A stretch of DNA of 64,000 bases from Candidatus Planktophila vernalis. GTDB lineage: Bacteria; Actinomycetota; Actinomycetes; Nanopelagicales; Nanopelagicaceae. Position 1 is the stretch's first letter; each line of letters opens with the position of its first letter. This document shows, piece by piece, positions 1 to 64,000 of the stretch. A program made the position numbers and the translations under genes. The notes beneath the pieces were generated by a model, which saw only the letters and a program-made list of their open reading frames with translations, had not been told where the DNA came from and searched no databases. The stretch is taken from assembly GCF_002288185.1 (NCBI RefSeq), contig NZ_CP016776.1:1116001-1180000 (forward strand), in the 5' to 3' direction.

Positions 1-437
1 ACAATTCCATGAGGTGTGCAAGGTAGCGGTGCGTCATAACCTGAAACTAAGCGGCCTAAGTTCATTGGGTGCAAACCATCAGCATCCTTTGATGGATCAA
101 TTGCTTCTAGGACTCTTTGAGTGTTAATTCCCTTAGGCAATGGAAGCTGCACGATGTAGCCGGTGCATTCTTTAGATGAATTCAAATCTTTAATCGCCGC
201 CATAACATCGGCTTCACTTGCGCTATCTGGAAGATCCACGCGAATTGAGTTAATACCAATTTCATGGCAGTCGCGGTGTTTTCCACCAACGTATGAATGT
301 GATCCTGGATCATCACCCACAAGGACTGTTCCAAGACCTGGAGTGATTCCGCGTGATTTAAGTTCAGTAACGCGGATAGCTAATTCGCCTTTGATTTTTG
401 AAGCTAATGCTTTTCCATCCAGAATTTGTGCGCTCAT
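1..437 (-). CDS. folD: Bifunctional methylenetetrahydrofolate dehydrogenase/cyclohydrolase FolD, partial
   Basis: About 145 N-terminal residues are present; the gene runs off the left edge of the window. FolD oxidises 5,10-methylene-THF with NADP and hydrolyses 5,10-methenyl-THF to 10-formyl-THF in the cytosol. Visible family features are the early [20 protein letters not shown] segment, carrying the conserved Tyr and catalytic Lys region, and the YIVQLPLP motif followed by [12 protein letters not shown] chose the ATG at 437 because AGGATGA lies about 6 nt upstream; an in-frame ATG at 446 is possible. The gene follows purH by about 20 nt, so the likely operon supplies 10-formyl-THF directly to the two formyl-transfer steps of purine synthesis encoded upstream. 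Confidence 0.93.
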
Positions 438-458
438 AGCGCTCATCCTAATAGCCGT

Positions 459-1997
459 TTAGGCGTGAGAGAAATGCCGTACGCCTGTGAAGAACATCGC
501 AATACCAGCCTTTTTTGCTGCTGCAATCACCTCTTCATCACGCACGCTTCCACCTGGTTGCACTATTGCAACCACTCCAGCATCGATCAAGATCTGTAAC
601 CCATCAGCAAATGGGAAGAAAGCATCACTTGCAGCAACAGAGCCTTTTACTCGCTCGCCTGCTCTATCAACAGCTAATTTCGCAGAATCAACCCGGTTTA
701 CTTGACCCATACCAATTCCAACTGAAGAAGTCATTTTTGCTAACAAAATCGCATTGCTTTTAACACTTCTCACACTTCGCCATGCAAACTCGAGATCTTT
801 CATAGTTTGTTCATCAACTGGTCCACCACTAACTTGCTTCCAATTACTTGGTGAATCTCCTGGTGCATCAATCAAATCAGTCTCTTGAAGAAGAACTCCC
901 CCTAATACAGGGCGCAGTTCAAGTGGAGCAATTTCAGGAACTGCACACTTTAGAATTCGAATTGAAGGCTTTTTCATGAGAAGCTCTAATGCATCTTCAT
1001 CATAATCAGGAGCAATTAATACTTCGGTGAAAATATCTGAAAGTGGTGTTGCCATTGCAAGATCCACTTTACGATTCGCAGCTACTACCCCACCATAGGC
1101 AGAAACTGGATCACAATCATGGGCATGCTGGTAAGCAACTGCAACTCCAAGTGCACACACTGCAATCCCACAAGGGTTTGCATGTTTCATAATTGCAACT
1201 GCTGGGTCGCGATGATCGAGAACGGCCCTCCATGCAGATTCTGCATCGGTGTAGTTGTTAAATGACATCTCTTTTCCATGTAGTTGAACTGCATTCACAA
1301 TTCCAACAGGGCCACCTGAATAAATCGCTGCGCTTTGATGAGGATTCTCCCCATAACGCAAAACATTCTCACGATGCCAAATCCGTCCAAACCATTCGGG
1401 CAGTTCATCGCTTTGACCCAGCCAATTGGCAATCGTTAAATCGTATTCAGCTGTAGTTCTAAAAACCTCTAGTGCTAACTCTTTACGCTCTGATTGTGTG
1501 AATCCCCCGGCTTTAATTGCAGAGAGCAACTGGTCATATTGTGTAGGCCTGCAAATAACAGCAACAGAACCATGGTTTTTAGCAGCCCCTCGCAGCATGG
1601 AGGGACCACCAATATCAATTTGTTCTATGCATTCTGCAAAGTCTGCCCCTGATGCGATGGTGGCAGCGAATGGATAAAGATTGATAATTACTAAATCAAA
1701 AGGTTCGATATCTAAATCTTTAATTGCCGCTAAATGCTCTGGGTTATTTTGATCCGCCAAAATTCCTGAGTGCACGCGTGGATGCAGGGTCTTTACTCGC
1801 CCACCCATAATCTCTGGAAAACCCGTGTATGCACTTACTTCTGTCACTGTAATACCGGCAGCTTGTAATGTTTTTGCAGTTGATCCAGTTGAAAGAATTT
1901 CAACCCCAGCACCACTGAGAGCATTTCCTATTTCAAGCAAGCGCTCTTTGTCATAGACACTTACCAGTGCTCTACGAATAGATTTGCGATCAGACAT
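459..1997 (-). CDS. purH: Bifunctional AICAR transformylase/IMP cyclohydrolase PurH
   Basis: This 512-aa protein catalyses the last two steps of de novo IMP synthesis: formylation of AICAR with 10-formyl-THF, then ring closure. The N-terminal MGS-like cyclohydrolase domain (about residues 1-195) begins RRALVSVYDKERLLEIG and contains STGSTAKTL and GGRVKTLHP. The transformylase domain follows, with RYGENPHQSAAIY, the KHANPCG motif carrying the catalytic Lys-His, and a C-terminal ITQPGG-like segment (IVQPGGSVRDEE). The length is normal for the family. Its ATG overlaps the purN stop by 8 nt, so it is probably translated from one purN-purH-folD message. Confidence 0.97.
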   Translation of the reverse strand: MSDRKSIRRALVSVYDKERLLEIGNALSGAGVEILSTGSTAKTLQAAGITVTEVSAYTGFPEIMGGRVKTLHPRVHSGILADQNNPEHLAAIKDLDIEPFDLVIINLYPFAATIASGADFAECIEQIDIGGPSMLRGAAKNHGSVAVICRPTQYDQLLSAIKAGGFTQSERKELALEVFRTTAEYDLTIANWLGQSDELPEWFGRIWHRENVLRYGENPHQSAAIYSGGPVGIVNAVQLHGKEMSFNNYTDAESAWRAVLDHRDPAVAIMKHANPCGIAVCALGVAVAYQHAHDCDPVSAYGGVVAANRKVDLAMATPLSDIFTEVLIAPDYDEDALELLMKKPSIRILKCAVPEIAPLELRPVLGGVLLQETDLIDAPGDSPSNWKQVSGGPVDEQTMKDLEFAWRSVRSVKSNAILLAKMTSSVGIGMGQVNRVDSAKLAVDRAGERVKGSVAASDAFFPFADGLQILIDAGVVAIVQPGGSVRDEEVIAAAKKAGIAMFFTGVRHFSHA

Positions 1998-2553
1998 TGC
2001 GCTCCAAAGTTGGAAGAATCAGGGCGATGGTCGCAACAATGAGACCGCGTTCAACTTTCTTAATTCTCTCATGAAGTGTGGCCTCATCATCTCCTGGCAG
2101 CACTGGTACTTCCATCTGAGTAATGATTGGGCCTGTATCAACGCCATCATCAACCCAGTGGACCGTTGTGCCAGTAACTAGAACTCCAGCAGCCAGGGCA
2201 TCACGGACGGCATGGGCACCAGGAAACTGTGGCAGTAAGGCGGGATGAGAATTAATAGTTGGAAAGCGATTCACAAAATCTGCAGGCAAAATTCGCATAA
2301 AGCCTGCGCTCACAACGAGATCAGCAGATAGTGAAACTACTGTTTGAATGATTCCTTGGTTCCACTCATCGCGTGAATTCTTCATAGGTATGACAAAGGT
2401 CTGGATGTTAGCTTCCTTTGCCCGTGTTAGAGCGTGTGCATCAGGGTTATCACTAATGAGTGCAACAATTTCAATATCAAGTTCTTCTGCATCAATTATT
2501 GCTTGGGCAAGAGAGCCTGAACCTGAAGCCAACAACACAACACGAGCAGCCAT
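1990..2553 (-). CDS. purN: Phosphoribosylglycinamide formyltransferase PurN
   Basis: This 187-aa protein transfers the formyl group of 10-formyl-THF to GAR in purine synthesis. It opens with VVLLASGSGS, the glycine-rich phosphate-binding loop. It carries the formyltransferase signature: catalytic Asn-His-Asp in INSHPALLPQFPGAHAVRDA and the HWVDDGVDTGPII segment. The length is typical. Its start is coupled to the preceding DUF6350 gene through a TAATG overlap and its end overlaps purH, which places it within one dense operon. The family call is secure; the only uncertainty is minor start choice. Confidence 0.96.
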   Translation of the reverse strand: MAARVVLLASGSGSLAQAIIDAEELDIEIVALISDNPDAHALTRAKEANIQTFVIPMKNSRDEWNQGIIQTVVSLSADLVVSAGFMRILPADFVNRFPTINSHPALLPQFPGAHAVRDALAAGVLVTGTTVHWVDDGVDTGPIITQMEVPVLPGDDEATLHERIKKVERGLIVATIALILPTLERNV

Positions 2554-3629
2554 TAGCGCCTTCCAAGACGAGGCAAATACAGGGCCAGAAATGCACCCAG
2601 GGATAGTTCAGCTACCAATGTCAGTGTGAATTTCCAAGGTGAAACTCCAACAGCAGACATCGCATCAGTTAAAAGAGCTCCGCTTCCTGCAATTCCAATT
2701 ACTACACACATAAGCGCGCTAACAACCAAACTCTGAACCAAGATTTTCATATTCAAATCAATAGTCCAACTAGCAAGTAAGGCTCCTGTCAGAATAACTA
2801 GAACAATTCCAAAGAGAGCAAAGAGTGACTTACCCGTTGGCAACGCACCGAGCAATGGAAAAGCTGGAATTGAATTAAGGTCAAATCTCCACGGCGCAAC
2901 CATTGTTCCTGAACCAACGGCAAAACCAGCACCGGAGAAATAGCCCAAGGTTGCAACCACTGCATTTGGAATATAGAGAATGTTAAGTAGGAGTAGCAGC
3001 AACCCACCTAATATTCCAGGCTCTAGAACTGTCGTTAAGTTCTTAACGGTTGAGAGATGAGTGAATATTGAAATTCCTAGAATAATTGAAGAAATGCCGA
3101 GCAATAGCGCTAAAGCTCTTGAACCATATAAAACTGCCTGACCAAAAACCAAACGGCGCCCAACTGTTGCTGCAGTAACGAGTACTAGTGGGAAGACAAA
3201 GATCGGCGCTAAATACCAAACTGGCTTAATAGATTGTGTTGATGAGAAATAAGAAAGAAGCATTGCGGCAACGCTGTACTCAATGGCAAAAAGAAGTCGA
3301 GCCAATGGCAGTAATGACGTGTCGTTATCTAGGCGATCGATGACACGATTAATTCCACTTCGGATTGCAAAAATTGGCAATATAACTGCGCCTAATGGCA
3401 AGTAGGAGAGATATCCAGCGATATTTGCTGGTGGTAGAGCTAGAGAAAACGGTACTTGATGCGCACCTAGCCAAATCCATAGCGCTGCACGCAGCGGATC
3501 TCCCGTATTTCCAGTTGCACTTCCAGCAGTTGCCCAAGCAAGGAGTGCTATGAAAGAAATTGGGAATAGAACAAAGGCAATGCTGCGCGCGACTTGGACC
3601 ATAGTGGTTCCAAGTACGCGGCCAAACAT
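2553..3629 (-). CDS. DUF6350-type multi-pass membrane protein
   Basis: This 358-aa, strongly hydrophobic protein has roughly nine to ten predicted membrane segments from about residue 10 to the C-terminus and ends in the basic tail LPRLGRR. I recognise it as the DUF6350-type integral membrane protein that Actinobacteria often keep between sucD and purN; its function is unknown to me. No catalytic motif is visible. Hydrophobic stretches alternate with short polar loops, for example SGINRVIDRLDNDTSLLPLA, which could face the cytoplasm. The gene starts 4 nt after the sucD stop and its own stop overlaps the purN start, so it sits physically inside a TCA-cycle/purine transcription unit. Confidence 0.75.
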   Translation of the reverse strand: MFGRVLGTTMVQVARSIAFVLFPISFIALLAWATAGSATGNTGDPLRAALWIWLGAHQVPFSLALPPANIAGYLSYLPLGAVILPIFAIRSGINRVIDRLDNDTSLLPLARLLFAIEYSVAAMLLSYFSSTQSIKPVWYLAPIFVFPLVLVTAATVGRRLVFGQAVLYGSRALALLLGISSIILGISIFTHLSTVKNLTTVLEPGILGGLLLLLLNILYIPNAVVATLGYFSGAGFAVGSGTMVAPWRFDLNSIPAFPLLGALPTGKSLFALFGIVLVILTGALLASWTIDLNMKILVQSLVVSALMCVVIGIAGSGALLTDAMSAVGVSPWKFTLTLVAELSLGAFLALYLPRLGRR

Positions 3630-3633
3630 GGTC

Positions 3634-4515
3634 TTAGCGGCCTAGGATCGCGCGCAATAAACGCGCGGTTTCACTTGGAGTTTGACCAACTTTCACACCA
3701 GCTGCTTCAAGAGCATCTTTCTTTCCTTGAGCAGTTCCTGAAGAACCAGAAACAATGGCACCAGCATGACCCATTGTCTTTCCTTCAGGTGCTGTAAAGC
3801 CTGCAACATAACCAACTACTGGCTTAGTCACATACTCGGCGATAAATGCAGCTGCGCGCTCTTCTGCATCGCCACCAATTTCACCAATCATCACAATTGC
3901 TTTGGTATCAGGGTCATCTTGGAATGCACGAAGGCAATCAATATGTGTAGTTCCAATAACTGGATCTCCACCAATACCTACTGCTGTACTAAAACCGATA
4001 TCTCGAAGCTCATACATCATTTGGTAAGTAAGAGTTCCTGATTTAGAAACCAAACCAATCGGTCCAGCACCAGTGATATCTGCCGGAATAATTCCAATGT
4101 TGGATTTTCCTGGGCTAATCAAACCTGGGCAGTTAGGACCAACAATACGAGTTGTGCCCTTAGTTAGTGAATAGGCATAGAAACTTGCAGAGTCATGAAC
4201 TGGAATTCCTTCAGTAATCACAACTACTAAAGGCATAGCAGCATCAATGGCATCAATGACTGCAGCTTTAGCAAACTTAGGTGGAACGAAAACTACTGAT
4301 GCATTAGCACCAGTTGCACTCATTGCTTCGGCAACGGTATTAAAGACTGGAAGTTGGTGGCCATCAATATCGACTACCTGTCCACCTTTGCCAGGTGTAA
4401 CTCCACCAACAATCTTTGTGCCAGAGGCCAACATACGACGGGTGTGCTTGGTTCCTTCAGAACCAGTCATTCCCTGGACAATTACCTTGGTGTTCTCATT
4501 TAAGAAGATAGACAT
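3634..4515 (-). CDS. sucD: Succinyl-CoA ligase alpha subunit SucD
   Basis: This 293-aa subunit binds CoA and carries the phosphohistidine of succinyl-CoA synthetase (succinyl-CoA + NDP/ADP + Pi to succinate + CoA + NTP/ATP). It has the N-terminal Rossmann CoA-binding part ([19 protein letters not shown]), [11 protein letters not shown], and the active-site histidine region near the C-terminus in [13 protein letters not shown]. The length is standard. Its ATG directly follows the sucC stop (TAA then ATG with no gap), the usual sucCD arrangement, so the two subunits should be made in equal amounts. Confidence 0.97.
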
Positions 4516-5679
4516 TTACTTTGCCGCCAATTCTGCAGCACGATCAGCTGCGCCATCCATTGTGTCTAGCTGCTGCACCAATGGGTGTGCTGCTTTATTC
4601 AAAATTGCTCGGCCTTCCATAACGTTATTGCCATCAAGGCGAACAACGATTGGTTTAGTTGCCTTTGAGCCAAGTAATTCAAGGGCTTGAACGATTCCTG
4701 TTGCCACGGCATCGCATGCAGTGATTCCACCGAATACGTTAACAAAAACGCTCTTCACATCTTTATCACCCAAAATAATTGAAAGACCGTCGGCCATCAC
4801 TTGAGCCGATGCGCCTCCACCAATATCGAGGAAGTTCGCAGGGCGGACTCCACCATGCTTTTCTCCAGCATAAGCAACAACATCTAATGTGCTCATTACT
4901 AGACCAGCACCATTACCAATAATTCCGACTTCGCCTTCTAGTTTGACGTAGTTAAGACCCTTTTCCTTAGCTGCAGCTTCTAGTGGATTCTCAGCAGCTT
5001 GATCTATGAGTGCTTCATGATCTGGTTGACGAAAATCTGCATTGTCATCAAGAGTTACTTTGCCATCGAGTGCAATAACTTTGCCATCTTTAGTTTTAAC
5101 CAGTGGGTTAACTTCAACCAAAGTTGCATCTTCTGACTGGAAGACTTCCCACAATTTCACAAGGACGCTGGCAACTTGATCAGCAACATCTGCTGGGAAA
5201 TTAGCTGCACTAATAATCTCTTTAGCCTTAGCTGCGCTAATTCCATCAACTGCAGATACTGGAATCTTTGCAAGCTTTTCAGGAGCAGTGTGAGCTACTT
5301 CTTCAATATCCATTCCGCCAGATACTGATGCCATAACAAGAAATGTGCGGTTAGAGCGATCTAGCAAAATTGCTAAGTAGTATTCAGATTCAATCGGTGC
5401 AGCTGCAGCAATCATTACTGTGCGAACGATGTGACCCTTGATATCCATTCCAAGAATTGCACCGGCTTTTTCACGAGCATCTGCTGGATTTTCTGCAAGC
5501 TTTACTCCGCCTGCTTTTCCTCGGCCACCAACTTTTACTTGAGCCTTAACAACTACTTTGCCACCAATCTTTGTTGCCACAACCTGTGCCTCATCGGCAG
5601 TAGTTGCAATTGCAGCTGCCAAGACAGGTACGCCATGTTTTTCAAAGAGATCGCGAGCTTGATATTCAAAGAGATCCAC
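4516..5679 (-). CDS. sucC: ADP-forming succinyl-CoA ligase beta subunit SucC
   Basis: This 387-aa nucleotide-binding subunit of succinyl-CoA synthetase has an N-terminal ATP-grasp fold starting [19 protein letters not shown], the [12 protein letters not shown] loop, and the C-terminal ligase domain with [14 protein letters not shown] and [10 protein letters not shown]. The reading frame starts at GTG (5679) with GGAG 5 nt upstream; an ATG slightly further upstream is out of frame. It lies 31 nt downstream of the pcrA stop, and that gap holds a TAGAAT box and a 13-nt dyad (see the promoter entry), so sucCD probably has its own promoter. Confidence 0.97.
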
Positions 5680-5690
5680 TGGTGCTCCAC

Positions 5691-5709
5691 ATTCTAATTA
5701 GGCCCTAAT
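5691..5709 (-). promoter_or_regulatory. Putative sucCD promoter with adjacent dyad operator
   Basis: On the minus strand a TAGAAT -10 candidate (5691-5696) is preceded directly by the perfect odd palindrome ATTAGG-G-CCTAAT (5697-5709). The dyad ends next to the pcrA stop codon. Its position, in the spacer just upstream of the -10 box, is where a repressor or activator could act. The element is seen directly; the regulatory role is inference. Confidence 0.4.
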
Positions 5710-5710
5710 C

Positions 5711-7951
5711 CTAGAGCTTCTCGACGGGTGCATAGCGCAGTAGTAATCGCTTCTCTCCGTACTGACCGAAGTTAATTGTGGCTTCAGCCTTTTCTGCCTC
5801 CCCGGCAACTGCAACTACAGAGCCCAAACCAAATGTGTCATGTGACACACGATCACCAATTTGAAGCTCCATTACTGAAATCTTCTTACCTGTTGCTCGT
5901 GGTGGTGGCGCTGATGCCACACGAGATTTACGAACTAGTGACGGTGTTAGAGATGCACCACCTTGATTGCGCCACTCAATAACATCTTCAGGAATCTCAT
6001 CAAGAAAGCGTGATGGTGGATTGTAATTTGGTGCACCCCAAGTTGAGCGATATTCAGCACGTGAAATATATAAACGTTGACGTGCACGAGTGAGGCCAAC
6101 GTAGGCAAGTCGGCGCTCTTCTTCAATTTCATCTTTTTCACCAAGAGTGCGCGAATGAGGAAAGATTCCATCTTCCATTCCCGTGAGAAAAACAGTTGGG
6201 AATTCAAGTCCCTTAGCAGTATGCAAAGTCATCATTGTCACGACACCGCCATGGTCTTCACCTTCTGGAATCTCATCGGCATCAGCTACCAAAGAGACCT
6301 TCTCTAGAAAACCAGCTAAGGAGATTTCTTCGTCTTCGCCTAATTCCTCAATTGGTCGCTCTTCATACTCCATTGAAACCGCGACTAATTCTTTTAAGTT
6401 TTCAACTCGTACTTCATCTTGTGGATCAACGCTATCGGCTAATTCTTTTAGCAACCCAGATTGTTCAAGAGCAGCTTCAACAATGACTGATGGTCTGGTT
6501 TTTGCTTCAACTAAGACATTTAAAGCGCTGATCATTGAGGTGAAATCATTAATCGCTTGCGCAGCACGTGAGGGTAATCCTGGAGCTTCAGAGCAACGAA
6601 GCAAACCTTGCCAAAATGAAATGGAGTTCGCGTTTGCAAACGCATCCACATAATCTAAAGATGTATCACCGATGCCTCGTTTAGGGACATTGATAATGCG
6701 TCGCAGAGAAATCTCATCTTCTAGGTTGGCCAAGACGCGCAAATAGGCAAGCAAGTCTTTGACTTCTCGGCGCTCATAGAAGCGCAAACCGCCTACGACC
6801 TTATAAGGCAGTGCATTACGCATGAATACTTCTTCAAAAACACGGGACTGGGCATTTGTTCTATAGAAAATTGCCGTATCGCCGGGTTGGGATTTTGATT
6901 CCTTTTGCAATTGTCGAATTTCATCAGCAATAAAAACTGCTTCATCATGTTCACTCTCGGCCACATAGCCAACAAGAGGTGCACCAGATCCGGCATCGGA
7001 CCACAAGTTCTTTTCTTTGCGGCTTTCATTGCGAGTAATGACTGCGTTAGCTGCATTTAAAATATTTTGAGTTGACCGATAATTCTGCTCAAGCAAAACT
7101 GTGCTGGCATTTGGGTAATCAAGTTCAAACTGCAGGATATTGCGAATGGTTGCACCACGAAAGCCATAAATACTTTGGTCGGCATCTCCCACCACACATA
7201 GCTCGGCAAGTGGAATACCTTCGGCTTCTGTGCCAACTAGCTCTTTAACCAATATGTATTGGGCATGATTTGTGTCCTGATACTCATCTACCAATACATG
7301 ACGAAAGCGTGATCTAAAACGGGCTTTGGCTTCTGGATAACGCTGTAGTACTTCAACTGTTTTTAGAATCAAATCATCGAAATCCATAGCGTTGGCACGC
7401 TGTAACCGTTGTTGATAGATCGTATAGACATCAGCAACTACTTGTTCAAATTGGTTGCTGGCTGCATTTATGTAATCTTGTGGCCCAAGAAGTTCATTTT
7501 TCGCATTTGAAATCATTGCTTGGAACTGACGGGCTGGGTAACGCTTGGCATCTAAGTTGAGTTCTTTAGCAACAATTGTGACCAGGCGCAGCGAATCTGC
7601 TGAATCATAAATAGAGAAAGAGTTGCTATAGCCAAGGCGCATAGCTTCTTGCCGCAAGATGCGAACACAGGCTGAGTGGAAAGTAGAAACCCACATTGAT
7701 TTTGCAATTGGTCCTACCAATTCAGCAACGCGCTCTTTCATTTCTCCGGCAGCTTTATTGGTGAAGGTGATAGCAAGAATTTGATACGGAGCGACATTTC
7801 GCCGTGACATTAAATATGCAATTCGACGCGTTAAAACACGAGTTTTACCGGAACCAGCACCGGCCACAACAAGTAATGGACCACCTGCATGAGTAACTGC
7901 TTCTGCTTGCTGAGGGTTGAGCCCAGCTAGCAGCGGATCAGTACTCGTCAT
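5711..7951 (-). CDS. pcrA: ATP-dependent DNA helicase PcrA/UvrD (UvrD1-type)
   Basis: This 746-aa superfamily 1A 3'-5' helicase acts in nucleotide excision repair and in clearing replication or recombination intermediates. Visible motifs: Q-motif LNPQQAEAV, Walker A GAGSGKT (residues 31-37), DEYQDTN (motif II), GDADQSIYGFRGA (motif III), LEQNYRST (motif IV), MTLHTAKGLEFP (motif V) and EERRLAYVGLTRA (motif VI). The C-terminal 60 residues (IGDRVSHDTFGLGSVVAV) form the Tudor-like domain that in PcrA contacts RNA polymerase. It starts divergently from a PIG-L gene across a 27-nt spacer. Confidence 0.96.
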   Translation of the reverse strand: MTSTDPLLAGLNPQQAEAVTHAGGPLLVVAGAGSGKTRVLTRRIAYLMSRRNVAPYQILAITFTNKAAGEMKERVAELVGPIAKSMWVSTFHSACVRILRQEAMRLGYSNSFSIYDSADSLRLVTIVAKELNLDAKRYPARQFQAMISNAKNELLGPQDYINAASNQFEQVVADVYTIYQQRLQRANAMDFDDLILKTVEVLQRYPEAKARFRSRFRHVLVDEYQDTNHAQYILVKELVGTEAEGIPLAELCVVGDADQSIYGFRGATIRNILQFELDYPNASTVLLEQNYRSTQNILNAANAVITRNESRKEKNLWSDAGSGAPLVGYVAESEHDEAVFIADEIRQLQKESKSQPGDTAIFYRTNAQSRVFEEVFMRNALPYKVVGGLRFYERREVKDLLAYLRVLANLEDEISLRRIINVPKRGIGDTSLDYVDAFANANSISFWQGLLRCSEAPGLPSRAAQAINDFTSMISALNVLVEAKTRPSVIVEAALEQSGLLKELADSVDPQDEVRVENLKELVAVSMEYEERPIEELGEDEEISLAGFLEKVSLVADADEIPEGEDHGGVVTMMTLHTAKGLEFPTVFLTGMEDGIFPHSRTLGEKDEIEEERRLAYVGLTRARQRLYISRAEYRSTWGAPNYNPPSRFLDEIPEDVIEWRNQGGASLTPSLVRKSRVASAPPPRATGKKISVMELQIGDRVSHDTFGLGSVVAVAGEAEKAEATINFGQYGEKRLLLRYAPVEKL

Positions 7952-7957
7952 GGTGAT

Positions 7958-7971
7958 GAGTCTATTAGGCT
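7958..7971. promoter_or_regulatory. Symmetrical bidirectional leaderless promoter (pcrA / PIG-L)
   Basis: The 27-nt gap between the divergent starts contains AGTCTA-T-TAGGCT. Read on the minus strand the left half is TAGACT, 7 nt before the pcrA ATG; the right half TAGGCT is 7 nt before the PIG-L ATG. Both fit the actinobacterial TANNNT -10 box of leaderless genes. No Shine-Dalgarno sequence fits in either direction. The same 14-mer (with the leading G) recurs at 38759-38772. Confidence 0.65.
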
Positions 7972-7978
7972 AAGCGAC

Positions 7979-8704
7979 ATGGAACCCATCGCCGATAGTG
8001 AGATCAAGCGAGTCTTGGTCGTTAGTGCCCACCCAGATGATTCAGATTTTGGAGCATCAGGAACCATTGCCCAGTGGGTCAAGAAGGGCATTGAAGTTGC
8101 CTATGTCTTTTGCACTAATGGTGATCAAGGTGGCGAAGAGTCTGGTTTCACAAAAGAAGAGATGCCTGCGATTAGACAACGTGAACAACGTGCAGCTGGT
8201 GCAGCAATCGGTGTTACCGATATTACTTTTCTTAATTACGTCGATGGTCATCTTGAAGCAACTATTGGTCTTCGAAAAGATTTAGTGCGACAGATACGCA
8301 AATCGCAACCAGATCGCATGGTTTGCCAAAGTCCTGAAAGAAACTGGGATCGCATTGGTGCAAGTCACCCGGACCATTTAGCTGCAGGTGAGGCAGCAAT
8401 TCAAGCGGTGTATCCAGATGCACGAAATCCTTTTGCATTTACAGATTTACTTGATCAAGAAGGTTTACAGCCATGGCGAGTAAAAGAAGTGTGGGTAAGT
8501 GCCTATGCAAACCCAGATCACTTTGTAGACATCACTGATACTTTTGATTTGAAGATAAAGGCGTTACAAGCACATGCATCTCAAACCGCTCATAACCCAG
8601 AATTAGAGAATATGGTCCGCGAGTGGGGTCAGCGTAATGCTGGACTTGGTGGATTGCCTGAAGGTCGTATTGCTGAAGCTTTTAAAATAGTTAACACGAA
8701 TTAA
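7979..8704 (+). CDS. PIG-L (LmbE-like) family deacetylase
   Basis: This 241-aa zinc-dependent N-deacetylase of the PIG-L/LmbE superfamily contains the metal-binding AHPDD motif (about residues 17-21) and a second HPDH motif (SHPDHLAAGEAA) that supplies the third ligand. In Actinobacteria this superfamily includes MshB and Mca (mycothiol metabolism) and lipid or antibiotic GlcNAc deacetylases. The length is closer to a generic PIG-L enzyme than to the roughly 290-aa MshB, so the substrate remains open. It appears leaderless, with TAGGCT 7 nt before the ATG. Its TAA directly abuts the stop of the convergent cyclophilin gene. Confidence 0.85.
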   Translation: MEPIADSEIKRVLVVSAHPDDSDFGASGTIAQWVKKGIEVAYVFCTNGDQGGEESGFTKEEMPAIRQREQRAAGAAIGVTDITFLNYVDGHLEATIGLRKDLVRQIRKSQPDRMVCQSPERNWDRIGASHPDHLAAGEAAIQAVYPDARNPFAFTDLLDQEGLQPWRVKEVWVSAYANPDHFVDITDTFDLKIKALQAHASQTAHNPELENMVREWGQRNAGLGGLPEGRIAEAFKIVNTN

Positions 8705-9394
8705 TTATTTAACGCTAACTTTTCTTATTTCCACAGTTTGGATTGGAAAACCATCGTTGGCGTAGTAAGGCTTATTGTCGCTGGCATTAAGTTTGTAGGC
8801 ACCGACAGCGCCAATTTTCTTCACTAAATCCAACCCCTTGGTTACCTTGCCCCAGATTGTGTAATTAGGGCCAAGAGTGGTGTCTGCATAAATAATGAAA
8901 AACTGTGAACCATTTGTGCCTGGACCAGAGTTAGCCATGGCAACTGTGCCTACTGGATAGTTGTTGGCTTTGTTGGCTGGAAGATTTTCATCTTTATATC
9001 CTTTCCAGCCTGTTGGGTTTCCAGAACCAGAAGCGGTTGGATCTCCACATTGCAATACAAATAGACCTTCAGTTGTGAGTCTGTGACAAAACGATAAATC
9101 GAAGTATTTTGCTCTTGCAAGTGCTGAGAGCTTAGTAATCGTCAACGGCGCTTTATTTGTGAGCAGTGAAATCACTATTGCTCCGCAATTGGTATCAATA
9201 GTCATTGTCTTAGGGAGCGCTTTTGCAACTGACATAGGCTCTTTAACAGTTGCTGGAGCATGGGCCTTAGCAGTTGGTGTCTTACATCCAGGAACTGTTG
9301 TTGGCTTCTCTGCTGCTTGAATCGGTGCAATTGAGAATACTGACATTAATGCCACTGCTAAAACTAAAGATAACTTCTTCACATCTATTCCCAT
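8705..9394 (-). CDS. Secreted peptidyl-prolyl cis-trans isomerase, cyclophilin type
   Basis: This protein of about 229 aa catalyses proline isomerisation outside the cytoplasmic membrane. The N-terminus has a basic-hydrophobic signal peptide ending near IAPIQA (cleavage around residue 27), then a Thr/Pro/Ala-rich linker and a cyclophilin core with [38 protein letters not shown] and a Trp-containing [10 protein letters not shown]. The ATG at 9394 overlaps the guaA stop; an in-frame GTG at 9382 gives a cleaner signal peptide (MKKLSLVL) and may be the true start. It is the last gene of the guaB-guaB3-guaA block, so it probably rides on that message. Confidence 0.88.
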
Positions 9395-10935
9395 TCAATC
9401 GTTCCTGGCGGTTTACTTGTCACATCTAACACGACTCTATTCACTTCACGCACTTCGTTAGTTATACGAGTCGAAATCTTCTCTAGAACTTCATATGGTA
9501 CGCGAGACCAATCAGCAGTCATTGCATCTTCACTAGATACAGGGCGCAAAACTATTGGATGACCATAAGTACGTCCATCCCCCTGCACGCCAACACTTCG
9601 AACTTCGGCCAAGAGCACCACTGGGCATTGCCAAATATCGCGGTCAAGTCCAGCGGCCTTTAACTCAAAGCGGGCAATTGCATCTGCTTCGCGCAATAAA
9701 TCAAGACGCTCTTGCGTTACTTCACCAACTATGCGAATTCCAAGACCTGGGCCAGGAAATGGTTGACGCCAAACAATCTCTTCAGGTAGCCCTAACTCCA
9801 ACCCCACCTGTCGAACTTCATCTTTAAACAAAGTTCTAAGTGGTTCAACTAAAGTGAATTTCAAGTCATCTGGCAATCCGCCAACATTGTGGTGGGATTT
9901 GATGTTGGCAGTTCCGCTGCCGCCACCGGACTCAACTACATCTGGATACAACGTACCCTGCACTAAGAATTCAACATCCCCACCCGCCGCAATATCGCGG
10001 GCTGCAGCCTCAAATGATCGAATGAACTCACGGCCAATAATCTTTCGCTTCTCTTCAGGATCAGTTACACCCTTAAGTGCATCCAAAAACTGCTTCTTTG
10101 CATCAATAACAACTAACTGAACTCCAGTTGAGGCAACAAAATCTCGCTCTACTTGCTCAGCCTCACCTTTACGCAATAGCCCATGATCAACAAAAACACA
10201 TGTTAACTGCTTGCCGACTGCTTTTTGGATAATGGCTGCGGCAACCGCTGAATCTACTCCACCAGATAATCCACAGATTACTCTTTTGTCACCAATTACT
10301 TGCTTGGCTTTAGCTACTTCAGTCTGTGCAATGTTTCCAGTAGTCCACGTTGCATCGCACTTTGCGGTGTTGATTAACCAATTGCGAAGGATTGCTTGAC
10401 CATGTTCGCTATGTAAAACTTCTGGGTGAAATTGAACTCCAGCCATTTGCCCTGTTGCATCTTCAAAGGCTGCGATTGGTGTGTCAGCAGTGACAGCACA
10501 GATGCTAAATCCAGCAGGAGCAGTTGTTACAGCATCACCATGTGACATCCATACTTTTTGCTGGGCTGGAAGACCGCTAAAAATCTTTGAAGCAGATTGC
10601 ACGCTAACGTCCGTACGACCGAACTCTGATTTACCAGTCTGACTAACAACTCCACCAAGGGCAGCAGCCATTACTTGAAAGCCATAACAAATTCCGAAAG
10701 TTGGAATTCCTAAGCTAAGAATTGCAGCATCAAATTGCGGAGCATTTTCGGCGTAAACACTTGAAGGTCCGCCAGATAAAATAATTGCTGAAGGATTCTT
10801 CTCACGAACTTGCGCTGCAGTAATTGTTGAAGGGACAATTTCACTATAGACATGAGCTTCCCGAACACGGCGTGCAATCAACTGGGCATACTGCGCCCCA
10901 AAATCGACTACAAGTACGCCGCGATCATTAGGCAC
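9385..10935 (-). CDS. guaA: GMP synthase (glutamine-hydrolysing) GuaA
   Basis: This 516-aa enzyme converts XMP to GMP using glutamine and ATP. The class-I amidotransferase domain comes first ([12 protein letters not shown] with the nucleophilic Cys; [12 protein letters not shown] with the His/Glu pair). The PP-loop ATP pyrophosphatase domain has [14 protein letters not shown]. The C-terminal dimerisation domain ends [10 protein letters not shown], the classical GMPS terminus. It starts at GTG, overlapping the guaB3 stop by 8 nt. Clustering with both IMPDH-type genes places the whole IMP-to-GMP branch in one operon. Confidence 0.97.
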
Positions 10936-12039
10936 GGTGAATAAGTACCTCTACGCGCTGGAACTCCTTCACATCTGAATAACCACATGTAGCCATTGCA
11001 CGGCGGAGAGCACCAAACAAATTCATTGATCCATCAGAAGTGTGTGATGGTCCAAGCAAAATCTCTTCTAACGTTCCAACAGTTCCAACGTTTACGCGCT
11101 CTCCACGTGGGAGAACTTGGTGATGTGCCTCTGATCCCCAGTGCCATCCAAGTCCTGGTGCCTCTGTGGCTTTAGCAAGTGGAGAACCCATCATGACTGC
11201 ATCCGCACCGCATGCAATTGCCTTAGCGATATCACCGCTGCGACCAACTGCTCCGTCTGCAATCACATGAACATAACGTCCACCTGATTCATCAAGATAT
11301 TCACGACGTGCAGATGCAACTTCAGCGACAGCCGATGCCATTGGTACTTCAATTCCCAAAACTTTACGCGTTGTGTGTGCTGCTCCGCCACCAAAACCAA
11401 CTAGGACTCCAGCAGCACCAGCACGCATCAAGTGCAGCGCAGCAGTTGCAGTTGCAACACCGCCGACAATTACTGGAACATCTAGCTCATGAATAAACTT
11501 CTTTAAATTCAGCGCTTCATCTTCTGCGGCCACATGTTCTGCGCTCACAGTCGTTCCGCGAATCACGAAAATATCAACACCGGCATCAATAACTGCTTTA
11601 TGGAGTTCAGCTGTGCGAGCTGGTGAAAGTGATGCTGCAACAGTCACACCAGCATCACGGATTTGTGCGATGCGAGCCTTAATTAGCGCTGGCTTAATTG
11701 GCTCGTTATAAATCTCTTGCATGCGCTTAGTTGCATTTTTATCTGGCATTGATGCGATTTCACCCAGCGGAATACGTGGGTCTTCATAGCGAGTCCATAG
11801 ACCTTCAAGGTTTAGAACACCGAGTCCACCAAGTCGTCCAATTTCAATTGCAGTCTCTGGAGAAACTACAGAGTCCATTGGTGCAGCCATCATGGGCAAA
11901 GCAAATTTATAAGCATCAATTTGCCAATTAGTTGAGACATTTTCAGGATCACGCGTGCGGCGACTTGGCACAATTGCTATGTCATCAAATGAATACGCAC
12001 TTCTTGCACGCTTACCTGGAGCTAACTCAATCTCTTTCA

Positions 12040-12040
<1 letters not shown>
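10928..12040 (-). CDS. guaB3: GuaB3 family IMP dehydrogenase-related protein
   Basis: This 370-aa TIM-barrel protein belongs to the GuaB3 branch found mainly in Actinobacteria and cyanobacteria, placed between guaB and guaA. It starts [20 protein letters not shown], the typical GuaB3 N-terminus, and lacks CBS domains, as is normal for this branch. The barrel segments [20 protein letters not shown] and [17 protein letters not shown] match the IMP phosphate-binding loops of IMPDH. The family has been called GMP-reductase-like or IMPDH-like; I do not assign a specific reaction. It starts at GTG with a TAGTG overlap to the guaB stop. Confidence 0.9.
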
Positions 12041-13182
<1,142 letters not shown>

Positions 13183-13569
13183 TTAAGAAGTCGGGAGTCT
13201 ATCGGGAATAGCCCGTAAGACAGAAACCACCGTTACAACGGCCAGAATAAAGAGAGGAATTGCGACTATGTAGAGGCCTGCGTCAAATTGATATTTAGAA
13301 ACACCAATTGCAATCAAATTTGCCAGAAAAGCTGGGGCACGGCCAAAGTATTTTCCCCTGCGATAACCAGCTGCTGCTGCAAACAATCCTCCAGATCCAA
13401 GAGCAATAAAAATTAACTCTCCCAGAAGTGGGCGGATTTCAACACTATCTGCATTTATAGTCAAAACAATGAGCCATACACCTAGTGATGCAATCACAGC
13501 TGATTCAAAAATCAATAGGGCTGCCACTAGTGCGCGAGCCTTGGCTGCTTTGGCAGGATCTTGTGTCAT
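13183..13569 (-). CDS. Small four-helix membrane protein, unknown function
   Basis: This 128-aa protein has four hydrophobic segments (about residues 12-34, 45-62, 77-95 and 99-118) separated by short charged loops such as RRGKYFGRAP, and a short cytosolic-looking N-terminus. I do not recognise a family, although small integral membrane proteins of this size are common next to actinobacterial guaB. It lies 27 nt upstream of guaB in the same direction and may be the first gene of that operon. Its ATG (13567-13569 on the minus strand) overlaps the start codon of the divergent GGDEF-like gene by two bases. Confidence 0.65.
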   Translation of the reverse strand: MTQDPAKAAKARALVAALLIFESAVIASLGVWLIVLTINADSVEIRPLLGELIFIALGSGGLFAAAAGYRRGKYFGRAPAFLANLIAIGVSKYQFDAGLYIVAIPLFILAVVTVVSVLRAIPDRLPTS

Positions 13570-14056
13570 GGAAGAGAGATTAACTTATCGTGGCCACGAA
13601 AACACTCTTTTCTCACACGATGGGATACATGATTCTCAAACGCATCTTGCTGCTCCCACGTACTTCTACGAACAACTCAAACAAGAGATTGCCCTTAGCG
13701 ACCGTACAGGAGAAATGTTTTCCTTGATACGAGTAATTTTCAATCGATCTAATAACGAGGGTGAATCTGTGGAGGCAAAAATAGGCGCAGCCGACATCTT
13801 GTACTTTTCAGAAGCCCTAAAAGATCTCACCCGAAAACAGGACTGTGTTGCCAGAGTGGGAGTTAATGAATGCGTAATCTTGGTGCGTGCCAGGGCAAGC
13901 AATGTTGAGGCACTCCTTAGCAGACTTTTACACTCGCATAAATTGACTGTGGAAAACACCTTACAGATCTCATGTGCAACAGTTGAATTTGCTCCCGGAG
14001 AAAAAGCTCTCACCATTCTCAACCGTCTAGATGCTATGAGTTTATCCACTCGCTAA
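13568..14056 (+). CDS. Degenerate GGDEF-domain protein preceding tadABC
   Basis: This 162-aa protein follows the diguanylate-cyclase (GGDEF) layout. DSQTHLAAPTYFYEQLKQEI (about residues 22-41) matches the D-x-LTGL-x-N-x-x-x-F entry helix. A central helix is followed by DCVARVGVNECVILV, where the signature GG(D/E)EF reads GVNEC (residues 98-102). The last segment, ISCATVEFAPGEKALTILNR, mimics the terminal GGDEF strand and helix. With the catalytic and metal-binding residues changed, cyclase activity is unlikely; a structural or c-di-GMP/GTP-sensing role is possible. The ATG at 13568 was chosen over an upstream frame extension, with AGGA about 10 nt before it. It lies 46 nt before tadA. Confidence 0.6.
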   Translation: MEERLTYRGHENTLFSHDGIHDSQTHLAAPTYFYEQLKQEIALSDRTGEMFSLIRVIFNRSNNEGESVEAKIGAADILYFSEALKDLTRKQDCVARVGVNECVILVRARASNVEALLSRLLHSHKLTVENTLQISCATVEFAPGEKALTILNRLDAMSLSTR

Positions 14057-14089
14057 TTAGCATCTGAATAAGAATGTCAGCGGTCCTCA

Positions 14090-14095
14090 TACATT
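14090..14095 (+). promoter_or_regulatory. Putative leaderless promoter of tadA
   Basis: TACATT (TANNNT) ends 7 nt before the tadA ATG at 14103, matching the geometry of other leaderless starts in this window. No SD sequence is seen. If correct, tadABC can be transcribed independently of the GGDEF-like gene. Confidence 0.45.
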
Positions 14096-14102
14096 CGCAC
14101 AC

Positions 14103-15143
14103 ATGGACCTAGACCTAAACATTACTTTTGGAGCGATAGCTCCCTATATGAGTGACCCAACAATTGAAGAAGTTTGGATTAACTCACCTGAGCGCATTTT
14201 CATTGCACGTGCTGGTAAAAGCGAACTCACAAACTTGCTGTTAACTGCTGATGAAGTGCGAAACATCGTGGAGCGAGCTCTGATGTGGGGCGGTCGTCGT
14301 CTTGATCTCTCACATCCTTTTGTTGATGCTCGCCTGCCAGATGGCAGCCGTTTACACGTCGCAATCCCAGAAATCACTGCACAGCATTGGGCAGTAAATA
14401 TTCGCAAACACCTTATGAGAAATATGAGTGTTGAAGATCTTATAAATCTAGGAGTGATGAGTCCTTTAATTGGAACTGCGCTTATAAATTCAGTGCGTGC
14501 AGGCCTTAACATTCTTGTTAGTGGCGGCACCCAAGCTGGTAAAACGACCTTGCTTAATGCTTTGGCTGGGGCTATTCCACGTAGTGAGCGATTAGTAACA
14601 ATTGAAGAAGTTTTTGAACTCTCTCCTCAACTACCCGATGTTGTGCAAATGCAAACACGAAGTGCAAACTTGCAAGGCGAAGGAGAAATTCCTCTACGTC
14701 GCCTGATTAAAGAGTCACTTCGAATGAGGCCATCACGCATAATTGTTGGCGAAGTTCGTGAAGCTGAAGCTTTAGACCTACTCATAGCGCTTAATTCAGG
14801 TCTGCCAGGCATGGGCACATTGCATGCGAATTCACCTCGGGATGCAGTTATCAAACTCCAGACACTTCCATTACTGGCTGGCGAAAACATCTCACATAAA
14901 TTTATTGCTCCAACCGTTGCATCAGCAATTGACCTCATCGTTCATGTCTCTCTAGATTCAGACGGAGTTAGAAGAGTTAAGGAAGTTGCCTCACTCACAG
15001 GCCGATACGAAAATGATCGCGCCGAAATAGAGACTCTGTGGCAGTGGAATGGAACTGAGTATGAAAGAGGAATTGGCAGTTTGCCTCATCCTGAAAAATT
15101 CGCAGTTATCGGACTCCCCTTAACGAATTGGTTCCGGCCATGA
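14103..15143 (+). CDS. tadA: TadA/CpaF-type secretion ATPase
   Basis: This 346-aa type II/IV secretion-system ATPase of the TadA (CpaF) branch is the cytosolic hexameric motor of Flp/Tad pili. Motifs: Walker A GGTQAGKTT (residues 141-149), TIEEVFEL (Asp box region), Walker B IIVGEVREAEALDLL and the His box GTLHANSPRDA. It is shorter than many CpaF proteins because the N-terminal region before the SDPTIEEVWIN segment is minimal. tadB and tadC follow with ATGA overlaps. No Flp pilin, TadE/TadF pseudopilin, prepilin peptidase or TadZ/Ssd gene is adjacent. Confidence 0.92.
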   Translation: MDLDLNITFGAIAPYMSDPTIEEVWINSPERIFIARAGKSELTNLLLTADEVRNIVERALMWGGRRLDLSHPFVDARLPDGSRLHVAIPEITAQHWAVNIRKHLMRNMSVEDLINLGVMSPLIGTALINSVRAGLNILVSGGTQAGKTTLLNALAGAIPRSERLVTIEEVFELSPQLPDVVQMQTRSANLQGEGEIPLRRLIKESLRMRPSRIIVGEVREAEALDLLIALNSGLPGMGTLHANSPRDAVIKLQTLPLLAGENISHKFIAPTVASAIDLIVHVSLDSDGVRRVKEVASLTGRYENDRAEIETLWQWNGTEYERGIGSLPHPEKFAVIGLPLTNWFRP

Positions 15144-15889
15144 AAAACAGTATTCGTGTTTTTATCTCAGCTTGTGTGACTACTGGGCTAATCCTTCTTA
15201 TTACATCTTCTTTTTCGATTGCAATAGCTTTTGGGGCTCTCGTGGCTGGAGCGGTCTTTGTAACTCTAAAGAATAAGAGTGCTCACAGCGAATCACATCT
15301 CATCGCTGCCTGGCCAGAAGTAATTGACCACCTTATGTCAGGGATTCAATCTGGTTTATCACTCTCAGAATCCCTCGTTGGTTTAGCTACTCGAGGACCT
15401 GAAATTCTGCGCCCAGCCTTTGCCGAGTTTAGAGACTCCCTCTTTCGTCATGCTGATCTAGAACTAGCGTTACAAGAGCTGAAATCACTTTTTCATCATC
15501 ACGGAAGCGATCAGATATTTGAGGCTTTACTCATTTCTAAAGCACTTGGTGGAAGCGAACTCATGTCCATTCTTAGAACCTTAGGAGACTTTCTCCGTCA
15601 AGATTTAGCATTACGCCGTGAAATCGAAGTCAAACATGGATGGATTAAAAACTCTGCGCATATTTCAGCAATAGCACCTTGGATTTTATTGCTTATGCTC
15701 TCAACACAACCCAGCACTGCGCTTGCTTTTTCAACGCCAACTGGTGGAATGATTTTAGTAGCGGGTTTAGTAATGACTGCGATTGCATATCTATGGATGA
15801 ACCGCCTTGGGCGACTTCCTCAAACTCCAAGAGTGTTCACGCATCATGCAACTTTAAGGAATTCAATAAGTCAGCGAGTAATTCGATGA
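15140..15889 (+). CDS. tadB: TadB-like type II secretion system F-domain membrane protein
   Basis: This 249-aa inner-membrane platform protein has two N-terminal hydrophobic segments (about residues 8-42), a cytosolic T2SSF-like helical domain (AAWPEVIDHLMSGIQSGLSL, then ELALQELKSLFHHHGSDQ) and two C-terminal membrane helices. It should pair with TadC to anchor the TadA motor. The ATG at 15140 overlaps the tadA stop (ATGA), which I prefer to a TTG 12 nt upstream. The length is typical of actinobacterial TadB. Confidence 0.85.
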   Translation: MKNSIRVFISACVTTGLILLITSSFSIAIAFGALVAGAVFVTLKNKSAHSESHLIAAWPEVIDHLMSGIQSGLSLSESLVGLATRGPEILRPAFAEFRDSLFRHADLELALQELKSLFHHHGSDQIFEALLISKALGGSELMSILRTLGDFLRQDLALRREIEVKHGWIKNSAHISAIAPWILLLMLSTQPSTALAFSTPTGGMILVAGLVMTAIAYLWMNRLGRLPQTPRVFTHHATLRNSISQRVIR

Positions 15890-16695
15890 TTCAGATACTT
15901 CTCGTGTCCATGCTCTTTGCCATTCCTGGAGCCCTACTAATTGCCTTTAACGATATTGGTCCACTTTTGGAATTGGAATCAAGGAGTCGCAAAGCAGCTA
16001 TAAGTAGTAGAGATCGAACCAACATTCATGCTCGATTAGAAGAGTTGGGTCGACGAAGTGAGCGCGACTATCAAAACTTCCGGATTCGCCAGTTTGGATA
16101 CTGCTGCTCAGGAGCTGCTTTAGCGATGGTTCTATTCCTTATGGCAGGCAAATCACCATTATCTGCCTTTGTCTTCTCCGCTATTTTCGGTGTCATTGTT
16201 CTTGTAGTCATTGATCGCGAACTAACTTCACAGATAAAGAAACACCGCGTGGCAATCGAGGCAGAATTTCCTGCAATTATCGAAATGATGACACTTGCAA
16301 TAGCAGCCGGTGAAACTCCCATGCAGGCGATGTTACGAATTGCTGATTCAGCGCAAGGAGAGCTATCTCGAGAATTTGCAGTTGTAATTGATGAAATTCG
16401 TGCAGGCCAGCCACTTCATGTGGCACTTGATTCAATGGGACGCAGAGTGAAGTCTGTGATGATTCGACGCTTTGTTGATGCCGTAATTACTGCAACCTTG
16501 CGCGGAGCTCCACTTATTGAAGTTCTTTCACGTCATGCTGTTGAGGCTAGAGGCAATCAGAGAAATCGAGTTTTGAGTGCGGCAGGAAAGGCTGAAATCT
16601 CCATGATGATTCCAGTTGTCTTCCTTATCCTGCCGATCTCAATTCTCTTTGCCTTGTGGCCATCACTAACAAATTTGAATCTGTTCGCAAGTTAA
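15886..16695 (+). CDS. tadC: TadC-like type II secretion system F-domain membrane protein
   Basis: This 269-aa protein has an N-terminal membrane helix, a paired hydrophobic region (about residues 75-112) and the T2SSF signature AEFPAIIEMMTLAIAAGETP followed by LSREFAVVIDEIRAGQPLHV. It ends in a hydrophobic hairpin (ISMMIPVVFLILPISILFAL), the usual TadC finish. The start is the ATG at 15886, overlapping the tadB stop (ATGA); the longer upstream frame reads through tadB and is not protein-like. Its stop overlaps the convergent whiB7 stop by 4 nt, so the tad operon ends here. Confidence 0.88.
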   Translation: MIQILLVSMLFAIPGALLIAFNDIGPLLELESRSRKAAISSRDRTNIHARLEELGRRSERDYQNFRIRQFGYCCSGAALAMVLFLMAGKSPLSAFVFSAIFGVIVLVVIDRELTSQIKKHRVAIEAEFPAIIEMMTLAIAAGETPMQAMLRIADSAQGELSREFAVVIDEIRAGQPLHVALDSMGRRVKSVMIRRFVDAVITATLRGAPLIEVLSRHAVEARGNQRNRVLSAAGKAEISMMIPVVFLILPISILFALWPSLTNLNLFAS

Positions 16696-17042
16696 GCAGC
16701 TTCTTCCTCACGTGCAGCAACTTCGCTCAGTGATGGTCGTCCAGCTTTGCGCTTCTTGGCAATCACTCGACCATCTTCAAATAGTTCTCCGCCCCATACA
16801 CCCGCAGGTTCTGCACGTGATATCGCACCTTCAAGACATTGTGCGCGCACAGGACATCCACCGCAGAGGGACTTGGCTTCTGCGATAGCAAGATCTGCTT
16901 CAGAGAAGAAGAGTTCTGGATCTGCTGTATGGCATGGCAAATTAAATGATGAACCATCGGAATAGGTGCCCGTTACTGCATCTAAACCAATCTTTTCATC
17001 TGCCCAGCCTGGTACTAGTAGTTCACTGAAGAGAACGCTCAT
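16692..17042 (-). CDS. whiB7: WhiB7 (WblC)-type iron-sulfur transcription factor
   Basis: This 116-aa WhiB-family regulator has four cluster-binding cysteines (C37 in LPCH, then C60-x2-C63-x5-C69), the GVWGG turn (81-85) and a C-terminal AT-hook-like KRKAGRP (about residues 97-103), the combination that marks WhiB7. WhiB7 proteins bind the housekeeping sigma factor and activate intrinsic antibiotic-resistance genes from AT-rich -35-flanked promoters. I chose the ATG at 17042 because AGAGG lies 8 nt upstream; a GTG at 17051 is the longer option. It sits next to uvrD2, as in mycobacteria, behind a uORF/terminator leader (see separate entries). Confidence 0.92.
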   Translation of the reverse strand: MSVLFSELLVPGWADEKIGLDAVTGTYSDGSSFNLPCHTADPELFFSEADLAIAEAKSLCGGCPVRAQCLEGAISRAEPAGVWGGELFEDGRVIAKKRKAGRPSLSEVAAREEEAA

Positions 17043-17097
17043 AGTTCTCACCTCTTCTTCCTGTTAGGTCTTGCTGTGGTTTCTTTTGTTGGGGAAA

Positions 17098-17131
17098 TAA
17101 AAAAGGCCCGAATCCTTGTGGATTCGAGGCC
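17098..17131 (-). terminator. Intrinsic terminator/attenuator in the whiB7 leader
   Basis: On the minus strand GGCC-U-CGAAUCC, loop ACAA, then GGAUUCG-GGCC gives an 11-bp stem with one bulge (17105-17131), followed by six U residues (17099-17104). It lies 26 nt after the stop of the 52-codon ORF and 56 nt before the whiB7 ATG, so it can either end the small-ORF transcript or attenuate whiB7. The upstream UCGAAU (17148-17153 region) can pair with AUUCGG of the 3' arm as a competing structure. Confidence 0.8.
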
Positions 17132-17156
17132 TTTGGCTTCTAGTTCTTATTCGATG

Positions 17157-17315
17157 TTATCGAGTAGAACCACCAGTGGCCTCGTATCCGGCATAAAAGG
17201 CTGCGTAAAACGCAGGCTTTGTTGTATGCCAAGCAGCAGGCTTATTGGTTGTATGAGCAGAAGGAATGACAGCAGAACGCGTTGCGTTTGCTGGAACGAA
17301 TGAGCTGTTAGACAT
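17157..17315 (-). CDS. 52-aa ORF in the whiB7 leader (probable regulatory uORF)
   Basis: This small frame starts at ATG 17315, preceded by an excellent SD (AGGGGAAG, 6-7 nt spacing), and ends TAA just before the terminator of the whiB7 leader. The peptide is Ala/Thr/Ser-rich with an aromatic C-terminal run (AFYAAFYAGYEATGG) and no membrane segment or known domain. Known WhiB7 leaders carry a translated uORF coupled to a terminator so that ribosome inhibition lets RNA polymerase read into whiB7. This ORF occupies that position, though at 52 codons it could also be an independent small protein. Confidence 0.6.
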   Translation of the reverse strand: MSNSSFVPANATRSAVIPSAHTTNKPAAWHTTKPAFYAAFYAGYEATGGSTR

Positions 17316-17367
17316 ATTCGCTTCCCCTCTATTCACTTCGTTTCCGCCATGAAAACGATGAAAGGCA

Positions 17368-17408
17368 AGGGTAAAGCATGGGGCCAACCTCGTGCAAGTT
17401 AATTAAAT
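17368..17408 (-). promoter_or_regulatory. whiB7: Putative autoregulated whiB7 promoter
   Basis: On the minus strand TTGCAC (17392-17397) and TACCCT (17368-17373) are spaced by 18 bp and fit a SigA-type promoter. An AT-only decamer, ATTTAATTAA (17399-17408), ends 1 nt upstream of the -35 box. AT-rich DNA flanking the -35 is the known mark of WhiB7-activated promoters, including that of whiB7 itself. Transcription from here would cover the 52-codon ORF and the terminator. Confidence 0.5.
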
Positions 17409-17427
17409 CCCGCATACCCACGGGTAA

Positions 17428-19101
17428 TTAAGGGGTGATAAGGCCAGCTTCTGCCAAGAAGCGTGAGGCTTTCTTGGAATAGCTCATGTGCAGATCTACT
17501 TTCGCCCGCGTGATTCCAACATAAAACAAACGGCGCTCTTCATCAATAGATGCTTGATCACCTGTAGTTGAGTTGTTTTCAAGTGGAAGCAGGCCTTCAC
17601 TTACTCCCATCAAAAACACGCGCTCCCATTCAAGACCCTTAGCCGCATGCAAAGTGGCAAGGGTTGTAACAGGCATTGTTGGTGGGTTGTTTTGTTGCAC
17701 ACGATCTTCTAACTCACGTAAATATGTGCGCAGATTCTTAGGTGTAAAGCCACTATCTGCATCAAGCTCGCGCGCCAAGTGCAACAACGCTGCAATTCCA
17801 TCAATATGCGCTCCAGTTAAAAACGGTTGCGCCAGTGTGCGCAGCTCATCTAGCCAGGAAACTCCTTCGGTAGGAATAACTGACGCGTTTCGAACAAGCT
17901 TTAGGAATTCGCGCACATCTGAGCGATCAAAGAATCTTTCGCTATTGCGCACTTGGTAAGGAACTTTGGCAGCATTCATCGCACGTTCAACTGCGTTGAG
18001 TTGACTGTTAGTACGAGCCAAGACTGCGATTTCCTGCGGAGCCGTTCCTTGAGAAATCAACTGAGTGATTGAACTAATGATTCCTGCAATCTCAGAAGAC
18101 TCATCGTTATATGCATCTACTGATGGCTTATCACCATGATCATTGAGGGCAACTAACTCTTGGCCCATCTGAGCTTTGCGCAAAACAGAGTTAGCCATAA
18201 AAGTAATTTCAGGAGTTGATCGATAACCAGTTGTTAGACGAACTACTTCGGCTTCTGGGAAGCGCTGCGTAAATGAATTGAGGAACACAGGAGTTGCTCC
18301 AGCAAATGAATAGATTGTTTGTGCAGGATCACCCACAACGCAGATTTCTTGGCGTGAACCTAGCCAAGCATTAATCAAACGTTGCTGCAGTGGTGAAATA
18401 TCCTGATATTCATCCACGGTAAAGAAGCGGTATTGATCCTGCACGCGCTCACGAACTTCACGCTCTTGCTCAATCATGGCCGTTGTAAGGAGCAAAACAT
18501 CTTCAAAATCCATCGCGCGCTCTTGGTGTTTAACTGATTCATAAGCCGTGTAGACCTTGGCCATTTGTTCTGGATTGATTCGAGGTTTTACCGTGCGCTT
18601 CCCCAGCTCAGATAAGTAATCAACTGGTGCAACTTCACTGACCTTTGACCACTCAATCTCAGAGGCGATATCTCGCATCAAATCACGCGATGTAATCGAT
18701 AACTCCCCCGTTAACTCAGCGCGCTTGATGGCCTCGGTGATGAAGGCAGTCTTTGAGGTAATCAGATCTGGCGTGCGACCACCAAATACTTGTGGCCAAA
18801 AAAAGGTGAGCTGTTTAAGAGCAGCTGCGTGAATAGTGCGCGCAGCAACCGATGGCACACCGAGTGAGCGAAGGCGCATGCGCATCTCCCCTGCAGCACG
18901 GGCTGTGAAGGTAAGAGCTAATACTTTGTGTGGATCCATCACATTAATTGCTGCCGCATATGCAATGCGGTGAGTGATTGCTCGAGTTTTTCCAGTTCCA
19001 GCACCGGCAATAACACACACAGGACCACGTGTAGCAAGAGCAACGGCTCTTTGTTCGTTATCGAGAGATTCTAAAATCTCTTCTGCGCGAAGATCTGACA
19101 T
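17428..19101 (-). CDS. uvrD2: UvrD2-like SF1A DNA helicase without C-terminal HRDC
   Basis: This 557-aa 3'-5' helicase carries Walker A GAGTGKT (residues 33-39), DEYQDIS (motif II), GDPAQTIYSFAGA (motif III), LTTGYRST, TLHAAKGLEWERV and EERRLFYVGITRA. Placement between nudC and whiB7 matches mycobacterial uvrD2. Mycobacterial UvrD2 is about 700 aa with an HRDC domain and a tetracysteine linker; here the protein stops about 30 residues after motif VI (ending AEAGLITP), so both are absent. No HRDC-like sequence follows in another frame: the next bases are the whiB7 promoter. The ATG overlaps the nudC stop (TAATG). Confidence 0.9.
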   Translation of the reverse strand: MSDLRAEEILESLDNEQRAVALATRGPVCVIAGAGTGKTRAITHRIAYAAAINVMDPHKVLALTFTARAAGEMRMRLRSLGVPSVAARTIHAAALKQLTFFWPQVFGGRTPDLITSKTAFITEAIKRAELTGELSITSRDLMRDIASEIEWSKVSEVAPVDYLSELGKRTVKPRINPEQMAKVYTAYESVKHQERAMDFEDVLLLTTAMIEQEREVRERVQDQYRFFTVDEYQDISPLQQRLINAWLGSRQEICVVGDPAQTIYSFAGATPVFLNSFTQRFPEAEVVRLTTGYRSTPEITFMANSVLRKAQMGQELVALNDHGDKPSVDAYNDESSEIAGIISSITQLISQGTAPQEIAVLARTNSQLNAVERAMNAAKVPYQVRNSERFFDRSDVREFLKLVRNASVIPTEGVSWLDELRTLAQPFLTGAHIDGIAALLHLARELDADSGFTPKNLRTYLRELEDRVQQNNPPTMPVTTLATLHAAKGLEWERVFLMGVSEGLLPLENNSTTGDQASIDEERRLFYVGITRAKVDLHMSYSKKASRFLAEAGLITP

Positions 19102-20048
19102 TAACGCCAGGATTCCCCACCAGTTAAATCACTAACAACATAACCTTCTTTGCCAACATACCAAGCTGTAATCATTTTGCGAGCAACAGAGATTGATGGT
19201 GGCAACAAAATATCACTACTTGCCACAGCCTTCTTCATCTCATCTCTTGTAAACCAACGAATCTCAGTGATTTCTTCACCATCAGGTCGCGCATTTTCTG
19301 GGTGATCTGTAATTGCTTCAAAGGCAATCATGATTGAAGCTGGGAAAGGCCAGGCTTGTGAGCGCAAGTAATTAATATCGTTGCAATACACACCAGCTTC
19401 TTCAAAAACTTCACGTGATACACACTCTTCAAAAGATTCACCTGGTTCAACAAAGCCTGCAAAAGTTGAGAAACGCTTTTCTGGCCATACTGGTTGATGA
19501 CCTAACAGGATTCGGTCTGTTGAATCTTTTACTAAAACAATTACTGCTGGATCTGTGCGGGGGTGATGTTGTGTTGAGTCTTCAACACACACACGTACTG
19601 ATCCCCCTAAATCACTTACTGTGGCAGCACCGCACCGTGCACAACACGGATGTGTTGCATGCCAGTTAGCAAGACCAACTGCATGCATTGCTAAGGAGAT
19701 TTCAACTTCATCCAAGCTACTTCCCAGTTCGCGAAGAGTTGCAAACCCTTCATACTTTTCTTCTTTGGTAGCAGGTTCGTTTATCCACGATGTTCGCCAG
19801 GCGAAATATGGTGTGCTGTCATCGCGGCCAAGGCCTAAGAAAAAGCGATCACCTTCTATAAATGAATCCATCTGTGCAGAAACTGTGGCTGCATCACAAA
19901 AAACAAGAGCATCATCAGTTGCACTGATTCGCCCATCGATGATCTGAACAATCATCGCCTTTTTCCAGAGCTCTTCTAAGGCCGTGGCATCTGTGCGCAG
20001 GTGGCTAGCGCGATTAATCGGGGATAAGGATTGATTGCGCGCGCTCAT
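19101..20048 (-). CDS. nudC: NAD(H) diphosphatase NudC (Nudix hydrolase)
   Basis: This protein of about 315 aa hydrolyses NADH to NMNH and AMP, and in some bacteria removes NAD caps from RNA. The middle contains a zinc ribbon (HPCCARCGAAT with a later Cys in RVCVEDS), then the Nudix box GFVEPGESFEECVSREVFEE (plus AGV). The C-terminal EITEIRWFTRDEM is also typical. I take the ATG at 20048; the longer frame up to 20105 crosses the promoter and start of the divergent gene. The gene starts the nudC-uvrD2 pair; its neighbours agree with the actinobacterial DNA-repair cluster. Confidence 0.9.
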   Translation of the reverse strand: MSARNQSLSPINRASHLRTDATALEELWKKAMIVQIIDGRISATDDALVFCDAATVSAQMDSFIEGDRFFLGLGRDDSTPYFAWRTSWINEPATKEEKYEGFATLRELGSSLDEVEISLAMHAVGLANWHATHPCCARCGAATVSDLGGSVRVCVEDSTQHHPRTDPAVIVLVKDSTDRILLGHQPVWPEKRFSTFAGFVEPGESFEECVSREVFEEAGVYCNDINYLRSQAWPFPASIMIAFEAITDHPENARPDGEEITEIRWFTRDEMKKAVASSDILLPPSISVARKMITAWYVGKEGYVVSDLTGGESWR

Positions 20049-20056
20049 AGGGGTGA

Positions 20057-20069
20057 ACGCTACTAGCAT
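20057..20069. promoter_or_regulatory. Symmetrical bidirectional promoter (nudC / EEP gene)
   Basis: ACGCTA-C-TAGCAT places TAGCGT (minus strand) 8 nt before the nudC ATG and TAGCAT 6 nt before the plus-strand ATG at 20076. The two opposed TANNNT boxes are separated by one base, the same geometry as at 7959-7971 and 38760-38772 although the bases differ. No SD is visible for either gene. Confidence 0.6.
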
Positions 20070-20075
20070 CGCCCC

Positions 20076-20879
20076 ATGCGCATAACATCGTGGAATCTGC
20101 TGCACGGGCTGCCCATTCCCCCCGATGAAGACGCCGATCCGCAGGCTCTGCTCTCTGCCGCCCTTAGCCAGCTAGCCACTGATGTCATTGGCCTGCAAGA
20201 AGTCGATTACTTCCTTGAGCGATCAGGTAATCACAATCAAACGGGCAATGTTGCTTCAATTGTGGGCGCAAAAGATTGGGCCTTTGCTCCATCACTTATG
20301 GGATCACCAGATGAAGATTACCGAAATCCAACTGAGAGTGATAACAAACTCATTACAAATAAAAGTGATGTAGCACCAGGATCTTATGGAATTGGAATGG
20401 CTTCAAAGATTCCAGTTGATTCCTGGCACCGCTTAGAACTTAAAGGCTCACCCGTTGGTGTCTTGATGGCATTTCCAGTTGATGGAAAGTTAAAACGTGT
20501 CTATGTCAGAGACCATCCACGAAGTGCACTTGCTGCCAAATTAGATAATGGCTGGCTCATTATCAATACTCATCTTTCATTTGTGCCGGGATTTTCGCTC
20601 GCCCAGTTAATAAAGATTAAGCGTTGGGCAAATACTTTGGGTGTAACAGATAAATCTAAGATTCTAATCATGGGAGATCTCAATATTCCTTTTGCCATAT
20701 TTGCCCACGGATTTAAGTGGAGATCTCTGGCAGCTATGCGCACATTTCCAAGTTGGTATCCAAAGGTGCAGATTGACTACTTTCTTTCCCAAAAGTTAAC
20801 TGCAAAAGATGTTCAACATATCCAATACCCTCACTCAGGAATGAGTGATCACTTACCACTGCAGATTGAAGTTGATTAA
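20076..20879 (+). CDS. Endonuclease/exonuclease/phosphatase (EEP) family protein
   Basis: This 267-aa DNase I-like fold protein starts MRITSWNLLHG (the conserved Asn). The conserved motifs continue with DVIGLQEVDYF (metal-binding Glu), ILIMGDLNIP (Asp-x-Asn) and SGMSDHLPLQIEV (SDH-P catalytic His). These match the EEP superfamily, which includes exonuclease III, phosphodiesterases and sphingomyelinases; the actual substrate cannot be read from the sequence. No signal peptide is present. It is leaderless, with TAGCAT 6 nt before the ATG, and its stop overlaps that of adnB by 4 nt. It occupies the slot between nudC and adnB within the repair cluster. Confidence 0.85.
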   Translation: MRITSWNLLHGLPIPPDEDADPQALLSAALSQLATDVIGLQEVDYFLERSGNHNQTGNVASIVGAKDWAFAPSLMGSPDEDYRNPTESDNKLITNKSDVAPGSYGIGMASKIPVDSWHRLELKGSPVGVLMAFPVDGKLKRVYVRDHPRSALAAKLDNGWLIINTHLSFVPGFSLAQLIKIKRWANTLGVTDKSKILIMGDLNIPFAIFAHGFKWRSLAAMRTFPSWYPKVQIDYFLSQKLTAKDVQHIQYPHSGMSDHLPLQIEVD

Positions 20880-23800
20880 GCCGATTCTTTACTTGCATTT
20901 GTAATTAATGCAATAAGAGCACCTTCATCGAGTAAGTCTGCTGGGCGATCAGTAACAGAAGTTGGAACATAGTGAAAAGCCGCACTGATCTTTGAGATAT
21001 CTGTGCCTGAGAGCTTTGCCCAAGCCAATCTATACATCGCCAACTGCACAGCAGCTGATGCATCCAACTTCGTTGATCCAGTTTTCCAGTCCACTACTTC
21101 AAAACCATCAGCTGTTGAATAGATGGCATCGATGCGACCACGCACCAAAATGCCGCCGATAGTTGTCTCAAATGGCACTTCAACGCGGGCAGGTGTGCGA
21201 TTAGCATAATCACTGCCCAGCCAGGCTTTCTTCAAATCTTCCAGCTTTGAATCTTCTTCCAACGGATCTAAGTAATCCAAGTACTCATCACCAAAGAGCG
21301 TTGCTGCATCAGTGAATTGGCGCTCAACCCATAAGTGGAAAGCAGTACCACGACGTGAATATTGATCTTGTCCACGCGGCATGGGGCGGCGAATATTGAG
21401 TGCAAGTTCTTGTGGATCCTTATGCAAGGCAACAAGGGTGGAAGTGGAAAGACGTGGAGGCAGCGCGACGCGAATAGTTTGATCTTTCACTTTGCGTTGC
21501 TCATTAATCAATGCCTGAGCATCACCAATCCAGGAGTTAACCTCATCAGAATTAGATTCTTGCAGCGAATGGATGGATGCAGATTTCACTAATTCAATGG
21601 CAGCATCAAATGCTTGGCGACGATTGCCTAATGGATCGCGTGGCCATTGGGCAGAGGTTGGATTTTCAATCGTTGGGTTTTCTGCGCCATCTTCAGGTGC
21701 TGCAACATCACTTACTAACGAGCCACCTAATCCGCTTGCCGCTGCTGCAATCATCGTGAAGATCTCACTTGGTGCAACAGATTGTGTGCCATCTCGCCAC
21801 CATGATGTTGTGCAGAGTAGATGCGATTTAGCGCGCGTGATAGCAACGTAAGCAAGGCGCATCTCTTCACGCATCTTGATGTTATTAGTGCAATCCTTAC
21901 CAAAGGCTTTGATTGCCTTTGCCGCATCGCTGTTCTTTTCTATGCCATGCAGAGAAAATCGTGGAAGCTCATGTGCATCCCCGCGCAGCTCAAAGGGCAC
22001 ATGTTTTTCATTCTTAAGCCAATTATCTGAATCACCAGTATTTCCACCAGGAAATGTTCCTTCAGCTAATCCGGGCACAACAACAACATCCCACTCAGCA
22101 CCTTTTGCCATGTGAATGGTCAAAATCTGCACTACATCACTGCGAATTTCAGGTGCTCCTGCCTTTAGTCCACCTTCAGCATCGGCAGCTATATCTAGCC
22201 ATACGAGGAAGGCTGAGACTGTTCCGCCTGTGCGCTCAAACTTTGCTGCTTCATCAAGGAAGCGATCTAAGTGTCTGCGACCAGATTGATTGCCATCGCG
22301 CAGAGTTATTTCACTTTCTAGGGTTAAGTAGTTTTCGATCTCACTAATCAGATCAGTGATCTGCCCACCAGCTCTGGCGCGTAATCGTCGTAAGTCACTG
22401 GCAAATCGGACCAGGCGTTGATATCCAATATCGCTAAAGCCAAACTTCTTCGCATCTGCAATTTCATCTAAGGCATCGATAATCGATCCCGCAAATTGAT
22501 CATCGGCTTCTAACTGTTCTGGGTTACCGGCGGCAATCTTTTTAATAAATGTCTTTGAATCAGCATGCATAGCTTTAGCGCGATCACGTGAAAATGTGCC
22601 TAACGCTGCAATGTCACGTGGCCCTAGATTAATTCGTGGTCCAGTTAAATGACGCATCAATGCAGAACCTGCATCAGGGTCAGTAATTATCTTTAACATT
22701 GTCACAACATCGGCTACTTCTGGAACGTGAATCAATCCACCGATTCCAATTACTTCCACTGCGATTCCAGCTTCATGCAACGCTGCTTCTATCGCAGTAA
22801 TCTGACTGCGCTTTCGCACAAGCACGGCGCATGTCTTGCCAGTTGAGGGAGCCCAATTCTTTTGAACGTATTCAGTAATCGCCTGAGCTTCAGCATCAAT
22901 AGTTTCAAAGATTCCGTAGGCAACTTCACCTTTGCCTGCTTTTGGTCGCGCTTCTAGTTCAACAACTTGTTGCCCGCCTGCTAACTTAATTTCACCGCTA
23001 ATGCGATTAGCAACCGACAAAATCATTTCATCATTGCGAAAGGTTGTTGGAAGAGAGAACTGAGCATTGCCCACTTGATCAACGTTCTTAGGGAAATAGG
23101 TAGCAAAAGATGCCATGGTGCCGGCAGAGGCTCCGCGCCATGTGTAAATAGCTTGTGATGGGTCTCCCACAGCCATTACTGGATGACCGCCTCCATAGAG
23201 AGATGAAAGCATTCGCACCTGTGACTGCGACGTATCTTGATACTCATCGAGCAAAACAACTTTGTACTTACCGCGCTCTAACACACCAACATCTTCAAAG
23301 TTCTGAGCAATATCTGCAGCTAATGACATCTGATCATCAAAGGAGAACTCTCCCGCGGCTTTGCGTCTTTGCATAAAGGTTTCAACCATAGGAAGCAGTG
23401 AGTTTCTCTGACGCATAGCTTTAGCAACATCACGGACCTCAGCGTTACTACTTCCAGTTAGAGGTTGTAGAGACAATAGAACTTCATTGCCGATACGCTC
23501 AATCTCTTCAGCCTTTACTTGATGCTCCAGCATTAACTTAGAGAGCCCCAACAAATCTTTGATGACAGTACTGACTGCGCTTTGATTTCGATATGAATCA
23601 TCAGACCAGTTGCGCACGATATCAGATGCAATCTGCCAAATTGCAGCCTCACCCAAAGGCTCTGCATCTGCATCTATGCCATAGCGAATTGCATGCTCAC
23701 TTAGTAGCTTGCCTGCATAGGAGTGATAGGTAGTAACAGATGTGGCAGTCGAAGTAATGTGTTTGAAGTCTTTGTCAGTAGCTAATTGACGTAAGCGCTT

Positions 23801-24073
23801 TCGAATACGAACAGAAAGCTCTCCTGCAGCTTTGCGCGTAAAAGTTAGCCCCAGGATCTGATCAGGTGTAACAAAGCCATTTGCCACCAAATACAACACA
23901 CGATTAGACATCGTTTCAGTCTTACCTGAACCAGCACCAGCAATTACTACTGAAGGCTCTAGTGGACTACTAATAATTTCGGATTGATATGTTGTAACAG
24001 GCTTGAGTCCAAGCTTTTCAACTATCTCTTCCGGTGAATATTTAGCTACTCGCTCCATGTTTGTAAATATCAC
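20876..24073 (-). CDS. adnB: AdnB-like helicase-nuclease subunit
   Basis: This 1065-aa UvrD-like motor is fused to a C-terminal RecB-family nuclease. Walker A GAGSGKT (46-52), DEYQDTS, GDPSQAIYTWRGA, TIHMAKGAEWDVV and EEMRLAYVAITRA give a complete SF1A helicase. The nuclease domain near the C-terminus contains GRIDAIYS and FEVVDWKTG, the metal-binding Asp...Asp-x-Lys core. With the adjacent AdnA it should form the AdnAB complex, which resects double-strand breaks in Actinobacteria instead of RecBCD. The GTG start (24073) overlaps the adnA stop as GTGA; an ATG at 24058 is the alternative. Confidence 0.9.
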   Translation of the reverse strand: MIFTNMERVAKYSPEEIVEKLGLKPVTTYQSEIISSPLEPSVVIAGAGSGKTETMSNRVLYLVANGFVTPDQILGLTFTRKAAGELSVRIRKRLRQLATDKDFKHITSTATSVTTYHSYAGKLLSEHAIRYGIDADAEPLGEAAIWQIASDIVRNWSDDSYRNQSAVSTVIKDLLGLSKLMLEHQVKAEEIERIGNEVLLSLQPLTGSSNAEVRDVAKAMRQRNSLLPMVETFMQRRKAAGEFSFDDQMSLAADIAQNFEDVGVLERGKYKVVLLDEYQDTSQSQVRMLSSLYGGGHPVMAVGDPSQAIYTWRGASAGTMASFATYFPKNVDQVGNAQFSLPTTFRNDEMILSVANRISGEIKLAGGQQVVELEARPKAGKGEVAYGIFETIDAEAQAITEYVQKNWAPSTGKTCAVLVRKRSQITAIEAALHEAGIAVEVIGIGGLIHVPEVADVVTMLKIITDPDAGSALMRHLTGPRINLGPRDIAALGTFSRDRAKAMHADSKTFIKKIAAGNPEQLEADDQFAGSIIDALDEIADAKKFGFSDIGYQRLVRFASDLRRLRARAGGQITDLISEIENYLTLESEITLRDGNQSGRRHLDRFLDEAAKFERTGGTVSAFLVWLDIAADAEGGLKAGAPEIRSDVVQILTIHMAKGAEWDVVVVPGLAEGTFPGGNTGDSDNWLKNEKHVPFELRGDAHELPRFSLHGIEKNSDAAKAIKAFGKDCTNNIKMREEMRLAYVAITRAKSHLLCTTSWWRDGTQSVAPSEIFTMIAAAASGLGGSLVSDVAAPEDGAENPTIENPTSAQWPRDPLGNRRQAFDAAIELVKSASIHSLQESNSDEVNSWIGDAQALINEQRKVKDQTIRVALPPRLSTSTLVALHKDPQELALNIRRPMPRGQDQYSRRGTAFHLWVERQFTDAATLFGDEYLDYLDPLEEDSKLEDLKKAWLGSDYANRTPARVEVPFETTIGGILVRGRIDAIYSTADGFEVVDWKTGSTKLDASAAVQLAMYRLAWAKLSGTDISKISAAFHYVPTSVTDRPADLLDEGALIALITNASKESA

Positions 24074-27000
24074 TGCTCAATCACCGTCCGTCCATCATTT
24101 TGAACGGGGCAGGATTTGCGCACTGGGCAGCCTTTACAGCGCTTATTTACGGTGGCAAAGAAAGTAGCAGCTCCCATGCCGTCTGCAATCTCATTCAATT
24201 TCTCTTTTGTCGCCTCAACATCAATAACATGTTGTGGTCTAAGGGTTGCACCTGCGGTACTTGTGCCCAGATACACCAGCTCTGCTCCAGCACTGACATT
24301 GCCTTGTGTAAAGCCACCTTCAGCAATACCCACTTGGTAACTTGCTAGCTGCAGATTCTCTTTGGCATCCTTTAATGAAATGGCCGTTCCACCGGTCTTG
24401 AAATCAATAATAAATAGTGAACCATCGGCTTCAACCTCTAATCGATCCACAATTCCTCGAATTCGAGCACGACCCAATTTCACATCAAATCTAATTTCAG
24501 CATCCACAACTTCTCGCTTGGATTCATTGTGGTAGGTAACAAACTTCTCAAGCATTGTTACAGCGTTTTCTAAATGTGAAGCACTGACCCAGCCAGACTC
24601 TGGATCAATAAGCTTCCATGAACTTTCTAGATTTGCAATCAAATCTTGCTTAGATGTTCCTGGCTCTTGCACCATCTTGGCGGCAAATGCGTGAATGGCA
24701 GAACCTAAAACTTGAGCGGTGCTATCACCATCAGTGCCACCATTATTTTGCAGGAACCATTTGACTCCACATTCAACAAATGATTCAGCTCCACTAGGAG
24801 ACACAACAACTTCTAAATCTGGATCAATAACTGGAGCATCTGTACTCAGTGGCACAGATCCAATCCAACTTGCAGGATCTGCTAAATATATTCCTTCAGC
24901 TGCCATTGCACTAAGCAAAGAAGCCGCTTCTTTCCCATTTTCGCCATCTAATTGACTACGAAGTTCTGCGACAAGAGCAGGGGCGGTAATAGGCCTTGGT
25001 ACTTCGGTTATCTCCGGCTCTAGCGCTTCATCAATCTTTTTTACTAGAACTTCAACAGATTCAAAGAACTGTGAAGGCTCTTCATCATCTCGCTGCACGG
25101 CAGTAACAAATAGTGATTGTTTGGCGCGGGTTAGCGCCACATGAAACAACCGCTCTTCATCTTGCAATAGACCGCTGGCAGCAATGACATCTAGCTGATC
25201 CCGGGCGATATCAGGGTTGCGCTTGCGCTCAACTAAACGCTCTGCACCAAGTAGTGAGGAGCGTTGCTTAAGGTTTGGCCAAGAACCTTCTTGTAATCCT
25301 GCAATTGCAACTAAATCCCACTCACGTCCCTTAGCACTGTGAACTGTAAGAATTTCAACGAAATCTGGTCGCACACCTTTAGCCGTAATTACATCGCCAG
25401 CAATATCTTCCGTTGCAATTTCAGCAATGAAAGCACCAGGGCCAGAGAGTGGGAAGCGCTCTGAATATCTAGCCGCACTTTCAAACAACTGCATCATTGC
25501 ATCAAGGTCACGGTCTGCTGCAGCCCCGCGAACTCCAGGACGTAACGCTTGATTGCGCCACGTGCTAGCTAATTTTGCTCCATCACTTGTGACTGCGTTA
25601 TCCCAAATAGCCCACAGCAGTTCATCTGCTGTTGCTTTCTTGTTTCTAGCAACTGCCCGAGCTTTTTCTAGCAGCTCATGCACGCGCACAATCTCAGTTG
25701 CACCTTCAATAAACAACTCACCTGAATCAAGGGCGGCAATGAGCAACTGAGTTCCCGTGCGATCGTCACCATCTGCCCGAGCAGCAATCAACGCCCGGCG
25801 AATTCGACGCAATGAAATCGAATCTGCCCCGCCAAATTCACTCATCAGCAAACGCTCAGCAGAATCAAAGTTGAGCGGTTGTTGTTTAAGTGCAATGCGA
25901 GCTAAAAGTAAGAAGGGCGCAATTGCGGGATTACCAGCTAAAGCTTGGAGTTCAGATGCAACGGGAATACCAACCTGAGAAAACGCTCGTCGCAGCGATG
26001 ATGCCTGTATTCCAGGGCTGCGCAAAATAACTGCCATGTTGCTATATGAAATACCTTCACGCAGATGCGCACTACGGAACTGATGGGCAATAAATGCTGC
26101 CTCTTCTGCCCCTGATCTAAAACGATGGACCTGTACTTGGCCCGTTTTTTCATTGCCACAGCTGCGTTTGCGCGTGGTCTGTGAACCCTTCATACTTTTG
26201 GCAAAGCTCAATCCCACATCAAAAATACTTGAAGAATTTCTAAAGCCTGTGTTTAAAATAATCTCTTTCACCCGATATGGATCAAGGGCTGCCGATAAAC
26301 CATCAGGATCTGCTCCGCGAAAGCGACCAACCGCAGAGTCTGCATCAGCAGCGATGATGACATCATTGCCGGTGAGCATGGCAAGCAGTGCGCGCTGGGC
26401 AGGATCAGACTCTTGAAACTCATCAACCATAATTGTCGTAAAGCGTGCTCGCAGAGCTGAGAGAACATCTGGGTTGTTATGAAGGTGAATTGCTGCGCGT
26501 GAGACTAATTCAGATGGATCAATGCGCAGCTTTGCATCGGTTGCACTAATTTCTCGCATCACCATTGAATTCAAATAGCGCTTCCAAAACTTAGCAGCAG
26601 CCGACCAATACTTCTCACCCTCAGTTGTCCCAAGCTTTTCTAACTCATCTGGTCCAATACCTCGCTCAGAGGCACGCAAGATTAAATCGCGAAGCTCACG
26701 AGCAAAACCATTGGTGGTTAGCGCTGCATGTAAATCTTCTGGCCACTCTTTATAACCATCTGCAATATCACCTTGCAAGAGCTCTTTGATATAACTCTCT
26801 TGCTCTGGACCACTAAGCAGAATTGGTTCAGGATCATCCTTTGCTTTCATCTTAATAATTGAAAAAGCAAGTGAGTGAAATGTTCTAGCTAAAGGTTCAA
26901 ACATTGTTTTAGTCGTGCGAAGTGCGATGGCATCACGTAATTCAGAAGCTCGTTCGCGACCAAAGGTGAGAAGAAGAATTGAATCTGGATTTTGGCCCTC

Positions 27001-27183
27001 TCGGATGCGAGCAAGTGCAGCTTCAACTAAAACCGTTGTTTTACCTGTGCCAGGTCCACCGTGTACAACTAATGCAGAACCGCGATGTGTGACTGCGCTT
27101 TGCTGATCAGGGGAAAGCGTAGGTATGACACGAGGAGCGCTAGGTGCAACGAAGGAAAAGGGCGCTTTACTCACAGTGAGCAT
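24070..27183 (-). CDS. adnA: AdnA-like helicase-nuclease subunit with Fe-S-type cysteines
   Basis: This protein of about 1037 aa is the partner of AdnB. Motor motifs are GGPGTGKTTVLVEA (Walker A), MVDEFQESDPAQ (motif II) and LTVHSAKGREWDLV, with RLFHVALTRAKQ as motif VI. The C-terminal nuclease has IVDRLEVEADGS and FIIDFKTGG. Cysteines frame the nuclease: FVECGVKWFL upstream, then RCKGCPVRKSCPV at the end, the C...C-x2-C-x5-C spacing of the AddB/AdnA iron-sulfur clamp. The first ATG at 27183 is preferred; a TTG at 27204 extends the frame by 7 residues. It is the first gene of the adnA-adnB pair. Confidence 0.88.
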   Translation of the reverse strand: MLTVSKAPFSFVAPSAPRVIPTLSPDQQSAVTHRGSALVVHGGPGTGKTTVLVEAALARIREGQNPDSILLLTFGRERASELRDAIALRTTKTMFEPLARTFHSLAFSIIKMKAKDDPEPILLSGPEQESYIKELLQGDIADGYKEWPEDLHAALTTNGFARELRDLILRASERGIGPDELEKLGTTEGEKYWSAAAKFWKRYLNSMVMREISATDAKLRIDPSELVSRAAIHLHNNPDVLSALRARFTTIMVDEFQESDPAQRALLAMLTGNDVIIAADADSAVGRFRGADPDGLSAALDPYRVKEIILNTGFRNSSSIFDVGLSFAKSMKGSQTTRKRSCGNEKTGQVQVHRFRSGAEEAAFIAHQFRSAHLREGISYSNMAVILRSPGIQASSLRRAFSQVGIPVASELQALAGNPAIAPFLLLARIALKQQPLNFDSAERLLMSEFGGADSISLRRIRRALIAARADGDDRTGTQLLIAALDSGELFIEGATEIVRVHELLEKARAVARNKKATADELLWAIWDNAVTSDGAKLASTWRNQALRPGVRGAAADRDLDAMMQLFESAARYSERFPLSGPGAFIAEIATEDIAGDVITAKGVRPDFVEILTVHSAKGREWDLVAIAGLQEGSWPNLKQRSSLLGAERLVERKRNPDIARDQLDVIAASGLLQDEERLFHVALTRAKQSLFVTAVQRDDEEPSQFFESVEVLVKKIDEALEPEITEVPRPITAPALVAELRSQLDGENGKEAASLLSAMAAEGIYLADPASWIGSVPLSTDAPVIDPDLEVVVSPSGAESFVECGVKWFLQNNGGTDGDSTAQVLGSAIHAFAAKMVQEPGTSKQDLIANLESSWKLIDPESGWVSASHLENAVTMLEKFVTYHNESKREVVDAEIRFDVKLGRARIRGIVDRLEVEADGSLFIIDFKTGGTAISLKDAKENLQLASYQVGIAEGGFTQGNVSAGAELVYLGTSTAGATLRPQHVIDVEATKEKLNEIADGMGAATFFATVNKRCKGCPVRKSCPVQNDGRTVIEQ

Positions 27184-27295
27184 CTTGCCCGAAGGGTGCG
27201 ACAAATAGGCTTGTTTGAGCCTGCTGGGAAAGAAAAGTATTGATTCAATGCCTGGACTTGGATTCCCATTTCAGCACATATCTGCTCAGTAGGAA

Positions 27296-27754
27296 TTAAC
27301 TTTTCTTTCTAGGCGCCTTCTCAATTAAAGAGATGATAAATAAAACGGCCAGCACATAGAAAGAAGCTCCATTAAGGCTCTCACCTGGCGGGGTTGCTTC
27401 GGCAGTTACAGGCATAATCTTCCCTGAAATTAAGCGAAAGATTGGCTCAATGACAAGAGTCAACGCAATTAGTGGCGTCAGGCCTGGATATTTGAAAAAT
27501 AAAACATAAAGCAGAAGCACAAGCAGTAGCTGAGTCGCTCCCCATTGGTGAAATATCGCAATTATGTTGTCTCCACCCTCAACAGAAATGTCAATACCTG
27601 CGATGCTGTTTGCTCCACCATCTGAGGCAAAGAAGTGAATGCAGCTGCGCACCACAATGACAAACATGTAAATGGCCAAGAGAATGCGCACTGCGCGATA
27701 GCCACTAAATTCTGATGGATTCTTTGGAAGAACCTTTCTTATATCCAGTTTCAT
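27296..27754 (-). CDS. Four-helix membrane protein, unknown function
   Basis: This 152-aa protein has about four membrane segments (near residues 22-40, 68-86, 92-108 and 128-145) and a basic cytosolic C-terminus ending APRKKS. The layout and size resemble DoxX/DoxD-like membrane proteins but no diagnostic motif is visible, so I leave the family open. A good SD (AGGAGA) precedes the ATG. It follows the DUF2993-type gene by 8 nt and is probably its operon partner. About 90 bp downstream of its stop adnA begins; I see nothing recognisable in that gap. Confidence 0.6.
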   Translation of the reverse strand: MKLDIRKVLPKNPSEFSGYRAVRILLAIYMFVIVVRSCIHFFASDGGANSIAGIDISVEGGDNIIAIFHQWGATQLLLVLLLYVLFFKYPGLTPLIALTLVIEPIFRLISGKIMPVTAEATPPGESLNGASFYVLAVLFIISLIEKAPRKKS

Positions 27755-27762
27755 ACCGTCTC

Positions 27763-28431
27763 CTAGAAAGTTGAACCGATTCTTGTTGGTTGGATGTTTT
27801 TGCCGTGCATTGTTAATGCAAGCCCTTTGTTGCTTAGTGAAATTGATTTAACACTCATACCTTTGGGTGCACTCAAAGTTCGCACGCTCTTACTTTTAAT
27901 CTGGTCCTTAATCTCTGCAGGTAAAGAATCAGCAGGTATTTCATTACCGAAGAGTGACACGCCTTGAAGTTCAAAGTAGATCTGATTACCTGAATACTTT
28001 GGAACAAGGATTGCGGTTCCAAGACCGCCTGATCCAACAGATACTTGCAAGGTATTTCCTACAATTTGGGCATCATTAAAATCAGCTAATTGTGTGATTG
28101 TGGAGGCAGGAATGATTGCCGTTACATCCAGTGACCCGATGACATTTGGATTAGCCTTAGAAATATCTTGTGCATTGATTGCTAATGAAGGTTTAAAAGT
28201 AGAATCTTTCAAAGCATATTCACCAACATTGATGCGAATCGACTTGATTGAGTCGGACGCGATATTGCCAGGAATATCTAACAAAGGTATGGAAGCAGTT
28301 ACATCTGTTGCCCTAGGCATAACTTCATACACTCTCGTAGTAATGCGTGAGGAGATAGTTTTCTCAACAGTAATAGCACCTGTAGCAAGGACTGCAACTA
28401 AGGCTATAGGTATTACTCGGCTCTTTTTCAT
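27763..28431 (-). CDS. LmeA-like (DUF2993) exported lipid-binding-type protein
   Basis: This 222-aa protein has an N-terminal signal anchor (KKSRVIPIALVAVLATGAIT) followed by the DUF2993 pattern: repeated beta-type segments (IPLLDIPGNIASDSIKSIRI, GSLDVTAIIPASTI, NTLQVSVGSGGLGTAILVP), and a C-terminal SISLSNKGLALTMHGKNI. DUF2993 members such as mycobacterial LmeA act on cell-envelope lipids (lipomannan elongation). Whether this organism makes such lipids cannot be told from the window. It should be exported and anchored at the membrane. The SD GGGGAG precedes the ATG. Confidence 0.65.
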   Translation of the reverse strand: MKKSRVIPIALVAVLATGAITVEKTISSRITTRVYEVMPRATDVTASIPLLDIPGNIASDSIKSIRINVGEYALKDSTFKPSLAINAQDISKANPNVIGSLDVTAIIPASTITQLADFNDAQIVGNTLQVSVGSGGLGTAILVPKYSGNQIYFELQGVSLFGNEIPADSLPAEIKDQIKSKSVRTLSAPKGMSVKSISLSNKGLALTMHGKNIQPTRIGSTF

Positions 28432-28465
28432 TAACTCAAACTCCCCTTAGTTATCGATGTGGCAG

Positions 28466-28495
28466 TGTATAGGAGGAATTTGTGAATAAGTTTAA
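28466..28495 (-). promoter_or_regulatory. Putative SigA-type promoter for the DUF2993/membrane-protein pair
   Basis: On the minus strand TTAAAC (28490-28495), an 18-bp spacer and TATACA (28466-28471) form a reasonable -35/-10 pair about 35 nt upstream of the ATG at 28431. Visual match only. Confidence 0.4.
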
Positions 28496-28538
28496 GAAAA
28501 CTTATTGGTGAGAGTTTGAGAGCTTGGCACCGGCAATG

Positions 28539-28570
28539 AAAAAACCCCACACCAAATTAACGGTGCGGGG
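28539..28570 (-). terminator. Intrinsic terminator downstream of typA
   Basis: On the minus strand CCCCGCACC, an 8-nt loop and GGTGTGGGG form a 9-bp GC-rich stem with one G-U pair, followed by six U residues (28539-28544). The pair that is G-U on this strand is an A-C mismatch on the other, so it favours minus-strand (typA) termination. Confidence 0.85.
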
Positions 28571-28590
28571 CTTTTCCTGTGAATTACCTG

Positions 28591-30492
28591 TTAGTTAGCG
28601 TTCAGGTTCGCCTTCTTCTGGCGCGCAGTAGTACGGGCACGCTCGTCACCATCAAGAACAACCTTGCGGATACGAACTACAGCTGGCGTAACTTCAACGC
28701 ACTCATCTTCACGGCAGAACTCAAGAGCACCTTCCATGTTGAGCTTCTTAGGCGGAATCAAACGCTCTGATTCATCTGTGCCTGAAGCACGCATGTTTGT
28801 AAGTTTCTTTTCGCGAACACAGTTAACGTCCATGTCATCTGAACGAGAGTTCTCGCCAATAACCATACCTTCATAGACTTCATCGCCTGGCTCAACAAAT
28901 ATTGTTCCGCGATCTTGTGTTCCATAGAGTGCGTAAGAAGTAACTGTTCCCATACGGTCTGAAACAAGTGAACCTGTTCCGCGTGTACGGATATCGCCAT
29001 ACCAAGGCTCGTAACCATCAAATACGTGGTGGAGTAATCCTGTTCCACGAGTTTCAGTTAAGAACTCAGTTCTAAATCCAATAAGTCCACGAGAAGGAAC
29101 CTTGTAGTCAAGACGGATCCAACCGGTTCCGTGATTAACCATTTGCTCCATGCGTCCCTTACGAAGTGCCATCAACTGAGTTAGAACACCTAGATATTCT
29201 TCAGGTGCATCAATTGTTAAACGCTCCATCGGTTCGTGGATCTTTCCATCAATCTTCTTGATAACTACCTGTGGCTTACCAACAGTTAGTTCAAAACCTT
29301 CGCGCTTCATGATTTCAACAAGAACGGCAAGCTGGAGTTCTCCGCGACCTTGAACTTCCCATGTATCAGGACGTTCTGTGTTTAACACGCGCAATGAAAC
29401 GTTACCGACAAGCTCTGCATCCAGACGGCCCTTTACTTGGCGTGCTGTAAGTAGTTTTCCACTCTTGCCTGCAAGAGGAGATGTATTGATACCGATAGTC
29501 ATAGAAATTGATGGTTCATCAACGATGATTAATGGCAATGCATGTGGATCTTCAAGATCTGCAAGGGTTTCACCCAAAGTAATCGTTTCAATACCTGCCA
29601 CAGCGATGATGTCACCTGGGTGAGCTTCCATCGCTGGAACACGATCGAGTGCTTCAGTAATTAAAAGCTCTGAAACCTTCACGCGCTCGGTAGTTCCATC
29701 AGTCTTAATCCAAGTAACAGATTGGCCCTTTTTAATAACACCTTCGCGCACGCGGCATAGCGCCAAACGGCCAAGGAATGGGGAAGAGTCAAGGTTAGTT
29801 ACGTGTGCCTGAAGTGGTGCACCTTCGTGATAGACAGGCGCTGGAATTGCGCTAAAGATTGTGTCGAACAAAACATCTAAGTTTTCTTCTTCTGGCATTC
29901 CGCCATCTGCTGGGCGCTTGAGTGATGCGCGACCAGCTTTAGCTGATGCATACACAACTGGGAATTCAATTTGTTCTTCAGTTGCATCTAGATCTAAGAA
30001 CAATTCATATGCTTCATCAACAACTTCAGCAATACGTGAATCGGGACGGTCAACCTTGTTGATTAACAAGATAACGGGCAAGTTCTTCTCTAGCGCTTTG
30101 CGCAAAACGAAACGTGTTTGTGGCAATGGACCTTCTGATGCATCCACTAACAAAATAACGCCATCCACCATTTCAAGTCCACGTTCAACTTCACCACCGA
30201 AGTCTGCGTGGCCTGGTGTATCAATAATGTTAACGATTGTGTCACCGCGCTTAACCGCAGTGTTCTTAGCAAGAATCGTAATTCCCTTTTCGCGCTCTAG
30301 ATCCATTGAATCCATCATGCGGTCATTGCTATCGTCTTGCTTCTTATAGGCAGCAAAAGCACCTGACTGCCACAACATGGCATCGACTAGAGTTGTTTTA
30401 CCGTGGTCAACGTGGGCGATGATGGCAACGTTGCGAAGATTTTCGCGCTTTTTTACAGGCAGGTCTTTAAGATGCTCTTGAATCTTGGCCAC
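28591..30492 (-). CDS. typA: Translational GTPase TypA/BipA
   Basis: This 633-aa ribosome-associated GTPase is involved in 50S assembly and stress adaptation. G-domain motifs: G1 [15 protein letters not shown], the G2 region [12 protein letters not shown]3 [14 protein letters not shown], and G4 [10 protein letters not shown]. Domains II, III and V follow, and the BipA-specific C-terminus includes [24 protein letters not shown], and [13 protein letters not shown]-like ([17 protein letters not shown]). It starts at GTG with AGGAAAG 8 nt upstream. The length is normal (about 610-640 aa). A terminator follows at 28539-28570. Confidence 0.97.
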
Positions 30493-30656
30493 GAAAACTA
30501 CTTTCCTAGTGAAGCCAGCCGTTATCAGGCCCTGCCTCTATCCAACGATTTGGGTATTACAGAGGCCAATTCCATCGGCCACACGTAGATATTCTACCTT
30601 TTGCAGCGGATATGGACTAATTGCCCCACTCATGTGCTGATGTTTCATGCCTGTTA

Positions 30657-30688
30657 ACCCTGCATTCAGGGTGTAGATGCAATTTGCA
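30657..30688 (+). promoter_or_regulatory. Two dyads upstream of the phytase-like gene
   Basis: The 249-bp gap between typA and the phytase-like gene contains ACCCTG-CATT-CAGGGT (30657-30672) and TGCAA-T-TTGCA (30678-30688), both perfect inverted repeats, about 60-85 bp before the ATG. They could be operators for the exported enzyme. On the opposite strand a TAGAAT box (about 30589-30594) may belong to typA. Confidence 0.35.
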
Positions 30689-30741
30689 CTCTTTTAGCGC
30701 CTATTTTCTCTCGGATACATACGGAGAACAAAGGAGAATTA

Positions 30742-32169
30742 ATGAAAAAATTCATTTTGGCTTCATTAGCTGCCGTGGCACTTGTGGTGCCTCAGGCCGT
30801 TTTCGCAGCAGATGCACCAGTTTTAGTTTCGACAGCGGTACTGCCAGATATAACTCTTAAGTCAGCTTCAAATGCAGCAATCGCAGATTCAGTTGCTAAT
30901 GATCAGGGCGTCTTACTTGGCGGACTTGGTTCAGATCTTTATCACATCCCAGGTGATGCGGCAGATATTTTCTACGCAATCACAGACCGCGGGCCAAACA
31001 ATGACACAGTGCAACCTGACAAATCTGCAGGAACTGGATTCGTGGTTCCAACTTTCTCTCCACTCATTCTGAAAATTCAGATTTCAGGTTCTCAAGTAAA
31101 AATCCTTGAAACAATCGCGATTAAGACAAAAAGTGGCGCTGGCGCGACAGGATTGCCAAACATTAAGGGTTATGACGCGGTTCCAACAGATGTAAAGGGA
31201 ATTACCGCAGACACTTTATACAACCTATCTGGTCTAGATGCAGAGGGTCTTGTTAAAACTGCAAATGGTGATTTTTGGATTGTAGATGAGTACGCCCCAA
31301 GTTTGGCTCAGCTCTCATCAACTGGGGCTATCAAGGCCCGCTATGTTCCCACTGGTTGGAAAGGAAACCCAACAAGCTTTAAAGCTGTGAAGTCAATTCC
31401 TTCTCTTTACCTCACTCGTAAGGCCAACCGTGGCTTTGAAGCGCTTGCACTGACACCAGATGGAAAAACACTATTTATCGGCCTACAAAGCCCGCTGCTA
31501 AATCCAACAAAGGCAGTTGGTGATGCAAGTCTTGCAACTCGTATTTTGCGCTTTGATCTTGGATCGAAGAGATTTACGGGAGAATTCGTATTTGGATTTG
31601 AAAAGGTTTCACTTGTTGATGCTAAAGCGACAAAAAACAGTGATTTAAAGTTATCAGCAATGGTGGCTCTAGATTCAAATACTCTACTGGTGCAAGAGCG
31701 CACAGATAACTCTTACTTGCTCTCAACAATCACAATTGATGAATCAGCAAATATCTTAGGAAGTAAGTGGGATTTAGCTGCTACATCACCATCGCTTGAG
31801 TCATACACCGGTGTTGGAACCAACGCTGAAGTTGAAAAGTTGATTGCTGCAAGCAACAAGAAGATTGTCTTTAACAGCACCTCAATTGCATCCATGCCGG
31901 GCAAGATAGAAGGCGTGGCAGTACTTGATGCCAACCACATCGTGGTCGTAAACGACAATGACTTTAACTTCGCATACAACACAACTTCAGGTTTGGTTGA
32001 CATCGGAAAGTTGAAGACATCATTCCTGACTATCAAACTGCCAGTTGCACTTCCAACATATCCTGAAGCTGCGGCAGCCAAGTATGGAAAGAAGTGTTCG
32101 GAGGCTGGGCTGGAAGCCCCAGGCTTAACGTGCACGGCATTTCAGGGTGACCTACGCTGGAGAAAGTAA
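30742..32169 (+). CDS. Secreted esterase-like phytase-family protein
   Basis: This 475-aa exported protein has a clear signal peptide MKKFILASLAAVALVVPQAV ending FAA, with AxA-type cleavage near residue 22. The mature part matches the esterase-like-activity-of-phytase family (a beta-propeller-like domain): FYAITDRGPNND near the start, GLDAEGLVKTANGDFWIVDE, RGFEALALTPDGKTLFIGLQ and KIEGVAVLDANHIVVVNDND. It probably releases phosphate or ester-bound groups outside the cell, but the substrate is not readable here. A strong SD (AAAGGAG) precedes the ATG. A bidirectional terminator follows 10 nt after the stop. Confidence 0.85.
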   Translation: MKKFILASLAAVALVVPQAVFAADAPVLVSTAVLPDITLKSASNAAIADSVANDQGVLLGGLGSDLYHIPGDAADIFYAITDRGPNNDTVQPDKSAGTGFVVPTFSPLILKIQISGSQVKILETIAIKTKSGAGATGLPNIKGYDAVPTDVKGITADTLYNLSGLDAEGLVKTANGDFWIVDEYAPSLAQLSSTGAIKARYVPTGWKGNPTSFKAVKSIPSLYLTRKANRGFEALALTPDGKTLFIGLQSPLLNPTKAVGDASLATRILRFDLGSKRFTGEFVFGFEKVSLVDAKATKNSDLKLSAMVALDSNTLLVQERTDNSYLLSTITIDESANILGSKWDLAATSPSLESYTGVGTNAEVEKLIAASNKKIVFNSTSIASMPGKIEGVAVLDANHIVVVNDNDFNFAYNTTSGLVDIGKLKTSFLTIKLPVALPTYPEAAAAKYGKKCSEAGLEAPGLTCTAFQGDLRWRK

Positions 32170-32178
32170 TTTAAAGAG

Positions 32179-32214
32179 AAAAAGCCCCGCAGATTAATCT
32201 TTGCGGGGCTTTTT
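32179..32214. terminator. Bidirectional intrinsic terminator
   Basis: AAAAAGCCCCGCA, a 10-nt loop, then TGCGGGGCTTTTT gives a stem with flanking A and T tracts that works on both strands. It serves the phytase-like gene (plus) and mmsA (minus). It is the only spaced convergent junction in the window. Confidence 0.9.
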
Positions 32215-32221
32215 CTTTATC

Positions 32222-33706
32222 TTAATCATTTTGTGGGAAACCTAAGTTAATTCCACCATGGCTTGGATCTAACCAGCGGCTTGTAACAACTTTGCCGCGA
32301 GTAAAGAAATGAACACCTTCAGTGCCATGTGCATGTGAATCACCAAATAATGAGTTCTTCCATCCACCAAATGAGTAATAGGCCATTGGCACTGGAATAG
32401 GAACGTTAATTCCCACCATTCCTACTTCTACTTCATTCTGGAAACGTCGAGCTGCTCCACCATCATTGGTGAAGATTGCTGTGCCATTTCCATATTGATG
32501 TGAGTTAACTAAATTCAATGCCTCGTCATAGGTATTAACGCGAAGAATGCTTAAAACTGGTCCAAAGATTTCATCGGTATAGACCGACATCTTTGGGCTC
32601 ACGTTATCGAGCAGAGTTGGCCCAAGGAAGAAGCCATCGCCATCAACTTTTAGATCGCGTCCATCAACAACAACTGTTGCACCTTCTTTAGCTCCGGCTT
32701 CAATATAAGAAGCAACTTTGTCACGGTGAACTGCTGTCACAAGTGGGCCCATGTCGCTGCCCTTTGTGCCATCGCCCGTAACAATGTTTGCCATACGGGA
32801 TTTAATGCGTGCAACCAATGCATTTCCAATAGGTTCAACAGCAACGATTGCAGAGATTGCCATACAGCGCTCTCCTGCAGAACCAAAGCCTGCGTTAATG
32901 GCAGCATCGGCTGCTAGTTCTAGATCTGAGTCTGGAAGAACAATCATGTGGTTCTTAGCCCCGCCCAATGCTTGAACGCGCTTTCCTGCTTTTGTTCCAG
33001 TTTCATACACATAGCGTGCAATAGGAGTTGAACCCACAAATGAAATTGATTTGATTCCTGGGTGAACAAGGAGTGCATCTACAACTTCTTTATCTCCATG
33101 AACAATATTGAAAACACCATCTGGCAATCCCGCTTCTTTCCACAACTGCGCCATAAACATTGCAGCAGATGGATCTTTCTCAGAAGGCTTAACAACAACG
33201 GTGTTTCCGCAAGCAATGGCAACTGGGAAGAACCACATTGGCACCATTGCTGGGAAGTTAAAGGGAGAGATGATTGCAACTGGGCCAAGTGCTTGGCGGA
33301 TTGAATAGACATCTACTCCAGTTGATACTTCCTCTGAAAATCCACCTTTGAGCAGATGCGGAATGCCACAAGCAAACTCAACTACTTCAAGACCACGTGT
33401 TACTTCACCTGCAGCATCACTTAATACTTTTCCATGCTCTGCAGTAATGAGAGCTGCAATCTTTTCTTTGTTTTGTGCAACTAACTCACGAAAAGCAAAA
33501 AGAACCTGTGTGCGCTTAGTCAGTGAGCTATGGCGCCATTCGGCAAAAGCTGCTGTTGCTGCAGACACGGCTGAATCAACGGTGGCAGCATTTCCAAAGG
33601 CCACAGTCCCCGTTACTTTTCCAGTTGCTGGGTTATAGATATCTCCCGAGCGTTCTGGCTTCTTGGTATCGAGGGCGCCGTTGATCCAATGCGTAATCTG
33701 AGTCAT
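32222..33706 (-). CDS. mmsA: CoA-acylating methylmalonate-semialdehyde dehydrogenase MmsA
   Basis: This 494-aa aldehyde dehydrogenase converts methylmalonate semialdehyde or malonate semialdehyde to propionyl-CoA or acetyl-CoA (valine, thymine and beta-alanine breakdown). Family-specific features: ISPFNFPAMVPMWFFPVAIA, KPSEKDPSAA, GFGSAGERCMAISAIV with the catalytic Cys, and the C-terminal SFGGWKNSLFGDSHAHGTEG typical of MMSDH. It lies back to back with a class-III aminotransferase, which would supply the semialdehyde. The start appears leaderless, with TAGATT 6 nt before the ATG. Confidence 0.94.
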   Translation of the reverse strand: MTQITHWINGALDTKKPERSGDIYNPATGKVTGTVAFGNAATVDSAVSAATAAFAEWRHSSLTKRTQVLFAFRELVAQNKEKIAALITAEHGKVLSDAAGEVTRGLEVVEFACGIPHLLKGGFSEEVSTGVDVYSIRQALGPVAIISPFNFPAMVPMWFFPVAIACGNTVVVKPSEKDPSAAMFMAQLWKEAGLPDGVFNIVHGDKEVVDALLVHPGIKSISFVGSTPIARYVYETGTKAGKRVQALGGAKNHMIVLPDSDLELAADAAINAGFGSAGERCMAISAIVAVEPIGNALVARIKSRMANIVTGDGTKGSDMGPLVTAVHRDKVASYIEAGAKEGATVVVDGRDLKVDGDGFFLGPTLLDNVSPKMSVYTDEIFGPVLSILRVNTYDEALNLVNSHQYGNGTAIFTNDGGAARRFQNEVEVGMVGINVPIPVPMAYYSFGGWKNSLFGDSHAHGTEGVHFFTRGKVVTSRWLDPSHGGINLGFPQND

Positions 33707-33712
33707 AGGTGC

Positions 33713-33718
33713 AATCTA
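33713..33718 (-). promoter_or_regulatory. mmsA: Putative leaderless promoter of mmsA
   Basis: TAGATT on the minus strand ends 6 nt before the mmsA ATG, matching the TANNNT spacing of the other leaderless starts here; no SD is present. Confidence 0.5.
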
Positions 33719-33766
33719 CTTCAGGCGTTAAGATGGCGCTACCTACTAGATAAAAGGCTAACTTTC

Positions 33767-35119
33767 ATGAGTGCACCAAAGAGCGATCCAGCAAAGCAAG
33801 AGGCCGTAAGTGCTGCTGACCATAAATATGTATTTCACTCATGGTCTGCCCAAGGTGCAATTTCGCCTATGCCTATTGCAAGCGGTTCAGGATCTAGGTT
33901 TTGGGACCATGCAGGCAAAGTTTATTTAGATTTCTCTTCACAGTTAGTTTTCACAAACATAGGCCACCAGCATCCAAAAGTTGTTAAAGCTATTCAAGAT
34001 CAAGCTGAAGTTCTAACAACTATCGCACCGCAACATGCCAATGATGCCCGTAATGAAGCAGCCCAGCGCGTTGTTGAATTAGCTGGCGATCACTTTGCAA
34101 AGGTTTTCTTTACTAATGGCGGCGCAGATGCGATTGAAAACGCTATTCGCATGGCCCGCTTACACACTCACAAGCACAAGGTGCTATCTACCTATCGTTC
34201 TTATCACGGCAACACAGGTGCTGCTATTAATGCAACTGGAGATCCACGTAGATTCCCTAATGAGTTTGCTTTTGGCCATGTTCACTTCTTTGGTCCATAT
34301 CTCTATCGCACTAACTTCTGGGCAACAACTGAGGAAGAAGAGTGCAAGCGTGCACTAGAGCATCTTGAACAAACAATTATTTTTGAGGGTCCAGGAACAA
34401 TTGCTGCAATCTTGATTGAATCAGTTCCAGGAACTGCTGGCGTGTTAATGCCACCTAAGGGTTATCTTGATGGAATCCGCGCATTGTGCGATAAATACAA
34501 GATTCTATGGATTGCAGATGAAGTCATGTCTGGATTTGGTCGCACAGGTAAGTGGTTTGCATACCAACATGGCGCAGCTGTTCCAGATCTGATTACTTTT
34601 GCTAAGGGCGTTACCTCTGGTTACGTCCAACTTGGCGGCGTAGTAATCAGCGATGCAATTTCAAAGACCTTTGATGAAAAGGTATTTCCTGGCGGCCTGA
34701 CATATATGGGTCACCCATTGGCATGTGCAACGGCAGTTGCAACTATCGATGTCATGAAGGAAGAGAAGATGCTGGAAAACGCCACAATGATTGGCGAAAC
34801 CATCCTTGGTCCTGGCTTAAAAGAGTTAGCTAAGAAGCACAAAGTTATTGGCGATATCCGTGGCGCAGGTGTTTTCTGGGGCGTGGATATGGTCTCTGAT
34901 CGTGCAACGCATGAGCCACTAGCTCCATACGGTGCATCAAGTCCTGCAATGAATGAATTAGTGGCTGCATGTAAGAAGCATGGATTAATGCCATTTAATA
35001 ACTTCAACCGCATTCACTTGTGCCCACCATGCAATATTTCAGTTGAAGATGCAAAGCTTGGTCTTGAGATGTTGGATAAGGCACTTAGCGAAATCGGAAA
35101 GTATTACACCGGCAATTAG
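33767..35119 (+). CDS. Class-III (omega) aminotransferase, beta-alanine/pyruvate type
   Basis: This 450-aa PLP-dependent fold-type I aminotransferase has SGSRFWDHAGKVYLDFSSQL, FFTNGGADAIENAIRMAR (cofactor phosphate loop), YRSYHGNTGAA, WIADEVMSGFGRTGKWFA (PLP-binding Asp) and LITFAKGVTSGYVQLGG, whose Lys forms the Schiff base. The family includes omega-amino-acid:pyruvate and taurine/beta-alanine aminotransferases. The divergent mmsA suggests that it makes malonate or methylmalonate semialdehyde from beta-alanine or 3-aminoisobutyrate. The start at 33767 excludes a 26-residue upstream extension that overlaps the mmsA start; AAAGG lies about 9 nt before it. Confidence 0.88.
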   Translation: MSAPKSDPAKQEAVSAADHKYVFHSWSAQGAISPMPIASGSGSRFWDHAGKVYLDFSSQLVFTNIGHQHPKVVKAIQDQAEVLTTIAPQHANDARNEAAQRVVELAGDHFAKVFFTNGGADAIENAIRMARLHTHKHKVLSTYRSYHGNTGAAINATGDPRRFPNEFAFGHVHFFGPYLYRTNFWATTEEEECKRALEHLEQTIIFEGPGTIAAILIESVPGTAGVLMPPKGYLDGIRALCDKYKILWIADEVMSGFGRTGKWFAYQHGAAVPDLITFAKGVTSGYVQLGGVVISDAISKTFDEKVFPGGLTYMGHPLACATAVATIDVMKEEKMLENATMIGETILGPGLKELAKKHKVIGDIRGAGVFWGVDMVSDRATHEPLAPYGASSPAMNELVAACKKHGLMPFNNFNRIHLCPPCNISVEDAKLGLEMLDKALSEIGKYYTGN

Positions 35120-36189
35120 ACGTTGAACCTAAATTCAACAACATCTCCATCTGCCATTACGTAATCTTTGCCTTCCATGCGCACTTTTCCTTTAGAGCGC
35201 GCTTCGGCAACTGATCCCGCTTCCATCAAATCAGCAAATGAAACGATTTCAGCTTTAATAAAGCCCTTTTGGAAATCAGTATGGATAACACCTGCAGCAA
35301 CTGGTGCGGTGTCACCTTTGTGGATTGTCCATGCACGACATTCTTTAGGTCCTGCAGTTAAGTAAGTTTGTAGTCCTAGAGTTCTAAAACCAACATGGGC
35401 CAAAGTTGCAAGCCCTGGTTCTTGCAAACCAATTGATTGCAAAAGCTCTAGCGCATCTTCATCACTTAGCTCTGCAAGCTCTGCTTCAGTCTTTGCATCT
35501 AAAAAGATTGCCTCTGCTGGTGAAACTAACTCTTGTAACTTCTTTCGAAGCTCTCCGTCATTTAATTCCGCAGCATCAACGTTGAAAACATAAAGGAATG
35601 GCTTTGCAGTAAGTAGGTGAAGCTCTGCTAGATCTTCTCGGTTAATTGAGCTTTGTGAAAGTGGGCGACCAGATTGCAACCATTCATTAGCAGCCTTTGC
35701 TGCCTCTAGTGCTGGTGCTTTCTCTTTTGCAATTCGTACTTCTTTTTCAAGACGTGGGATTGCCTTTTCAATTGTTTGCAGGTCGGCCAGGGCCAACTCA
35801 GTATTAATCGTTTCAATATCACTGGCTGGATCAATACGGCCATCGACGTGAACAACATCGCCATCGTTAAATACTCGAATAACCTGGCAGATCGCATCAG
35901 TTTCACGGATATTTGCTAAGAACTTATTGCCAAGGCCCGCACCTTCTGATGCACCTTTAACAATTCCTGCGATATCAACAAAGGAAAGAGCGGCAGGTAA
36001 AAGCTTTTGTGAGCCATAGATAGTTGCCAGCTTTGCCAAGCGATCATCAGGCACACCAACTACTCCAACGTTGGGCTCAATGGTTGCAAAGGGATAGTTA
36101 GCAGCCAGGACGTTGTTCTTGGTCAATGCGTTGAAAAGGGTGGATTTACCCACATTTGGCAGACCGACGATTCCGATAGACAGGCTCAT
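35116..36189 (-). CDS. ychF: Redox-regulated ATPase YchF (Obg-like)
   Basis: This 357-aa Obg-family P-loop protein prefers ATP and binds ribosomes. G1 is [34 protein letters not shown] is the switch region; and YVFNVDAAE replaces the usual NKxD with the YchF form. The C-terminal TGS domain has [20 protein letters not shown] and ends [10 protein letters not shown], the universal YchF terminus. The length is normal. Its stop overlaps the aminotransferase stop (TTAG). A TAGGCT box sits 9 nt before the start on the minus strand. Confidence 0.97.
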
Positions 36190-36240
36190 AGTGGGTAGAG
36201 CCTACGCGGGATTGTCAGTGCAAACTGCCACGATAGGCCC

Positions 36241-37392
36241 ATGCCCGCATACGTAGTAACCCTTCTTATAGGCCTGATGGCCGGAGCCGCTATTGGATAT
36301 CTAGTTGCACGCCTTAAATCTGCATCCTCTGTTGCAGATCGTGCACTCCTAGATGATTACAAATCTCAGTTAGAAGCAGAGCGCAGCAAAACAGAGTCAG
36401 CCGTTAAGTTAAATGCAGAGCTCGTTGCAATGAAAGAGTCAGTTGAAAAACTCTCAACCCAAGCCAATGAGGCAAATCGCATTCGCACTGAGGCTGAAGC
36501 AAAGTTAAATACAACAATTCTTGAGATGCGCCGTGCCTCTGAATCCATCTTTGATGAAACAAAAAAGATTGCTGGCGCACTTTCTAACTCTCAAACCCGC
36601 GGCAAGTTTGGTGAAGCCCAACTTGAACTATTACTACAAGGTGCTGGCCTTCGCGAAGATCACGAGTATTTCCGCCAGAAATCAACGACTGATTCTGATT
36701 CATCAGGTATTCCAGATATCACTGTGAAGATGCCTGGTGGCAGTCATATCTTTATTGATTCAAAGTTTCCTTTTGATCGCTTCTTAGAAGCATTTGATCC
36801 AGCTAATGAGGCAGATCGCGATGAGTTTTTACAAGCTCACACTAAAGATTTGCTCAAGCACATCGAAGCCTTAGCAAAGCGCGGCTATCACAAGTCCCAA
36901 GGCTCTCCAGATTTCGTTGTTCTCTTTGTTCCTTTTGAGACTTTGTTATCTGAAGCCCTGCGCCTAGATTCAAATCTGCTGGAAAAGGCTTTTAAAGTAG
37001 GCGTAACTGTTGCCACACCAACATCGATGATGGCGCTACTTCGCACTATTGGCTATATCTTCACGCGCAATAAGTTGGCTGAAAACGCTGATGAGATTCA
37101 AAAGGTTGCAAGTACCTTCTTAAAAAACATCACTCTCCTACACACCAAGATTGTGGCAGTTGGTAAAGCTATTTCATCGACATCTAAAGCCTATGAAGAT
37201 CTAGTACCAACGGCTGAAAAGACTGTCCTTAGCCCAGCCCGTCGCATTCATAACTTGGGTGTTACTGGCGATAAAGATAAACTGGCTATTGAATACCCAG
37301 AGGCACCAGCATCAGTTCGTGAACTCAAGAGTGATGAACTAGGCGATGATGACTTTATTGATGCAGAAGAGATAACAGATGGAGAAAAGTAA
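36241..37392 (+). CDS. rmuC: DNA recombination protein RmuC
   Basis: This 383-aa protein has an N-terminal membrane anchor (VVTLLIGLMAGAAIGYLVA), a coiled coil (about residues 30-115, rich in Glu/Lys/Ala) and the RmuC nuclease-like domain: TRGKFGEAQLELLLQ, PDITVKMPGGSHIFIDSKFP and DFVVLFVPFETLLSEAL, then ATPTSMMALLRTIGYIF. RmuC limits inversions and is thought to act as an endonuclease near recombination intermediates. The C-terminal 30 residues are acidic. It runs directly into the DUF6542 gene with no gap. Confidence 0.92.
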   Translation: MPAYVVTLLIGLMAGAAIGYLVARLKSASSVADRALLDDYKSQLEAERSKTESAVKLNAELVAMKESVEKLSTQANEANRIRTEAEAKLNTTILEMRRASESIFDETKKIAGALSNSQTRGKFGEAQLELLLQGAGLREDHEYFRQKSTTDSDSSGIPDITVKMPGGSHIFIDSKFPFDRFLEAFDPANEADRDEFLQAHTKDLLKHIEALAKRGYHKSQGSPDFVVLFVPFETLLSEALRLDSNLLEKAFKVGVTVATPTSMMALLRTIGYIFTRNKLAENADEIQKVASTFLKNITLLHTKIVAVGKAISSTSKAYEDLVPTAEKTVLSPARRIHNLGVTGDKDKLAIEYPEAPASVRELKSDELGDDDFIDAEEITDGEK

Positions 37393-37803
37393 ATGAGCAC
37401 CGTAACTAAAATGGCGATTCAGGGCCCTGGACTTAAAAAACAAGGCATCGTCGTGCTGCAGAGCTTCTTTATTGGTTTCTTTACTTTCATTGAACTCTGG
37501 TTGCGCAGTGGTGTTGGAATCCTGACAGGTGCAATGATTCTTCTTTCATTCTATGGCGCACTTCGCTTTGGTCGCCCTGGCACAACCTATGTCTCTGTTG
37601 TTACTCCACCGCTGGCTTTTGCCGCCAACGCTCTTTTCTGGATCATGATCTTTGATGGCTTTAGACCATCCCGCGTTGGCATTGATTTCATTGCAGCACT
37701 TGCGAGCGTGGCACCGTTTCTTATCATCGGTGCTACCTATGGCTGGTTTGTTTATTTAAATGCAAAGGCAAAAACTAAGCCTTCTAAAGCCCGTAGAGAT
37801 TAA
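37393..37803 (+). CDS. DUF6542-type small membrane protein
   Basis: This 136-aa protein has about four hydrophobic helices (near residues 24-36, 40-55, 68-84 and 98-122) and a basic tail ending KPSKARRD. The order next to ispH, ychF and xseA is conserved in Actinobacteria, where the gene is annotated as a DUF6542 protein; I base the family name on that context plus the helix layout. No enzymatic motif is visible. Its ATG follows the rmuC TAA immediately, and its stop overlaps the ispH stop (TTAA). Confidence 0.6.
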
Positions 37804-38753
37804 ATCCCAGCTGCTTTCATATCTTTTCGAAGCTCCGGTGGCAGCGCAAAGAGCAGTGATTCTTCCATTGCTGTAATTGTTTCAACATCGCCATAACCAT
37901 GCTCGGCCAGGGTCTTTAAAACATCAGTAACTAAGATCTCTGGAACAGATGCACCACTTGTTAAACCAATAGTTTCAACTCCGCTAAACCACTCATCTTG
38001 AATCTCTTCGGCATAGTCAACTAAATACGATGCTTTTGCTCCATACTCCAGGGCTACTTCAACCAAGCGCACAGAGTTAGAAGAGTTTTTAGATCCAACA
38101 ACAATGACTAGATCTGCTTGTGGGGCGATAGTTTTAATCGCTTCTTGGCGGTTTTGTGTGGCATAGCAAATGTCATCACTAGGTGGATCTTGAATCTCTG
38201 GAAAGCGCTCCTTCAAGATTGCAACAGCATCAAGAGTTTCATCAACGCTAAGTGTGGTTTGCGATAGCCAGACAAGTTTCTTTCCTGGAGTTGGTTCAAC
38301 TGTGCGAGCACCATCTAGGCCATCAACAATTCTGACCTGACCAACTGCTTCACCTGCTGTGCCCTCAACTTCTTCATGACCGTGGTGGCCGATAAGCAAA
38401 ATTTCAGCATCTTCTGCAGCAAAGCGTCTTGCTTCCATATGCACTTTAGTTACAAGTGGACAGGTTGCATCAATTGTCTTTAATGATCGGGCAGCTGCTT
38501 GTTCGTGAACGAGTGGTGCAACACCATGGGCTGAGAAAACAACGGTCTTGCCCTCTGGAACTTCATCAGTTTCATCAACAAAGATGGCACCTTTTGATTC
38601 CAAACTGGCAACAACGTGGACGTTGTGAACAATCTGCTTTCTCACATAGACAGGTGCTCCATAGAGGGCCAAGGCTTTTTCGACCGTGATAACAGCGCGG
38701 TCAACACCTGCGCAATATCCGCGGGGCGCAGCAAGTAGAACTCTCTTAGCCAT
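37800..38753 (-). CDS. ispH: 4-hydroxy-3-methylbut-2-enyl diphosphate reductase IspH
   Basis: This 317-aa Fe-S enzyme makes IPP and DMAPP in the last step of the MEP pathway. Cluster cysteines appear in [25 protein letters not shown] and [11 protein letters not shown]; the substrate-binding HH region is [16 protein letters not shown], and [14 protein letters not shown] is also characteristic. The length matches the family. It is leaderless: TAGACT lies 6 nt before the ATG inside the shared spacer with xseA. It supplies prenyl precursors to enzymes such as the cis-prenyltransferase at 44131-44922. Confidence 0.97.
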
Positions 38754-38758
38754 GAGGG

Positions 38759-38772
38759 GAGTCTATTAGGCT
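38759..38772. promoter_or_regulatory. Symmetrical bidirectional leaderless promoter (ispH / xseA)
   Basis: The same 14-mer as at 7958-7971 (G-AGTCTA-T-TAGGCT). TAGACT on the minus strand is 6 nt from the ispH ATG and TAGGCT is 6 nt from the xseA ATG; the whole spacer between the two starts is 25 nt. No SD fits on either side. Confidence 0.65.
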
Positions 38773-38778
38773 GGGCAC

Positions 38779-39993
38779 ATGTTCGAAACTTCAAGTGAAT
38801 CCCCCGCGCCTGTGCGGGTGGTCACTGAAGCAATAAAAGAATATGTAGATCGCCTTGGCCCTATCTGGGTGGAAGGTGAAATCTCAGAACTCAATGAACG
38901 CAGCGGCATGATGGCTTTTATTCGCCTGCGCGACCCCAGCGTTGATATGTCCTTATCGGTGATGTGTCACAAATCAGTTATTGCAGCGATTCAACCTCTG
39001 CCAGCGAATGCGCGCGTAGTGATGTATGCAAAGCCATCTTGGTATACAAAAAACGGCTCCCTTACTTTATCTGCCCGAGAAATCCGCCAGGTAGGTGTGG
39101 GTGAATTACTTGCCCGTCTTGAAGCGTTAAAAACTCTGCTTGCCTCTGAGGGATTATTTGATTCAGATCGAAAAGTTAGTTTGCCACTACTGCCAAAAAA
39201 GATTGGTCTTATCTGCGGTCGCAATACTGATGCAGAAAAAGATGTTGTTGAAAACGCTAAACGCCGCTGGCCCAGCGTTGAATTTGAAATCCGTGAAGTC
39301 ACTGTCCAAGGTGCTGCGGCAGTATCTGAAGTATCTGAAGCGCTGCGCGAACTAGAGGCAAATAAAGATGTTGAAGTCATCATCATTACTAGAGGCGGCG
39401 GATCCTTTGAAGATCTACTGCCCTTTAGCGATGAGTCATTAGTGCGACTTGCAGCATCCTGTGTAACTCCGATTGTTAGCGCCATCGGCCATGAAAAAGA
39501 TTCTCCGCTACTTGATCTCGTTGCAGATTTTCGAGCATCGACTCCAACCGATGCTGCAAAGCGGGTTGTGCCAGATATTGCCGAAGAGATAGAGATGATT
39601 TCAAAGCTGACCGATAGAGCCCGTCGCACATTGCTGGCTCGCATTGAAATGGAATCCACCCGCATTAAATCCTTCAAAGATCGCCCAGTAATGAAAGATC
39701 CTCACGTGATCATCACCTCTCGTGCTGAAATCATTGTGGCGCTTAAAGATCGTGCCCATCGCTCTTTTGCTGGCCATGTCAAAGTTGCTAAAGAAGAGTT
39801 AGTACAAATCAAGGCCCGTGTTCGAGCTCTATCACCACAGGCCACCTTGGATCGTGGTTACTCAGTAGTGCAGTTAGCCAACGGCGATATTGCCCGTGAT
39901 GCAACGAAGTTAAAAGCAGGCGATGTTTTGCGCTTGCGCCTTGCAAAGGGCGAGACCAATGCCACAGTGACGCCGAATAATACAAAGGAGTAG
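38779..39993 (+). CDS. xseA: Exodeoxyribonuclease VII large subunit XseA
   Basis: This 404-aa catalytic subunit of the ATP-independent single-strand exonuclease VII has an N-terminal OB fold (VTEAIKEYVDRLGPIWVEGE through the FIRLRDPS segment), the central catalytic domain with KKIGLICGRNTDAEKDVVEN, IITRGGGSFEDLLPF and SAIGHEKDSPLLDLVADFRA, and a helical C-terminal region ending LDRGYSVVQLANGDI. The canonical motifs are intact. It is followed by xseB after 9 nt. It is leaderless, sharing its spacer with ispH. Confidence 0.97.
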   Translation: MFETSSESPAPVRVVTEAIKEYVDRLGPIWVEGEISELNERSGMMAFIRLRDPSVDMSLSVMCHKSVIAAIQPLPANARVVMYAKPSWYTKNGSLTLSAREIRQVGVGELLARLEALKTLLASEGLFDSDRKVSLPLLPKKIGLICGRNTDAEKDVVENAKRRWPSVEFEIREVTVQGAAAVSEVSEALRELEANKDVEVIIITRGGGSFEDLLPFSDESLVRLAASCVTPIVSAIGHEKDSPLLDLVADFRASTPTDAAKRVVPDIAEEIEMISKLTDRARRTLLARIEMESTRIKSFKDRPVMKDPHVIITSRAEIIVALKDRAHRSFAGHVKVAKEELVQIKARVRALSPQATLDRGYSVVQLANGDIARDATKLKAGDVLRLRLAKGETNATVTPNNTKE

Positions 39994-40002
39994 ATTTAGC
40001 CC

Positions 40003-40200
40003 ATGAGTGAAAAGAAGATTTCTTACGAAGCTGCCCGAGATGAGTTAGCCGAAGTTGTTGAATCCCTTGAAGATGGCAGTGCCACACTTGAAGAATCACT
40101 CAAGCTCTGGGAGCGCGGTGAAGAGCTAGCCAAGATCTGTCAGGAATGGCTAGATGGCGCAAAGAAGAAGTTAGATTCTGCAAAGCCGGCGGCGAAGTAA
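40003..40200 (+). CDS. xseB: Exodeoxyribonuclease VII small subunit XseB
   Basis: This 65-aa helical subunit stabilises the XseA C-terminus. It has the family pattern SYEAARDELAEVVESLEDGS, ATLEESLKLWERGEEL and CQEWLDGAKKKLD. It follows xseA by 9 nt and precedes the fumarase gene by 6 nt, so the three are probably one transcript. Confidence 0.93.
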   Translation: MSEKKISYEAARDELAEVVESLEDGSATLEESLKLWERGEELAKICQEWLDGAKKKLDSAKPAAK

Positions 40201-40206
40201 AAAACA

Positions 40207-41859
40207 ATGTCGCCTACTTTTTCCTACTCACAACTTCTCCCTCTTGGAAAAGATGAGACGAAATACCGTCTTGTCAGCAAAGAGGGCGTGAAAGTTGTAA
40301 AGCTAGGCGATAGGCAGTTTCTAGAAGTTTCACCAGAGGCACTGACAAAGCTAACGGCTGAGGCCATCCACGATATTTCCCATTACCTGCGCCCAGATCA
40401 TTTGGCGCAGTTAGCAAATATCATCAAAGACCCAGAGGCTTCACCTAATGATCGCTTTGTAGCAACCGATCTTTTAAAAAATGCCAACATCTCTGCCGGT
40501 GGAATCTTGCCGATGTGCCAAGACACTGGCACCGCCCTTGTTATGGCTAAAAAAGGCCAGCACGTGTTAACTACATCGAATGACGAGGTTGCGATTTCTC
40601 AAGGAATTTATGATGCCTTTACTAATTTGAATCTGCGCTATTCACAGATGGCACCTGTAACAACCTGGGAAGAGAAAAACACTGGCAATAACCTGCCAGC
40701 CCAGATTGAAATCTATGCAGACAGTGAGCATGCCGATGAATACAACTTCTTATTCATCGCAAAAGGTGGCGGAAGTGCTAATAAGTCTTTCCTCTATCAA
40801 GAGACTAAAGCTATTCTCAATCCCAAGTCCTTTATGGCCTGGCTCGATGAAAAGCTGCGCTCTATTGGAACAGCTGCTTGTCCGCCGTATCACTTGGCAA
40901 TTGTCATCGGTGGAACCAGCGCCGAACACACTGTTAAAACTGCCAAGCTAGCTAGTACTAAGTATCTGGATTCCCTGCCTACAAAAGGTGATGCCGCAAC
41001 TGGTCATGGTTTCCGCGACCTTGAATTAGAGAAACAAGTACTAGAGCTGACTAGAACACTTGGAATCGGCGCCCAATTTGGTGGCAAGTATTTCTGCCAC
41101 GATGTTCGAGTTGTGCGATTGCCAAGGCATGGTGCATCTCTTCCTATCGCCATTGCAGTTTCCTGTTCAGCCGATCGCCAGGCCAAGGCCAAGATCACTA
41201 AAGAGGGCATATTCCTTGAGCAATTAGAGCAAGATCCAGCCCACTTCTTGCCTGAAACAACTGATGAGCATTTAAATGATGATGTTGTGGCCATTGATTT
41301 AAATCAATCGATGGATGCCATCCGGGCCCAGCTTTCTAAATACCCTGTAAAGACTCGACTTTCTCTCACTGGCACATTGGTCGTTGCCCGCGATTTAGCT
41401 CATGCAAAGATTAAAGAGGCGATGGATGCCGGTGCTCCAATGCCAGAATATTTAAAGAAATACGCGGTCTATTACGCAGGTCCTGCAAAGACTCCTGCCG
41501 GCTATGCCTCTGGTTCTTTTGGTCCAACAACTGCAGGTCGCATGGATTCCTACGTTGAGTATTTCCAATCCAAGGGCGGCTCACATGTGATGCTGGCAAA
41601 AGGAAATAGATCAAAGGCTGTGACCGATGCCTGCAAAACCAATGGTGGTTTCTACCTAGGTTCCATCGGCGGTCCTGCTGCCAGATTGGCACAAGATTGC
41701 ATCAAGAAAGTTGAAGTTCTAGATTATGAAGAGCTAGGGATGGAAGCTGTCTGGAAAATCGATGTAGTGGATTTCCCAGCATTTATTGTTGTGGACGATA
41801 AAGGAAATGATTTCTTTGCCGAAACTTCAAAGCCATTAACTATTGGAACTAAGCCTTAG
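40207..41859 (+). CDS. fumA: Class-I (Fe-S) fumarate hydratase
   Basis: This 550-aa oxygen-sensitive [4Fe-4S] fumarase interconverts fumarate and malate in the TCA cycle. The N-terminal alpha domain holds [16 protein letters not shown] (first cluster Cys) and [16 protein letters not shown]; further cysteines occur in [15 protein letters not shown] and [12 protein letters not shown]. The C-terminal beta domain has [20 protein letters not shown] and [20 protein letters not shown]. The domains are fused in one chain, as in FumA/FumB. It sits behind xseAB; its stop overlaps the downstream convergent stop (TTAG). Confidence 0.95.
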
Positions 41860-42443
41860 TAGTAGTTCCTAGATTTAAAGAATGACCAGGCCTTGCATGG
41901 AGTGTCATAGCGCATGGTGATGTAGCGAATTCCCCAACGGATCTGTGTGACTGGGTTTGTTCGCCAGTCTGTTCCCACCACACTCATCTTCTCAGCTGGA
42001 AGAGCTTGAGCAATTCCATGAGCACCTGAGCGATAGTTGTGGGCTTTGTAGTTCCAATGGCTCTCTTTAGTCCAGAGCGAGTCCAAACACTCGAACTGAG
42101 ATTCACTGAATCCATATTCCTGGGTCAAAATAATCTCAGCTACTTCTTTAGCTCCCTCGGGGGTGCGGGCCATTTCAACTGAAGCGCTAATCGATGAAAC
42201 CAGAGCTAAATCTGAAGAGAACACTGCGCCCACTGATGTCGAAGCCAAACTGATTGAGCCGTATAAAGCTGCAGCGCTATCGATGGGATTGGCGGCAGAG
42301 GCTAGGGCTGTTGCATCGCCTTGAATTTCAACGGTAGAGGTCATAGGAAATTCCAGACCATAAGCACTTGGAAGGGCTGAGGATAAAAAGAGCATGGAGG
42401 CAACGATGCTCCAGATCGCAACACTCTTGCGCTTGATCGTCAT
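41856..42443 (-). CDS. Secreted lytic-transglycosylase-like protein
   Basis: This 195-aa exported protein has a signal peptide ([20 protein letters not shown], cleavage near YG-LEF). A low-complexity Ala/Ser region occupies about residues 35-100, and the C-terminal domain reads [33 protein letters not shown] and [13 protein letters not shown], the glutamate-containing lysozyme-like fold of actinobacterial aggregation-promoting and transglycosylase proteins. It should act on peptidoglycan outside the cell. The gene has an unusually long upstream region (42444-42675), suggesting post-transcriptional control. Confidence 0.8.
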
Positions 42444-42675
42444 AGCTCTACTCCTTACCTCTCACCCGCATCACCTGACCGCAAGCCATCAGCCTCGATT
42501 TGAGGCTTCATAACTAACGGGGAATGGCTTTAGCGTGGCGCCTAGGACTGACATCGGCAAATCTAACTAGGCCTAAGTCGCAGATTCACAGAGAAGGTGA
42601 AGCTGTGGATGGGGTAAAACCGCAGGTCACTTAGGGGAATGTCCGAATTGCCCTAAATGTGACTGTGACTTTCTT
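42444..42675 (-). promoter_or_regulatory. Long leader region of the transglycosylase-like gene
   Basis: This 232-bp gap lies between phoH and the transglycosylase-like gene in an otherwise gap-poor window. On the minus strand it holds a TTCAC-7 nt-GTGAA hairpin (around 42579-42595), the hairpin AGCCTC-AAATC-GAGGCT (around 42493-42509) and fragments GTGAATC and TAGGCG. The last two resemble parts of c-di-AMP (ydaO) riboswitches, which in Actinobacteria often precede cell-wall hydrolase genes. The complete riboswitch consensus is not visible, so I describe it only as a structured leader candidate. GGAG precedes the ATG. Confidence 0.35.
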
Positions 42676-43992
42676 TTAGCCCGGTAATGGACCTTCCAGC
42701 ATCTCGGTCACAAGGGCGGCAATCGGCGAGCGCTCGCTACGAGTCAGGGTCACGTGGGCAAAGAGTGGATGGCCCTTCAAAGTTTCAACAACTGCCACCA
42801 CACCATCATGGCGACCGACTCGAAGGTTGTCCCTCTGGCCGATGTCATGGGTCAAAACGACTCTGGAGGCGGTGCCGATTCTTGAAAGCACGGTCAAAAG
42901 AACTCCGCGCTCCAAAGACTGAGCTTCATCAACGATGACAAAGGAGTCATGAAGGGAACGTCCGCGGATGTGGGTCAGCGGTAGAACCTCAATTAAGCCT
43001 CGGTCCACGATCTCATCAATAACTGGCTGGCTAACTAAAGCACCCAAAGTGTCAAAGACTGCCTGGGCCCATGGCGACATCTTCTCGCCCTCACTGCCTG
43101 GCAAGTATCCAAGTTCCTGACCGCCCACGGGATAGAGGGGCCGGAAGATAACTACCTTTTTATGGATGCGCTTTTCCATCACTGCTTCAAGACCTGCGCA
43201 CAACGCCAACGCCGACTTACCAGTTCCAGCCCGTCCACCCATAGAAACAATTCCAATGGAGTCATCCAAAAGCAGGTCTAGCGCAATGCGCTGTTCGGCG
43301 CTTCGCCCATGCAAACCAAAAGCTGAACGATCTCCTCTAATCAACTGCAACTGCTTATCGGCTGTCACACGGGCCAGCGCACTGCCACGATCTGAATGCA
43401 AAACAAGACCGGTGTGAATTGGAAGGCTATGGGCCGCTTCATGGTCGGCCCGATCAGAGGAATACAAATCATCAATAACTGATGAGCCAACGGTCAGCTC
43501 TTCAATTCCCGTCCAGCCACTATTGGCAACAAGTTCTGCCAAATACTCTTGGGCCTCAACTCCCACCGATGATGCTTTAACGCGAAGCGGTAAATCTTTA
43601 GAAACTAAAACAACGTTCTTGCCATCTGACATTAAGTTTTTAGCTATAGCCAGGATGCGAGTGTCATTGGTGCCATCTCGCAAAAAGCCATGAGGCAAAG
43701 TGGAAAGGTCGGTGTGGTTGAGTTCCACAGAAAGGGTTCCACCCTCAGGAGTAATAGTCAGAGGTTGATCAAGTCGGCCATGGGTAACTCTTAAATCATC
43801 AAGGGCGCGAAGGGCTGCGCGGGCAAAGTAGCCCAGTTCTGGGTGATCGCGTTTGGTCTCAAGTTCGCCAATAACAGCGATAGGAATGATTACTTCATGT
43901 TCGGCAAATCTGTGCAGGGCACCAGGATCAGCTAGTAAAACGCTGGTATCTAAAACAAAAGTCTTTCTAGAGCTTTGACTCTTAGCAGCCAA
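42676..43992 (-). CDS. PhoH family protein (PIN + PhoH ATPase)
   Basis: This 438-aa protein joins an N-terminal PIN RNase domain ([19 protein letters not shown], later [13 protein letters not shown] with acidic residues) to a C-terminal PhoH P-loop domain (Walker [14 protein letters not shown] near residue 250; [11 protein letters not shown] as Walker [11 protein letters not shown]). This is the PhoH2 architecture, an RNA helicase/RNase. It starts at TTG (43992) with GAGGAG 8 nt upstream; no ATG fits. It lies about 140 nt downstream of the prenyltransferase gene, in the same direction. Confidence 0.92.
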
Positions 43993-44130
43993 TGGCTGGA
44001 CTCCTCATTTTTAGTTGTATTCGGGGGATGCTGCTTCGGATATGTAAAAAGGTAGAACAACTTGAGGCTAACTCTGTGGCAACACGCGCCTTGAAAAAGT
44101 TAAATCTTGTAGAAGTTTTGGGCGAAAATC

Positions 44131-44922
44131 TCAACTGCCGAAACGGCGTTGTCGAAGTGAATAGGCACGTAGAGCACGTAAGAAATCCACCCGGCGAAAA
44201 TCTGGCCAATACGCCTCACAGAAGTAGAACTCAGATAGCGCGCTTTGCCACAAAAGGAATCCACCCAGGCGTTGCTCTCCAGATGTTCTAATCAACAGCT
44301 CTGGATCTGGTTGGCCTGCGGTGTATAAAAACTTAGAAATATCATCTGCAGTCATCTTCTCTTTAGCTTGATCGAGAGAATGACCTGACTTTTCCTCTTC
44401 ACCCAGATATGACTTAACTGCATCGACAATCTCACGGCGCCCGCCATAGCTAATAGCCACGTTTACTTCCACGCCATCATTTCGGATGGGCTTTAATCCT
44501 GCGAGCTTTTCTGAAAGCCAAGGTGGCAAAAGATCTAGCGCGCCCACAGCTTTAATATTCCAACGACCCGTTGCCGCTAACTCATCGACAGTGTCGCCAA
44601 TAATTTTGAGGAGCTCTTCAATCTCATCAGAGCTTCTTTTGAAGTTATCAGTAGATAGCAACCACAGCGTCACAACCCGAACTTCGGCATCATCACACCA
44701 ACCCAAAAACTCAATAATTTTGTTGGCCCCAGCTTTATGGCCATTGGGGTCGCTATTGCTGGGATTGGCTTTTGCCCACCTGCGATTGCCATCAAGGATG
44801 ACACCAACATGGTGAGGGGTCTTAGTGAAATCTAAAGCTCGAACTAACCGCCATTCATAGAGCGGATAGAGCGCAGATTTTATAAGTTTACGAATAACGG
44901 CGAACAACTCGACGTTCTGCAA
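44131..44922 (-). CDS. Cis-prenyltransferase (isoprenyl diphosphate synthase, UppS-like)
   Basis: This protein of about 263 aa belongs to the Z-type prenyl diphosphate synthases. The motif VGVILDGNRRWAKA carries the catalytic Asp; other signatures are VVTLWLLSTDNFKR, AISYGGRREIVDAVK and LIRTSGEQRLGGFLLWQ with the terminal Arg/Ser cluster. Actinobacteria carry two such enzymes, a short-chain Z-farnesyl-PP synthase next to phoH2 and the long-chain decaprenyl/undecaprenyl enzyme elsewhere. The neighbourhood here suggests the first type, but the chain length cannot be read. The ATG at 44922 overlaps the DUF3817 gene by 35 nt; the true start may be slightly downstream. Confidence 0.88.
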   Translation of the reverse strand: MQNVELFAVIRKLIKSALYPLYEWRLVRALDFTKTPHHVGVILDGNRRWAKANPSNSDPNGHKAGANKIIEFLGWCDDAEVRVVTLWLLSTDNFKRSSDEIEELLKIIGDTVDELAATGRWNIKAVGALDLLPPWLSEKLAGLKPIRNDGVEVNVAISYGGRREIVDAVKSYLGEEEKSGHSLDQAKEKMTADDISKFLYTAGQPDPELLIRTSGEQRLGGFLLWQSALSEFYFCEAYWPDFRRVDFLRALRAYSLRQRRFGS

Positions 44923-45187
44923 TCAGTGAGGCAACTGGAAGTGTGCCGGCAAGAAGTAGCCAGAGAATCTTGCGTATTGGCCACTTGGCCTTTACTGAAA
45001 ATTGAAGAGCCACAATCACGTAAGCGAAATAGACCCATCCGTGAACAAATGGAATCCAGGCAACTGCAGCCTTCCACTCTGGGTTATTAAACAGATATGC
45101 CACGGGCAGATCTACAAACCACAAAAGTAAGGACATAACGCCGGCAATAATGGCCATTACTCTAAAACGCGCAAGGCTTGATTTCAT
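44888..45187 (-). CDS. DUF3817 membrane protein
   Basis: This 99-aa protein has three hydrophobic segments (about residues 9-30, 40-62 and 72-88) and the DUF3817 pattern RFRVMAIIAGVMSLLLWF, PFVHGWVYFAYV and a C-terminal basic ERRVVRRYS. Its function is unknown. DUF3817 proteins are found in many Actinobacteria near SURF1-type genes. Its ATG overlaps the SURF1 stop (ATGA) and its end overlaps the prenyltransferase start. Confidence 0.85.
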   Translation of the reverse strand: MKSSLARFRVMAIIAGVMSLLLWFVDLPVAYLFNNPEWKAAVAWIPFVHGWVYFAYVIVALQFSVKAKWPIRKILWLLLAGTLPVASLIAERRVVRRYS

Positions 45188-45900
45188 GGCTTAACTCTAC
45201 GGCGATAGAAGGGAAGGTAAAGCACCACCGCTGCCATGAGCCACCAGATCACCACATACGAGATGTGTTGCCAGTAATAGCCTGGGATTTTAGAAGTGAG
45301 CTTCTCTGGGGTTAGGCGCTGACGAGTGAACTCAGCGCCGTTTCGTGATTCAGAAGTTGCTATTACATAGCCATCAAATAAATCTAAATCAGTTAATCCC
45401 ACAATCACTGAACTATCTAGGCGCGAAATCGCACCATCTCCATTGATAAAACGATCTTCGGATTGAGAAGCACGTAGCTGCCCCTTGATATCTATCACCA
45501 TGGCCATTGAAACATCTGGGTTAAGCAATCGCTCTGACCACAAACCTTTCACCACCAAAATCCCTTGATTGGTGCCAACTTGCAGCAAACCAACTTCCCA
45601 ATCACTGACCTGCCCATCACCATCGGCTTGGTTAGGTGCTCTATACGTTGCGACATAGTTTCCTGAAATCTGCACCATACGATTAAAAGCCTCTGGCTGC
45701 AGAGGCTGCCTTGCGGTGGCAATAGATGTCAGTGGCACGATATTTGTATCCACTTGAGTTGCAGTTACCAAACTTTCCTTTAATGCTTTTGCTCTATCTA
45801 ATTGCCACAGGCCAAGTGCGAAAAAGATGACTACTACAAGCAGGACTGCTAAGCCTTGAGCTATTTTGGAAAGAAGAGAGTTACTGGTCTGCGCCGTCAT
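45184..45900 (-). CDS. SURF1-family cytochrome oxidase biogenesis protein
   Basis: This 238-aa protein has one N-terminal and one C-terminal membrane helix flanking a periplasmic domain, the SURF1 topology. Markers: GLWQLDRAKALKESL after helix 1, NRMVQISGNYVATYRAPNQ, GILVVKGLWSERL and YYWQHISYVVIWWLMAAVV. SURF1 proteins assist haem a insertion into aa3-type oxidase. I use the ATG at 45900; a GTG at 45915 extends the frame by five residues. The start lies within the 3' end of the 45-aa ORF described next, implying translational coupling. Confidence 0.87.
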   Translation of the reverse strand: MTAQTSNSLLSKIAQGLAVLLVVVIFFALGLWQLDRAKALKESLVTATQVDTNIVPLTSIATARQPLQPEAFNRMVQISGNYVATYRAPNQADGDGQVSDWEVGLLQVGTNQGILVVKGLWSERLLNPDVSMAMVIDIKGQLRASQSEDRFINGDGAISRLDSSVIVGLTDLDLFDGYVIATSESRNGAEFTRQRLTPEKLTSKIPGYYWQHISYVVIWWLMAAVVLYLPFYRRRVKP

Positions 45901-46018
45901 CGCTTCGATCAACACCCATAAAGCGCTTATAGAAACTGCGCATCAAGAAAACTACAGCGATAATTAGAATCGAAATCGTTAAGGAGCCGGCAACACTCAT
46001 CTCAAAGTTTTTTTGCAT
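45881..46018 (-). CDS. 45-aa single-pass membrane protein, unannotated small gene
   Basis: ATG at 46018, TAA at 45881-45883. The product has a short polar N-terminus (MQKNFEM), one hydrophobic helix (about residues 10-26, SLTISILIIAVVFLM), a basic flank (RSFYKRF) and an acidic end (VDRSDDGADQ), the pattern of a genuine one-pass membrane protein with positive-inside flank. It overlaps the SURF1 start by 20 nt in another frame. I do not recognise a family. It may be an accessory of the cytochrome oxidase assembly unit. Confidence 0.6.
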   Translation of the reverse strand: MQKNFEMSVAGSLTISILIIAVVFLMRSFYKRFMGVDRSDDGADQ

Positions 46019-46020
46019 GG

Positions 46021-46030
46021 CATAATCATG
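46021..46030. promoter_or_regulatory. Candidate bidirectional -10 region (45-aa ORF / DUF4307)
   Basis: CATAAT (46021-46026) is 6 nt before the DUF4307 ATG; CATGAT on the minus strand (46025-46030) is 6 nt before the ATG of the 45-aa ORF. The starts are only 14 nt apart. The first T of the box is missing on both strands, so this is weaker than the other cases. Confidence 0.35.
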
Positions 46031-46032
46031 TC

Positions 46033-46422
46033 ATGCAATCGGGCTCGCAGTTCTCCTACGAGGATCGCTATGGCGTGCGCCCAGCCAAGCGGTGGGTGCT
46101 CCCGGCCACAGTTATCGCAGCTATAGGAATCAGCTGGCTGGTGTGGGTAGGACTTCACCATTCAAACCCGGATATCCGTTCCTCAGTTATTTCATTTACT
46201 GCCACAACTGATCGCGAAATGTCTATTAGATATGAAGTAGTCAGAAAAGATAAAGACCAGGTTTTAACATGCACATTGGTTGCCAGAGATTACGATAAAA
46301 CTGTCGTTGGGCAGATTGAGGATGAGATCGGGCCGGGTCTTGCAGTGGTGCAGAAAAACACTGAGATTCCTACGCGTAGCCAAGGCGTTAACGCTGATGT
46401 GGTTGCCTGCAGGATTAAATAA
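46033..46422 (+). CDS. DUF4307 single-pass membrane protein
   Basis: This 129-aa protein begins with a short cytosolic part (YEDRYGVRPAKRW), has one membrane helix (about residues 22-42) and an extracytoplasmic beta-rich domain with TTDREMSIRYEVVRKDKDQV and VVACRIK. The pattern and the position directly before greA match the actinobacterial DUF4307 family of unknown function. It is apparently leaderless. Confidence 0.82.
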   Translation: MQSGSQFSYEDRYGVRPAKRWVLPATVIAAIGISWLVWVGLHHSNPDIRSSVISFTATTDREMSIRYEVVRKDKDQVLTCTLVARDYDKTVVGQIEDEIGPGLAVVQKNTEIPTRSQGVNADVVACRIK

Positions 46423-46461
46423 GTTGTAGGCATCTACGCCCACCTAGTACCTTTACGCCTT

Positions 46462-46938
46462 ATGAGCGCACAAACATGGTTAACGCAGGAAGCTGCAGAT
46501 CGTTTGCGCGCCGAATTAGAAAACCTAGAACAACATGGCCGCAAAGATGTCACAGCAAAGATTGAAGCTGCACGTGCTGAAGGTGACTTAAAAGAAAACG
46601 GTGGTTACCACGCAGCCCGCGATGAGCAGGGCAAGATGGAAGCGCGCATCCGCCAGCTCAAGCAGATGTTAGAAAATGCTCACATTGGAACTCCACCAGC
46701 TGCCGCCGATGGCAAAGTTGGCGCAGGCATGGTTGTAACAGCAGAGATTGCTGGAGATGAAATGAAGTTCTTACTGGGCTCACGCGAAATTGCTTCAGGA
46801 GACCTCGATGTTTATAGCGAGAAATCACCACTTGGTGCTGCAGTAATGGGCGCAGAGATTGGTGCAAGCGTTTCATACACCGCACCTAATGGGCGTGAGA
46901 TTAAAGTAGTAATTAAAGCTGCTGAGTTTTATTCTTAA
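46462..46938 (+). CDS. greA: Transcription elongation factor GreA
   Basis: This 158-aa factor restarts backtracked RNA polymerase by stimulating transcript cleavage. The N-terminal coiled coil includes WLTQEAADRLRAELENLE and the acidic tip GDLKENGGYHAARDEQGK with Asp and Glu; the C-terminal FKBP-like domain ends SYTAPNGREIKVVIKAAEFY. The length is normal. It lies 40 nt after DUF4307; its stop overlaps the convergent ABC permease stop (TTAA). Confidence 0.96.
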   Translation: MSAQTWLTQEAADRLRAELENLEQHGRKDVTAKIEAARAEGDLKENGGYHAARDEQGKMEARIRQLKQMLENAHIGTPPAAADGKVGAGMVVTAEIAGDEMKFLLGSREIASGDLDVYSEKSPLGAAVMGAEIGASVSYTAPNGREIKVVIKAAEFYS

Positions 46939-47729
46939 TTGGAAGTGTTTTTATACTTTCTAATACTCAGTGGAATAAATATCGCCATCAAAAGCACCAT
47001 ATAGAGCAACGATGTTTCTAGTGGGTGCTGGCTTGGCCAAGAGTTAGCTGTTGCCCCAAACTCATTTTTAAGACCAAATAACTGACGGCAAGCTGCAACC
47101 ATTGTTGAAACAGGGTTCCATTCCGCAAAGTACTGAAGCGCTTTAGGCATTCCAGTAGTTGGTGCAAAGGCATTTGAAAGAAAAGTCAGTGGGAAAGTAA
47201 CTAAGAAGCCCACACTCTGCACAGTTCGTGCCTCTTTAACGGCTAAGCCAACATAGATACCAATCCATGAGAGGGCATAACCAAACATAAACAGGAATAA
47301 GAAAGCTAAGAAGATTGAAAGAGCGCCTGATGTTGGACGCCAACCAACTGCATATCCAGCAGCTGCCATAACAGTTAAGACAAGAATGTTTAAAAGTGCA
47401 TCACCAAAGGTGCGACCAATAACTACTGCGCCTCTTGAAATTGGCAATGATCTAAAACGATCGATCAGGCCCTTCTTCATATCTTCAGCTAAGCCAACTG
47501 CAGTTGCTGCCAAGGTGAATGCAACGGTCTGAACGAAGATTCCAGGCATCAATAGCTGGACATAACCACCGGGTTGACCAGTTTCAATAGAGCCACCAAA
47601 TACAAAGCGGAAAAGGAGTACAAACATCACTGGCTGAATCGTTGAGAAAACAAGAAGTTCAGGGATTCGGGCAAGCTGGAGCAGTTGTCGCTTAGTAATT
47701 GTCATGACATCGCTGATGACGTATTTCAT
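46935..47729 (-). CDS. ABC-2 type exporter permease (DrrB-like)
   Basis: This 264-aa membrane protein has six hydrophobic segments and the ABC-2 pattern: an N-terminal cytosolic stretch (DVMTITKRQLLQLARIPEL), FSTIQPVMFVLLFRFVFGG, and GLAEDMKKGLIDRFRSLPIS (the coupling-helix region), then FLSNAFAPTTGMPKALQYFA. It should pair with the ATPase encoded upstream by overlapping ATGA. Substrates of DrrAB-type exporters range from antibiotics to envelope lipids; none can be chosen here. Confidence 0.88.
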   Translation of the reverse strand: MKYVISDVMTITKRQLLQLARIPELLVFSTIQPVMFVLLFRFVFGGSIETGQPGGYVQLLMPGIFVQTVAFTLAATAVGLAEDMKKGLIDRFRSLPISRGAVVIGRTFGDALLNILVLTVMAAAGYAVGWRPTSGALSIFLAFLFLFMFGYALSWIGIYVGLAVKEARTVQSVGFLVTFPLTFLSNAFAPTTGMPKALQYFAEWNPVSTMVAACRQLFGLKNEFGATANSWPSQHPLETSLLYMVLLMAIFIPLSIRKYKNTSN

Positions 47730-48709
47730 TTCTTGCCCCCTCTCTTTTTCTTTACGGGCTGGGCAATAACTTCATCTTCTGCCACATGGCCGGTAAGAGA
47801 TAAGAACACATCATCTAGTGAAGGGCGCTTGAGAGCAATATCAAGGGGATGGATTTTCGCCTCATCCAGAGCGCGCAACGCCTCCATAAGAGCAATCGAG
47901 CCAGTTGAAACTGGTGCTGAAATTGTGCGCACATCCGTATGAATTGCACTTGTGCTGATTCGAGAAACAATCTCTTGAGTTTTGGTGATATCAGCGTTCT
48001 CAACGGTTATCTCTAAGCGTTCTCCGCCGACTTCCTTTTTCAAAGCATCTGAAGTTCCACGGGCAATTACTTTTCCGTGATCAATCACAGCAATCTCATC
48101 AGCTAACTGATCGGCTTCTTCTAGGTATTGAGTTGTAAGTAGAAGTGTTACGCCGCCTTTTACTAGTTCCTGAATCACCTCCCACATCTCTTGGCGACCA
48201 CGTGGATCAAGGCCTGTAGTTGGTTCATCGAGGAAGAGAACTTTTGGTTGCACAATTAAAGATGCAGCTAAATCTAAACGGCGGCGCATTCCACCAGAAT
48301 AAGTTTTGATGGGACGGCGTGCACTATCAGTGAGTGAGAATCTCTCAAGCAATTCATCAGCACGTTTAATGGAGGCAGTTTTGCCTAAGTGATACAAACG
48401 ACCAAACATTACTAAGTTATCCCAGCCAGTTAATGTCTCATCAACTGCTGCATATTGACCTGATAAACCAATTAACTCACGTACTTTGTCAGGATGCTTG
48501 GCTACATCGATTCCTGCAACAGTTGCAATGCCTGAATCAGGTTTTAATAACGTTGCGAGAATTCTCACAGTTGTTGTTTTGCCTGCACCATTGGGGCCTA
48601 ATACGCCTAAAACGGTGCCTTCTTCAACATCAAGAGAGAGATCATCTAATGCTTTGACCTCGCCGTTGCGATAGGTCTTGACTAGATGTTCGGCTATTAC
48701 TGACTTCAC
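47726..48709 (-). CDS. ABC-2 type exporter ATPase (DrrA-like)
   Basis: This 327-aa ATPase has Walker A GPNGAGKTTTVRI, Q-loop GLSGQYAAVDETLTG, signature YSGGMRRRLDLAASL, Walker B VLFLDEPTTGLDPRGRQ and the His switch TTQYLEEADQLADEIAV. About 100 C-terminal residues after the ATPase core form the DrrA-type extension (EGxDVFL-like PSLDDVFLSLTGH). The GTG start at 48709 is leaderless, with TAAGAT 6 nt upstream on the minus strand. It is the partner of the permease at 46935-47729. Confidence 0.93.
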   Translation of the reverse strand: MKSVIAEHLVKTYRNGEVKALDDLSLDVEEGTVLGVLGPNGAGKTTTVRILATLLKPDSGIATVAGIDVAKHPDKVRELIGLSGQYAAVDETLTGWDNLVMFGRLYHLGKTASIKRADELLERFSLTDSARRPIKTYSGGMRRRLDLAASLIVQPKVLFLDEPTTGLDPRGRQEMWEVIQELVKGGVTLLLTTQYLEEADQLADEIAVIDHGKVIARGTSDALKKEVGGERLEITVENADITKTQEIVSRISTSAIHTDVRTISAPVSTGSIALMEALRALDEAKIHPLDIALKRPSLDDVFLSLTGHVAEDEVIAQPVKKKRGGKK

Positions 48710-48713
48710 CCAC

Positions 48714-48721
48714 TAATCTTA
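48714..48721. promoter_or_regulatory. Overlapping divergent -10 boxes (ABC exporter / MFS leader ORF)
   Basis: TAATCTTA contains TAATCT on the plus strand (48714-48719), 7 nt before the leader-ORF ATG at 48727, and TAAGAT on the minus strand (48716-48721), 6 nt before the ABC ATPase GTG at 48709. The two boxes share four bases, so polymerase could bind in only one direction at a time. Confidence 0.6.
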
Positions 48722-48726
48722 CCCTT

Positions 48727-48801
48727 ATGTCCAAAAACTCCCCAATAAATGCATCCCATGCTGCAGCAGGTGGAGATGCAGCAGGAAAAGCACTGGGTTA
48801 A
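48727..48801 (+). CDS. 24-codon leader ORF upstream of the MFS gene
   Basis: A short frame, MSKNSPINASHAAAGG followed by DAAGKALG, starts at ATG 48727 (leaderless, TAATCT 7 nt upstream). Its TAA overlaps the MFS ATG by one base (TAATG). A hairpin (TGCATC-CCA, loop with the palindrome TGCTGCAGCA, TGG-A-GATGCA; 48750-48780) sits inside it. The MFS gene has no close SD of its own, so reinitiation from this ORF is plausible. It could be a translational leader peptide or simply provide coupling. Confidence 0.5.
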   Translation: MSKNSPINASHAAAGGDAAGKALG

Positions 48802-50024
48802 TGCAATCTCCATTTAAGGACCTACCGCGTGAAGTATCCATACTTGTCGCGGCATCCTTTTTTGTAGCAGTTGGCTTTGGCATCGTATTACCGGCAATCC
48901 CAGTTTTTGCTAAGTCTTTTGGGGTAAATAACGCTGCAATTGGCTTAATGGTCTCTGCTTTTGCAATCACTCGCTTTGCCTCTGGATTAATCTCTGGCAC
49001 CTTGGTCGATAAGTTTGGTGAGCGCGCAGTCTTTTCATCTGGCGTGTTTATGGTTGCACTCTTCACATTCTTAGCTGGCCTTTCACAAAGCTATGAACAA
49101 CTTCTCTTTTTCCGCGCAGCGGGTGGTCTTGGTTCATCAATGTTTTCTGTGGCTGCAGGTTCTGTGATTCTGCGATCTGTTGATGATGCAAATCGTGGTC
49201 GGGCACAATCGGTCTATCAAGGTTCCTTTCTTCTAGGTGGTATCGCTGGTCCTGCCATTGGTGGATTACTTTCAGTAATCTCCCTTCGAGCACCCTTCTT
49301 TGTCTATTCAGGACTATTACTGTGTTCTGGAATGGTTGCATTCTTTTTCCTTAAAGGCGACAAGATAGGAAAAGAAGATAAGAACGCAGACATATCTGAG
49401 CACACCACTGTGCGCGAAGCGTTAGCTATGAAGCCTTACCGAATCGCACTTGTATTGTCATTTATTGGTGCTTGGGTCTTCTTTGGATTGCGCGCTTCAA
49501 TTTTGCCAATCTTTGTTACAGAAGAGTTGAACTCCACAACCGCAGTTGTTGGTTATGGCCTTGCCCTCTCTGCAGTGGTTCAGGGCGTAATTCTCCTGAA
49601 AGCTGGCAGATACTCTGATGAAAAAGGGCGCCGTGCTGCATCAATCATCGGTGCACAAGTTGTCTTGCTCGGAGTTCTCTTACTTACATTCTCAGTTAAC
49701 TTCTGGATGTTTTTGCTTTCAATGGCAGTTCTTGGATTTGGCGGGGCTTTTATTTCAATCACTCCTGCCAGCATCGTGGGCGATGTTATTAAGGGCAAAG
49801 GCGGTAAGGTAATTGCTATCTTCCAAATGGCAGGTGATGCCGGAATGATGGTTGGACCAATCATTATTGGCGCTGTTTCAGATCTCTTTTCCTATCGCGC
49901 AGCATTTGGTATGTCAGCTGCCATCTTTGTTATTGCACTTGTCTTGGTCTATCAAATACCAGAGACTAGAAATGTAGAAGGGCCCCAGGTTAAAAACCTG
50001 AGGCCCCTCGATGAAGATCTGTAA
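48801..50024 (+). CDS. Major facilitator superfamily transporter (drug:H+ antiporter-like)
   Basis: This 407-aa protein has 12 predicted membrane helices. Helix 1 region ASFFVAVGFGIVLPAIPVFA and the loop-2 motif GTLVDKFGERAVFSSGVFMV (GxLxD-R-like) mark a proton antiporter; motif C-like FRAAGGLGSSMFSVAAGSVI and FQMAGDAGMMVGPIIIGAVS lie further on. MFS drug exporters such as the MdtG/TetA-like group have this pattern. It lies divergent from a DrrAB-like ABC exporter. Translation probably couples to the 24-codon ORF. The stop abuts the convergent Bax-inhibitor gene. Confidence 0.88.
   Translation: MQSPFKDLPREVSILVAASFFVAVGFGIVLPAIPVFAKSFGVNNAAIGLMVSAFAITRFASGLISGTLVDKFGERAVFSSGVFMVALFTFLAGLSQSYEQLLFFRAAGGLGSSMFSVAAGSVILRSVDDANRGRAQSVYQGSFLLGGIAGPAIGGLLSVISLRAPFFVYSGLLLCSGMVAFFFLKGDKIGKEDKNADISEHTTVREALAMKPYRIALVLSFIGAWVFFGLRASILPIFVTEELNSTTAVVGYGLALSAVVQGVILLKAGRYSDEKGRRAASIIGAQVVLLGVLLLTFSVNFWMFLLSMAVLGFGGAFISITPASIVGDVIKGKGGKVIAIFQMAGDAGMMVGPIIIGAVSDLFSYRAAFGMSAAIFVIALVLVYQIPETRNVEGPQVKNLRPLDEDL
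49980..50006. terminator. Hairpin inside the 3' end of the MFS gene (possible terminator)
   Basis: GGGCCCCAGGTT, loop AAA, AACCTGAGGCCC gives a 12-bp stem with one mismatch, ending 18 nt before the MFS stop. No U tract follows on the plus strand. It may act as a bidirectional terminator or 3' stability element for two genes whose stops abut. Confidence 0.35.
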
Positions 50025-50810
50025 TTAGTCGTTGCCGCGCAAGATTGAAAGCAGACGCAGAACTTCTAGATATAGCCACACGATTGTGACCATCAAACCA
50101 AAGGCAGCACGCCATGACTCTGATTCTGGAGCTCCGGCATTGATTCCCTTTTGAATCTGATCAAAATCTAGAATCAAGAAGAAGCTAGCAAGAACCATTC
50201 CACCTGCAGCCATGATTAAACCAAGACCACCGATGTTATAGATGCTTGCACCAAAGAATGAACCAACAAATGAAAGCAGTGCCAGTACTAAGTAACCGAT
50301 TAATGCAGTCATGAGCACCTTGGTGAACTTAGGTGTCACACGGATGCGTCCGCTCTTATAAGCAAAGAGCATTCCAGTGAATGCACAGATAGTTACGATG
50401 ATTGCTTGGCTAACAATTCCTGAATATGCAGAGTTGTATATGTTGCTAATTGTTCCAAGTGCTAAACCTTGAAAAGCTGCATAGGCAATTGCTAACGCTG
50501 GCTTAACGGTTTTGCTAAAGCTGTTGACCATGGCAAGTGCGAAACCACCAAAGACACCGAGCATCATTGCCCCGCCGCCTAGGTTAAGTGTCCATGCAAC
50601 TGCGCCAACGGAAACTAGAACTGCAAATAAAATTCCTGTGCGAGTGACTACATCGTCAATCGTCATGCGACCTGTGCGCAGTGAAGATGCAGCAGGTGCG
50701 TTATAAAGATCTTCCATCGCTGCTGGGTCTGAGTTAATTGTGCTCGGATCAAATGCAGCGTATCCACGCTGATTAAACGCCCGTCCAAGAACAGGGTTTG
50801 AACTGCGCAT
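50025..50810 (-). CDS. Bax inhibitor-1/YccA-family membrane protein
   Basis: This 261-aa protein has a cytosolic N-terminus (MRSSNPVLGRAFNQRGYAAF) and seven membrane helices. Family features include FAVLVSVGAVAWTL, FQGLALGTISNIYNSAYSGI and the C-terminal acidic-helix pattern FFLILDFDQIQKGINAGAPE followed by WLYLEVLRLLSIL. Members are proposed pH-dependent calcium leak channels; the role in bacteria is unclear. I chose the ATG at 50810 with AGGAGAG 7 nt upstream over a start nine residues earlier. Confidence 0.88.
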   Translation of the reverse strand: MRSSNPVLGRAFNQRGYAAFDPSTINSDPAAMEDLYNAPAASSLRTGRMTIDDVVTRTGILFAVLVSVGAVAWTLNLGGGAMMLGVFGGFALAMVNSFSKTVKPALAIAYAAFQGLALGTISNIYNSAYSGIVSQAIIVTICAFTGMLFAYKSGRIRVTPKFTKVLMTALIGYLVLALLSFVGSFFGASIYNIGGLGLIMAAGGMVLASFFLILDFDQIQKGINAGAPESESWRAAFGLMVTIVWLYLEVLRLLSILRGND

Positions 50811-50904
50811 ATCTTTTCTCTCCTTTTGTAGTGCCACCAGAACCTCTGGTGGTTTTCATGCATAACAAGTTTAGGGCCTGGAAGATTCCCGGGCGATACG
50901 AAGA

Positions 50905-50980
50905 TGGTGCCCCGAGTGGGGGTCGAACCCACACTGGGAGGATTTTAAGTCCTCTGCCTCTGCCATTGGGCTATCGGGGC
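50905..50980 (-). tRNA. tRNA with anticodon UAA (nominally Leu), class-I short variable arm
   Basis: A complete cloverleaf on the minus strand: acceptor GCCCCGA/TCGGGGC (7 bp), a D arm with GCC/GGC around CAATGGCAGA, anticodon stem GAGGA/TCCTC with loop CTTAAAA (anticodon TAA, 50945-50947), a 5-nt variable region CCAGT, T stem GTGGG/CCCAC with TTCGACC, discriminator A and encoded CCA. UAA should read the Leu codon UUA. Leu tRNAs are normally class II with a long variable arm, which is absent here. A tRNA gene next to ppx/gppA and eno is, as far as I recall, conserved in Actinobacteria. Confidence 0.9.
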
Positions 50981-51011
50981 CACGTGCAAGGGGTAAATCT
51001 ACCCTGCTTTT

Positions 51012-51932
51012 CTAAGCGCCCTTTCCAGCTAATGAACGGGCTATTCCATCCAAGATATCTGATTCAGATGCCACAAATTCACTTGCCCCAGTTGCGCTCA
51101 TGATCTCTGAAAGAACTAACGCACCTGCAGGAATCACATCTACTCGACCTGGATGCATATAACCAAGAGTTAAACGTTCTTCTCGGGTTTTGGTTAAAAA
51201 CATTTGTGAAGTTTCATGAACTTGCTGGGCAGTAATTCTGGATAAGTGAATTGCGTAGCGGTCATATTCAGATAAATTCAACGCCGCAGCTGCAACTGTG
51301 GTTGCTGTGCCGGCAACTGCGATTAAGGTCTTGGCTTTTGTAATAGGAACGATGCTGGCAGCCTTTGCAATCGCCTCAACAATATCGGCTCGTGCTGCAT
51401 CTACTTGTGATTGTTGTGCAGGATCATGTGCAAAGTGGCGCTCAGTCATTCTCACACAACCGATGTTGACTGACTTTGCAGATTTAACGCTTGTTGTGCC
51501 AAAAACAAACTCAGTTGATCCGCCGCCAATATCAACGACAAGAAAAGGACCATCAGATGGATGGAAATCTTGGATTGCTCCAGCAAAAGAAAGTGCTGCT
51601 TCTTCATCCCCACTAATTACTTCAGGTTCAATCCCCAAGCGTTCGCGCACTCCATCAACAAAGAGATGCCGATTAGTTGCATCGCGTGTGGCACTTGTTG
51701 CACAAAAACGAATCTTTTCAACTCCGCGCTTTGCAATCTCTGCTGCGAATTTATCAACAGCTGCCAATGTGCGAGTAATTGCATCTGGGTGGAACTGCCC
51801 GGTTTCATCAACTCCTTGGCCTAAGCGAACGATCTCCATTGTGCGCAGAACTTCACGAAAGCTCTCGCCCTCAATATCTGCAATCAGTAAACGTATTGAG
51901 TTAGTGCCGCAATCAATGGCTGCTACTCGCAT
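51012..51932 (-). CDS. Ppx/GppA family exopolyphosphatase
   Basis: This 306-aa protein belongs to the ASKHA superfamily and hydrolyses polyphosphate or pppGpp. Motifs: VAAIDCGTNSIRLLIADI (phosphate 1), FCATSATRDATNRHLFVDGV, ISGDEEAALSFAGA, LVVDIGGGSTEFVFG (phosphate 2) and a C-terminal HPGRVDVIPAGALVL. Only the ~300-aa core is present, as usual in Actinobacteria. The ATG at 51932 overlaps the DUF501 stop by 10 nt; the longer frame starting at 51950 is less likely. It belongs to the eno-ftsB-DUF501-ppx run. Confidence 0.92.
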   Translation of the reverse strand: MRVAAIDCGTNSIRLLIADIEGESFREVLRTMEIVRLGQGVDETGQFHPDAITRTLAAVDKFAAEIAKRGVEKIRFCATSATRDATNRHLFVDGVRERLGIEPEVISGDEEAALSFAGAIQDFHPSDGPFLVVDIGGGSTEFVFGTTSVKSAKSVNIGCVRMTERHFAHDPAQQSQVDAARADIVEAIAKAASIVPITKAKTLIAVAGTATTVAAAALNLSEYDRYAIHLSRITAQQVHETSQMFLTKTREERLTLGYMHPGRVDVIPAGALVLSEIMSATGASEFVASESDILDGIARSLAGKGA

Positions 51933-52468
51933 GGATTGCCTTCCCACCACTTGGGCAGTTTTGCTAGCGCTTCATCGCCTAATGGGTTCACATCTGGGCC
52001 GGCTGAAAGTGAGTGGGCAATAAGTGAGTGCAGGCATTTCACGCGATTTGGCATTCCACCTGCAGATACGTTTTCTACTTCAGCAACATCAATACCAAGA
52101 GCTGATCGAGCTGCAATGTAGTCATCATGAGCTGCGTGATAAGCCCCAGCAAGTTCGGCGTCAGTTTCTAATCGCTCATTCATCTGACCCATTAAGCCCG
52201 TTGTTTCAAGGGTTGAAATTGCTGCAGTTAAACGCGGGCAGGTTGCGTAATAGAAAGTAGGGAAAGGCGTGCCATCGGCAAGACGCGGTGGTGTTTCAAC
52301 GACTGCGGGTTTGCCACAAGGACAGCGGTAAGCAATTGCATGAACGTCACGAGGTGTGCGGCCCAATTGAATTTCAATGCAATCTAAATCTGCTTGTGTG
52401 ACTTCGCGCAAAGCATTAACCCGCTTCTGTAATGGATGCGATAAGTCTTGAATACCAAGGTTGGCCAT
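51923..52468 (-). CDS. DUF501 family protein
   Basis: This 181-aa protein has the DUF501 layout: CIEIQLGRTPRDVHAIAYRC, PCGKPAVVETPPRLADGTPF, PTFYYATCPRLTAAISTLE and GGMPNRVKCLHSLIAHSLS. Conserved Cys/His pairs (C-P-C-G, TCP, KCLH) could bind metal. Its function is unknown; it sits between ftsB and ppx/gppA across Actinobacteria. It overlaps ftsB by 53 nt at its start and ppx at its end, so the start may be slightly downstream. Confidence 0.9.
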   Translation of the reverse strand: MANLGIQDLSHPLQKRVNALREVTQADLDCIEIQLGRTPRDVHAIAYRCPCGKPAVVETPPRLADGTPFPTFYYATCPRLTAAISTLETTGLMGQMNERLETDAELAGAYHAAHDDYIAARSALGIDVAEVENVSAGGMPNRVKCLHSLIAHSLSAGPDVNPLGDEALAKLPKWWEGNPCE

Positions 52469-52814
52469 CTGTTAGGGAGTTGGCGACCTTAGTGCCCTCA
52501 TCTGTATTTGATGCAGTTCCATTTTCAGTCACTATGTATTGACGCTCTCCAGGTAATACAAAGTGCAAACGCTCACGAGCTTGAGATTTAATGTATTCAG
52601 GGTCTTGCCATAAGAGAAGTTCTTGGCGCGCGGCTTCTAGCGCTTTGTTATCTGAAGCTAACTGTGAATTAAGTGCGCTGATTTGTGCTCGCTGGGTGAA
52701 GTAGTGCTTCACGGGAGGTGCAATGGCTAGAGCCAATATAAAAAATATTGTCCATAACGCCAATGCACGCCCCGAATTGCGCCGACTTCTAAAACTTAAT
52801 TGTCGACGCGCCAC
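52416..52814 (-). CDS. ftsB: FtsB/DivIC-like septum formation initiator
   Basis: This 132-aa bitopic division protein has a short basic cytosolic N-terminus (RRQLSFRSRRNSGRALAL), one membrane helix (about residues 22-38) and a periplasmic coiled coil (AQISALNSQLASDNKALEAA) ending in the conserved DPEYIKSQARERLHFVLPGE. It would link the FtsQLB complex to septal peptidoglycan synthesis. It lies 8 nt after eno. The tail (about residues 100-132) overlaps the DUF501 start. Confidence 0.9.
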   Translation of the reverse strand: MARRQLSFRSRRNSGRALALWTIFFILALAIAPPVKHYFTQRAQISALNSQLASDNKALEAARQELLLWQDPEYIKSQARERLHFVLPGERQYIVTENGTASNTDEGTKVANSLTDGQPWYSRLIASITEAG

Positions 52815-52822
52815 AAAATCAC

Positions 52823-54115
<1,293 letters not shown>

Positions 54116-54179
54116 TCACTTACACATTTTGTGCCGTAGACCTCAACGCTGAAATCGCACAATCTTTACTGGACTAATC

Positions 54180-54830
54180 CTACCGTGCCTCGATAGCGCT
54201 CACTTGTTCGCTTAACTTCAACGCCTCTTTGCGCAGGGCCGCCTCAGCATCTATTCCATTGGCGTGGGCCCATGCAATAACGGCCAGCAATGCCTGACCT
54301 ACGGCGCCTTCATCAGCATCCCCACTTATGTCAGCAAGTGATGGGGTGTGCAGATCAACGTTGTATTTTTCGGCGCGATATAAAAGCTTTTCAATTAAGG
54401 GCAACGCTGGCTGTGCCATTGCGATCCCATCAAGGGCTGATGTGCGGCCCTTTTCTTTCTTTTTAATATCTTCCCAGTTTTGCAAAACATCTTCTGAAGT
54501 TTTTACTTCAACTCCAGCAAAGACATGAGGATGGCGCCTAATCAACTTATCAGCGATGCCTTGAGCAACATCTTCAATTGAAAATGGATCACTTGGATGA
54601 TCTTCGGCTATACGTGCATGGAAATAGACCTGTAGTAATACATCGCCGAGTTCTTCGCGCATATCAACGCGATCACCACCTGCTACAGCATCGACAAATT
54701 CATAGGACTCTTCTAACAGATACTTAAGAAGTGACTCATGCGTTTGTTCTGCATCCCAAGGACAACCCCCAGGAGAGCGCAGTTGGTTCATAACCTCAAC
54801 TAAGCGTTGAAGCTGTGAACCCTGCATCAT
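54180..54830 (-). CDS. mazG: Nucleoside triphosphate pyrophosphohydrolase MazG
   Basis: This 216-aa house-cleaning NTPase has LRSPGGCPWDAEQTHESLLK, LEESYEFVDAV and the metal-binding E-x2-E...E-x2-D pattern in MREELGDVLLQVYFHARIAE. It is shorter than the duplicated E. coli MazG (about 263 aa); a second degenerate half is seen in LIRRHPHVFAGVEV and EDIKKKEKG. It follows the SurA-like lipoprotein gene by 11 nt; the 79-bp gap before eno contains nothing further that I recognise. Confidence 0.92.
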   Translation of the reverse strand: MMQGSQLQRLVEVMNQLRSPGGCPWDAEQTHESLLKYLLEESYEFVDAVAGGDRVDMREELGDVLLQVYFHARIAEDHPSDPFSIEDVAQGIADKLIRRHPHVFAGVEVKTSEDVLQNWEDIKKKEKGRTSALDGIAMAQPALPLIEKLLYRAEKYNVDLHTPSLADISGDADEGAVGQALLAVIAWAHANGIDAEAALRKEALKLSEQVSAIEAR

Positions 54831-54841
54831 CGCCTAAATCT

Positions 54842-55444
54842 TTACTCTGTTGGAGTTACAGCAGTACCTGCTGCATCTGAGGCAACAATGTCGGCAATTG
54901 TGGGATCCCACTTGCCATAACGTGGGTTAACAGTCACACCTAGTTCTTTAGCTTTAGCAACAACAAGCTTTGAAATTTGTGCACCCATGTCAGCTTCACT
55001 TACTCCTGCAGCTGTTAGTGCTTGAGTAATCTTGTCTGAAAGTGAAATCGCTTCGATGTATTGATCAAAATCCTTTGGAGCAATTCCTGCACCAACAAGT
55101 GCGTTTGGAAGTGCTTCTTCCCCACCTACCTGGTCAATAATGCTTTGGCGGCGTGTATCAATTTCTGCCTTTGAGACTGAAAGTTTGATTTCTTTTCCAA
55201 CTTCACGCAGTAGAGCAGTCAACAAGTGAAAACGAAGTTGACCACGGTTGAGAACTTCACCAGTTTCTAGTTGCATTTGTGAAGTGTCAACACCTTGGCG
55301 CGCAGCAAGAATTGCATCAATGCTGCCTTGCACTGTGGCTTGTGAAATCTTTGTACTGCCTAGAGTTGCTGCAGAACCAACTTGGGAACATCCAGTTAGT
55401 AGGAGCGTGGTTGCAACGGCTACAAGGGCCAGAATCTTCTTCAC
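54842..55444 (-). CDS. SurA N-terminal-like lipoprotein
   Basis: This 200-aa exported protein has a lipobox signal peptide (MKKILALVAVATTLLLTGC; lipidated Cys19). The mature part has the SurA-N pattern: ISQATVQGSIDAILA, a helix with LLREVGKEIKLSVSKAEIDT, and DQYIEAISLSDKITQALTAAG, ending in a putative PPIase-like remnant (VNPRYGKWDPT). It is likely a membrane-attached chaperone. It starts at the mfd stop with a 1-nt overlap and precedes mazG, the order conserved in Actinobacteria. Confidence 0.85.
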   Translation of the reverse strand: MKKILALVAVATTLLLTGCSQVGSAATLGSTKISQATVQGSIDAILAARQGVDTSQMQLETGEVLNRGQLRFHLLTALLREVGKEIKLSVSKAEIDTRRQSIIDQVGGEEALPNALVGAGIAPKDFDQYIEAISLSDKITQALTAAGVSEADMGAQISKLVVAKAKELGVTVNPRYGKWDPTIADIVASDAAGTAVTPTE

Positions 55445-58400
55445 TATGAACTCACTTTCGGTGCTTCGCTAAGTTGGTTAACTGCCTCGACGACCCAGGC
55501 CAGAAGAGAAGTATCCACTATCTCAGGCTCATTCTGAGACGGATTCCACGCGGGGCCTTTGGCTAATGCAACTAAAACGGTGCGAGTAGCCGGTTTATAG
55601 AGTGAACCTGGATATAAACGTGACAGACGCAACTGTCGTGACTCAGGCAGAGTTAAGGGAGCTAATCGCAAGTATTTTCCTTGAATAACTACTTCAGTTA
55701 ATTTGGCAATCTTTGCTTGTGCTCGAAGTTGGGCAACTCCCAACAGTGCGACAGCTTCCTCAGGTAATTCTCCGAAACGATCAAGTAGTTCAGCGCGAAT
55801 TGATTCAACATCTAGCGGATTTTTCACATCAGCTAAACGGCGATAGAGATCAAGACGCAATCTCTCCCCCGGAACATATTCACTAGATAAATGGGCATTA
55901 ATTGGAAGTTCGACTTTGCACTCTGAAACCTTTTCTTCGGTTTCAATAATTCCCTGTTTGTAATCTTGGACTGCCTCGCCGACCATGCGCATGTATAAAT
56001 CAAAACCAACATCTGCGATGTGGCCAGATTGTTCTCCGCCCAAAAGATTTCCAGCTCCGCGAATCTCTAAATCTTTAAGTGCTACACGCATTCCAGAACC
56101 CAGTTCAGTATTTGCCGCGATAGTTGTTAATCGATCATGGGCTAACTCTGAGAGTGGTTGGTCGGCTGGATATAAGAAGTAGGCATAAGCACGTTCACGG
56201 CCACGACCCACACGCCCACGTAGCTGATGAAGTTGAGACAGACCAAACATGTCAGCCCGTTCAACGATGAGTGTGTTGGCATTCTGAATATCTAAACCAC
56301 TTTCAACAATTGTTGTGCAAACAAGAACATCAAAGTCACGGTTCCAGAAAGCCAGAATCACATCTTCGAGTGCGCCTTCACTCATCTGTCCGTGTGCCAC
56401 ACGAATACGCGCCTCTGGCACTAACTCTTGCAACCTAGCTGCTGCGCGATCAATGCTTTCAACGCGATTGTGTAAGTAGAAAATCTGTCCATCACGTAAG
56501 AGTTCACGGTGAATAGCAGCAGTTATCTGCGCCTCTTCTGCTGGGCCCACATAAGTAAGGATTGGGTGGCGCTCTTCAGGCGGAGTAGTAATCGTGGACA
56601 TTTCACGAATGCCAGTTACTGCCATCTCAAGAGTTCTAGGAATAGGTGTAGCCGACATAGCTAATACGTCCACAGTGGTTCGAAGCTTCTTTAAGGATTC
56701 TTTCTGCTCCACACCAAAGCGTTGTTCTTCATCCACGATAACAAGACCTAAATCTTTAAAGGCCACATCGTTAGAGAGAATTCGGTGGGTTCCAACAACA
56801 ACATCAACAGTTCCTGCAGCAAGGCCATCAATAACCTCTTTGCTCTCTTTGGCGCTGTTAAAGCGAGACATTCCTGCAACCTTTAATGGAAAGCCTGCAT
56901 AACGTTCAGCAAATGTCTTTGTGTGCTGTTGTACTAATAATGTTGTTGGAACAAGGACAGCTACTTGCTTTCCATCTTGCACCGCTTTAAAGGCTGCGCG
57001 AATTGCAATCTCGGTCTTTCCATAACCCACATCACCACAGATGATGCGATCCATGGGATATGGACGCTCCATATCGGCCTTGACATCATTAATGGTTGAT
57101 AGCTGATCAGGAGTTTCAATGTATGAAAAAGAATCTTCTAATTCGCGCTGCCAAGGTGTGTCAGGTGAAAAGGCAAAGCCTGGAGAACTTGTGCGGGCTG
57201 CATATAGGCGAATGAGTTCGCCTGCGATTTGGCGCACAGCTTTACGTGCACGGCCCTTAGCTTTTTGCCATTCACCACTACCAATACGGTGCACGGTTGG
57301 TGTTTCACCACCGACATATTTACTGACTTGCTCAAGTGCATCTGTTGGAACAAATATGCGATCACCTGGTTGACCACGCTTGGCAGGTGCGTATTCAATG
57401 ATTAAGTATTCGCGGGTTACTCCAGCAACTGTGCGCTCTAATAATTCAACATAGCGTCCAATTCCATGTTGTTCATGCACAACAAAATCACCAGCACGAA
57501 GCTCTAGTGGATCAATAGCCTGCTTTCGCTTTGTGGGCATGCGTTCTGAATCTTTAACGCTTCCCTTACTGCCAGTTAAATCTCGCTCAGTCATGAAAAG
57601 GATTTGATGGGCTGCGCTTTCAAAACCATGAGCAATGATTGAGGTTGTTAAGTGAATTGTTCCTTTTGTAGGTGTAGCTAGTAACTTCTCATTTATCTGC
57701 ACTGGTAAATCAGCAGATCTGAATATTCCTGCATATCTCTCAAGCATTCCGTGACCATGAGTTGCAAAGACCACTGTGAAATGAGATTCCACAGCATTTC
57801 GTAACTGTTCAATAGTGCGCTCAATGTCCCCGCGCATCGGATCTATCGCGTTGTAATCTAAGAACTCTGTGTCCTCGGCTAAATCGCTACCAAATGGTGA
57901 AAGAGAACCTGTGGCCACCTTGTGCTCAGAAATCTCTGCGCTTAACTCTTCCCACGACATATATGTTCCAGAGCCATCGTGAATCGGTGCTACTGCCCCA
58001 TGTGCTGCATTACTCCATGACGCATTTAAGAATTCTTCATTTGTTGCGAGTAAATCAGAAGCTCTTGATTTAATCCGCTCTTCATCTATGAAAATAATCT
58101 GGGTGTTAGATGGCATTCTAGAAATAATCGTTTCAGTCTCATCAATAAGCAAGGGAATGAGTGATTCCATACCTTCAAAACTAACGCCTTCGCTAATCTT
58201 TTCTAGGAGCTCTGCTGCTGCCGGCAAAGAATCTTTTAGTTCAATGGCACGGTGTCGAATTTCTTTCATAATGAGAAGTTCTCGGCAAGGATAAATCTGA
58301 ATGGCACCAACAACTGGCTTAAAGGTGCGTTGATTAGCCACTTCAAAATAGCTCATATCTTCAATCTCATCACCAAAGAAATCGATACGGATTGGATAAT

Positions 58401-58914
58401 CTGCAAGCGGTAGGAACAAATCTACGATTCCACCGCGCACAGCGAATTCGCCTCGGCGTTCAACTAAATCGGTGCGTGTATAGGAAAGTGATGAAAGGTG
58501 GCGAACAAGTTTATCCAGAGATTGTTCTTTACCAATTTCTAACTCTAAAAGTGCATCCTTACCTAATGTTGCAATGATGCGATGGATGGCACCGCGAACA
58601 GGTGTAACAACAATTGGAAATGCAGATTGTTTTTTCTCTAACTCATAAAGAGTTTGAATTCTCTTAGCAACGGTGTCACTTCGCGGGCTCAAGCGCTCAT
58701 GCGGCAGGGTTTCCCATGCAGGGAACTCAACAACATTGTTATGTAGCTCGCGAAGTTCATTAACAAGATCTTCACTGCTGCGGCTAGAACTTGTAACAAC
58801 AAGTAAAGGGTGATCGGCAGCGCGAGCTGCCAATAGAAATGGATATATCGGTGAAGGTGCCACGATATGAGATGCCTCTAACTGCGTTGGCAGCGAAGAA
58901 ATTAAGCCACGCAC
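55444..58914 (-). CDS. mfd: Transcription-repair coupling factor Mfd
   Basis: This 1156-aa SF2 translocase dislodges stalled RNA polymerase and recruits UvrA. The N-terminal UvrB-like module has FPAWETLPHERLSPRSD; the RNAP-interaction domain has GDFVVHEQHGIGRYVELLE; the RecG-like motor has GDVGYGKTEIAIRAAFK (Walker A), IVDEEQRFGVEQKE (DEEQ box) and VESGLDIQNANTLIVERAD; the TRCF C-terminal domain follows with YVPGERLRLDLYRRLADV. The length is typical. It starts at GTG with GGGAGG 7 nt upstream. Confidence 0.97.
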   Translation of the reverse strand: MRGLISSLPTQLEASHIVAPSPIYPFLLAARAADHPLLVVTSSSRSSEDLVNELRELHNNVVEFPAWETLPHERLSPRSDTVAKRIQTLYELEKKQSAFPIVVTPVRGAIHRIIATLGKDALLELEIGKEQSLDKLVRHLSSLSYTRTDLVERRGEFAVRGGIVDLFLPLADYPIRIDFFGDEIEDMSYFEVANQRTFKPVVGAIQIYPCRELLIMKEIRHRAIELKDSLPAAAELLEKISEGVSFEGMESLIPLLIDETETIISRMPSNTQIIFIDEERIKSRASDLLATNEEFLNASWSNAAHGAVAPIHDGSGTYMSWEELSAEISEHKVATGSLSPFGSDLAEDTEFLDYNAIDPMRGDIERTIEQLRNAVESHFTVVFATHGHGMLERYAGIFRSADLPVQINEKLLATPTKGTIHLTTSIIAHGFESAAHQILFMTERDLTGSKGSVKDSERMPTKRKQAIDPLELRAGDFVVHEQHGIGRYVELLERTVAGVTREYLIIEYAPAKRGQPGDRIFVPTDALEQVSKYVGGETPTVHRIGSGEWQKAKGRARKAVRQIAGELIRLYAARTSSPGFAFSPDTPWQRELEDSFSYIETPDQLSTINDVKADMERPYPMDRIICGDVGYGKTEIAIRAAFKAVQDGKQVAVLVPTTLLVQQHTKTFAERYAGFPLKVAGMSRFNSAKESKEVIDGLAAGTVDVVVGTHRILSNDVAFKDLGLVIVDEEQRFGVEQKESLKKLRTTVDVLAMSATPIPRTLEMAVTGIREMSTITTPPEERHPILTYVGPAEEAQITAAIHRELLRDGQIFYLHNRVESIDRAAARLQELVPEARIRVAHGQMSEGALEDVILAFWNRDFDVLVCTTIVESGLDIQNANTLIVERADMFGLSQLHQLRGRVGRGRERAYAYFLYPADQPLSELAHDRLTTIAANTELGSGMRVALKDLEIRGAGNLLGGEQSGHIADVGFDLYMRMVGEAVQDYKQGIIETEEKVSECKVELPINAHLSSEYVPGERLRLDLYRRLADVKNPLDVESIRAELLDRFGELPEEAVALLGVAQLRAQAKIAKLTEVVIQGKYLRLAPLTLPESRQLRLSRLYPGSLYKPATRTVLVALAKGPAWNPSQNEPEIVDTSLLAWVVEAVNQLSEAPKVSS

Positions 58915-58977
58915 AAGTACACCTCCCTATAAACGCCGTTAGGCCCCGTTCCCAAAAGGGAGGGGGCTAATGGCTTC

Positions 58978-58987
58978 ATTCTAATTT
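58978..58987. promoter_or_regulatory. Overlapping divergent -10 boxes (mfd / ppc)
   Basis: ATTCTAATTT holds TAGAAT on the minus strand (58978-58983) for mfd and TAATTT on the plus strand (58982-58987) for ppc, sharing two bases. Unlike the leaderless pairs, both genes here have SD sequences and leaders of about 55 and 30 nt. The mfd leader contains a C-rich/G-rich hairpin (around 58943-58970). Confidence 0.45.
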
Positions 58988-59024
58988 GTTCGCACCACCT
59001 GCGGCGACCTGAGAGGATTACCCA

Positions 59025-61745
59025 ATGAAATCCAGCGGATCGGGCGGTGCAGTAGCAGCAGATGATGCTGCTTTGCGTAGCGATGTCCGCAAACTCGGTG
59101 ATTTACTGGGCCAGACCTTGGTGCGCCAAGAAGGTCCTGAGCTTTTAGAGCTCGTTGAAAATGTGCGCAAAGCTGTCCGCGAAGGTCAAGGCGAAGAATT
59201 ACTCGCATCTTTATCTGTTGAAGATTCAGTGCAGTTGGTGCGCGCATTTAGTACATATTTCAATTTAGCAAACGTTGCAGAGCAAGTTCACCGTGCACGT
59301 GTTTTAGCCGAAGCTCGCGCTGATGGCGGATCATGGTTAGCACGCGCTGTAGATAAAATCGAAGCAGCTTTAAAATCTCAAACACCTGGGCATGAATTAA
59401 ACAGCGAAGAGATTTCTGGCTGGATTAATGAGATGTCAGTACGCCCAGTCTTTACGGCCCACCCAACTGAGGCGGCTCGTCGTTCAGTTCTGAGTAAATT
59501 GGGACAGGTTGCAGATTTACTCGAAGATGGACGCAATCCTTCTCAAGCAGATCGCTTAGCTGAAACTATTGATTTGCTCTGGCAAACCGATGAACTTCGT
59601 GTTGGCCAACCCGAACCACTTGATGAAGCCATGAATGCTCTTTATTACTTGGATGATTTATTCCTGCAAACAGTTCCTGAAGTTCTCAATGACTTTGCAC
59701 GTGAAATGAATCGCATTGACGTTGTTGTTCCTGTGACAGCACGTCCGCTTTCTTTTGGCAGCTGGATTGGTGGAGATAGAGACGGTAACCCAAATGTGAC
59801 CGCACAAGTCACTAACGATGCGATGCTTCTACAGGTTGCGCATGCAATTCGCGTAACAATTGACACGATGAATTCACTGCGCCAAGTACTTTCAATCTCA
59901 ACAAGAATCATTGGCGCTACGCCAGAGCTAACTGCTTCGGTTGAGCAGGATTTAAAGCACATCCGCGAATTTGAACCACGTTTCTTGCGCCTTAACGCTC
60001 AAGAGCCTTATCGCTTAAAAGCCACAGCAATTGTGCATCGCCTTGCATTCACACGTGAACGCCATGCAAAAGGTGCTGCCCATGTTGCTCATCGCGATTA
60101 TGCAGATACAGATGAGCTTCTTAAAGATTTAATGCTCATGCGTGATTCACTCTTTGCTCATAAAGGTGAACTCATTGCAACAGGCCTACTTGAGCGCACA
60201 ATCCGCACAGTTGCAGCCTTTGGAATTACCCATGCCACTATGGATGTTCGTGAGCACTCTGATGCTCATCACCACGCTTTAGCGCAGGCATGCGGTATTG
60301 CCGGATACATTGAAAAACCACATGAAGAAAAGTTTGAAATCCTCACTGGATTCTTAGCAGCTGATAGCAATCTTGATATCACTGGTTTAGATGCCAATGG
60401 TCAAAAAACCCTTGATACTTTCTTTGCTATTGCAGATCTCATTGATCGTTTTGGCTCACAGGCAATTGAGACATACATCGTCTCTATGACTAAGGGCGCT
60501 GATGATTTAATCGCTGCCGTTGTTCTTGCCCAACAGGCTGGTCTAGTTAATTTGAAGAACAAGAAAGCACGCATTGGCTTTGCTCCGTTGCTAGAAACAG
60601 TTGCAGAACTGCGGGCAGCAGGTGAGATTCTTGAAAAGCTTTTAAGTAATCCCGCCTATCGTGCACTTGTGGCACTACGCGGAGATGTCCAAGAAGTGAT
60701 GTTGGGTTATTCAGATTCTAATAAAGATGCAGGTATTGCAACTAGCCAGTGGGAAATCCACCGAGCACAACGCTCTTTGCGCGACATCGCAATGAAGCAC
60801 GGTGTGAAACTGCGTTTGTTCCATGGTCGCGGCGGTTCTGTTGGCCGTGGTGGTGGACCAACATATGAAGCTTTAGTTGCACTTCCTTGGGGTTCAGTTG
60901 ATGGTCAAATCAAAATGACTGAACAAGGCGAAGTAATTAGCGATAAGTACGCACTTGCTTCCCTTGCCCGTGAAAACATTGAATTAACTCTGGCCGCTTC
61001 ATTAGAAGCAACAGTGCTCAACCGTGGGCCACGTCAATCAGTTGCAAATCTACAAAGCTGGAATGAATGCATGCAATTGGTTAGTGATCGCTCATTTACT
61101 GCTTACCGCGCACTTGTTGATCACCCGGATCTACCTGCTTATTTCTACGCATCTACTCCAGTAGAACAACTCGGAAATCTCTTCTTGGGTTCACGTCCAT
61201 CGCGTCGACCTGATGCAAGCAGTGGCCTTGGTTCACTTCGCGCTATCCCATGGGTATTTGGATGGACACAATCACGCCAGATTGTTCCTGGATGGTTCGG
61301 TGTGGGATCTGGATTAAAGGCAGCACGCGAGGCAGGTAAAACAGATGTTTTGCAAAAGATGCTCGGTGATTGGCACTTCTTCCACACTTTCATTAGCAAT
61401 GTTGAAATGACTTTAGCTAAGACTGATTTAGCCCTTGCGCGCCGCTACGTTGAAACTTTGGTCCCTCAAGAGCTTCATCATTTCCTCGATCAGATCCAGG
61501 CTGAGTTTGATTTAACTGTGGAAGAAATATTGAAGTTAACGAATAAGAAATCATTACTGGGAGATCAAGAAATCTTGGCTCGCACATTACAAGTCCGTGA
61601 TGCTTATCTTTCACCAATCCACTTGCTGCAAATCAACTTGCTCAAGCGCGTGCGCGATGCTGGAGATTCTGCAGACCCACTATTGCGCAGAGCTTTGCTG
61701 CTCACTATTAACGGCGTTGCTGCAGGACTTAGAAATACAGGTTGA
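59025..61745 (+). CDS. ppc: Phosphoenolpyruvate carboxylase
   Basis: This 906-aa anaplerotic enzyme carboxylates PEP to oxaloacetate. Motifs: VFTAHPTEAARRSVL with the catalytic His, GSWIGGDRDGNPNVT, EVMLGYSDSNKDAGI, RLFHGRGGSVGRGGGPTYEA with the glycine loop, SRPSRRPDASSGLGSLRAIP, and the conserved terminal NGVAAGLRNTG. The length is within the bacterial range. SD AGAGGA lies 7 nt before the ATG. It feeds the TCA cycle enzymes encoded elsewhere in the window (sucCD, fumA). Confidence 0.97.
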   Translation: MKSSGSGGAVAADDAALRSDVRKLGDLLGQTLVRQEGPELLELVENVRKAVREGQGEELLASLSVEDSVQLVRAFSTYFNLANVAEQVHRARVLAEARADGGSWLARAVDKIEAALKSQTPGHELNSEEISGWINEMSVRPVFTAHPTEAARRSVLSKLGQVADLLEDGRNPSQADRLAETIDLLWQTDELRVGQPEPLDEAMNALYYLDDLFLQTVPEVLNDFAREMNRIDVVVPVTARPLSFGSWIGGDRDGNPNVTAQVTNDAMLLQVAHAIRVTIDTMNSLRQVLSISTRIIGATPELTASVEQDLKHIREFEPRFLRLNAQEPYRLKATAIVHRLAFTRERHAKGAAHVAHRDYADTDELLKDLMLMRDSLFAHKGELIATGLLERTIRTVAAFGITHATMDVREHSDAHHHALAQACGIAGYIEKPHEEKFEILTGFLAADSNLDITGLDANGQKTLDTFFAIADLIDRFGSQAIETYIVSMTKGADDLIAAVVLAQQAGLVNLKNKKARIGFAPLLETVAELRAAGEILEKLLSNPAYRALVALRGDVQEVMLGYSDSNKDAGIATSQWEIHRAQRSLRDIAMKHGVKLRLFHGRGGSVGRGGGPTYEALVALPWGSVDGQIKMTEQGEVISDKYALASLARENIELTLAASLEATVLNRGPRQSVANLQSWNECMQLVSDRSFTAYRALVDHPDLPAYFYASTPVEQLGNLFLGSRPSRRPDASSGLGSLRAIPWVFGWTQSRQIVPGWFGVGSGLKAAREAGKTDVLQKMLGDWHFFHTFISNVEMTLAKTDLALARRYVETLVPQELHHFLDQIQAEFDLTVEEILKLTNKKSLLGDQEILARTLQVRDAYLSPIHLLQINLLKRVRDAGDSADPLLRRALLLTINGVAAGLRNTG

Positions 61746-61783
61746 TTGAGAATTAAAGGCGTTACTTCTCATATTGAAAGTTT

Positions 61784-61830
61784 GGGGCTAGCACTCATAA
61801 ATTCTTAGAGCAATAGCCCTTTATGTTTTT
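61784..61830 (+). terminator. Probable terminator after ppc
   Basis: GGGCTA (61785-61790) pairs with TAGCCC (61814-61819), with inner CTC/GAG, followed by TTTATGTTTTT. The loop is long, so the call is moderate. The rest of the 183-bp gap holds a TACAAT box (61837-61842) and a 22-codon ORF. Confidence 0.4.
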
Positions 61831-61859
61831 AAAGCCTACAATCCTGGGGGATTTCTCAG

Positions 61860-61928
61860 ATGGATTTGCTTATTAATTCCCACACGGCTACTGTGAAAAT
61901 ACATATGAGCCTTAAGGGAGATTATTAA
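61860..61928 (+). CDS. 22-codon upstream ORF before the DUF2231-cytochrome b5 gene
   Basis: ATG at 61860 with GGGGGA 8 nt upstream, ending TAA directly before the GTG of the next gene and in the same frame. The peptide MDLLINSHTATVKIHMSLKG has no recognisable feature. It may be chance, or a translational leader. Confidence 0.3.
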   Translation: MDLLINSHTATVKIHMSLKGDY

Positions 61929-62777
61929 GTGTTTGATTTGATTACAGGATTGCCTATTCATCCACTCATTAGTCATGCCGTGGTTGTGCTTGTTCCGTTG
62001 GCTGCAGTTGGCGCCTTAATACTCACCTTTAGAGTTACATGGCGAGCTACTTACTTGCCCCTAGTTTTAATAGCAACCTTACTTTCACTCATGAGTGCTT
62101 ATATCGCCACCCAATCTGGTGAAGCTTTATCTTCAAGGGTGGGCTTACCCAAATCTCATTCAATCTTAGGTGAGCGCTTAGCTTTAGCCGTATTGATATT
62201 TTCCATCACACTTTCCACTTGGTTTGTAATTGAAAGATCAAAGAGCTTGCGCACCAAAATGCCTAAGTTAATGCAACAACTTGTTAAAGCGTTGGTTCCA
62301 GTTACTGCGATTATGAGTTTGACTCTCACGGTTTTGGTGGGTCACTCAGGAGCTGAGACAACCTGGAAATCTAGAATTGCCCAAACACAGGCAGTTACAT
62401 TAGAAAATTCTGCCTCAACCGTAGTTGCTCCAGCTGGGGGTGTGAATTTATCAACCTCTGAAGTTAAAAGCCATAACTCAAAATCTGATTGTTGGAGCAT
62501 TGTTAATGGCAAGGTTTACAACCTGACTACCTATGTTCAGAGTCATCCGGGTGGGGCAGGCGTTATTGCAAGTATTTGCGGAAAAGATGGCACTAACGCA
62601 TTTACTAACCAACACAATACCCAAGGTAAACCAAACTCTGTGTTGAGTGGATTCTTATTAGGCTCTGTCGGTGAATCAATAACAAAAGAGACAGTACAAA
62701 AAGTTATTGCGCCACCAGCTTCGAGCAAGGGGAATGAATCTAACGAAGAATCTGATGAAGAAGGCGATGAGGATTAA
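61929..62777 (+). CDS. DUF2231 membrane domain fused to a cytochrome b5-like haem domain
   Basis: This 282-aa protein starts at GTG with AAGGGAG about 8 nt upstream. Residues 1-140 form a DUF2231-type four-helix membrane module opening LPIHPLISHAVVVLVPLAAV, with His residues near the membrane face. After a linker, residues 172-250 are a cytochrome b5 fold: CWSIVNGKVYNLTTYVQSHP with the HPGG haem-ligand motif (206-209) and a second axial His in NQHN (His229). The tail is strongly acidic. This suggests a membrane-bound electron carrier of unknown partner. Its stop overlaps pth (TTAA). Confidence 0.82.
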   Translation: MFDLITGLPIHPLISHAVVVLVPLAAVGALILTFRVTWRATYLPLVLIATLLSLMSAYIATQSGEALSSRVGLPKSHSILGERLALAVLIFSITLSTWFVIERSKSLRTKMPKLMQQLVKALVPVTAIMSLTLTVLVGHSGAETTWKSRIAQTQAVTLENSASTVVAPAGGVNLSTSEVKSHNSKSDCWSIVNGKVYNLTTYVQSHPGGAGVIASICGKDGTNAFTNQHNTQGKPNSVLSGFLLGSVGESITKETVQKVIAPPASSKGNESNEESDEEGDED

Positions 62778-63349
62778 GAGTTATAACGCGTTTGTGTTCG
62801 CTCTAAACCTTCATTAATCAAAGATTCAACAACATCTGCCCCACGAACAATAAATTCACCTAAATCTTTTTGTTCCACTTTTGAAAAAGCTTTTAATACG
62901 AAATCACCTGGATCTTGTTCGCCCATAGGACGGCCAATTCCTAATCTCACGCGGTAATACTCTGCGGTGCCAAAAGCTGAAGTCATTGATTTAAGACCGT
63001 TGTGGCCATTGTCCCCGCCAGCGATTTTGGTGCGGATGGCTGCAAAAGGAATATCTAATTCATCATGGAGTGCAATAACTTTTTGTGGTTCCACAGAATA
63101 AAAGTTAGCAAGGGCTTTAATCGGCCCACCAGTCTCATTCATAAATGAATGTGATTTAGCAACAATAACTGGGTGCGCATCAACACCAACACCTAACTTA
63201 AAGGCTGCGATGTGTGTGCGGGATTTGTGTGAAGATAATTTAACGTTGTGGCGACTAACTAATTCATCAATGACCATCTGGCCCACGTTGTGACGGGTGG
63301 CAGCGTATTTATCGCCTGGATTGCCCAGGCCCACTACCAACCACGTCAT
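62774..63349 (-). CDS. pth: Peptidyl-tRNA hydrolase
   Basis: This 191-aa enzyme releases peptides from peptidyl-tRNA after abortive translation. It has the family start WLVVGLGNPGDKYAATRHNV with the catalytic His, KSHSFMNETGGPI, HDELDIPFAAIRTKIAGGDN (catalytic Asp region) with GHNGLKSM, and YYRVRLGIGRP. The length is typical. It lies 17 nt downstream of rplY, the usual actinobacterial pair. Confidence 0.96.
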   Translation of the reverse strand: MTWLVVGLGNPGDKYAATRHNVGQMVIDELVSRHNVKLSSHKSRTHIAAFKLGVGVDAHPVIVAKSHSFMNETGGPIKALANFYSVEPQKVIALHDELDIPFAAIRTKIAGGDNGHNGLKSMTSAFGTAEYYRVRLGIGRPMGEQDPGDFVLKAFSKVEQKDLGEFIVRGADVVESLINEGLERTQTRYNS

Positions 63350-63366
63350 AACGGTAAGCGTAAGGG

Positions 63367-63987
63367 TTAAGCGTCCTTCTTTTCTGCATCTGCTGCAGGT
63401 GCTGCCGCATCAGTTGCTGCTGCTACTGGAGCAACAACCTCTTCAACTGCTGTGGACTTCTCAGACAAGTGAACAACGATTGTCTTTGGATCAGACTCAA
63501 GTTCAACGCCTGCTGGAAGCTTCACATCTGATGCATAACGAGATTCACCAGAGTGCATTCCTTCAATACTTACTTCTAGGAAGCTTGGGATTGCTGTTGC
63601 TTCAACGCGAACTTCAATTGAGTTGTGAACGTGCTCAAGGATTCCATCGCGATCGTGCTCACCAATTGCGTGAACAGGAACTGAAACAACAACCTTCTCA
63701 CCGCGACGAACTAGAACTAGATCGACGTGCTCAAGGATTTGCTTGAGTGGGTGGCGAACAATTGCCTTTGGAAGTGTGAGTTCTGTCTTTCCATCAATTG
63801 AGATGTCAAGCAATACGTTTGACTGCTTCAGAGCAACGCCGAGTTCGCGTGCTGGAAGTGTGATGTGTTGTGGCTTTTCACCGTGACCGTAGATGACGGC
63901 AGGAACCAAACCATCGCGACGTGCACGACGTGATGCGCCCTTACCAAATTCGGTACGACGTACGCCGTTGATGCTGATTTCTGCCAT
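63367..63987 (-). CDS. rplY: 50S ribosomal protein L25/general stress protein Ctc
   Basis: This 206-aa 5S-rRNA-binding protein of the long Ctc type has an N-terminal L25 domain (RTEFGKGASRRARRDGLVPA, VIYGHGEKPQHITLPAREL), a C-terminal TL5-like beta domain (FLEVSIEGMHSGESRYASDV, KLPAGVELESDPKTIVVHL) and an Ala-rich acidic tail ending DAEKKDA. A strong SD (GAGGAG) precedes the ATG near the window edge. It is probably the first gene of the rplY-pth pair. Confidence 0.95.
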   Translation of the reverse strand: MAEISINGVRRTEFGKGASRRARRDGLVPAVIYGHGEKPQHITLPARELGVALKQSNVLLDISIDGKTELTLPKAIVRHPLKQILEHVDLVLVRRGEKVVVSVPVHAIGEHDRDGILEHVHNSIEVRVEATAIPSFLEVSIEGMHSGESRYASDVKLPAGVELESDPKTIVVHLSEKSTAVEEVVAPVAAATDAAAPAADAEKKDA

Positions 63988-64000
63988 TTTAAATCTCCTC

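Follow-up and report, generated by a model that had tools for sequence, protein, structure and literature searches.

Bidirectional promoters with symmetrical −10 elements have been described by Warman et al. (2021); as that work is reported in later papers by that group (PMC12825309 and PMC10268837), the two transcription starts lie 7–25 bp apart and a −10 element is shared between the two directions, with 18 and 23 among the preferred start distances of the two-way promoters of E. coli. In Actinobacteria, leaderless promoters carry a TANNNT hexamer some 12 nt ahead of the start codon, show no −35 consensus and serve about a fifth of the genes (Zheng et al. 2011, PMC3160421; Cortes et al. 2013, PMC3898074). 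Closely juxtaposed divergent promoters are known in M. tuberculosis. Our literature searches on leaderless promoters in acI bacteria and on abutting promoters in Actinobacteria found nothing specific.

Here we analyse two divergent gene pairs, pcrA/PIG-L and ispH/xseA, of Candidatus Planktophila vernalis, a freshwater actinobacterium whose genome is very small. Both lie in one window, by which we mean the whole stretch of 64,000 nt of DNA that was analysed. With a probability of about 0.87, we read each of their spacers as two abutting leaderless promoters, reduced to the −10 element and placed tail to tail, a compact variant of the known bidirectional promoters.

As in the class of Warman et al., in so far as the two sources above outline it, one short stretch of DNA is predicted to drive divergent mRNAs, with the −10 elements as the main determinant, and the distances of 18 and 23 recur as two overlapping classes both in this genome and in one from another genus of the family. 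Unlike in that class, the boxes here stand side by side with no base in common, and leaderless transcripts are predicted in both directions. If transcription starts at the ATGs, the predicted start distances are 26 (ispH/xseA) and 28 (pcrA/PIG-L), beyond the published 7–25 bp; no −10 element is shared at the two sites, although other divergent pairs in the genome do share bases. The two sites just miss the published class, as outlined there, yet would probably work like it. With the leaderless promoters of Actinobacteria they have in common the first T of TANNNT at about −12 and the lack of a conserved −35, and they differ from those reported in a sharper consensus (TAGRCT), in the tail-to-tail packing of two boxes and in their conservation across a family.

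Layout of the two sites

The 14-mer GAGTCTATTAGGCT occurs between divergent ATGs at 7958–7971 (pcrA/PIG-L) and at 38759–38772 (ispH/xseA). Its leading G, the 14th base, is not conserved and is incidental; the unit kept by relatives is the 13-mer AGTCTATTAGGCT, at 7959–7971 and 38760–38772, composed of a minus-strand box TAGACT, one base (T) and a plus-strand box TAGGCT, facing outward. The features of the two loci are as follows.

5711–7951, minus strand: pcrA, DNA helicase (TIGR01073, above cut-off)
7959–7964, minus strand: −10 box TAGACT of pcrA, in leaderless position, 7 nt before the ATG at 7951
7965: single base separating the pcrA and PIG-L boxes
7966–7971, plus strand: −10 box TAGGCT of the PIG-L gene, 7 nt before the ATG at 7979
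7979–8704, plus strand: PIG-L family deacetylase (PF02585)
37800–38753, minus strand: ispH (4-hydroxy-3-methylbut-2-enyl diphosphate reductase)
38760–38765, minus strand: −10 box TAGACT of ispH, 6 nt before the ATG at 38753
38766: single base separating the ispH and xseA boxes, T or A in relatives
38767–38772, plus strand: −10 box TAGGCT of xseA, 6 nt before the ATG at 38779
38779–39993, plus strand: xseA, exodeoxyribonuclease VII large subunit

The start codons are 27 nt apart at pcrA/PIG-L and 25 nt apart at ispH/xseA, the boxes stand 7/7 and 6/6 nt from their ATGs, and the first T of TANNNT falls at −12 or −13 at all four genes. A preliminary description of this DNA had reported the repeated 14-mer, the outward TANNNT boxes with one base between them 6–7 nt from an ATG, and the names of the four genes; coordinates, spacers, geometry and gene names are all confirmed.

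A LexA/SOS box at pcrA or xseA was sought by eye and rejected: the TTCGAA at the xseA start represents codons 2–3 (Phe-Glu), and the other half-box is missing.

Predicted leaderless −10 boxes across the genome

The identity of the halves was addressed in a sample of 864 of the 1364 kb of the genome, window included, in which genes were called with a codon model blind to promoters and starts were those of a simple caller. Of the 188 divergent starts, 70 have the first T of TANNNT at −13/−12; elsewhere two positions yield 4.5, and motifs with permuted letters reach 3–10 starts at −13/−12. This position, together with the footprinting in relatives described below, strongly supports the two-way leaderless TANNNT promoter that had been proposed for the sites. 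The consensus of 156 boxes in leaderless position is TAGRCT, and the two commonest among them are TAGACT (17 boxes) and TAGGCT (16), for which the genome's TANNNT usage predicts 0.85 and 1.55. The same letters occur at two unrelated pairs because each half is a favourite leaderless −10 box of the genome; the 13 common letters would represent two halves at the local consensus (TAGACT, TAGGCT) and not one copied part. The flanks of the two loci are unrelated, which leads us to reject the copying of a part from one to the other. The −35 region holds almost no information, with a weak T at −35 only (0.12 bits).

As side observations on the boxes, a T comes next after TAGRCT, this consensus is more sharply defined than the TANNNT described in high-GC Actinobacteria, and C is common shortly before the ATG in the leaderless-box sample and in the window.

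Mechanistically, two −10 elements of the housekeeping sigma factor on opposite strands, with 1 bp between them (ANNNTA-N-TANNNT), would allow RNA polymerase to load in either orientation and to melt whichever box it recognised. Transcription would start about 7 nt past the box, at the A of the ATG, and both mRNAs would be leaderless and translated as such; the 6–7 nt between box and ATG suggest that the transcript begins with the codon's first base. The space between the start codons would amount to little more than the two boxes, a −35 hexamer would be unnecessary, and any upstream contact would lie in the opening codons of the gene on the other strand. Because the footprints would overlap almost completely, polymerase bound in one direction should preclude binding in the other.

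A third back-to-back pair in the window, nudC/EEP, was not listed in the preliminary description. Its spacer (20049–20075) carries ACGCTA-C-TAGCAT, with the boxes at 20057–20069 (ACGCTACTAGCAT) 8 and 6 nt from the ATGs, in the same geometry and with other letters.

20057–20062, minus strand: −10 box TAGCGT of the nudC-like NAD+ diphosphatase gene, 8 nt before the ATG at 20048
20064–20069, plus strand: −10 box TAGCAT of the endonuclease/exonuclease/phosphatase-family gene, 6 nt before the ATG at 20076

The distance of 8 nt at nudC is one above the usual and speaks against the proposed mechanism.

With blind start choice, boxes stand at both starts in 14 of the 94 sampled divergent pairs, compared with 0/94 for each of five control motifs; the number rises to 23/94 when alternative starts and one more position are allowed. 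The gaps between boxes in these 23 pairs are −7, −7, −2, +1, +1, +1, +4, +6, +8, +12, +12 and +13, the rest being larger and running into the tens of bases. At gaps of −7 and −2 the boxes overlap and the starts are 18 and 23 apart, and a genome of another genus of the family (G008) shows gaps of −7, −2, −2 and −2. These two values are largely explained by chance, because shared box letters make them cheap. A gap of +1 is not favoured by such letter-sharing arithmetic; it was found at three loci, against none at 0, 2 and 3, a small count that does not prove +1 special.

Another divergent pair (L207:7186–7213) carries the same half-boxes four bases apart, AGTCTA-CTTA-TAGGCT; judged by eye from the translations, one of its genes resembles murA (enolpyruvyl transferase) and the other that of a cobalamin adenosyltransferase.

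Boxes lie within 12 nt of each other in 16 of 137 family pairs and in 0 of 47 pairs of the sole comparison genome, a non-streamlined member of another family with 72% GC (G141; Fisher p 0.013). Divergent spacers of at most 30 nt are likewise found in 17/137 against 1/47 (p 0.046). Compact two-way promoters appear commoner in this lineage, as judged against that one genome. It had been suggested that such promoters stand in place of full intergenic regions; the enrichment of short spacers with abutting or overlapping boxes agrees with this, but the median divergent spacer in this genome is 116 nt.

Conservation and the one-base gap

At ispH/xseA, ANNNTANTANNNT is present in 79 of the 79 relatives in which the xseA start is covered; its distance to xseA is exactly 6 nt, that to ispH 6 or 7 nt, and the identical 13-mer is found in 63 of these relatives. 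The 54 distinct spacers show no change in the TA or the T of either box, and the variability of the flanks is close to that of third codon positions. In other genera of the family, 16 of 20 genomes keep the ANNNTA-N-TANNNT geometry with altered NNN letters (for example ATCCTATTAGGAT, AGCCTAATAGAGT and ATCCTAATAGAAT). The remaining four have a longer spacer with the boxes apart; in three of these loci (L257, L260, L269) a TANNNT still stands near the start of each gene, and in the fourth (L266) the xseA start is ambiguous. Outside the family (L142–L161, L182–L201), ispH and xseA are mostly divergent, with TANNNT-like boxes near their starts. At nudC/EEP, the family relatives that were read keep ANNNTA-N-TANNNT and the one-base gap with free inner letters, in proteins down to about 40% identity.

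The 13-mer at pcrA/PIG-L is kept within the genus, and more distant genera have a different arrangement there. In genus g3 (L132–L140, L162, L176) both boxes are kept, often as ATTCTATTAGGCT, and the PIG-L ATG lies 30–40 nt further downstream behind an SD-like sequence. Judging by these loci, PIG-L in g3 is a leaderless gene that probably turned leadered and retained its old promoter. The boxes, not the ATG, would set the promoter, since in g3 the boxes stayed while the ATG moved.

No xseA match was found in several genera of the family (G001, G017, G029 and G041 in g2; G004, G019 and G031 in g5; G033, G044 and G073 in g7), including three single-contig genomes that are 99–100% complete; those genera have apparently lost exonuclease VII.

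A qualification of the preferred reading concerns the gap itself, which could be a neutral by-product of spacer shrinkage: ordinary leaderless promoters would have been pushed together by deletion, and their adjacency would have no function. The divergent ispH/xseA pairs of other Actinomycetes, with boxes several to over a hundred bases apart against one base here, fit this view, as do the genes that mostly retain a box near their start where the abutment is broken and the various gaps from 1 to 13 at other pairs. Against it, the one-base gap is kept at ispH/xseA (16/20 and 79/79) and at nudC/EEP although the outer spacer lengths vary. We consider the chances of a neutral gap to be evenly balanced. 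The converse proposal, that the one-base tail-to-tail arrangement forms a distinct functional class in streamlined actinobacteria, would have the two promoters share a melting region, the choice of direction fix the ratio of the two leaderless mRNAs without a regulator, and selection keep the gap for that purpose; this we hold to be improbable.

It is still less probable that a dimeric transcription factor co-regulates both gene pairs with the 13-bp imperfect palindrome as its operator. Most genomes of the genus do carry the inverted repeat AGYCTA-W-TAGRCT at these two loci, and the N positions at ispH/xseA are more conserved than TANNNT alone requires. However, no exact copy stands at other promoters of the genome, and the four genes have no evident common pathway. 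Changes in relatives are one-sided and leave the other half unmatched (AGTCTATTAGGAT, AGTCTATTAGCCT, ATTCTATTAGGCT), the letters required for TANNNT on each strand never vary, each half holds the −10 distance from its own ATG, and the halves are the genome's commonest −10 hexamers. The signs of an operator that we looked for at these loci, namely symmetric conservation, covarying half-sites and one-directional targets, did not appear.

Copy number and significance

The pair of abutting −10 boxes was also followed through the genome and the family. The single-contig genome of 1,364,004 bases contains exactly 2 copies of GAGTCTATTAGGCT, both inside the window, and the 13-mer AGTCTATTAGGCT likewise occurs exactly twice in the 1.36 Mb; AGNCTANTAGNCT is confined to these two loci genome-wide. 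Near copies at genome positions 844619 and 995220 fall outside divergent spacers as drawn by the simple gene caller. Among the 101 family genomes searched, the 13-mer is found once or twice per genome in 33 of the 34 of the same genus and in few outside it, and its places in the genus, where coordinates are comparable, adjoin ispH/xseA and the PIG-L gene. The 13-mer read in reverse is absent from this genome and nearly absent from the 101. The 13-mer is real, beyond chance and under selection.

The general pattern ANNNTA-N-TANNNT occurs 37 times in the 864 kb, 4 of them in divergent spacers against about 0.7 expected by length, a weak enrichment. The unit is not a genome-wide part, because genomes of the genus hold one or two copies of the 13-mer and few outside the genus hold any. 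There is no support for the claim that a minimal two-way promoter has become standard in the lineage, as the 13-mer stands at two loci only and box spacings are diverse. The identical letters at two unrelated pairs and the family's enrichment in short divergent spacers had suggested a single 14-mer that spread, or was selected, as the default promoter for divergent genes, a reading already refuted by the one or two copies per genome, the 92 of 94 sampled divergent pairs that do without it, their widely varying spacings and the unrelated flanks of the two copies.

Read as two abutting leaderless −10 promoters, the sites show how little room a promoter pair may need, some 25 bp from one start codon to the other, in an arrangement that a family of common freshwater bacteria has conserved. 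The start distances (18, 23, 26 and wider), together with the lineages in which the abutment is broken, form a natural series for probing polymerase competition and the balance between two genes. The local −10 consensus TAGRCT is in addition an aid to the annotation of start codons in Nanopelagicales.
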